NCBI RefSeq assembly: GCF_900496995.4
Contig: NC_044019.1
Coordinates: 3,472,001 to 3,536,000, forward strand
Origin: Aquila chrysaetos chrysaetos
Lineage: Eukaryota > Chordata > Aves > Accipitriformes > Accipitridae
Direction of reading: 5' to 3'
Length of the DNA stretch: 64,000 nt
A program made the position numbers and the translations under genes. Below, piece by piece: positions 1 through 64,000 of the stretch. The notes below the pieces were generated by a model. The model was not told the DNA's origin. It saw only the letters and a list, made by a program, of their open reading frames with translations, and searched no databases. Within the stretch, counting starts at the first letter, position 1; each line of letters starts with the position of its first letter.

Positions 1-421
1 GTATTTATAAAGCCTCACTTTAGCTGTTCTTCCCTGATCCTTAGACAAGGTTCCTTGCATTCATGTTGCAGCTGGAATCTCTAGTAGCAAATGTATTGCT
101 GCTCTTGTCTCAGCATCATCTGGTGGCTGAACTGTTTCCCAGGACAGCAAGTTGTGCCTCAGGAATGGGTCTTGTTGGAAGTACCAGACTCCTCAATTAA
201 AATGGGTTACAGGGCAGAGCAGGCTTGTGGCCTTCTGCCTGCAGGTGCAAGATTAATACTGAAGCTAGAATGCAGCGCTGGAGGTGCAAGGCTGCCATGC
301 TGGTCCAGCTGTGTCTTGCCTGTAGGCTGAGAGGTGGAGAGATGTAAAGAACTAACTGTAGTCCTTGGGTTTTAATGGCAAATGCACCTGCTCACTCCTC
401 ATGACCTCCTTGTGTCCTCAG

Positions 422-3325
422 AGATAAAAAGCAAGTGGACTGGGTGAAAGCTTATCTGAGTATCTGGACAGAACTGCAGGCCTATATCAAAGAGTATCAC
501 ACCACAGGGCTGACTTGGAGCAAAACGGTAAGTGCTGGCTACATCTGCAGGAGCTTCTTAGATGAGTATTGCATGATTATTGCAGCAGATATGGAGCTTG
601 TGCAATCGCCTTTCCTCTTGCTGGCCTCTTACAGGGTCCTGTAGCAACAGAAGGGGCTAAATCACCATCCGCTCCCCCAGCCGGGGCTGCGCCTCCCCCA
701 CCAGGCCCTCCTCCCCCACCTGCTCCTGCCCCCACAAGCTCTAGCACAGATGACTCTGCCTCCCGCTCCGCGCTCTTCGCCCAGATCAATCGGGGAGAAG
801 GCATCACCTCTGGTAGGTGGAAGTAGCTAGCGGAGGGAGGGCAGCCACAAGCGAGAGTACTGTTGTGCTGCAAATCCTTGTTTTGCCTCTGTCCCTCAAT
901 ACACCTGCTTAGAAAGTACGCTTGCAGTAACAAAAGACCATCCGGTCTGAGTGTGGTGCTGGGAGCCAGAAGCAGCCCTGAGGCAGTTACAGGGACAAAG
1001 GGAGCACATCTGAGTTAGCATTCTCAGCCTCATCGGTCAGGTGTAGCAAGAGATTAATCTCTAGCTGGAACAGAGAGAGGGAACCCTTTGGTTGCCTGCA
1101 CATTTCCTATTGCACCTATTCGTATTTGCACAGGACTTACCCCTTTTGTGTGTTACCTGGTTAGCGTATCAGGATAGACGTGAAACAAAAGTGAGGTGCT
1201 TGGCTCAAGGCTTTTACCGGCTGCAGAGTAGAAGAGCCGGTGTCTTCTGGTTCTACAGTACGTCTTATGTTCTCGTCAATATTGCATCAGTGTTTCTTGT
1301 TCCCTCTTTCACTTGCTGTCACTTGTGCTTGGGCTCAACTTAGGCCCAGTTTCAATAATGTGCATTTTGAAAAATGTTATCGTGCTGGTTGTTGTAATCC
1401 CTGATGTCTGGTGTTTGTGAAACTGCATTCTTGGAGGAGAGCTGGATCTCAGGTTTGACTTCTCTTGCAGGCTTAAGACATGTTTCAGATGACATGAAGA
1501 CCCACAAGAATCCAGCACTGAAGAACCAAGGGGGTCCTGTGAGAAGTGGACCTAAGCCTTTCACTGCTCCCAAACCAGCCTGTAATGCTAATCCCTCCCA
1601 AAAAACCTCTCCGAAGGCACCTGCGCTGCTAGAATTAGAGGGCAAAAAGTGGAGAGTGGTGAGTGCTTGGCATTGGCATGAGTGGATTTGAGGGATGGGA
1701 GCTTTGCAGGAGGGAAGGACGGTCTCCTGAGGACCTTTCTTGTAAGAGGCACCAGCCCGAAGGCACATGCAGTTTGCTTTTAAAGGGTCTGCAGTGCCCT
1801 GCTGTTCACATGGACTAATTGGTCTGCATTCCAAAAATAAAGGGCATTTTTGCTGCCTTTTCAGGAAAACCAGGAGAATGCCACTAACCTGGTAATCAGC
1901 GACACAGAGTTGAAACAGGTAGCATATGTTTTCAAGTGCACAAATAGTACACTCCAAATCAAAGGCAAGATCAACTCCATCACCCTCGGTAAGTGGAGAA
2001 ACCCTGAAAACTGCTTCTGTGTGCTGGTCTGTTCGCAGAAGGCTGAATCTCCAAAAACTTTCTCTGACTTAATCTGTCTTTTCTTTGCAGATAACTGTAA
2101 GAAGCTAGGTCTGGTGTTCGATGACGTGGTGGGCATTGTAGAGATCATAAACAGCAGGGACGTTAAAGTTCAGGTGAGTGTCTGCAACCTGTTCTCTGCC
2201 TGGGGAGTGACTGCTGCACTGTACAACAGGGCGTCTGTAGCATCTGCTCCTTTGAGTAGTTTTATTTCCGGAATAGGAATGTGCATCTGTGGAGAACATT
2301 CATGAAACGCCATCTGTCCTACTGCTCTGCAGCTCACCCTGCCCAGCCCTTAGGAAGGGGCTGAAATTTGCCTCACTGGGCTGCTTCAGGGCTCTAGGTA
2401 AAAGATTAGTCTCTGTGAGGTGGGCAGCATGATATGACTGCTGAAGTAGGAGGCCAGCAGTAGAATCTACTCTGATTCCAGTTCTGGTATCTGATTTGGG
2501 ATGGTCAACTTGTCCAGCGTTCACTGTAGCTTTGTTCTAAAGAGATCAAAACAAGAAATAACTTTGGATTTTTGCCAAAGGCGGGCGTACTGGAATCCAG
2601 TGTGTCTGCGGTGGGCGGGTTGGAGTCAAACCTCTTGCCTTGAAGGCAAGCACAAAAGAAAAACGTTGTGGTTGCCCAGTTCAAAATAATGCTCCTCTAA
2701 CTGCTGCTTTGACCGCTCTGCTAGGTAATGGGTAAAGTGCCAACAATTTCCATCAACAAGACAGACGGTTGCCACGTGTATCTGAGCAAGAACTCCCTAG
2801 ACTGTGAAATCGTCAGTGCCAAGTCATCAGAGATGAATGTCCTTATTCCCACAGAGGGTGGTGACTTTGTAAGTGTTAGTTTTGAGATCATTGTGGAGGT
2901 CTGCTTGGGATTGGGGTAATGCAGGGTGGGATTCGTATTTTGAGCCCTGCAGGGAATGTCGGTTACAGTGAGATCTGGAGGGACAATTCTAGACTCTAGA
3001 CTTCAGAGGTCACAAATGATGATCAGATGTTAAAAGCAGCAGCTCGAGTTGTTTGTCTTTATAGTGAGATACTTTTCTGTGAGAGCTGTTTCTTCAGGAT
3101 TTCTTGGGGGCAGAACAGGCAGTGTTTGTGGTACAGGAAGGGACACAGCATGTATCTAAGAAAAGAAATGCCTAAAGCAGTGGGAGGAGTTACTAGTCTC
3201 AAACTGATTTTTGACAACAGATTTCTATTTTTACCCTCCAGACTGAATTCCCTGTCCCAGAACAGTTCAAGACAGTGTGGAACGGTCAGAAGTTGGTTAC
3301 CACCGTGACGGAAATTGCTGGTTAA
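422..3325 (+). CDS. CAP1: CAP1, C-terminal 301 residues (gene continues off the left edge)
   Basis: Adenylyl cyclase-associated protein 1 recycles cofilin-bound actin monomers and promotes filament turnover in the cytoplasm. Coding exons seen: 422-527, 635-812, 1471-1658, 1865-1988, 2091-2173, 2725-2868, 3242-3325; all junctions are GT-AG and the phases close to a TAA stop. The first exon encodes the end of the helical folded domain ([20 protein letters not shown]). The second carries the proline-rich tract (runs of 4 and 5 prolines) and the start of the WH2 actin-binding motif (LFAQINRGE), which finishes in the third with [15 protein letters not shown]. From [15 protein letters not shown] to the C-terminal [10 protein letters not shown] is the CARP domain. 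Similarity to vertebrate CAP1 is very high. CAP2 is less likely because the C-terminal residues match CAP1. The N-terminal half of the protein lies outside the window. Confidence 0.97.
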
Positions 3326-4672
3326 GCAGAAAAGCTCCAAGGCTCATGCCCTCCCCTGGCCCTGCTGTGGGACAAATCTGCTTTCAGATGATTCTCTTAG
3401 ATTTCTTGTACCTTTCTGCTCTCAAACTGCTTCTCTTCTACCCGAGAGACACAGCTACCTGCCGTCACTGAAATACCTCTGCCTGGGGTTTGGTGTAGGT
3501 GGCGGGTCAGTTATTGTCCACATCTATTAGCAGGAAGGTGTATTGTTTTGTTTTGGGTTTGTTTTTTTTTTCTCCCCTTGTCTGATCTAACTGCACCAAT
3601 TATCAAGTCAGATTTTCGGTGAACTTCACAGCCAGTACTGGCAGTTGGCTTTCAGAGCGTTGTTCGGGGTTTTTTTGTATTGCCTTTAAGCAAACTGTTC
3701 ATGTGAGAGGAATGGAATGTTGTCCCCTTTTTAACAAATAATGGTGTCTGTCGGGGTCCAGAGTACCCAGTTGCTATGGCAGATGTCTCAAGAAGGTCCT
3801 AGAAGCTGCTAATTCCAGCTCTATGTACTAGTTGGTGGCATTACAGGACATGGGAATGGCTTTGTCGGACCAAAGGCTGAGGACCTGGGCCGTAGCATTC
3901 CACCCTGATTTCTCTTTCATCATTCCTACTAGCTCAGTGTATTTCTGATTGTGCCATGACAGGAGGCTTTATATTAACCAGTGCCACAGGAAGACTGCAG
4001 TGGAGTAACTGCGGTTACCCCCCCAGCAGTCTGGCTGGTAGCTTGGAGCTGAGCATCTCTTATTTCCATGAGTCCTCCACCCTCACAAGCAAATCTTTGC
4101 CCCAGGGCTTCCTTCTCAGAGCAGCTGAACTCAGGTTCAGTCTTCCAGGGCAGTTCTTCTGAACCTGTCCCCTCCTGCAGAGGAAGGGTCTCCTTCATTC
4201 CAGGGTCAGTAGTGCAGTATTGTGAATACCCAGGTTGGATCAAGTTGGTTCATCACTCTCTTCCTCATCTGCAATCAGTCCCCATAAAGCGAATCCTCTC
4301 AACCTCCCCTTTCCCATGTTGCTTGGCTCTTTACTTTGGTGGAAGCTTGTAGCCTCTGTTCCAGGGCCCTGGAGCAGAGTGATGGATCTAAGACACAGTA
4401 CTGTACTGACCCATAAAGGGAGCTGCACGTGCTTTGACCTTCATTTTTCCAATGCCTCGGGTGGCATAAGCATATCTTAAATGCATTTCCTCTGTAAAGT
4501 GTCAATGTTCTTTTTCTCTAGGACAAAACTTACAAAAAAAATATGCAATTTTTTTTATTTTGAGACTGTCCTGTGACTTGTACTTGTCTTCTCCTGAGGC
4601 TTGTGAAAAAACCTTTCTTATGTACTTAAGATTATACAGAAGATAGAATAAAGTTAATGCCAACTTGCTCAT
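3326..4672 (+). other. CAP1: CAP1 3' untranslated region
   Basis: Non-coding sequence after the CAP1 stop, about 1.35 kb, ending just after an AATAAA at 4647-4652. No other gene is visible here. The exact cleavage site is inferred. Confidence 0.8.
4647..4652 (+). terminator. CAP1 poly(A) signal AATAAA
   Basis: Canonical hexamer on the plus strand, the only good one downstream of the CAP1 stop before the PPT1 3' end begins. Confidence 0.8.
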
Positions 4673-4878
4673 TACAGTGGCTCTGGCTTACTCTTTGGGG
4701 GCACACAGGACCTCGGGTAGGACAAGATGCCCTTTGCTGCCTAACCCTGCCTAGACTGCTTTGAATACTTTCCCCAGGGGGAAGTACAGACTTTCCTCAC
4801 TGCCCCTTGAATCAAATTGTCAGTAGTTGTCAAATCCCACCTTTTTTTTTTTTTCTCAGTTGGTTAGATGTAAAGTTC

Positions 4879-4884
4879 TTTATT
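4879..4884 (-). terminator. PPT1 poly(A) signal AATAAA (minus strand)
   Basis: TTTATT on the plus strand is AATAAA for PPT1. It lies about 620 bases past the PPT1 stop, so the PPT1 3' UTR runs roughly from 5500 down to 4860. Confidence 0.8.
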
Positions 4885-5500
4885 GATTTCAGTTGCTGTA
4901 CAAAAGTGCATAAAACAAGCCATTAGTTGAAAACTCTTCAAGCTGTTAATACCCACTTAATTCAAAACCCTCCTTTTTCCCAGAAACCCCTAAATTTGGC
5001 CCTTTTCCCCATCTTGAAGGAGAGGTTGTAATATCTTTCCTTTGCATACTGCCATGTAAGTCTACTTGCTGATCCCCTTAAGAGATGCAGCATTCTTAAA
5101 CTAGTGATTTTGGTTAATACTGCCATTGTGTCCTGCGAGGAACAGGGAACACAAACCTCTCAAGCAGCTAATTATTTTGCCATCACCAAGTGACCAGCAC
5201 AGCTGCAGCTCTGAGAACTGAAGTAGACTTACCAGGGCCTGTGCAGGGTGGAGTGCTTCACAATTAGTGCAAGGCTCAGTCCACCTATATTGGAGTGTTA
5301 TTACATCCAGACAAATCCCGGTTTCTTACTGCAGTGTAGCAGGTGCCACACTGTGGAACTGCTGAGCTAAACCCCCTCTTCTTCCCCTTCCCCAGATCCC
5401 CCCAGTCTTGTACACAGAAAGTGCTGTTGCACAGTACCAGCTGCTTTAACTACAGTGGTAGACCCCCCCCAGTGCTCTCACAGGGTGCCTCCCCTTAGCT

Positions 5501-9990
<4,490 letters not shown>

Positions 9991-10740
9991 CTTGACTGAG
10001 CACATGACTCGCGCTCGGCACGGGTCAGGCGTCGGGGGCGCGGCCTGGCGGGGGCGTGACCAGACAGGGGCGGGATCCGTGGTGGAGGGCGGTGCTAGTT
10101 GTGGCGGGGCGTGGTCTAGCGGCGAGGGGGTGTGGCCCCAGTGTTCCCACGCTAGGGCTGGTTCTAGTTGCTCCATCCCACGCAGGTCCCTGTAATGCCA
10201 AATGCTGGCACAGCACAGAGTTGGCTGCCTCCCGCTACCCGCCCCGGGAGACGGAGCCAGGAGACCCACGACCACGCTGGTCCCCTCTGGGCTGGGGGAG
10301 ACACCTCTCCCCACATGTGAGCTACCCCCAGGGGGGGACTGGATGGGATGGGGAAGGAGCCTCCCTTTGCACCAGCTGAGGGAGGGCAGCGGGTACCCCC
10401 GGGGCATCTGCGGGAGCACCCCGGGGTGGGAGAGACCTCGTTGCCATGCCAGGCTGTTGTGGTCGAGGGTTATAAACAACGGCTGCAAATAAGTCCGTCC
10501 CGGGGAGGTTTTGAGGCAGCTGTAAATCACTGTGCTCATAAAGCATTTGTGCCGGCAGTGCAGGCATCTGCGACCAGCAGCCTGCTCTGCTCTCGCCGAG
10601 CTGGTAATGGCATTGGGCGGAAACGCCAAGGGTCACTGCCCGGCTGCTCCTGTGTTCGTTGATGTTTGAGATTTGCTTCCTAACAGGGCCAGACATTATC
10701 TTGAGGAGAAGCAGGCAGCAGCGTTTGCAGGCAGGAGAGG

Positions 10741-13700
10741 ATGCAGCGCCACGTGGACAACACACAGGCAGGGGACGGGACGGAAGCAGAGCAGGACGAA
10801 GCCCCTCTGCTTGCTCAGCAGCCCTCCTTCCGCACAGGTAAATAAATCCGCTCCCTGGGGAGCAGTGGGCTGAAGTGCTGCCTCAGCAGGGCTTGGGAGC
10901 CAGCGACCTCTGGCTTCCACATGTTCCCTCTATCCCTGGGCAAGTCTCCTTGCCTTCCTGCCCCTCCGTTCTCCTTCTGAAGATATGAACGGCCATTGCT
11001 GCAAAGGAGGAGGGCAGGGGCTCAGTGGTAGATGTCTGGAGGGTACCTGGAAAGAGCCATTTGTTGCTGCAGTAAGGTGATTGCCTCGTGACACAGACCT
11101 GTAGGATTGGGTTAGAGTTAACCCGTGGCCTCTCTAACCAGCCTCGGTTTGTGGGCTGTCTCCTTCTACAGGGGTCTGCTCCGCTCGCTGTGGCCTGGCC
11201 CTGGTCCTGCACATCTCTCTCTTCGTGGCATACGCACTCCGGGTCAGCCTCAGCATCGCCATCGTCGCCATGACTAACAGCAGCCATCCCCATGGCTGGT
11301 CCGGCAGTGCTCCCCACAGCTCCTACCCAGCATTTGCTCAGGACGTAAGTGGAAAGCAGATGCAGATAACTGAAAGATGCTTCCTGGGCTCAGTCCACTC
11401 TTGCTTTAGTGGGAGGACAGACTTGGAAGCAGCAGAGAAAAGCCTTGAGGACAAGGGGGGTGAAGGAGCAGAGAGATCAGTTTGTTGTACTTAGGGCTGC
11501 GTTTCCTGGTTGCTTCTCCCCTTCTGGAGGAGTCTGTGCCTGGAAGACAGAGATCTCTGTTTGACAGACGTGTTCTGTCTCCTCCAGGCCCCCGTGTACA
11601 ACTGGAGCGCTGAGACTCAAGGAATTGTCCTCAGCTCCTTCTTCTACGGCTACGGCCTCACACAGGCGCTGGGCGGGTACTGCTCAGGGCTACTCGGGGG
11701 GAAACCTGTCCTGGGCAGTGGGCTCCTGCTCTCCTCTGTGCTCACCCTCCTCGTGCCCCAAGCAGCAGAGCTCGGCGTGAGCTTCCTCATCGGGCTGCAG
11801 GCGCTGCTGGGCTTGGCTGAGGTCAGTCGTGGCTCCAGGTGTTGCCAGGCTATGAAACCTGCTCTGGTTAGCCCTGGCTGCATTCCCCGTGTCCCTTTCC
11901 TCCACGCTTCCTGTTATCTTTGCAGGGAGTGATATTTCCAGCTCAGTACACGCTCTGGGCAAAATGGGCCCCTCCACTGGAACGCAGCAGGCTCATGAAC
12001 ATTGCTGATGCTGGTAAGGCACAAGGACTTTTCCCTACCACCGACTCGGTAAGTGCAGGACCTCCCCTCAGCCCCTTCTTTCCAAGCCAGTCCTTGTAGC
12101 AGCCTCAAGTTCAAGGCTGTGGGTCCTTGGCAAAGAAGCATTAGCAGTGTTCAGCCTTTCCTCCTCCTCCCATCCTGCGTCTTTTGTCTCCTCAGCTCAG
12201 GTGAGCTTGAGGCAAGGGAGGGAACCTGGACACTGAAGGGAGTAAACCCAGATACAAGGGTGCTTGTTTGCACAGGTGCTTCATTTGTGTCACCACATTT
12301 TCCCATCACAGATCAGGCTGTAGGCTGCAGGTCTGTCCCACTTGCTGCTGGTCACACAAAGTCCTATTAAAATGACGCTTCTGGTTTCTGATCCCTAGGA
12401 TGCACTTTTGGGACTTTCTTTGCTCTCCTTGTGGCTGGAATCATCTGTCAGACTCTGGGGTGGCCTTTTGTCTCCTACATCTTTGGTGAGTAATGGCCCA
12501 TCACGTCCTTCTCCTCCAACCCCGTTGCAGGCTATTTGCTGGCAGAGCTCCCAAAGGTTCCCCATCAGATCCCTGCAGGACCAGCTCCATCCTTATTAGT
12601 CCCACACAGAGCTCTGGGCTCCCCTCTCACCTGCCAGGCCAGGATGAAACCATTTTGCTGGAGTACTAGTAGGGAACATGCCTTTGCTGAACCTTTTGTG
12701 CCATCAACCCAATCCCTTCCACTGTGAGCAACGGGTTCAGGGGAGTTTGTCACTTTCTATCTTCCTGCCCTTGCTGTTTTGCCAGCATCAGCCTCCATCC
12801 CGCTGGCTCTGAGCTCTGCCACAGCTCACCGTAAAGAGGGGCTGGCACTGAGAGTCCCACTCCTCACAGGTGGTGTTGGCTGCGTCTGGTGCCTCTGCTG
12901 GTTCCTCCTCGTGTACGAGGATCCTGCACATCACCCATGGATTAGTGCCAGGGAGCAGGAGTACATCGTGTCATTGCTGGCTCATCAGGTACACACAAAC
13001 CTTTTAACCACAACTGACCATGCTGCAGACACCTTGGCAAAGGGACTGCTCCATGGCAGTTCAGCCGGGTTCCTTATAGAGTGGCCAGGGCTAGTTGCAG
13101 TCTTCTCAGCAGCAGGTGGAGAGGCCAAAGAAAGCCTGGACAGCCTGCACAGGGGATGTGAGACAGGAAAGGAGGCACTGGCTGATGTTTTATTCCTTCC
13201 AGGGCAGGTCTCATGGCCACGCCCTCCCACTTGTGGCCATGGCTAAATCACTGCCTCTTTGGGCAATCACCATTGCCTGCTTCTGCACAGACTGGCTGTT
13301 CTACATGCTGCTGACCTCCATGCCCACGTTCATGAGCAACGTCCTCCACTTTGACCTCAGAGAGGTGAGTGCTGCCCTGCAGCTGAGGCTGGTCCCTGCA
13401 ACAGCAATGGGACTTGGTTCCTCTGTAGGCTGGGAACATGGAGGTTCCTCAGGGACATCTCTTCCTGAAGACCGGTGGCTCTGGGACCAAGGGAGCCGCA
13501 GTCTCGGAGCTCTTGGCTCCGTTCCTTTGTGCCATGGATGTGACAATGCCTTGTTCTCTGCTTTGCAGAACGGGCTCCTCTCCTCCCTGCCTTATGTTGG
13601 GAATGGGCTGGGGCACATCCTGGCTGGGCTGCTGGCTGATTTCCTCCTAGCCAGGCAAGTGCTTGGCACAGCAGCCGTCAGGAAGCTCTTCTCAGCACTC

Positions 13701-14990
13701 GGTAAGGACAAGCTTTCATCTGCTGTCCAGCCTTTCAAACACACTTATGTGGCCTGTTATAAACACATCCCCTTTTCCTCCCAAGGGATGCTGCTCCCAG
13801 CCATCTTCCTGGTGGCTGTGCCTTACATTGGCTGCAATTCCACAGTTGTTGTGGTCCTTCTAACACTGGCCTTGACAATAATCAGCATGACAGGGGCAGG
13901 CATCAATATTAACCACATCGATATAGCGCCCAGGTAAGTGGGTCTGACCTCTGTGCCCTCCCTGGCTCTGCGTCCTTCCTGTTCCCAATTCCCCAAAGCT
14001 TCTGCAGCTCCTACTCTGCCTTCCCTTTTCTTCTGTAGCTGCTGGCATTGTAAGCTAAGGAGTAAAATAAAGGCTTAAAATCCCCCCCAGTCTTGCAGGG
14101 AAGATCCTAGTGTTGCTCAGCATGACAGGCAGTATTCATGCAGATGAGGGAAGGGACTGGCAGCACCTACTCCTCTCCCTTCTTGTGACAGTTTCCTCTC
14201 TGCCTCACTCAGGAAATCTTTGCTTCCTCTCCCCAGATATGCAGGGTTCCTGCTGGGAATCACAAATACCTTTGGAATAGTCGCAGGAATTATTGCTCCT
14301 ACCGCAGTTGGACTTCTTGTCAGCCAGGTAATTTGCGGCCACAAACCACAAGCACATCCCTAGAAGAAAACACAGTTCTCAGAAATGGATTCCTTTCTTT
14401 GCACTAAATCAAAAATTACTCCAAGCCAACCCCCTCTCCCAACGAACACATGTGATGTAGCAGCCGGCAAACCAGAGCTCTGGACCATTTTGAGGACATG
14501 GGGATGACTCAGAAAGCAGGAAGAGCTCCACATGGGCCCCATCTGGATGTACTTAGAGATGGGGAGAGGGTCGAGGGAGTGGGGTGAGGGGGAAGCCCTG
14601 TGCCAGGCAGGAAAGCTTCCTGAATAGAGCACAGCACACAATGTTTCCAAAAATGCCAAGGCAGGAAATGCATCTCCAACAAGAGGGGGTCTGGCATATG
14701 TCTTGAGTTGAGCAAAGCTTTTCTGTTGTTGGTACTAGTAGCAAGCAGAGGATGGAGATGATTTTAATGCCAGTGAAGTGGGTGGCAGTAGTTGGGTGAT
14801 CACTACATGGAGATAAAGGGAAGGGTGATACCATTGTGATCTGTTCTTGGCCCCCCAGGATCTCCAGACTGGCTGGAGGAATGCCTTCTTCGTATCTGCA
14901 GCCCTCAACTTGTTTGGCCTGATCTTCTACATAGCCTTTGGCAGCGGTACCATCCAAGACTGGGCTAGGGAGGACACTGCTGTGCAATGA
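10741..14990 (+). CDS. SLC17-family (NPT/sialin-type) anion transporter, 11 exons, 487 aa
   Basis: A major-facilitator transporter of the SLC17 family, which move organic anions, urate or phosphate with Na+, H+ or membrane potential. Exons: 10741-10837, 11172-11344, 11588-11821, 11926-12013, 12399-12485, 12870-12988, 13203-13364, 13569-13701, 13786-13933, 14237-14327, 14859-14990; all phases close. Family signatures in order: [14 protein letters not shown] with conserved Arg56, [88 protein letters not shown]. The C-terminal half ([17 protein letters not shown]) resembles SLC17A1-A4 more than sialin, while the ETQG and FPA motifs are sialin-like. The N terminus has DEAPLL (19-24), a possible acidic dileucine sorting signal. 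Sequons at Asn68 and Asn95 fit the first extracytoplasmic loop. The substrate cannot be read from sequence, and I do not assign a symbol. Confidence 0.9.
14066..14071 (+). terminator. possible intronic AATAAA in the SLC17-like gene
   Basis: A canonical hexamer in intron 9 (13934-14236). If used, it would give a transcript lacking the last two exons and so the final transmembrane segments. A chance match is quite possible. Confidence 0.2.
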
Positions 14991-16080
14991 GAGCCACAGG
15001 CATGGGAAGGTACACAAGGGAATGGGCTGCAAACGGGCACGGGTCAGGCAGGAGCTCCCTCCACTACCCTGCTCTCGCCTGCGCAGCAAAGCTCAGCTGT
15101 CCCTGCCTGCTCCTGGGGCCCTTGCAGCATCCTCAGGTGACGGCATGAGCCACGCAGCCCTGCCTGCACTCTGACTTTTGAAGTGCCCAGCACCTTCACC
15201 CAGCTCTGTTCACCTCCTGATCCCAATCTACTCTCCTGGGGAGGCACCAGCCCTGCAACCCACGTTGCCTGCTGTGCATTTAACCCTGCCCTCAGCTTTT
15301 GCCCACAGAAAGGAATGCTGCAGCGTGGACAGATCCTAAACGGGATCCATGGAGAGCTGGTAAAGCTGGCTGTCAGCTGAGCTCTGTAAGGAGCCTGCAG
15401 CTATTTCCAGCAAAGCTATTCTTACATAAAGTAAATTGATAATGAAGTAGTAGAGTGTTACTTTTTAACTAGCGGATTCTCACACCTTCTGCACAGAGAC
15501 TCCTAACACTTTTTTTTCTCTTCTTAATGAGACAAGCTGATTATTCATTTATCCTTCATCTCCTTTTAGAAGCAACTGGGGCAAAAAATAAGTGAAGGCA
15601 TTACAGAGTTCAACCTGGCAGCCCTGAGCATGGCCCCTGGGAGGCAGGGAAGGGGATAAGCAGGAAAAGGTGTGAGCTGGTGTTGTCCTTGCTGAGCGAG
15701 AGCCTCATTGCAAGCATTCAGCTCAGGATGTGGGCACTGAAAGAGATGTATGGACCCAAAAAAGGGTGTGAATTTGGCTTGTCCCCTTCCCAGAGAAGCT
15801 GTTATGCTCTGCGCCCAGCTGACCGCAGCGAGGGAGTGGGCTGCGACTCCTCCCTCGCTCCAGACTAAGTCAACGTGGTGCAAAAAGAGGATCTAGATCC
15901 CAGGCAAGGATCTGAAACCCACAAACACTTCCCTGAAAGAGTGAAGTGAAATTGAAATACGTTCCCAGGTCTCGTTCAAGGAACTCAGGGGTGTGGGAGG
16001 TGGGTGAAGCTCTGGGAGCCAGGCTTGGGTAAGCTACACTTGATGCTGCTTGGGAGCGGTGAAGCTCTAACACCTTCTGG
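14991..16080. other. SLC17-like 3' UTR and spacer before RPL11
   Basis: No further coding sequence recognised. No canonical AATAAA or ATTAAA follows the SLC17-like stop in this stretch. The nearest variant is CATAAA at about 15425, so the 3' end is uncertain. The sequence becomes CpG-rich from about 16,080 as the RPL11 promoter begins. Confidence 0.5.
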
Positions 16081-16327
16081 TGCGGCACCTCCCAACAAAA
16101 CCGCTGCGGCTCACCCCCCTCAGCCTCAGCAGCAGACCGGGACTCCTGGCAGGACCCCAGCCCTCTCTGCCACCATCTGCCCCAGCGCTCACGGGAGTGA
16201 GCTCCACGGCAGAGACAGCAGCTCAACGGTGGTGCAGGCCGGGCCCTGGTCCCAGCCTGGCTACGGGGTGAGAGCGGGCAGGGCCGGCGGCCTCTCCGCA
16301 TCCCCGTCCCCACGGGCCTGTGGGACA

Positions 16328-16338
16328 AAATGGCCGCG
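16328..16338 (+). promoter_or_regulatory. YY1-type motif AAAATGGCCGC upstream of RPL11
   Basis: An A-rich run plus ATGGC core in the RPL11 island, about 140 bases upstream of the inferred start of transcription. Confidence 0.4.
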
Positions 16339-16401
16339 TCGCCTCCCCGGGGCCAACGCCCGCCCGCGGTTGCCCCGGCAACGCGCAGGGCCGCCCTCCG
16401 G

Positions 16402-16418
16402 CCGCCAGGGGGCGCTGC
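16402..16418 (+). promoter_or_regulatory. CTCF-type motif CCGCCAGGGGGCGCTGC
   Basis: Close match to the vertebrate CTCF core (CCASYAGRKGGCRS), about 50 bases upstream of the inferred RPL11 transcription start. The match is read directly from the sequence; occupancy is inference. Confidence 0.6.
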
Positions 16419-16437
16419 CGCCCGCCCCGCCCCGTCC

Positions 16438-16485
16438 CATAAGACCCCGCGGCGGGGCTCGCTTGATCTCTTCCCCGCCCCCGTC
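16438..16485 (+). promoter_or_regulatory. RPL11: RPL11 core promoter: TATA-like box and 5' TOP start
   Basis: CATAAGA at 16438-16444 sits about 25-30 bases upstream of a pyrimidine tract, CTCTTCCCCGCCC, that begins at 16468. A C followed by an unbroken pyrimidine run is the 5' terminal oligopyrimidine (TOP) start of ribosomal protein mRNAs, which makes translation depend on mTORC1 and LARP1. If transcription starts at 16468 the 5' UTR is only 18 bases. Confidence 0.65.
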
Positions 16486-20035
<3,550 letters not shown>

Positions 20036-20059
20036 GCAGTTCCTGTTACCAAAAAAGCA

Positions 20060-20065
20060 AATAAA
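20060..20065 (+). terminator. RPL11 poly(A) signal AATAAA
   Basis: Canonical hexamer 25 bases after the stop codon, giving the very short 3' UTR usual for ribosomal protein genes. Confidence 0.9.
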
Positions 20066-20089
20066 GTTTTCTAACCTTTAACTTCCGTT

Positions 20090-22400
20090 GTGAATTTTGT
20101 GGGGGCTCCTGACCCGAGAAGCTGCTGGGAGCAAGGGTCAGTCACACTCGAAAGGCACCAGAAGGACATGGACTGATGCTGTGCACTTGAAGAGAACATG
20201 CTGTTCTCGAGGAGCAGGTGTTGGATTTACATGGATACAGTCTCCACTTCTGTACTGTCCAACTGCACAAATAATATATAGAGCTTTTACTAGAGTCTGC
20301 AGATGGGTGTAGAAAGAAGGAAAAAAATAAATATGCTTTTTGACCAATGGAGTAGTAGAGCAGAATTTCTGGAGGGTTAAATCCCTGAGGGGAACAAAGT
20401 CAGTGTGCCGGTTCTGATCCTCCACAGACTGACCTGCAGTCTTAATGGCAGCCTGCTCTTTAATGAATGAGGGATTCTGAATTAGCAGAAGAAACTTGGT
20501 TGCTCTGGGAACTATTGGGAGTGCAAGTTCAATGGGAAGCCAAAGGAAATGGTGCACACATCCTCTTAATAAAGCAGAGCCATAAAGGCAAGATGTGGCT
20601 GAGGGTTGTCTAAGCAAGCATGACAGGACTGGTTGGAAGGGGCTGAGGGGATGGGCAGGGCCTGTGGTGCTCGTGGTGCCAGGGGACTGGCGAGGCTTCT
20701 GAGCAGAGATTCAAGCCTGGTGCCACAAGAGAGGGCTGAGATGAGCCAGCAGAAACCCCTGATCCGTGCTGCTTCTGTGGGTAGTGTGAGTGCCTGTACC
20801 TGCAGCTGGTAGAGTTGTTTCTACCCTGGAGATGGCGGTGCTCTCAATGTTCTGTAGAAATCCTGAAGCAATTACTGGATGTGCTTGGAATGTAGGGGAT
20901 GAATCTTGACTTGTTTGTTAAAATACTTCAGGAGTGTGAACTTATACTGCTTTAATTATACAGCCAGACAGCTTTCCCCTGCAAAGGAATGGCCTTTATT
21001 GTTCAAAGAGAAAATTCCCTGCAGGACAATACAGCTCACACAAGTGGAGTTCAGCAACACCCTTGCCTCTGTGCCCAGTGTTCAGTCCTCTCCTGCATCT
21101 TACAGTAAAAAAATATAATTTAAAAAATGAAGGAACAAACTCGCTTCCATCCAAATCTGCACATATTGGCACCAGTGATCATGCAGTGTTGTCTCAACGA
21201 CTAGACTGTTCCCTTGTCAAGCCTGTTTGGAGTTGTAAACCAGGGGAGGTTGCCAGTGCTGTTCAGGATGGAACCCACTCCAAAATGCACAGGGCAGCGT
21301 GTGCTGTGCATGCTAAAATGCACAGAGGAGAGTAGAATTTGAACAGGAATTATGTTCTGCCTCTGTATAGCTTTATTCTCAATGTGAACTCTTAATTGAG
21401 AAAGAGAATTCTCAAGAGAAAGATCAAGACCTTTATGTGAACTGTAACTTCTACAAGCTGCTCAGTTTTGGCGAGTTACGAAAGGAAGTGCAAACCAGCC
21501 TGCTTTGCTGAAGCTCTTGTCTTTGCATCTTCATGGCATGTTGAGGTTCCCTTGAGGGGCTCAGGAGCTTCCTGGATGCAATTTCACTATGTTGTGCAAA
21601 AAAGACCAGAACAAAACCAGGAGCGTTTGCCTGGATGCTCGGCAGCGTGTAGTTGTCTTGGCCTGAGACAAAGGTGACGAGCCTGTCTAGGATCACGTGT
21701 AAATGTGCTCCAGTAACAGGACCTGTTACCAGAAGATGCTGGCCTTAGCATGTGACTGTTGTGCGATGTCTTGTCATGACTGTGGGTTTGAGACCAGGAA
21801 ATAACCACCACTCTCTTGCCTCCTGCTCTTCACAGGTTATCACTGCTCTGGGACTGTATCTCAGACATGCCGGGGCAGGGTTCGGAGTCCTGTGGTGTGG
21901 TTTGTCCTGGTGTACTCAGCCCAAGAGCCTGAGTCTGCTCTGCAGCGCTGTAAGGCAGGGTCTGCAGCCCCTGTGCACTCTGAAAGGGCAGCCAGGGTTT
22001 TAATGAAGACTGGTAACTGTTTCAGATGCAGTGACAGGGAGGGTCCCCAGGCACTGAGCAACTGCTTGCCCCTGGAAACTCAAGTTTCCTAATCACTTCT
22101 TTTACAGGTCAGACTCTGCTTTTCCAGCTATGGGGAAGCACTGTTTGAGTTCAAAATCAAGCTGTCAGCTTGATGGTACAAGTAACAGGACCTGACTAGG
22201 AATACATCTGCGAGAGCTCCTGGTTTAGATGTGAAGGGATTCTGCTCCAGCTGATACTTATTTTCAGGGCACCATTTGCCTCTCAAATCTGGAGTTTCAT
22301 AGCATCCTCAGGCACTTCCCTGATTCCCTCTGCTTGAGCCAGAGCACAGCACTTGGAAGAGCAACAGATCTTAGTGAGTTGCTCCAATAGTTCTCTTCCT
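20090..22400. other. spacer between RPL11 and the KLHL31-like gene
   Basis: No convincing gene. AATAAA signals on the minus strand at 20995-21000 and near 21370 could serve a longer 3' UTR of the KLHL31-like gene. Nothing else recognised. Confidence 0.4.
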
Positions 22401-22416
22401 TGCTATCAAGATTCAC

Positions 22417-22422
22417 TTTATT
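22417..22422 (-). terminator. candidate poly(A) signal of the KLHL31-like gene
   Basis: TTTATT on the plus strand, AATAAA on the minus strand, about 510 bases beyond the stop. Further minus-strand signals lie downstream, so longer 3' UTRs are possible. Confidence 0.5.
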
Positions 22423-22932
22423 CCTGGTCTGAAGGCATCTAGCTTCAATGAGTAAATATTAAGTGTCCTTCCATTGAACAAATGCTACATGAGCAACAGG
22501 GTCTGTTCTAGATCTGTCACTTTCTTGTACCTAATATCAATACTGCTGTTGTTTTGAAAGTGTCTCGTGATACTATTCCTACAGTATAATTTCTCCTGCA
22601 TTATTCTAGTTTGTTTTTCTTCTTTTTTTTCCTTTTTTTTTCCAATCCACGCTGCGATACAGTGCTGCAGGCTGAGGAGAAAAGCTGTTCTGTCCTGCTT
22701 GCTTCCGTGTCTGCCCCGCTTGAGCACTCCCTGCTTAAGCTGTGGGATGGAGATGCAGGCAGCTCAGAAGATACTTTCCTGGAACCCAAAACTTGCCATG
22801 ATGGAACAAGAATGTATGAGACTTTGCAGTGACTCCAAACATCAGCGTGCCTCCCCATCCAGCTACCCCACACTCCTGAGCTCTGTCTCCTTCCCTAGCT
22901 GCTGGCATAAGCCACATGGCATTCAGGGCTCT

Positions 22933-25900
22933 TTACGTGCTGGCTGCTGCTGAGGCCACAGAGCTAGCCCGGGACCTGGAGCTCGGGGAGCGTGGTAGGA
23001 TGATGGTGCAGCATGAGACACCCACGGTGGCCTCGGGGAGGTCCTCATCCTCGGTCCACTCGTTGAGGTCAGGGTTGTAGCACTGCACGCATTTCTGATA
23101 CTTCTTCCCGGTCTCGTTCCAGCCACCCACCAGGCACAAGCGCCCCTCCAGCAGAGCCACCCCGGCCGTGCTGACCCCCGTGGGCAGGGGTGCCACGTAA
23201 CTCCACTGCGCTGTGAGTGGGCTGTAGCACTCCACGGGCATCACGTCCACCCGCTCACCCTGGGGACCCAGCTGGCTCCCACCCAGCACATATACTCGGT
23301 CGGCCACAGTGGCTGCGCAGTGCCAGCCCCGGGGGGTGCTGAGCCTTGCCTGCTCCCTCCAGGTGTCGGTGCTGGGCTCGTAGCAGCACACGGTGCGGGA
23401 ATAGGCATGGCTGATGTAGCCGCCTGTGACCAGGAGCTTGCCATCAATGACGGTGGTGGCATGGCAGCAGCGGTGCGTCTCCAGGCTTGCCTTGCTCTGC
23501 CAGCTGTTGGTGGTGGGGACGTAGCACTCGACAGATGCCAACGCGCCCTCAGCGTTGCGCCCTCCAACAGCGTAGAGGAGCCCATTGCAGGCACTCAGGC
23601 TGAAGTGCGTCCTCCTGTGCTGCATGCTGGCCAGGTGCAGCCAGGTGTTGAAGCGTGGATCGTACCTGGGGGACGAAGGGCAGATCTGTCTGTCCAGGAC
23701 TAGCATCAGAGCTGCGGGGAGAAGAGGGCCCTGGCAAATATCTGCCTTCGGAGGAGACAACTTGTGCTCTGGAAGAGCCTCTCTGTCTTCTCCAGCAGTA
23801 AAAAAGCATCTGGACAGGCAGTGCAGATGGAGACAATGGCACTGCACAGGACTGGATCCTGCCTGTGACTGCTGGGGTTGTTGCTGCTCTAACCCTTAGG
23901 ATGGCCCAGCATTCCTCCTGCCACCACAAGCTCCGGCCTGGCTTGGAAATGGTGAGTGCTACTCATCTGAGGTGTCCCCAAGCACTGTTACTGTCCCCTC
24001 TGTTGGGTCTTGGCAGGTAGAAGAGGACCAAGGGACAGGCCTTCCCTGCCCACCCTGCCAGGCCAAAGCCAGGCACTTGATAAGAAACCGGCTCCTTGTG
24101 TGCCCATGAGGTGGCAGAGGGAACTGGAACGGCTGCGGCCCCAGAGCGATGCCACGGGGACTAAGGCCAGGCTGGAAAAGGTGGATAAGCTACTGGCCAG
24201 AAATAGAAAGGAGACCTGTCAGTGGGTCCCTGAAACCTCACTCCATGCAGGAGAAAGAGACCAGTGATAGCTCCTAACCAAGGGGTGGTGATCAGGGGCC
24301 ATGGAAGGGCTGGCCTCGAGCAGTGCCCACGATGTTGCATGTGGAGCCTCAAGTGGCTGAGCCAAGCTGTGGGCAGAGCAGCTAGGAAGTTCAGGTTTAG
24401 CTTGCAAACAAAATACTGCATGTCAGGTTGCCATGGTTACTCCTCCTTTCTTTGAACAGTAATCCCTTGGCGATCCAGTGACAGGTTTATGGGGATTTAG
24501 GAAACAAACCTTGTTATTTAAATAACGAAGAGAGAAATGGAGGCGGAGAGAAGAAAGCCTGAAGGGCAACAGGAATCCTACAGACAGTAAATCTACCTTA
24601 AAATGAATCCAGGCAAACCAGAAACCGGGTCGAGGCTGGCACTGGCTGGAGGAACAGCCACCAAGCGAAAAGGGGAGCTCCCCAGAGTAACAAAATGGGT
24701 TACTGCTAAATAACAAGGGCTCCCATTTCTCCAGGAGCCTCACAACTTTGAAGAGGCCCTGCCTTGCCCTCATCCTGCACCGGTGCTGTGTGCTGCCGGA
24801 GGACATGGGCAGCACAGCCCAGGCCCCAAAGTCCCCAGGGGAAGCCCAGGCCAGGGTCACGCAGACCAAATGCCTGGAAGTGGTTTCCAGGTCTTGGGTC
24901 TCACAGACCAGCACCCTGTGCTGGGCCTCGCTGCATTTGTCCCTCCCTGGCAGCGTTATCCCGGGGGCCAGACCTACCTCCTCGTTACTGATAGCAGAGG
25001 AACCTTTCTGACGCGCTCATCCCTCACCCCATGGGGGATGCTGGGGCACAGGCAAACACAGCACAGCTCTGAACCCCTCCCCAGGGTCTGTGTGGCCAGG
25101 TGGTGCCCGTCTTACCTGCTCAGGCTGCTGACGGCATGCTTGGCCTGGTTCCTGGCATCATTTTGGTCTTCACCACCCGCGATGTAGATGAATCCATCCA
25201 TCACCACCACACACTGGTTAAAACTTTTTGCTGGCATCTCCGTCAGCTTGTTCCAGTTTCCCTCTGCGTCCCTGTAGCTGATCTCCCTGCTAAGAGCCTT
25301 CTCGGTCAAAGCTGGACGACCCCCAACTGTGACGAGCACCCTCTGGCCTCCCCGAATCCTGGTTCTCCGTGACTGAAGGCTGTTTTGCTGGTGGGGGAGC
25401 AGGTGGTAATTCATAGCATCCACGAGGAGCTTGTGGCACTGTGGGTCTTGCATCATGCGTGGCACAGGTTGCACATGGTTGACCAAGTCTGGAGCTGAGA
25501 TTGTGCCGAATCGAATGTTGCTCAGGAGGTCAGCAGCATATCGGACCCGTTTTGGGTCAAACTCCAGCCACTTGACAGCGATCTGGAAGGCTGCAACCTC
25601 ACTGGGTATCTGCAGGCCATCATCCATCAGCAGCTCATTGATCTGATCGAAGGGGAGTTTCATGAACTGGTCAGTCTTGGAGAACTCCAGGAAGTTTTCC
25701 CGGATGAATTTCCGCGTGGCATCTTTCACCTGGTTGAGGCCGTAGGTGGCTGAGATGTTGGCAATGTACACGCAGTTCTCCACAGCCATCTCCCGAACGA
25801 GGAAGTCACCGCACATGTTCAGCAGTGCTGGCACCTGCAGCTGAGTGGCCGCGGCGATGGTGCTGCCGATGGTGTACAGTGAGAGGCTCAGCTTCCCCGT

Positions 25901-26302
25901 GTAGGCGTAGGTGATGACGGTGGTCAGGCCCAGTGGGGAGACGTCGTGGAGCTCCACCCGGTGCAGCTGAGGGTCTCTCTGCAGCAGGCGGTGGAAGTAC
26001 TCGCTGCAGGAAGCCAGGACGAGTTTATGCACGTCGAAGGACTTTGTTTTGGTGGCAATGGTGAGATCGCAGAGGAACCGCTTCTGGCGCATCTGGTTCA
26101 TCCCCTCCAGAAGGCTGGCTCCATGGTCGGACGCTTCAACCTCCGTGGCCGTGCAGTGGAAGCCGTTGGAGCCGCTATCGTACAAACCATTCAAGTGATT
26201 GAGGTGTTCGACATCTAGCAAAGCATCTTCCACCATCACCGGGGTGATGGATGCATCCTCTTTATCCACCTTGGGCTTCTTGGTTTTCTTTTTGGGTGCC
26301 AT
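22933..26302 (-). CDS. KLHL31-like BTB-BACK-kelch protein, two coding exons, 639 aa
   Basis: Kelch-like protein, probably a substrate adaptor for a cullin-3 ubiquitin ligase. Coding exons: 25116-26302 and 22933-23665, joined across AG|G ([12 protein letters not shown]). The N terminus [11 protein letters not shown] resembles that of KLHL31. The BTB domain lies at about residues 75-175 ([18 protein letters not shown]), then BACK ([19 protein letters not shown]), then six kelch repeats from about residue 317 ([10 protein letters not shown]) ending with [14 protein letters not shown] and RASSVAS. Many segments match KLHL31 residue for residue ([34 protein letters not shown]), but divergence elsewhere is too high for the orthologue, which lies on human chromosome 6. 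I therefore read it as an ancient paralogue. KLHL31 works in muscle; a similar role here is inference. A good 3' splice site at 26324 suggests an upstream non-coding exon. Confidence 0.93.
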
Positions 26303-26324
26303 CCTGGCAGAATCGGAACAGGAC

Positions 26325-29300
26325 CTGGTGAGAAAGGAGAGGTGAGGAGCCTTGTAGCAGGGGTACGGGTATTCTTCTGCTCTTTAAGACATTCAGTTAA
26401 GCAAAGGAAAGACTCCCACTGACTCATACACTCTTTGGGTCAGGCCAAGGGAAGGACGGAAACTGCCTCCCAAGCCCTGTACGCCTCGGAGCCACGTGAA
26501 AGGCATCAAGGGCCATGACTGACAGGGGATCCTCAACTCTCAGCCAGTACCAGCACCTTCGCTGTGTTAAAAAAGGACTGGGGATTTTGGGTGGTTGCTT
26601 TGGGAAACTGGGAGCACCCACTGGTTCCTGTGGTGTGGGGCTGTGCTTGGCCCCGCTGACAGCTCCGCTGTCTGGGGTGACACAGACTCCAAGCAGAGCG
26701 AGATGGCAATCGCAGGGTGTGTTTTGCCTGACTCAAGCGCGTGCCAGATGGGGTGAATCAAGTCCAAGCAGCTCTGACAGAGGTTTCCACACAACAGTGA
26801 GGTGAGATGAGTCCCAGCACTGCAGGACCGCATAGAAAAGGGTGTGCATTTCCCCCTCAACCCCTTGGGCACGGTGAGGCACTGCTGGGTAAGCAGTGGG
26901 GCCAGCTGCCCTTTGGAGTGACCAGTTCAGAGTGCAGGTGAAAGGGGAAACAACAACAAAAATCCAGCTTTTGAATGTTCCCAAATTCCAGTTTGAAACT
27001 CCAGTCTGAAACTCAGCAGTGACCTCAGCTCCTCTGAGGGAGCTTGGAGCAGCCAATATATGAGGGAACAAATCTACTGGCCAGAAATAGCTGTTGCTGC
27101 GCTGTCTCACATGTCTGGGTACTGTTTATTATGCTTGGCCATAAAGATCAGGTTTCTTGGAACTGAGTAATCAGCTCGTATTTAGCACCAGGCAAAGAAG
27201 GGGGGCATTATGAGACTTCAGCAAAAATACAGAGAAGGGAAAAGTTTAGTAAAAGTCCCCGCCAAGAAGGAAAGAGGATTCAGGGCTGAGTCTGAGGGGG
27301 AGAGCAGCAGTGCCAGCCCAGCCAAGCACAGCTGGCTGGGTTGAGCAGAGGGAGCAGGGATGACACAGAAGCCAAGGGGATTCAGGAGCAAAGTCCCAGG
27401 CACTTGAGCCATCCCTGGTATTGTGGCGTTTCATGGGGCTACCCCAATTTACACGACTGAGAGCTTATCTATCACAGTGTCATATCCTGGAGTAGGCATC
27501 ATTCGTTCTGAAACTGGGATGCAAATGCTGCTCTCTCGGTGCGTTTGAATATGAAATGGTTTCTGACACCCAGCTCAGGATTGGGAAAAGGAACTGGGAT
27601 TTATCCTTTCAGAGCAACACCACTTTGATATTTCCAAACACACATTTTGTTCAGACTATCCATTTCCCAAGAAAATTTGCAGTTTCAGCTTTTCAGCTGG
27701 ATTTGAAGTGAAAATACAGGTTAAATATTGGTTAAATAAATATAAAATATCATTTTTCCAGGCCTTCTATCCAGATCCCTCAAACCTGTATCTCTTTGAG
27801 ATATGACACTGCACAAACATCCTTGCTGCTAACAAAGCCAAAGAGAAGCAAGACTTGTCTTGCAGGAAGGTGGCCATTCTGCTGCCCCCACGCTGAGACC
27901 TGTCCCAGCAGGACGGGTGCCAGGTTGAGGTCTGCAACCTGCTGGGGCAGGAGGGTTTGGCCTTGTGAAATGAGTGACCTGGGTGTCAGCTCCCACTGGG
28001 CTGTGCTGAGGATCTGCCTGATCCCTTCTGCTCCCCAGATGGCCTGGATTTTGACCTTTTGTTACAGAAACAAGCACAGTGTCTGCAGCAAACCCCTGTT
28101 TCTGTCCATAAAACTGCTCACCCCCCCTTTCAGGGGCTCCAGACCCCATTTTTGAGAGGTGACACCAGTGCTCAGCAGCTCTTGTGTGCCTGGTGTGAAG
28201 CCCAGCATCACAGTTGGGCTAGCTGATCTCCAAAAGCCTTCTTAATTCCTTCTGGAAAGCCCAGCAATGCAGCTGGCTTTCTCCATCGCCCTGTCCACTC
28301 CACTCAGAGTCAAGGGGGGAAGTTGTTCGGGGATAAAACAGAGGTCTTCTAACTGCATTACACTTCATACAAGTACAGTGGAGCCATGAGAAGTTTTGGG
28401 CTCATACTGATGTCCATGGAATCCTGCCTGTCCCCTTTGGGCACCTTTGACAGACTCCGGTTTGAAGCACGTGTTCATATTATTCCAGTGTCTGGCTGCA
28501 GGAGGGCAGAGCGACCTTTACTACCTGCAGTTAATTTAAAATGGGACATCATTGCTGCTTCTGATTGAAATACCACTGTAGTGACTTGAAAGGGATATTT
28601 TTCCTGCAGATTAGTCCTGGCTGCTGGATTAATCTAGGGAGCTGGTATGAAGAGATTTCAAAGGGCCCAGACAGGAAGGAGGGAAGACAGGGCTTTTTTC
28701 TAGCTGTTTAAACTTCTCTTAAAAGACAGTGGTTGTCCTCACATCCTTTCAGTGCTGCTAATCTCAGCCCTGCACCGTATTACTGAGCTAAGGGCAAAGC
28801 AGGACCTATGCTGGGTGATACTGTGTCTTCAGGAAGTTACAGCAGGCTTATTTTAATATCTAAGCAAACAGGCAGAATCCCTCTCCTTTACCTGCCAGTG
28901 CCCACAGCCCCGGGTTCAAGCAGGGTCTGACTGGCAGCAAACACCGAGCTGGCCTGGGAAACTACCTGGACACTGCAGCTCTGGGCGCTATTTTGCTGCC
29001 AATAATTCCTCCAGCCCCTTTTTAGAAAACAACAAAGTCTTTCCCCATGCCATTATTTCCATCATTCAGCAGTTCCCGTGCCCCACGCAAGGTCTCTGCA
29101 AATCCTGCTAGGCGAGCTCTGATTCTCCATGACTTGTCTATAGGCTGGGTCTGCTCCTTACCTTGCTGTTAAGACCGGTTAGTCCAAGGGGAAGCTCTGA
29201 CCAGCACAGGGCTCTGCAGGTTGAGAGACAGAGACCCTCAACTTTCCCCACGCGACATCCTCCTCCCTCCTCTCCCCTCCCAGCCAGCTGACTGCTCTTA

Positions 29301-29690
29301 TCACTTCTACATTTACAGCAGGCTTTTGGGGTGATGCGAGGACAGACGCCCTCAGCCGAGTCCCAAGAGACATGGAAAGGCCTGGATTCAGGTAGCGCTG
29401 CTCCAGCCAAGGGCATCGTTGCAGCCAGCACCGGGAGAAGGCAGTAAACCAAAGGCCAAGCATGATTACCTGGCCACTGCCAAGGGTGAGGCAACGAGGA
29501 GGCAGCCAAAGGCCTGGCTCCACCATGGAGGGGTTCATCAGGATATCTGGGGATGACATGGGGGATATCGCCCTGCTGATGCCTCTCCTGCTCTCCTGAG
29601 CGAGCGGAGGGGACGGCAGCTCGGAGCCCCCAGCCTGGGCAGCTGTGGCCCTGCTCAATTTGCCTTTGGCCACGAACGAATCTAAAAACC
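26325..29690. other. upstream region of the KLHL31-like gene
   Basis: About 3.4 kb with no recognisable coding exon on either strand. A strong donor (AGCAAG|GTAAGG) on the minus strand near 29158-29168 could end a non-coding first exon of the KLHL31-like gene; this is speculative. Confidence 0.3.
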
Positions 29691-29699
29691 TACTTTCTA

Positions 29700-30800
29700 C
29701 TCACTTCCAACAGCCGTGGTGGAGCCGTTGGGAGACAACGGGAATAGGCAGGAAGCGACGTTTGCGTCAGGAAAGACTGTCCTGACCACGGTAGGGCCGG
29801 AGGTGGCACCACTGCCCCGGCGAGGGGCGGCCATGGCGGCCGCGCTCCCCTCAGCAGCGCCCTGCCAGCACTCAAGATGGCGCTGCCCGCCTTCCCCCCC
29901 CACTCCTCGCCAGGTCCCAAGATGGCACCCGCCGAACTCTTGCCCGCAACCGCCATGGCCGTCGCCACGGCCGGGGCAACGGCTGCGCCGCTTCCGTTTC
30001 CTGCCCGCAGTCAAGATGGCGGCAGCAGCGGGGAAGTGCCGTGTGGCGAGCGGGCGGTGAAGCCGCTTCCGCCGCGGCGGCCTCTCCAGCAGTAAAAATG
30101 GCGGAGTCGGTGCTGGAAGTTGTGGGCAAGCTGCAGTCGCGGCTGGCGGGTAGCTCGGAGCCCAAGAAGGTGACGGTGGGCGGTGGGGCGGCCGAGACTC
30201 CCCCCTCTCCGGCGGGGGTGGCGCGGCGGAGCCGGGGGTCGGGAGGGCCTGGGCCACCCCGCGGAGGAGGGGGGGCACGGGGAGCGGGGCCGGGCCGGGC
30301 CTGCCCTCCGCTCCGCTCCCCTCCCCCCGGCCACCCCTTCCCCGAAGTTTCCTGCCCGGCCGGGGCCACGGTCCGTGGGGCGAGGCGGACGACCCGCCGC
30401 CTCCGAGCCGCGGCAACGGGGTAGGCCCGGGGGGGGGTTGTCCCCGGTGGGAGCTCCCCCCCCCTCCCCGCGTTGCTGCCAGCCTGGGCTGGGTTCGCAG
30501 GCCCCCGGCTGTCCCACGGGAGACCCGCTGCGGCGTGTCGGGGTCGTTGCGTGGGGTCCCCCCGAGTGACACATGGATGGGGTGCGGTTTGAGAGGCAGG
30601 CAAGCGGGCAACGGGAGAACTTGCCGGAAGAGTCTTGCCCTGGTGACGTGTTCGCGGTGGAAGAGCCACGGGTGCCCGGCGTGAGGTGACGGGGAGGTGC
30701 AGCCCTGCCGTGGGACCGGGGAGGGCCGGGACCGCGGCAAGGCCACCACGATCGTCGGGGAGTTGGGGTCCGGGCAAGAAGTTGCTGAGTTTTAACTCTG
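29700..30800. promoter_or_regulatory. CpG island promoter of ELOA with a cluster of YY1-type motifs
   Basis: Very GC- and CpG-rich. YY1-type motifs on the plus strand: CAAGATGGCG at 29873, CAAGATGGCACC at 29918, CAAGATGGCGGC at 30012, and AAAATGGCGG at 30095 overlapping the ELOA start codon. A 72-codon upstream reading frame beginning at the first motif (ATG 29877) stops at 30095, two bases before the ELOA ATG. Confidence 0.65.
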
Positions 30801-33800
30801 GCTTTGGGGTAGTTGCTTGATGCCTCTTGCCCATCTCCACGAGGGAACGTGTCGGCTGCCAAAATGTGCTGCCCGCAGCAGCTGTCGCGGAGCGGCTGCC
30901 CTGCGCCCGCTGCCCTGATCTATGCTGGTGCTCCAATCTGTTTGGTGACATTCGGCCGCGTCTGTTGCTGACAGCAACTGTCCTGCTGGGCACCAGGATT
31001 CTGAGCCGGTTTTTTTTCAACTGAAATTTGGAATTAGGGTTGAGCTCAGGTGTGGGCCCTGCACATGCTGTTATCCCATTCTCTAGGATGTCATATTTTA
31101 AAGGGGGAGCATCTGTTGTGACTATTTACAGGTGTTAGGTTTGTGTTTCACTTAAGTCAGGTGAAAGAGGAGGCAGTGAGGGCTGTGCAGCCACTCTGCA
31201 AATTTTGTTTAACTGAGGCAAATGCCCGCAGAACCGCTCACTTTCCAAGACCTCGCAGCACCCATGAAGAAGGCTGGATACTGAAGTGCTCAAGTGCTGA
31301 CCTTTTGAAATGGAGGCCCCTGTACCCAGTTCCAGCCTAGCTGGGGGCAAAGCGATGGGAGGGTCTGGTTCCTTTTCTCACCCTCTCAGCCAAGACCAGA
31401 GCAGGGTTTAACTGGTGGTGCCCCAAATGGAGCTGACGGACTGCTGAGGAGTCAATTCCAGGGGGTCTTGGACTCCGTGGTGCTGAGAGCATGTGCAAGA
31501 CTTCAAATATTGGCTCAGCACGCTGTGCACAGAGAATTAGTGCTCCTGTTTCTTGACCCTTGTGTCAGCTGGGGGCAATAACTGCTTGTCTGTGTTTCTT
31601 GGGCATTGTAAGTCTTCGGGCGCTATTTGCACAGGCTAACTCTTTCTCCAGTAACCTTGCGGTGTTAAGTCGTTTCTTTCTCTGTCGATCGTATGCAGTT
31701 TTGCAAGGAAAGGGAGAGGTGATAAGCGTTCGCAAGCTGTCACTAGCTAGGATAGTGACTTTAAACCTTTTCACTTCCCTAGCAGAAACATCCGGTGACC
31801 TGTACTCTTTTTATTTCTGATAACTTTTCAACTGTATCCTCGGAAGTGTTATTAGTGTTTCTAGGCTTGAATTTAGTTGCTGTTGCAATGTCTTGATAGA
31901 TTGTGTATCTTCTGAACACCTTCCTATGTCAGAAAATGGCTTTCAGCTCTTCTGCTGTAACTGTTTCCACCACAGTTCTGTAGCAGCTACAGCTTTACCC
32001 TGTCAACAGGACAAATCCACAGCACCTCTGGGTGCTATCCACACGTTACACCATTTCCACTCTTTGGTTTTCTTGCCTTGTCCTTTTGCAATATTTTTTC
32101 GGTAATGTGAAAGAATAATATTTGCCCATCATTGTGTATAACTATATTGCCTTGCTGAAAGGTGTTAAGTATTAATATTGGTTTTGGGTGAAAATTGGGC
32201 TGCTGGCACAGAACTGTATGAGTGAAACTTTGGACACTGTCGTAATGGTTTGGAAATGGTCTTTTTTCTTTTTTTTTTTTCAGCAGAGAAAGTACAAGCT
32301 CTGCTGCAGGACTGAGGGACAAAAGAGAGTAAGGGAAACATGAACAAGAGAGCATCCTCACGGAGAGGAAGAGGCCAGGCTGTGCTGTAGTAATTTGATG
32401 TTTATGTGTGTTGTTAGTGTTGTAATGATCTGGCTGATTTCTTTTAGAAAAAGAAAACAATCCACCCGTGTTAAACAAAACTTTACTGGAGCTGGAACTA
32501 AGTGAAGGTTTTATAGTTTGCGTCTTGTGGCTGATTGACTGAAACTCTACGCTGGGGTGTTTTAGAAGAGCTTTCTCATATGTATTGCATCTGGTGTCTA
32601 GCAGGATATGAGCCTTGTGTTTTCTGTCTTCTACCTGGTCGGCTTTTTCCCATAGGGCTTGTAGGATCTCAGTTATTTCTGATATGAGCTGCCAGATTTG
32701 AGTCTGCTTGGCTGACTTCAGCTGAAGGCAGTGAGGTATACTCCATCAGCTTGTTTCCATAGGAAATACAGATTAGTACAAGTTCTTAAGCCTCACTGCA
32801 TCGGAGTTGTCTCACTTGGTGCGTCTCATGCATGTGGACCTGTGGTCCACAGAGGTCGCAAGCAAAGCGAGGTTTTGCTCTGCTCCGTGAACACAGCTCC
32901 CAAATATGTTCCTACTCTGATATTGCCAGGCTGCATGCCACTTGGACAGTGTCAATAAACACAGGTTTTGATATCTTAGATTGTCAGATAAGTGCATTAC
33001 TGATGACGCAGGCAACAAAAATGCTTTGTTTCCTGACAGCGTCATTTTGAGATTTACAACTTGTCTGGGAGGTCTGCTGAACTCAAACTATGTTAACATT
33101 TCCAATTAATGTGCAGGTATAAAAGCTTGGTAAAGTGACACTTAAGCAAAAGTATGCGTATGGTGGCCTCTCAGAAAGCCAGCTCTTGGCTCTTTTTTTT
33201 TTTTTTTTTTTTTTAAGGTGTGTGGAGGTTTCCAACCATTGACTGCAGTGCGTGTGGAATAAGCCAGTTCCCTGTGAGACATGTTCTGGATCAAATGTGT
33301 GGGTCCCTGGTCTCAAACTACACTTCCCCTGGCTATACAAAATCCAGAGATGGCCTCTGTTTAGGATAGCACTTTTCTTCTTGGAATTCAGCCCTGAAGG
33401 CAACAAATAACTAAAGAGCAAAAAGAGCTGTGAAAGATGCTACAGTGGGATGTAGCTAGAAAATAATTGGGAGGCTTTAAGAATACCATAATGAGTTTTC
33501 CCTTGACTCTTACTCTCATGGTGGGATTTCGTAAGCTCTGAAACAACCTCTCTAGGAGAGTAATCAGCTTACAGAGATGCTATTGTTTTATTATTGCCCT
33601 GTTTTACTCTTTTTCTATCTGGTACAATATCTGTCCTTCTTCCCCTCCTTCCTGCTCCCTTCCAAACAGGCCCTTTGCGCACACTAGTCCAAGCCCCTGC
33701 GTTACTGATGCCAGAAAGATCTTGACCTTCCCGGAGGGATCCTGACCCATGAGCCCTGGCAGGCCGTGCCACAGCAATTTGAGGGGAGGCAGCAGACACG

Positions 33801-36800
33801 AGCTGTGTCTATACCTTTGCTGCTTCTGTTCGATGGCTTTGCTTGCTAGTGGGCTTCTTGAGCTGCAGTGCTGGCAAAGTAACAGCAGTTTTGAAAACTG
33901 AAAGGATGTTGGGATTGTTTAGTTTAACTGGCTTCTTCTTCCCCTGCCCCATCAGTTGAGGTAGGTGGTGGAGCACGTTACCTGCCTCAGATCCCTTGAA
34001 TCCTGGGGGACACTCCACGTTACCATGAGCCTGGAGTTGCAGGGACAGAAGGCTTGAAGACCTGGTTAGCTGTGGTTACAGCACAGCTAGAACTGTTGCA
34101 TTCCCCTCAGCATCCCAGCTAAAGAGTGCTGAAACACACTGTTACTGTTGGTGTCAGTGTTTCACTCTTCTAAAACAAACAAGAAAACCTAAACCTTCGG
34201 TCACAGTAATTGTCCTGAATATAATGGAGTAGTTTCTGTTGAACAGAAACCGTCCTGTGGTTCTACTTAAGCTAGATGAACCCTTATCTCTGTGTCAAGT
34301 ATTTTCTCTCCGAAAGTAATCGCACTCTTCAAATAGGTTAAAAGAACTTATTTCCTTCAAAAGGAAGGAAACCTCTAAACCACCTTGCACAGTGGAAGTG
34401 GGGGTGATTGAAATAGCTTAGGCCAACAGTGCTAATTTGAGCATGAGCACAGTGCTTTAAAGAGAAGGTCTTCTGGATCGGGGACAGCCCTTTGTATGGC
34501 ATATAGCATAGCAGTGCTGAACAAAGTCTGGGCTGTATAGGGGCTATAATAATGGAAACGCTGACAAGGCTGGTCTGTGGCTATAGCTGAGCTGCGGGAA
34601 ATAATACGAGGGGCAGCGGTGCTGTCGGAAGTGTGCTGCTATGTACTGTAACTAAAAAATTGGTAGACATCTCAGTGAAGTGATGTCCCAAACCACCTGG
34701 GTGGCAGAGGTGCCAGTACATCCCTTCCACCTGCAGCCCCTTACCGGGGTGCAAGTCGGAGAGGGCTCCTCTTCCTTCCCTGGCCCGTGGAGCAGCTGTA
34801 CGTGCTGGCAGGGGCTCACTTGGCAGCGCGTGTGTGGAGGAAAACAACATTTTTCACCGGTGTATGGCGAAGGGAAAGGAAAAGAGTGAGGCGAGAGGCA
34901 GTGGTTGTGGAAAGGATCAGTTGCCTTTTTAGCACAGACTATAGCTGAGAGGAGAGAGACTGTCAGCAGCGCTGACAGAGTGGGAGGGTCTGCAGGGAAG
35001 GTATGGGTTCCCTCTTAGATCTTTAAGAGCATCTAGAAACCTATCTGCCCTCAGTGTCTGGCTTGCAAAACTTCAGAAAGGACTCAATATTTTTTTCCCC
35101 TCTTCTCAACAAGTGATGTGATTGTCAGCACCACCTTCTGAGAGTCACAAGCTTCCGAGTCCTTTCTTCCACTTGCTGTACAACAGAGTTGTGTGTGTGT
35201 CTGTTACTGATGCTTTAAGCCAGAGTTAAGTTGCAGTCCTGTGTGAAGAAAGCATTAATATTTGAGTGTGTTTTAAGATTCTCAGATGGGCCCTCGTAGG
35301 CAAAGAGACGTTAATTTCTTTACAGTTGGTCCTCATGTTCAGCTTCTCAGGAGCTTGATTTGGAGTAAGATAGCAGCTGTCTGCCACTTGGATCTTTCTA
35401 ACAAGCTCTCACGCAGTGCAGAATTTTCCTTTCTAATTGCAGTATGTGGTTCAGTATGACAAGTCTGAACACTTTCCTTCTTGTCTCTGCAGCTGCTGAA
35501 AAGTCTGAAGAGGCTGTCTGAGTTGCCCATCACAGTTGACATTCTTGTGGTAAGAGCTGTGAAATCTCTCACACTTTCATCGTGTCTGTCAAGTCACTGG
35601 ATAACTGTTTGCCATGGAAATGCTGTTTTCCCTGGAACAGGGTGTGTTGCCTCAGCCACCTGCAACAGCCCGGTGTCACAGACGTGATTGTGATAAGGTT
35701 CTAGAGATTCTGTGAGCATGTCAGAGCAAGTGTGAAGCCATGGAGGACAGTTTGTCATCCTTGGTTCTTCCAAAAGCTTAACACTTGCCTGGGATATGAG
35801 AGTTGGAGCAGTTCCTAACAATAACTGAATCAGCATGAAATTAGGAAGTGCTAATCCTTGAAATTGTTAGTGTCTTCTGTCTTCAAGCTTACTAACAGTC
35901 ATGGTAAATACTAACTTGGTTTATTAATACAAATAATTAGTGTTTGACGAAGGTAGAGTTAAGTTGTCTTTGATTTACAGAACTGTAGTAAAAGATACAA
36001 TGTCTGCTGAAAACATAATATATGTGATATCTTTGCTGTTAGATCAGGGAAGTTTATTTCTACCTAGCAGCCATAGGTAGCAAGTTAACTTTATTCACTT
36101 TGTAGGAAATTTAGCAGAGGTGACTATTTTGCTAAGATGAATTCATGTCTTGGCTCTCTCATGAAGGAGACAGGTGTTGGGAAGACTGTGAACAGTTTAC
36201 GGAAGCACGAGTTTGTAGGAGACTTTGCGAAGAACCTCGTAGCCAGGTGGAAGAAGCTAGTGCCAGTGTCCCAAGAGGCAGATAGGTAAGTGAACCTGTT
36301 TGGTTATCTTGATGGATAAGCTTTGTTATATTTTTGCAGTGGAGATTATGAACTTCTCTGACCAAGGAAACAAAGTGAAGGCTCTGGAAAAACTTGTAAC
36401 ACAAGTGTGCTAACTCTGCATGGGGTTTTTGCCTTGTTTTGGCATAAATTTCCTGCCTCTGCTAGCCACAGAGCATTGGGTTGCTGATGGCTGCAGTTTT
36501 GTGTGAAAGCAGGGGCCGATTTTCAAGAATTTGCAATTTGATGAAGAGATTAACAGTAGATGCCAGAAAAGCGCCCTTCATAAAGCAAGAGATGCAATCT
36601 GCTTGCTTCCCATTTTATGGTGCTAAAGAGAGGATGTTCTAGGCACAAGTAAAGGAAGTGGCTTGCTTTGAAAGAAGGCTTTTATGTGCAAAAATCCTAT
36701 GGAAACTGAAAGTTAATGCTTGCAAGCATGTTGCAGTAACAAAGCTGTGTTGAACGCAGCAATGAGATAGTTTAGATGTGGGTGATAAAGACCCAGTTAT

Positions 36801-39800
36801 TTATGATAATTTCAATGGCTGTGGTATCCCTGCATGCTTAACTGGCAAACTGGGGGACACGTTTCCCATAGGCACCACACAGCCAGGAGTGTGTACATAT
36901 GGAGAAGTCTCTGTATGCATCTGTCTCTGTCTCTGCTTCCCAGTGAACTGTGAAGTCTCTAGTCCTAGTAAAAATGCTTAATCAATTCCTGCACTAGAAA
37001 TGCAGTTTCTAAATCCCTGAATGTCGCTGTGCCTGAGAGAATTAGTGGTATTCTTGGCACAAAACTAACAAATACAACCCTAGTCTTAAAGAAAGGTTCC
37101 CGTCCACATGGTCCATGGGGAGTGGCTCTTTTCATTCATATTGGCAAGTTTTAATCTAACTATTTTGTTTTCTTATCCCTTCAGAAATAACCTAGATTCT
37201 GAAGACCGTGACTATGAGAGGAGCAGCTCAAGCAAAAGGCATCAAGAACCCTCCCTCAGAGAGGATGAAGAACCTGACCAGGAGTATTCAGAACCCTTCC
37301 AGCCATCTTGCAGCCAGTCCTATAGCCCAGATCACAGGGAAAAGAAGTCCAAAAGGTATCCTAGGCCTGAGAGAGCCCATGAGACTTACGGCTATAGCAG
37401 CCACGAGGGGAAGGGTTGGGGCAGATCTTCCCCAGTGCTCTCTTCAGATCAGGAGTACTCGGACTATGGACAAGCTGTGTCACCTGAGCCAAGTGAGAGC
37501 CCTCAGGATATGTACACAGACCCTTATGCCTCTGAGGAGCAGGAAGAACCGACAGTATTTCATCGGAAAGCCAGTAAAGGCCACAGCTTTCAGGAGAAGC
37601 TGGGGGGAGGCAGGGAGAGGAACCCTGGTGAGTTCTACAACAAAGGGAACATGAGTCGAAGCAAAGAGCACAAGTCTTCTCACAAGAAGCAGCGACTTGA
37701 TGGCAGAGGGGAGGACAGGACCTCTGCCTTCAGCCCAGAAAGATTGCACAAGACCTCTTTTAAAGAGCAACTCCAAGAAGCCCCCATGGCAGGGAGTAGC
37801 AAGGAGAAGCAGAGGATGTCAGATGGTACCAAGAAGGAGAAGAACCGAGAAAGCGGTGCCTCCAGAAAGGAGAAGTTGCACATGTTGCCGCATTTGGAAG
37901 TGTCTTTGGACAACCATGTTAAGAAGCAAAAACATCGGGACTCTGAAAAAAGCAAATTGGAAAAGCCCAAGCTGAGCCTGGAGACCTCTAATACAGAGCA
38001 GGAGAAACGGAAAGCTGAGAGTGAGTCGTCAAATAGGATTAAAGAAAAGGGGATTTCTGGGAGCTTAAAATCTTCAGAGGGGAAGCGCAAAGTCTCCGAT
38101 GTGGACAAAAAATCAATGGGCTTTTCCTCAAATTTTGGGGAGGGGGAAGCAGAGGATGAATTTGAACAACCTACAATGTCCTTTGAGTCATATCTCAGCT
38201 ACGACCAGCCCCAGAAAAAGAAAAAGAAAGCGGCCAAACCCTCTGCGTCAGCTGGGGAGAAAGACCAAGGGCACAGCAAACAGAATGGATCCAAAGCCAG
38301 TACCAACAGCTCAAGCTCAAGTCGGAAAAGTCCAAGCCACAAGCGAACAAGTGAGAAAAAGGCAGAGAAGAAACTACCAGAGGCTCCTCAACCAAAGAGG
38401 GTAAGGTTTGAAGGATCTGAGAGTGAACAAAGAAGGTGGGATCAGCTGCTTTCAGTCCTGCCATCTGGGGCTTACTAGTTTTCCCCTTGGAGGTGCTGGG
38501 CTGTGTTCTGCATCAGGGTGTGCTTGCGGTGTCTCACTGGTATCTAGGTCTGTGACTCTCGGTTCATGCTGGGAGACACTGTGTTTCATATGCCGTGTGC
38601 CGCAGGCATTGCTTTGTCCTGTTAGAGTGGAAGTCTGCTGGAAAAGTGGGTGAAGAGGGAGGGTAAAAAAGAAATGCAATAGGTAAAACCCTGTTTATTC
38701 AAAAATGGAGAGAGTAAAAGAGAACACCTTCAGCTAAATACTCATATGAGAGCATATTGGACATGATACACTTGTTAAGCATGCAGAGTATCTCTAGATA
38801 CGAGCCAACTTAGAACACAGCCTAATATGCAGTGCATCTCCACCTGCTAGGAGGGTTCCCATGTCTCTCCTCTCACGTATTTATGCTTCTCTAAAATGGA
38901 CCTTTTTTTTATCTGTGTCAGTACTACAGTTTTGTGAACTAAATCTATTGGACTCGAGAAATGGGAGAGCTGGTGTTACCATGCAGCTTATTCTAGGAGA
39001 CAGATCTTCTCTCATGAAAGCTTGAAAAATGAGCGATATTTCTGTACATATTCATTGCGACCTGGGTGCCAGGGTTTTGTATATAGATAGGGACTAATGT
39101 GCAAAACCTTTACTCCTTAATCTTTTTACTCAACTTTGAAACGCTTTGCTCTTCAAAAAGTGTTTTTATAATCTTAGCAGCATTTTAAAATTCTGTCGTG
39201 CTATTCATTCTAATAAGTGCCTCATATCAGTTTTAGGTTTTCCTCAGTTTATGAGGTTCCCCTCTCCTCTCCCACTGCAGAGTTTTTTTGCAGGAGGCGG
39301 GAAGAAGAGACAGAATGGGTAAATGAGTGTTTGAGATCAAGGAAATGTTTCTGCCAGCTTTCTCTTCTGTTTTTTGTGTAGTTCTTTGCATTGTTAATCT
39401 GACTTGGGTTCTTGCCAGAGGCCTTCAGCACTGAACCTAGTAGGTTAAAGATGTGGATGACTTGTTGGAGAGAGCTGAGTGATTTAGATCCCAAATTTTG
39501 GCTTCTTTGTATTGACAGCCTAGGCAGAGCCACAGTAATGTGGCAGAAGTGCAGCCTCCCCCTGAGGCTATTTCCTGGTGCAAGCTGATCAGCATTGAGT
39601 GGCTTATTCAAAATATCAAACAAAGTGCAGTTCAGTGCTGTTTGTAAGCTGGCAGGATGTAACATTCTCCTGTATTCCTGGCTTACTTGCATGTACATCC
39701 TCTCCTTCCAGATACTTTTAGATGTGGTACCAACATTACCAGACATCCCACTGCCCCCGATCCAGGCCAATTACCGCCCTCTTCCTTCAATCGAGTCCAT

Positions 39801-42800
39801 TACCTGCTCCCAGACAAAAAGGAAAGGTATGTTGGACAGGAAAACAGGTTTGAAATGGGCTGCAGCCATTGTTTGTGGGAGGGAGTGGATGCTGACTGGA
39901 TTCCAGTCTTTCTGTTGGGGTCTGGTATCCTGCCTCTGATGCCCAGAGCCTAGGTTTCAGAAAAAGGTAGCTGCTTTCCCATGTGCTATAGCAGAAATGA
40001 GGAAGATCCTTTGCTGACGCTTTTTGAGGTTTGGACTTTGGACTTGCCCTTCCTGAACTAGGTTGCAGGTCTCTTAGAGAAGACTTTGCCTTCTAGGTTG
40101 CTTCTGGGTGACTCCAGTTTGTGTCTCCTGTGCCATTCATCAGGGTGGGCTAGCCTTTTCTCTCTTCCTTATCCTGTTCCCTTCTTACTCCAAGTCTTTC
40201 ACTTTACAGCAGTCTCCTCGCCAGTGGAAGAGAGCGAAGCAGGTTTTACAGGCCGCCGGTTGAATTCAAAGATGCAAGTGTATTCAGGCTCTAAAACTGC
40301 CTACCTCCCAAAGATGATGTCTCTGTATCAGCAATGTATCAGAGTCCTCAGTAACAACATTGACTGTAAGTATCTTTCCTCATCTGTCTTAGTCATGTTG
40401 CCACGCAGATAGTACTGAAGTCTTGGTAAATTGTTTGTATATATCCTAGCAGCATCTGGCTTGGAACATGTGAACAGTTAGTTGCCCCTTGTCACAAGAC
40501 AAGCTAACTAATATGGGACATCTCACTGAAAGCTCAGGTGCTGCAGGAATCAGACCCAGCATGCTTTCAGGGACTGCTAAAGCACTGGCAATAGTGGTAA
40601 ACAGATCCTTGATCCTTGTGCAGGCACTTCTTAACTTGGAGATATTGGTACCTGATGACCCACTAGAGCTATTGCACCTATGGTTCTTTTCTCCCTCCCC
40701 TTGTATTGTGTAGTGGCGTGCAGCACTGCTGGTTTTTCCACTGCATTTCAGGGCATCGAGCCCTTTCCTTGGCAAGGAAGGAGCAGGATAAATACTCTGT
40801 GCGTCTTGCTTCTCTCTAGCAATCTATGAAGTGGGTGGTGTCCCTTTCTCAGTGCTGGAGCCAGTATTGGAGAGATGCACCCCAGAACAGCTGTATCGCA
40901 TCGAGGAATGTAATCACGTGAGTGCCTGGGCCTGGGGAAGGGGTAGTGATGTGGGAGTGATGTTCTGTCCTCATCTGCAATAGCAGAATAGTAAAGAACA
41001 ATGCTCTTTACAACACGAGGTGGCTTTTGCTAGTCCTGAGTTCCTGGATTTGCCATCAGCCCATCTCTTGCTGCAAGTTGGCCCCTAAGCTGTCTTGTCC
41101 TCTGTGGTATTCCAGTGACACTGGTGCTAGCTGGTGCTGAGGGAGAGAGGAGTGAAGGTGTTGGGAGGGATCCTAGCTTACACGTGGGTTTGTTTCAGGT
41201 CCTTGTTGAGGATACGGATCAACTGTGGCACAATCACTGTCTCCGAGACTTCAAGAACGAGAAGCCAGAAGAGTTTGAGTCCTGGCGGGAGATGTACCTT
41301 CGACTTCATGACGCACGAGAGCAGCGGCTGCTCATGTTAGCACGGAACATCGGCTCAGCTCATGCCAACAAACCCAAAGGTAAAGTAGGGCTGAATAATC
41401 AGAGAGGTGTCTGGGAATGCTGCCTAGGGGATATCTTAGTGTGGGGAAGGTCTTTTGGAATGACTGGTTTAAATCTAGTCCAATTTAGGAGTTGCTTAGC
41501 GCTCTGTTCTTTATGCAGTGGCCTTTGCTTAATGGCTTAGCAGGCTCTCGATTTCATCTATAGTGCTGCTGATGCAGACTAGACAGAGCAGTATTTTACA
41601 GCAAGAACATGTAGGTCTGCAGAGGCACCTCCTGTTCCACAGTGGCTTCTACATGCTGGGGTTGAAGAAAACCAGGGTGGGGGGAAGCATTCCTGCTCTT
41701 TTAGTGAACATAATGAGAACTACTGACCTGATCAGTCTTGATTTCTCACAGCCCATGTTGTGACTGCAAAAGGTTCAGATCTTAGGGAGGAGGCTATCAC
41801 CAGAGCTTTGGAATGGATGGGTGGACTGGGGAGAGGTGGTTGGAGCTTGCTGTAATAAGACAAGCACTGAGGAGCCTCCTTTATAGTAAGTTGGATGTAA
41901 GCAATGTTTCCCTCTGGCCTCCTACAGGTAGAGTGGCCAAAATGGCATTTGTGAACTCTGCAGCAAAGCCCCCTCGGGATGTACGAAGGAGACAAGAGAA
42001 GTTTGGAACTGGAGGACCTCTTCTGCCAGAGAAGACCAAGTGAGTGTTTCTCAGTAGCCCTTGCCGTTTAGGGCCTCTTTTCCTGTGGGCTTCTGCCAGC
42101 TTCCCCCTGAAGTTCTGCATCCTGGCAGAAAAGGATACTGTGTGTCTGGGAGGTACTTTTGCAGTGAAACTTGTAACTGAAATAGCTTCTTTCTTGCTGG
42201 GAAGCTGGAGATCCTGGTCACTGCTGGTTCCATGTGGTATCAGCCAAGCTGCTGTTAACAAATGTGGCTCGTGTCTGAAGAATTGCATCAAACCACAGTG
42301 ACTCCTTTACTGGAATGTCTTTCCCATCTCTGTTTCAGAATAAAACCAGTCCTGTACACATCTAGCAAAAGCCACACTCGTGTGAGTGAGGAGCAGTCCT
42401 ATGATGGGCCCAGCACCAGCAGTGCCCATTCTGTCCCATCTTCGGGTAGCACCTTCTCCTCCTATGACCCCAGGAAACCACCAGTGAAGAGTAAGTACAA
42501 ACCACAGAACCTCCATGTGGTCTCCTAGAGCTCCTCCTTTACAAACGCACAAATCTGCTGCTTCTGCCGTAAGAGAAATCTAGGCTATGCAGGAGGGTTG
42601 ATGTTGGCGGCCTCTCTCCTCTCCGTAAGGAGAGGGTGATAAAGTCTGTTCAAACTTCTTGCACAAGAAAAAGCATAGGGAAACATCCAACTCACTTGCC
42701 TGCTCAGTGCTGACTGTATCAGGCTGTCCTAAAGGTACTAGTGAGGCAGAAACCCTGCCTTACCCCTCCTGCTGTCCTTCTGTGTCTGTCCAGCTGTTTG

Positions 42801-43145
42801 GAACAATGAAATTGTAATGCAGCTCCCTGGGGAAGAAAGCAGGGAGAGTTTAACCAGAGAACTGTGTTCCTGCGGTGCAGAAAGCAGAGTGGGCTCTCCT
42901 TGGTCTGTGATGTGAAAATACGATAGCCTACGATCGGAGAGCACACACGCCTGCTGTGCATCTGTTTTGCCAGGGCTGCAGCTTTGAATTGCTCTCTGCT
43001 CTCCTAGTCTGTGACTGCTGCTTTAATGCATGGGGGTTTTTTTTGTTTTGATTTGTTTTTTTTTTTTTCTTTCTCTGTTGCAGAAATTGCACCCATGATG
43101 GCAAAGACTATCAAAGCTTTCAAAAACAGGTTTTCTCGGAGATAA
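30098..43145 (+). CDS. ELOA: ELOA (elongin A, TCEB3), 11 exons, 779 aa
   Basis: Elongin A stimulates RNA polymerase II elongation and, with elongin B/C and cullin 5, ubiquitinates stalled polymerase in the nucleus. Exons: 30098-30169, 35493-35549, 36167-36285, 37185-38400, 39712-39826, 40210-40365, 40820-40917, 41199-41379, 41928-42039, 42339-42490, 43084-43145; phases close exactly. The N terminus is a TFIIS N-terminal (LW-type) domain ([24 protein letters not shown]). The large fourth exon encodes a charged Ser/Lys/Glu-rich region ending in the conserved [20 protein letters not shown]. The elongin C-binding BC box is SLYQQCIRV (564-572), followed by [25 protein letters not shown]. The C terminus is [16 protein letters not shown], as in other vertebrates. 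The start codon is embedded in a YY1-type motif. Intron 1 is 5.3 kb. Confidence 0.98.
30170..35492. other. ELOA intron 1
   Basis: 5.3-kb intron, CpG-rich at its start. It contains a 22-T run at 33193-33214. No coding exon, RNA gene or recognisable transposon seen. Confidence 0.7.
33193..33214. repeat. T(22) homopolymer
   Basis: Uninterrupted T run inside ELOA intron 1. Confidence 0.9.
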
Positions 43146-43482
43146 GTTTGCAGTGCAGATCTGGGACTTTCCCTCTCATGGGGGAGTGGCACTGAAGGGG
43201 GAGAAGGTACCCGAACAGCTCTTTTCTTTGAACTTTTTGGAGGCTGCAGCTGCTGGGAGAAGCTTTGATCTGCACAAGACAACAGCACAGTATTTTATCT
43301 TTTATTCTGGTCCTTTTCTCAGTGTCAAGTCCCCCTCTTTTTCCCCTGCCCTTAACATCCTGTTTCTAGTTTTGTCATCTGTCAAAAGAAGGGTGTACAG
43401 AATCTCCTGACACAAGAAAATGTGAAGTCTTGGCACCTGCTGAGAGTGGAAGATCCAGAGACTATTAACTATTTAACCTTTT

Positions 43483-43488
43483 AATAAA
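43483..43488 (+). terminator. ELOA proximal poly(A) signal
   Basis: AATAAA in an AT-rich context 338 bases after the ELOA stop. Confidence 0.75.
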
Positions 43489-43976
43489 TTATAAAATGGT
43501 TTTAATTAATATTTTGCCCCTCTATCCTGCTGGTATTATTTATGTCGCTCCCAGTAGTCTTCCCCCCTCCCAATCCAGTACACGGGCCAGCCTTCCTGTG
43601 ACTAGAGCTGGCAGGAATCCATCTGTCTGAGTGGACACTGGGTGTCATGGGAGTCTTTCCTCGTGATCTGGTACCTGCTGGGCCCAAAGTCCTTCCTGAA
43701 CTCTCTGGGACAGGTAGGACTGGTGGCCCATCTGCTTGTCGCAAGCGCATCAAGTCCTGAGGCTTTGCTCTCATGTATGTTAATAAAATCTTAGCTCTCA
43801 ACCTTCTCTCTGCTGTTACTGTAGATCTTGTACAGATGCTTACGTTGTTGTGCAGGGATGCCAGGAGCCACTGGGGACTTTTTCTCTGCTGCTGTTGTCT
43901 TCTGCTGGCTACTGGGAATAAAACTATGAGGGGTTTAGGGAGAAATTTTACTGTGCACCAAGTCAGATTTTAACTC

Positions 43977-44008
43977 TTTTTTTTTTTTTTTTTTTGAGAG
44001 AGAGAGAC
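43977..44008. repeat. T-run followed by (GA)n
   Basis: A run of about 19 T followed by GAGAGAGAGAGA, in the ELOA 3' UTR. Confidence 0.85.
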
Positions 44009-44965
44009 AGATAGGGGACTTTGCCTCTGGAACTGAAAACAGTTTTTAAATATCAATGAAGGCATCAGTTTGCCTCTTTTAGTGGAAAGAAGGAATACTT
44101 TTATCTTGTTTTCTGTGTGGAATAGGGAAGGATTTATTTCTGTTTGGAAGCTGGTGGTTAAATCCTGTCTTTCCCCTGTATGTTTTGCTCTGCCCCCCTC
44201 TTTGGAAAAAGCAAGGATTTTAGTCTTTGAACTTGAAACCACTTGACTGGGGTTGGAGGGAAGTGAATAACTGAATCTAGTTTGTTTTTAATGCGTGCAT
44301 ACTTCATAGCAGGAGTTCAAAAAGCTCGGTTGTACTTGGTGTCTGAGGAACTGGAGCTCTGGAAGGAAAAGGTGTGTGACGTGACCCGGCAGACCTAGGG
44401 GTTGGCGGAAGCGTGAGGAAGTGCCCTGGAGCACAGCTCTTCTGGGGAGGTTGGGAGCCTGAGTGATGCATGAGGTGATTTCAGGTGGACTTGCTGAGGC
44501 CGCTGCAGAGAGCGGGGAGCCGGACACAACTGGGCACTCGCTATGAAACGTGAGGCCTTATTGTGGTGAATGTTTCCGCTTGTGGGTTACGTCTGCCTTG
44601 AAAGTGAACTTACCCGGAGGTGGTGCAAACAGAGGATGGAGTTGTTTAGACCCAGGTCATGTGGTGAGGGAGTCGGCCTCTCTGTTAGGGCTCAGAGGTC
44701 TGCCTGGATCGGAAAGGGGAGAGATTCTCCTGTTCCAAGCCATATTTGCTGCCCTAGGACTAGGACTTTGCTGTCTAGGTGGAACAGGTGCTGGTAGTGG
44801 ATGCTGTTGTTGGTAGCTCTTGAGAAGCTCTGGTGCTGGCTTTCTGTGGCTGCCAAATCCTGAACCAGTGGAGTTGTCTGTGCGCACTGACCGGGGGAAA
44901 CCTTGCTGTGAAGAGTCCTCCCTGGAGGGCTCTAGAAAAATCCCTGTATGCTTCTGGTTTCTGTT

Positions 44966-45015
44966 GATTTCTTTCTTTCTTTCTTTTTCTCCTTTTCATT
45001 TTTCTTTCTTTCTTT
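44966..45015. repeat. (TTTC)n microsatellite, interrupted
   Basis: Two blocks of TTTC repeats separated by a short pyrimidine-rich interruption. Confidence 0.85.
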
Positions 45016-46065
45016 GAAACCATTCTGAACACCTGTCTCTTTTTTTATGTTCTTTTCCTGTTTTGAAGGTCTTGGAAAAATGTTCTCAGACTCTCATGTG
45101 CTGTAAGTTTGTTACAGTCCCAGATGCTTTAATGTTACCGTGCAGCATTTCAGTGTGTGTTGTGCTGTAAAATAATGGCTCCTTACTCTTGCATTTTTGC
45201 TGTATTTAATTTTGCTGTATTTTTAATTAGATAACAATATATTATCTTCTGCTGACTGTTGTGCTACCATTTATTTCTCCTCTGTACTTGGGGTAGGGGC
45301 AGAGGGGAGGGAAGGGGAGCCTGGCATTGTGTTCAGGCCCCAGTGGAGCCTTGAGTAGAGGATCTGGGTGAGGCCCGAGAACAACCTTGGGCACTGCTAA
45401 AGTGCCACTTAATTAATACTACAGCTAGATACTCGGATGTGGGTATTGCCCAAAGCGTTGCTGTTACGGGGTGATGTACCTTGCCTCTCGGAGCAGCCTC
45501 TTTGCTCTAGGCTTTGCCAGCTGTGTCTGTATTTTAGCTTAGCTGGAGTGCAGGGGTGGGGGGGGGGACAGAGAGGATCAGATGGGATGCTGTGTCTGAA
45601 TTGACTCTGCTCTGAGTGGGTCCCACTGGTCCTGGGACCGATGCCAACCGCTCTTGCTTCTCTCCCTTTTGCTCAGGCACTGAAACTGTGCGGATGGAAG
45701 AGGTGGGCACCAGCCCTCAGCAGGGAAGGCAGGAGGGTTACTGCCATGAGACACAAACTAAGCAAAGTCTAGGGTAAAAGTGCTTGTGTTGTTCCCAGTC
45801 TCTCGGTGCCCGGGGTGTTACGCTTGTGCAATTTTTCTGTGCTTACACTACATGCGAAGGAACTGAGCAGAGCTGCCTCTTCCCCCTTCGCTGCCCCGCT
45901 GGTGGTGGGATGAGTAATGTGGGCAGGAGGGGGAGTGACTTTGACTTGCATTTGTATTTTGGTCCCCAACTGTGTATATACAATTTTCTATGTTCCTTTT
46001 TTTGTGGTAACTAAGATGAATATTTTAATTAGATAAGTTATATGAAAAGAGGAAAACCATGTCTC

Positions 46066-46071
46066 AATAAA
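46066..46071 (+). terminator. ELOA distal poly(A) signal
   Basis: AATAAA at the end of the AT-rich stretch, just before sequence turns GC-rich at the PITHD1 promoter. Confidence 0.6.
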
Positions 46072-46129
46072 AGCCAAACACTGGACCGTGTCTGCTTGTT
46101 CTTTTCTGTCTCTGAGCAACGACTGTTAA

Positions 46130-46547
46130 ACACGCTATTAGCAAAAACTCTGCGGTCTCTGTGGCCCTTAGGAGGTCTTCTGCTCGGGTATCCCAGCGCC
46201 GGCTGGGGAAGGGGGCGGGGGGGATGCTCCCTTTCCCCCTCCTGGCTGAAACAAGCCCCAAGTCTAAACCGCAGCCGGCGCTGCTGGAAAGCAGCTTTCC
46301 TTCTCCCCCAGCGTCTGGCACTGCCGGTGCAGCCCGGCCTTCCCCGGGGTCGGTCCGAGGTCCTGATTCCGCCCCCCACCCCCGGTTCCCCGGAACAAAC
46401 CCGCCGCTGCTGCTGCTGCTGCTCGGTCCAGCGTGGGGACTTGGCGGGGGGGTGGAGCACGTGCGGCGCCGAGCACCGCCCCCTGGGGCGGTGGGCGGGG
46501 CCGGCGGCGAGCGCGCAGGCGCGGTGGGCGGGGCCGGCGGCGCAGGC
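46130..46547 (+). promoter_or_regulatory. PITHD1 CpG island promoter
   Basis: GC-rich stretch with a CACGTG E-box at 46458-46463, a palindrome CCGCCCCCTGGGGCGG at 46476-46491 (its minus strand reads like a partial CTCF core), and repeated GGTGGGCGGGGCCGG GC-box units before the start codon. Confidence 0.6.
46406..46423. repeat. (CTG)6 tract upstream of PITHD1
   Basis: Short perfect trinucleotide tract about 130 bases before the PITHD1 start codon, in the promoter island. Confidence 0.8.
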
Positions 46548-49167
46548 ATGGCGCACGGTTACGGGCGTTGCTGTTGCTGCTGCGGGGAAGCGGCGGCGGT
46601 CGGCGGGGATGGCGGCGCGGCCTGGGGGCTTTACCTACGGATCGACCGACAGCGGCTGCAGTGCCTTAACGAGCGTCGAGAGGGCAGCGGCGCTCTCGTC
46701 TTCCGCGCTTGGGAGGAGCGGGGTGACCGAGCCCAGGTGGGGCCGGGCCGGGCCGGGCCGGCGGTCTGCAGCGGAGCCGGGCGGCGGCGGGAGGGGGTGC
46801 GGGATTAAGCGAGGTGGGGGGGGGGGTCCCCGCCTTACCCCTGAGCCCCCTCCGAGGTTACCCGCCCCACCGCTCCCTGTATTCACCCCCCCCGCCTACC
46901 TGCGCAGCCGGGGCCGGCCCTGACCTGCTCCTGTCTCTCCCCAGTTCGTAGAAAGCGACGATGATGAGGAGCTTCTGTTCAATATCCCGTAAGTCCTTTC
47001 CCTGAGCTCCTTCGGCATCGTTTTGGCTGCTGACAGGGCTTATTTCTCACCCCTTTTGTTGCTGGGAATGAGGCACGTCTGCGTGCTTCTGTAACCGGGG
47101 CTGATCTGGAGAGAACGGAGATGAAAATGCCGCTTCTGCGTCTCTTGGCAGGTTTACGGGTAACGTGAAATTAAAAGGAGTAATTGTGATGGGAGAAGAT
47201 GATGGGACGCATCCAGCAGAGATGAGACTGTAAGTAAAATGAGCATTACCTTGGCCAGAGCCTAAACTGAACTGATTGTTGAACCCAACAATTCTCATGC
47301 TGTTGGGTGCCCAAGCACCCAGCGAGGGTGTGCAGCGTAGGAGAACGCAGTGTTACTCTGCAGCAGCTCCGTCATCCCAGGGCCTCAGGAAGAAAAAGAA
47401 ACCGTAACCTGTACAGGGATGAGCGTGGCTGCTTGCTGCCTTTTTCGCTAGAGAAATGGGGCACCAATTTTAATTAGAAGAGAAGGTTTGGTTGGGACGC
47501 TGACTGTGCATTGTGAAGAAATCAACCTGCTGCTGGCTTAGCTGGCTGCAGAAGGATCGGTGGGCCAAGAGGGGTTACGCTTTGGGGGGAAACTGAGGCC
47601 TGGGAGGGAGGGAGGAACACAAGTGACAGAGTGTCCTGCAGCCAGGTGAGGTTTGTAAGGCTCTTGGCAGCGGTCCTGCCGTACTGAGCCACGTGGCCTG
47701 CTTTAGCTCCTGAAAGGAGAGAAATGCTTCTTAATACTGCCTTTTTTTTTTTAAAAAAAATATGAAAGAGTATTGAGTACTCTGCAGTTCTTGCTTGTGG
47801 GGAAAGAAATACACCTTTATCAAGCCCCTATTTTCCTTGGTCTGCAGTGTACCGGGTCTGGGTTTCTTCATGTACCCAAGCGTGCCGAGATCTGTATCTC
47901 CCCAGCTTTGTTCCTTGCTCCTCCTTGTTATTTCTTCAGGGTGTTGGGTATTCTGGAGCGTGGTGGTGCTTTGTGGTGGCATTGGTATTTTTTCCCTTAG
48001 AAGACAAAGCAAATCCAGTTTCTTACTGTTCAGAAGAATCCGGGTAGAGCTAATGGATGGGGAGGAAACCAATTAGCTGACTTGTATGTTAATAACTTCC
48101 TGGGTTTCCTCCCTCTCTTCCCAGGTTCAAGAACATTCCTCACATGTCCTTTGATGACACAGCCAGGGAACCGGACCAGACGTTCAGCCTGAACCGGGAT
48201 CTGACAGGCGAGCTGGAGTACCCCACCAAGTACGATGCAGACCCACGTGTCTGGGGGGTGCAGGGGGCTGCTCCTCCCGAGCGCAGGCACTGCACTCTAT
48301 CCAGCCTGCTGGTGTGCCACCGAATTTTAGGAGAGTGTTAGCAGAGGGCAGTTCCTTCCCTTGCATCTCAAAGCTGCCCACAGTAGAATTTGTCTCCCTG
48401 GCTCTGTCCTGTCCTTGTCAGGTGAGAGCTCTGGTCTGAAAACCCCCTCCTTGGAGTCAGGGGGGTGCCTGTGCCTGTGACCCAGGACTTTTTGGGGTGC
48501 AGAATCATCCCGGTGTCATGTCACCTGCTCCTGGCCCCAGTGACAGCTTGTTGCTAGCCTGCTCGCCACAAACGTGAGGGAAGCTGCTCCTCCTGCACCC
48601 TCAAGTCGTTTGCTCCCAAATCTGACTTGGGTTAGGGTAAGAGCTCAGCACCGTGCTGAGAGGAGGTGGCAATGCAGCGGAGTGGCAGCCTGTATGCACA
48701 GCTCCGGTTTCAGAGTGTGTTTTCTTTCAGAATTGCCCGTTTTCTCCAATGTTTCCCACCTCTCCATCCACTTCCCGAAGAACTTTGGAGCGGAGACAAC
48801 AAAGATTTTTTATATAGGCCTGAAAGGAGAGTGGACGGAGGTAGGTGAGAGCAGAGATGAGCAAGACTGTGCTGGTAGTGCAAAAAGGGCTTTAAATCAT
48901 AGCTTAAGTTGAGCTCTAGCTGTGGGGAAGAAGTGGGAACAGTGCGGGGGAGGTCTGTGGTGAAGTCTGTAAGATGGGAACCTGCTCAGCTCTTGCCAGT
49001 CAGGTGTTTTAGGAGGGACTTGAATGCTGCTCTCCTCTGGACTAACGCATTCCATCTTAACTCAGGCTCATCGCCACGAAGTCACCATCTGCAATTATGA
49101 AGCATCAGCAAACCCAGCTGATCACAAGCTGGAACAAATCACCCCACAGACTCACTTCATCTCCTAA
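46548..49167 (+). CDS. PITHD1: PITHD1, PITH-domain protein, 6 exons, frame broken by one extra base in exon 5
   Basis: PITHD1 is a small PITH-domain protein related to the C-terminal domain of TXNL1. Exons: 46548-46736, 46945-46988, 47152-47229, 48125-48229, 48731-48840, 49066-49167. Protein segments match human closely: GLYLRIDRQRLQCLNE, FVESDDDEELLFNIPFTGNV, MSFDDTAREPDQTFSLNRDL, SNVSHLSIHFPKNFGAETTK, HEVTICNYEASANPADH, QITPQTHFIS. The exon lengths total 628, one over a multiple of three. In exon 5 the text KIAR is followed by TTTT (48740-48743) where homologues need three T to read RFSNV. No other acceptor restores the frame. All remaining exons are intact, so a sequencing or assembly error is most likely, but a real allele is possible. 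The N terminus carries a run of five Cys not present in human. Confidence 0.93.
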
Positions 49168-49463
49168 CAGTGCTGTCGGGAATCTCCCGAAGGCTCTGGT
49201 ACAAGTGTATGGATGTGACGGGCTGACTCGGACAGAAATGGCTTCCTGAAGTACTTGGAGAGTGTTGGATCAGCTTTACATTTCGGTCTTTGCCTTGGAA
49301 AGCAGAGCGCTGAGCGTGTGCAATGCCTGTACGAAGGTGGCCGCTGAGGGCGGCAGCGCGTTGGGTCCCGCAAGAAGGCAGCAGATCTGCTCTCGTTAAC
49401 GGGAGACTCGGTCTTTAGGCAGTGGCAAGCTCGTGTCTGGTATCGTTTCCTTCTCTGACTGTC

Positions 49464-49469
49464 AATAAA
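49464..49469 (+). terminator. PITHD1 poly(A) signal AATAAA
   Basis: Canonical hexamer about 300 bases after the PITHD1 stop; the LYPLA2 promoter begins shortly after. Confidence 0.85.
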
Positions 49470-49739
49470 ACACGCGCTGAGGTGCAGAGCTCCGGCTGCG
49501 GCCTGGTCACCCGCATCCCTGTCCCTGAACGTGGGTCACGGCCTGTGTGCGGAGCGGCCCTCCTCTCCCCAGAGGGAGACGCCGGGTTGCGGGGGTGAGA
49601 CAGCGGGGACGGCTCCGGGCCGCGGCTGTCACCGGCGGTTGTCTGGCGGGGAGAGGGCGACGCTCGGTGCCTGACCGGCGGCAGAGAGGGGAAGGGAGGC
49701 GGTGGGGAGGGGGAACCGGGCCGCTGTGGTAACGTCGAG

Positions 49740-49939
49740 GGCGACGGTGGCCGGTCCCGCCGCGTTCGCCTCTGCCCTCAGCGGAATCCTCTACGAAAAT
49801 GGCCGCCCCCTGAGGCACGGGTAATGCGTCACTTCCGCCGCGCTGAACTCCCCGACCGCCACCCGGCGGCCGGAAGTTCCGGTGGGAGCGCGTCGGGGGA
49901 ACCGGGAGGAGAGCGCGCGCCGGGCTCCGCGGGAGAGGT

Positions 49940-49940
<1 letters not shown>
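49740..49940 (+). promoter_or_regulatory. LYPLA2 promoter and non-coding first exon
   Basis: Contains AAAATGGCCGCC (YY1-type, 49797-49808), a GCGTCACTTCCG ATF/ETS-like site near 49826, and a palindromic ETS element CCGGAAGTTCCGG at 49870-49882. A likely donor GAGAG|GTGCGG at 49937/49938 would end a non-coding exon that splices to the acceptor at 52338/52339. Confidence 0.55.
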
Positions 49941-56707
<6,767 letters not shown>

Positions 56708-59170
56708 GTGGAGCCAATCGAGACTGTCGCAGGGAAGGACACCAAGGTCGCACCCACTGATCTTTCCCCCGTGACCCGTCCGCTGCAAACGGAAGCCATG
56801 GCACCCCACCGCACCTCCCGCCGCACCCCCGGCCCCCGCCTCTTCCCGTCTCCTCGCACCGCGTCCTCTCCGGCTGGGTGTGCCCCGTCTCTCCCTGCTG
56901 CTCTCGGAGCTGAGATCGGAGCTGTCTAAGGCGAGTCTTCGAGTGGCCTTTTCTCTCCTCCTCTTGCTCCGAGCAGTTTCTGTGGGGGTCACCATCCCCT
57001 CGACTCCCTGTTCAGGCACCGCAGCGTGTGGGTCTGGCACGGCGCGGGTGAGGTTTTTTTTGTTGCGTTTGGGTTTGGGTTTTTTTCTAACAGTATTAGG
57101 GGTGGGATGTGTCCCCGTGCGGCGGGAGGAGCGGTGCGGGCACAGGGCAGGGCTGGGGCACCCTCTGGAGCCCTCTGTGACCCAGAGCAGCCTGTGCTCC
57201 TCCTCTGCCCTCGGCCCGTCCTCTTCTGCAGCTGCTTTCGGCCTCCGCTCAGGTGACTCACGGGTTTTCAATCAGAGCTCAGGAACCCGGGACTCTCCTG
57301 CGAACACCTCGAGGCCCAGGGGAGAGGCTCTGCTCTGGGCCGGTACCGCCAAAGGCTGCCCCGTCTCCCCGGGGCGGGCAGAAAGGCGTCCACGCAGCTC
57401 CTGCACCTCCTCGCTCGGGGCCCCGGCCCCGGCCCTGTCACACACGCACACTCCCCGGTGGGCTCGTCCCGCGTTCCAGCAGCCTCAGCCATCGGCTTGT
57501 GGCAGCTCTGCCCTCCTCGAGATAATCGCCTCCTTCTCCTCCTCTTGTTGCTTTTACAATCTCCTCCTCAGCCCAGTGAGGGCTCCCAGAGGCATCTGTC
57601 CCTCCCTCGGCCTAGCTCTGCGCCCACCGAGTCCCAAAGCGCTGCCGTTTACAGCTGGCGTCCGAGCAGCTTTGCCATGGAGCCTGCCCGGCGCTGGCCC
57701 GGTCCTTAACGTCTCTCTTGCTGCTACTTCTCCTTCCCTTTGGACTTGGGCTGGCTTGGGGAGGGAGAGGAGAGGCGAGGAGAGGTCCCCCTGACCCCCA
57801 GGGATGGCTCCTGGCCCAGGCTGGCGCAGCTGGAGGAAGCAGGTTTGCTCCCAGCCATCATCTCACCAGCATCTAACACCTGGGTGCAGCTGTACCCCAT
57901 CCTGCAGGGCAGCACGGGGGTCTCCGTGCTTCCCAGGGCCAGGGCTGTGGGCTCTGTTGGCCTTTCCGTGTACAATCAAAGGTTTCCCCGGGCTCCCTCG
58001 CGCCCAGCTGCAGCCAAGGTTTGTCCTCTCTTGAGCGGTGGCCTGGCCGTGCCGGCGGCCGTGGCTGGCTGGGGCGCGGGGCCTGGCCCGTCCCCACCAA
58101 GCAGAGCAGCTCCTCGGGCACAGGGCCCCGAATGTCTCCTCCGCGGGTGGGCTTCTGGCCGCCCCCCTTCCCTCCCGCAGGGCCGAGGGCACTTGCTGTT
58201 GAGCAGCGCTGCCCTTCTCCTCGCCTCTCCTCCATGGGCTGAGCCCACAGCACTGTTGGGCCCTTCGGGGCTGGAGCTGTACATGTCTTTTAAAAAAAAA
58301 TACACCACAAAACCCACCTAGCCTAAGGGCCGTCGCTCCCTCCCGTGTGCTCCGGCTCTGTGTGGGTCGGTGCCCTGTCCGGCCCCTCGACCCGCAGACC
58401 CTCTGCTCGGTGCCCCGTGGCCGGGCTCGCGGTGCCGGGGCCGGCATCTCCCGGAGGGCGAGGGCTGCTCTGGGGGGGCAAGCGGGGAGGGGGGGTCTCG
58501 ATGCCAGCAGCTCTGCTCCAGCCATGCCCTCCCCGCCTGGGATGCGCAAAGCAATAACCCGCTCTCCGGAGAGTCGGATCTGTCAGACCCATCCTTGGTT
58601 GGTTTCTTGGGTTATTTTGGGTTGGGGTTTGGTTTTTTTCTCTCCCCCCTCCCCTTTTAGGAAGTCTTAAACCAGCAAACCTGCTGCTGGTGTCGGGGGG
58701 AGCCCAGCTCTTCCCCTTGCTTGGGGTTCAGTCCTGCTGTTTCTTCTACTTCGTTTTAAAGCTGCTGTGTCCTCCCCTCCCTGCGCTCGGCGGGTGGGGA
58801 GGCGAGAGGGGCTGGCTGGGACGGGAACGCAGCTCCCTGCAGAGGTTACCTGAGGGCTGGCGGACAGACAGACTGACCTATTTGACTGTGAACTGGAACC
58901 GTGTGCATAGCGGGGGCCCGGGACTCGTGGCCACGCTGGCCCCTTTGCAGAGCATTCCTGCTCGCTCCCCGCCTGAGCAGCACGTGCCTGGCCGGGGCCG
59001 TGCTGAGGACCCGGGAGGGAGAATGGCTTCTCTCCATTCCTCAATACAGCTTTTTTTTTTTTTTTTCTTCTTCTCTCTCTTTTGTCTTCCTTGTAAATGT
59101 TTGGGGTTTTTTTGTGTGTGTGTTCCACAGAGTCGGAAACAAGGTTAAATAAATCATAAGCCTCTCCCAG
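56708..59170 (+). other. LYPLA2: LYPLA2 3' UTR (long form)
   Basis: About 2.4 kb of GC-rich non-coding DNA between the LYPLA2 stop and an AATAAA at 59148. I see no earlier canonical signal, so a long UTR is the simplest reading, though shorter forms using variant signals are possible. Confidence 0.55.
59148..59153 (+). terminator. LYPLA2 poly(A) signal AATAAA
   Basis: TTAAATAAATC context on the plus strand, preceded by a GT-rich stretch. Confidence 0.7.
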
Positions 59171-59304
59171 AGCCGAGTTGGCGTCATTCGTGGCCGGGCA
59201 GGAAGCACCGTCAGCACCTCTGTAACGGAGGTTCGGGGGGAGCAGATTAGCACGAGGCCCCAGGGGCAGCAGCTCCGGCTGAGTGGAAGCAGAACAGAGC
59301 TGCC

Positions 59305-60438
59305 ACTTAGAAAGTAAGAAAGTTTATTTAAAAACAAATCAAAAGCTCAATTCATAATTTAGTAGCATAAGTTATTAATCCAACTGACAGCAAACCGGGC
59401 TGACTGCGTCATCACTGCCTAACGAAGCCGTTAGAACTGCCAGCAATAAATAGGACCAGTATTTGACAGCTGAGCAGAGCCTTCTCCCGGGAAGCCTTTG
59501 GCAACGTGATTATGGAAGCGGCTGCCACAGGCAACGTGGAAGCAAAACCAGGCACCAGCCAAATCTAACGGCAGCAGTGGAGAGGGGCTGCGTGCAGCCT
59601 GGCGAGGCTGGCCATGTGCAGGGCTGGCACAGCCATGGGCAGGAGCTCCTCCGGCTCAGCAGGAATACGTAGGAGATGAGACTTGGTCCCCAAAACCATG
59701 CTGGGGGTGGGCAGGGGAAAAGGGGTGGGGGGGGGGAAGCCCTTGGCAGCCATTAGGGCCTTCGCCCTGGGGAGCTGGGCTGGGGAAATGAGCCATGGTG
59801 GCCTCAGGATGTGACTGGTCCCTGCAGGAGTTGGGGGGTCTGGGGGTTCCTGGGGCCCGAGGCCATGAGGTAGGTGCTCAGCAGCTCAGCAGCCCTCTCC
59901 CTGCCCAGGGCAGGGGGCAGTGGGTGCCCCGGCTTTCCCCCGCGAAGACTTGGAACCACCCCTGCTCCCCAAGCTGGGCGGGTTGGGGGCTGGGTGCAGC
60001 AGGGAATGGGTGGTTTCCTCTGCAATTTGGGCTCGACAGGACTCGCTTGTTTGGGTGATGGAGGTGGCCACTTCCCAGGGCACAGGGAAGGCCCAGGAGC
60101 AGCTCTGAGAGTGGCTGCAGGGCCCAGCCAAGCGCCTTCTCCCTGCTGGGGCTGGCACCAGCCCCTCTGCATTCCCACAAGGAGGTTTTGTGCCCTGGGT
60201 GCCAAAGCTGGGCCCCGGCTCTGTTCTTCCTTGTGTTTCTGCTCTATGAGATGCAAAGGACCCGGGGGAATGAGGATGAGGAGGAGAGAGGCTGGCGATG
60301 CTCCTGCCTTCCTGCCCCACGCAAGAGGCAGGAGGGGGAGCTGGAACTGCACCCAGGATGATGACAGCCTCGCTGGGGAGGCAGGCAGAGCTGGCCTGGA
60401 GCAGCTCACAGCAGCCAGGCGAGCCCTTGGGCCACAGC
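59305..60438 (-). other. GALE: GALE 3' untranslated region
   Basis: Non-coding stretch between the GALE stop and its poly(A) signal. No other feature recognised. Confidence 0.7.
59323..59328 (-). terminator. GALE poly(A) signal AATAAA (minus strand)
   Basis: TTTATT on the plus strand; about 1.1 kb beyond the GALE stop and only 170 bases from the opposing LYPLA2 signal. Confidence 0.75.
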
Positions 60439-62931
<2,493 letters not shown>

Positions 62932-62939
62932 GGCTCCCT

Positions 62940-64000
62940 GGGGGAGGAAAGCCCTTCAGTGCAGAGCGCTGTGTGAAGCAGCCAGGGGCCCTGGGAGGAA
63001 AGGGGCAGGCAGGACTTGGACACTGTCACGTCAGCACTGCCTCTAGGCACTCCCTGCGCTTGGCATGACATCCGGAGAGGAATGGGCTGGGCAGGTTGTA
63101 GCACACCCTGCCGATGTGGTTCACACCTTCCGGACAGGGAGGGTTTATCTGACACTTGTCACATACTGGGGAAAAAACCCTTGTTCTTCCTGTTAAATCC
63201 AGTCAAGGTCCTGGTGTCACCCATATCCTACAGCACAAAATCCCTCAGGCTAATTCACCCCATAGCACAAGGGCAGGGAATCATTTAACGGTATTAATTT
63301 GGGTGGTCTCCACAGGGGTATATCAGCTCTGCCCTTTTCTACCTATTCCCCATTTTTTTCTCCAGCTCTGAAATCCCCTCTTTACAACAGTCCCACCACT
63401 CCCTCCAGCCTCCCTTCCCAGTGCTGGCCCTGTTCCACCCCTGCTTCCCAGGAAGGTGGGCACTGGGCCACTGCAGATTACAGGGACATTTGCTGGCATA
63501 CACAGAGTGGAAACCTGCAAGAAAGCCCCCACCCCTGGGAACTGAAGAGCAGCTCCTGCCCAGTGGGAAGAAGGGAGAATCCACTTCATTACCAAGGCAT
63601 GTGGAGGCAGCACAGGGTAAGTTTCCTCCCTGGGTGACTTTAGTCACTCTCAGAGCTGCGTCTCAGGCTGAAAACCCAACTGAAACCCCTAAACTGCCCT
63701 GTCCTGTGTCTGCTGCTGGCCCCAGGGCTCCTCCGGGAGCCAGGGAGGGCAGCTCCAGGGGAAGCCAGAGCCTGAGCCAGGCAGGCAAGGGCTGAAAAGC
63801 CAAAATAACACTGCTTTTCGCCAGGCAGGTGAGCAGGCAGCGGGACAGGGCAGGGGCCTATGGGACAGGGTGTGGACGTGGGACAGGGTTACCTGCAGGG
63901 CCAGGGATACCCATGGGTCTGGGCTTGGGGCCGGGAGTTACCTGAGGAGCCGGGACCAGGGCTGCCTGTGGGTCCGGGGGTCTTCTGAGGGGCTGCGCAT
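62940..64000. other. upstream region of GALE
   Basis: No coding exon recognised. In human the next gene is HMGCL, but none of its conserved protein text is visible here. From about 63,840 the sequence becomes G-rich with loosely repeated units (GGGACAGGG, GTTACCTG). It may hold the non-coding first exon of GALE. Confidence 0.4.
63838..63990. repeat. weak G-rich tandem repeat
   Basis: GGGACAGGG occurs three times between 63841 and 63888, and two roughly 50-base units each begin GTTACCTG (near 63888 and 63938). Divergent, so only a tentative minisatellite. Confidence 0.35.

Follow-up and report, generated by a model that had tools for sequence, protein, structure and literature searches.

The PITHD1 gene of the golden eagle reference lies in the 64,000-nt stretch of DNA analyzed here (the window), and its assembled coding sequence is one base too long. 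The resulting break of the reading frame in exon 5 is beyond chance, because the profile of the PITH domain continues across it in two different frames. The surplus base is most probably an indel left in the consensus of the PacBio CLR assembly bAquChr1.4, and PITHD1 would then be an ordinary working gene in the bird itself.

Structure and identity of the gene

Frameshift-aware spliced alignment, with human PITHD1 as the reference, recovered six coding exons (Table 1) with GT-AG borders throughout and 158 of 211 residues identical. The exons add up to 628 nt (3n + 1), the same total and the same surplus of one that a sequence-only reading of this DNA had reported. Hence, the canonical exons do not form a single open reading frame, and the assembled frame stops after 186 aa. 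Apart from the +1 event, we found no defect among the start codon, the 10 splice sites, and the stop codon of PITHD1.

Table 1. Coordinates of the PITHD1 features within the window
Feature	Position	Strand	Details
Coding exon 1	46548..46736	+	189 nt; ATG to GT donor, phase 0; spliced alignment
Exon 2	46945..46988	+	44 nt; spliced alignment
Exon 3	47152..47229	+	78 nt; spliced alignment
Exon 4	48125..48229	+	105 nt; donor score 7.0, higher than 35% of local donors
Exon 5, carrying the frame break	48731..48840	+	110 nt; spliced alignment
Exon 6	49066..49167	+	102 nt; normal stop TAA at 49165-49167
Site of the surplus base (TTTT and the next C)	48740..48744	+	Spliced alignment, protein-level check
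Premature TGA in exon 6 (the last), where the unshifted frame ends	49098..49100	+	
Possible 17-nt extension of exon 5 from a weak upstream acceptor that restores the frame	48714..48730	+	

The PITH profile (PF06201; cutoff, 23.7 bits) matches the part before the break at 123.9 bits and the part after it at 45.8 bits. PITH is the sole Pfam family in both parts, and no thioredoxin domain precedes it. A search of solved structures with the N-terminal part returned TXNL1 chains and an Arabidopsis PITH protein, and the C-terminal part gave a single chance-level match (asparagine synthetase; E value, 0.92). The C-terminal tail, HEVTICNYEASANPADH..QTHFIS, is present in exon 6, as judged against the human tail given in the available part of PMC12700798.

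The gene order across the window and its flanks is RPL11, ELOA, PITHD1, LYPLA2, GALE, HMGCL, FUCA1, CNR2, PNRC2, and SRSF10, such that RPL11 and a large ELOA exon lie upstream of PITHD1 and LYPLA2 and GALE lie downstream. This matches the human order, with ELOA, LYPLA2, and GALE beside PITHD1. In ELOA, 397 residues of one exon aligned without a break, and SRSF10 was found exon by exon. ID3 yielded weak chance matches only, and neither ID3 nor an E2F2 fragment gave anything at a threshold of 1e-3 in 264 kb. Judged by these sequence features, i.e., the PITH profile, the tail, the missing thioredoxin domain, and the conserved neighbors, the gene is the PITHD1 orthologue; it shares the domain, the tail, and the neighbors ELOA, LYPLA2, and GALE with human PITHD1 and differs from it, as assembled, by the one surplus base in exon 5.

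Several other features of the region were recorded. A kelch-like (BTB-BACK-Kelch) gene lies on the minus strand between RPL11 and ELOA (22936-26383), with strong Pfam matches in the open frames 25115-26383 and 22936-23895. A plus-strand open frame (13095-13934) has a weak match to an MFS transporter family (21.6 bits versus a curated cutoff of 33.4 bits). The chromosome that carries the window is 30.6 Mb long. Ahead of the PITH domain, the PITHD1 N terminus (46548-46640, plus strand) contains a run of five cysteines (MAHGYGRCCCCCGEAAAV) and is unlike the His-rich human start.

The frame break in exon 5

Because the first setting made introns cheaper than frameshifts, we repeated the alignment with two further settings (introns/frameshifts at 25/15 and 30/12). 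Under all three, the +1 event was the only frame event in PITHD1. The PITH profile, which owes nothing to the human sequence, matches over positions 7 to 127 before the break and over positions 129 to 175 after it in the other frame, with a gap of one profile position between the two matches. The sequence-only reading had placed exon 5 at 48731-48840 and its T run at 48740-48743; it read KIAR in the frame before the run and FSNVSHLSIH in the other. All of this was borne out, the second frame running on to ...HFIS. It had further taken the extra base to be one of the T's; one surplus base is indeed there, but it may also be C48744. At the protein level, removal of any of the four T's (48740-48743) or of C48744 leaves K-I-A-R-F-S-N-V, and the T homopolymer is thus the simplest reading without being a forced one.

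A further claim, that no other acceptor AG of the needed phase exists, did not stand, so the earlier observation as a whole is partly confirmed. The AGs before 48714 (+17 nt) and 48702 (+29 nt) both have that phase, and an exon 5 begun at either reads through to the normal stop; a downstream donor after 48246 has the same effect. With GT or GC donors in 48131-48330 and acceptors in 48601-48800, the screen found 148 in-phase, open donor-acceptor pairs; the closest three among the pairs listed alter 17, 17, and 22 nt, the third with a GC donor. We scored these sites with a matrix built from 35 introns of the region (six genes supply 40 GT introns, of which the five of PITHD1 were set aside) and rejected the alternative pairs, whose sites were weaker than the canonical ones, the GC donor falling outside the scoring. 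The canonical acceptor of exon 5 scores 10.7 bits, close to the leave-one-out median of 11.2 bits for the 40 true acceptors, versus 2.8 bits for 48714 and -0.4 bits for 48702. An upstream AG with the same phase and an open extension also occurs at 9 of 41 local introns (including PITHD1's own and one doubtful intron), and its presence upstream of exon 5 therefore means little.

Second copies and decay of the gene were considered across the whole assembly (1,233,704,830 bases in 144 contigs). Among the best-scoring candidates in these 1.23 Gb, the DNA of exon 5 and the C-terminal part of the protein match this locus only, so neither an intact second copy of that part nor a processed one was found; a 100-base query from exon 4 likewise has one genome match. 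Identity to human PITHD1 is as high after the break (54/66 residues) as in the PITH part before it (95/116 residues) and hence gives no sign of decay. Moreover, PITHD1 showed no additional frame break or stop, and all its splice sites are in place. Because the part after the break is this well conserved and a second defect was not seen, an old loss of PITHD1 appears unlikely from the sequence.

Origin of the surplus base

The assembly bAquChr1.4, of the European golden eagle (145 scaffolds), was made from PacBio CLR reads at 46-fold coverage with Falcon-unzip and arrow, followed by two freebayes polishing rounds that drew on 10X reads and made homozygous edits only (PMC8499043). It is thus a CLR assembly with short-read polishing, as is expected for a residual CLR indel, and the change itself is a one-base difference in length in or beside a homopolymer with no other damage. 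In the available part of Rhie et al. 2021 (the Vertebrate Genomes Project; PMC8081667), CLR assemblies stand at Q40 after at least two short-read rounds, short indels that cause frameshifts are the commonest errors, and a locus can remain unpolished where the alternate haplotype attracts the reads. TLK1 was left broken in the primary assembly of Anna's hummingbird. Like such cases, eagle PITHD1 combines a short indel with a conserved gene and frame conservation on both sides, and it shares their read type and polishing; unlike them, it lies among genes that look polished, as judged from the assembled sequence.

On this account, long-read consensus calling would have added a base within or next to the T run, and the two polishing rounds, restricted to homozygous edits, would have left it in place; the real bird would produce full-length PITHD1 of 208 aa. 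The sequence-only reading had considered a homopolymer length error likely. The assembly method, the published error profile, and the local error count agree with it that a length error of the consensus is likeliest, but the base need not be a T and alternative acceptors do exist, and its interpretation is accordingly supported in part.

For the local count, we used LYPLA2, GALE, RPL11, HMGCL, FUCA1, CNR2, and PNRC2, with 6,138 coding nt (6,766 nt with PITHD1); SRSF10, ELOA, and the kelch-like gene fall outside it. No frame break or stop was found in these seven neighbors at two of the three penalty settings. The third (introns 30/frameshifts 12) introduced one event at HMGCL residue 8, within a poorly matching start of about 20 residues where a doubtful 72-nt intron with a GC donor stands under the first setting, and two toward the end of CNR2 (residues 322 and 334), where its sequence has diverged. 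We rejected the CNR2 events as alignment artifacts because a single frame of this gene stays open over 349 aa. At Q40, with every error counted as a frame-shifting indel, 6,766 nt should hold no more than 0.68 frame errors, against the one observed (chance of at least one, 0.49). The probability of no break in 6,138 nt is 0.002 at Q30 and 0.14 at Q35, which speaks against a wholly unpolished block. From this count, two options are left: polishing missed a single site, or this site is heterozygous in the bird, since edits restricted to homozygous sites would leave a heterozygous one in place as well.

Several observations run against a consensus error. Exon 5 is unique and has an ordinary G+C content (46% versus 50.5% in its surroundings); short reads should therefore cover it, and polishing should have removed a plain homozygous error. 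The run has only four bases, and none of the runs in the neighboring genes, 72 of the same length and 17 longer, carries a frame break. Finally, all seven neighbors are unbroken, and Korlach et al. 2017, who used phased Falcon-unzip assembly of two birds to prevent indel errors, had found no error so far in the genes examined, according to the available part of PMC5632298. Among other published figures, a HiFi golden eagle assembly has a frameshift indel QV of 39.8 computed from BUSCO genes (PMC13326411, available part). The false frameshifts described in the accessible part of PMC9516821 concern older assemblies judged against those of the Vertebrate Genomes Project and therefore have no direct bearing on bAquChr1.4. 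Our weighing of the readings is a judgment that draws on the above rates and on the presumed rarity of frameshift alleles in any one gene.

The ordinary G+C content of exon 5 keeps the heterozygous option alive. The surplus base would then be a true frameshift allele of this bird, heterozygous or rare, with the other allele making normal protein. The polishing rule, which keeps sites that are not homozygous, and the position in a unique exon where polishing should remove an error both fit such an allele. Its transcript would encode 186 aa, the last 43 of them foreign; a stop codon in the last exon is not expected to elicit nonsense-mediated decay, and as the premature TGA lies there, the mutant transcript would be expected to persist. 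We nonetheless consider such an allele unlikely, given that loss-of-function alleles should be rare per gene and that Q40 errors alone could reach 0.06 for a gene as long as PITHD1.

Far less probable is that golden eagles, or the lineage they belong to, have recently lost the C-terminal part as a fixed change; the protein would then retain its two interface residues but not the tail, for which contacts with PSMD14 and the proteasome pore are predicted. The break does fall between the two, with the counterparts of D73 and K142 before it and the whole tail after it (residues and tail as in the available part of PMC12700798). Against this stand the undiminished conservation after the break and the lack of any second disabling change among those sought above, as well as the importance of the fly counterpart for male fertility, with which the cited mouse work agrees (PMC10409296, available part).

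We give just as little weight to a real but harmless surplus base removed from consequence by splicing at 48714. This acceptor has the right phase, with no stop before the normal one, and its 214-aa product, with VCFLSELPV in place of IAR, still matches PITH at 171.8 bits. However, only 7% of the 40 local acceptors score lower than this site, comparable AGs occur at 9 of the 41 local introns, and the fit is 7 bits below that of the canonical exons joined by X (178.6 bits). Programmed +1 ribosomal frameshifting at CGU UUU C is scarcely credible: UUU C is the frameshift site of influenza PA-X, and a shift there yields exactly R-F-S-N-V, but the codon that follows is not a stop and is not known to stall ribosomes.

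Implications for PITHD1 in raptors

In human PITHD1, D73 and K142 stand at those numbers. Both are proteasome interface residues, and the tail is predicted to contact PSMD14 and the pore of the proteasome, as described in the available part of PMC12700798. If the assembled frame were real, the 186-aa product would thus be without its proteasome-engaging tail. A rather unlikely proposal built on this is that of a real eagle allele whose stable PITHD1 would touch the 19S particle via the D73/K142-type residues while carrying the 43-residue foreign end in place of the tail; the weak upstream acceptor may then supply some near-normal protein.

PITHD1 has been linked to fertility in fly and mouse in the accessible part of PMC10409296, which cites mouse knockout work (PMC7008373). 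A literature search for PITHD1 with chicken returned nothing on this subject, as judged by title. Given these links to fertility and, through the tail, to the proteasome (PMC10409296 and PMC12700798, available parts), a real null allele would matter more than an error of the assembly. The golden eagle reference has already served for the lift-over annotation of another subspecies (PMC13326411, available part). The preferred reading, a residual consensus indel, is best taken as a warning for gene catalogues, in which a conserved proteasome-linked gene may be labeled as low quality or lost in a raptor reference.
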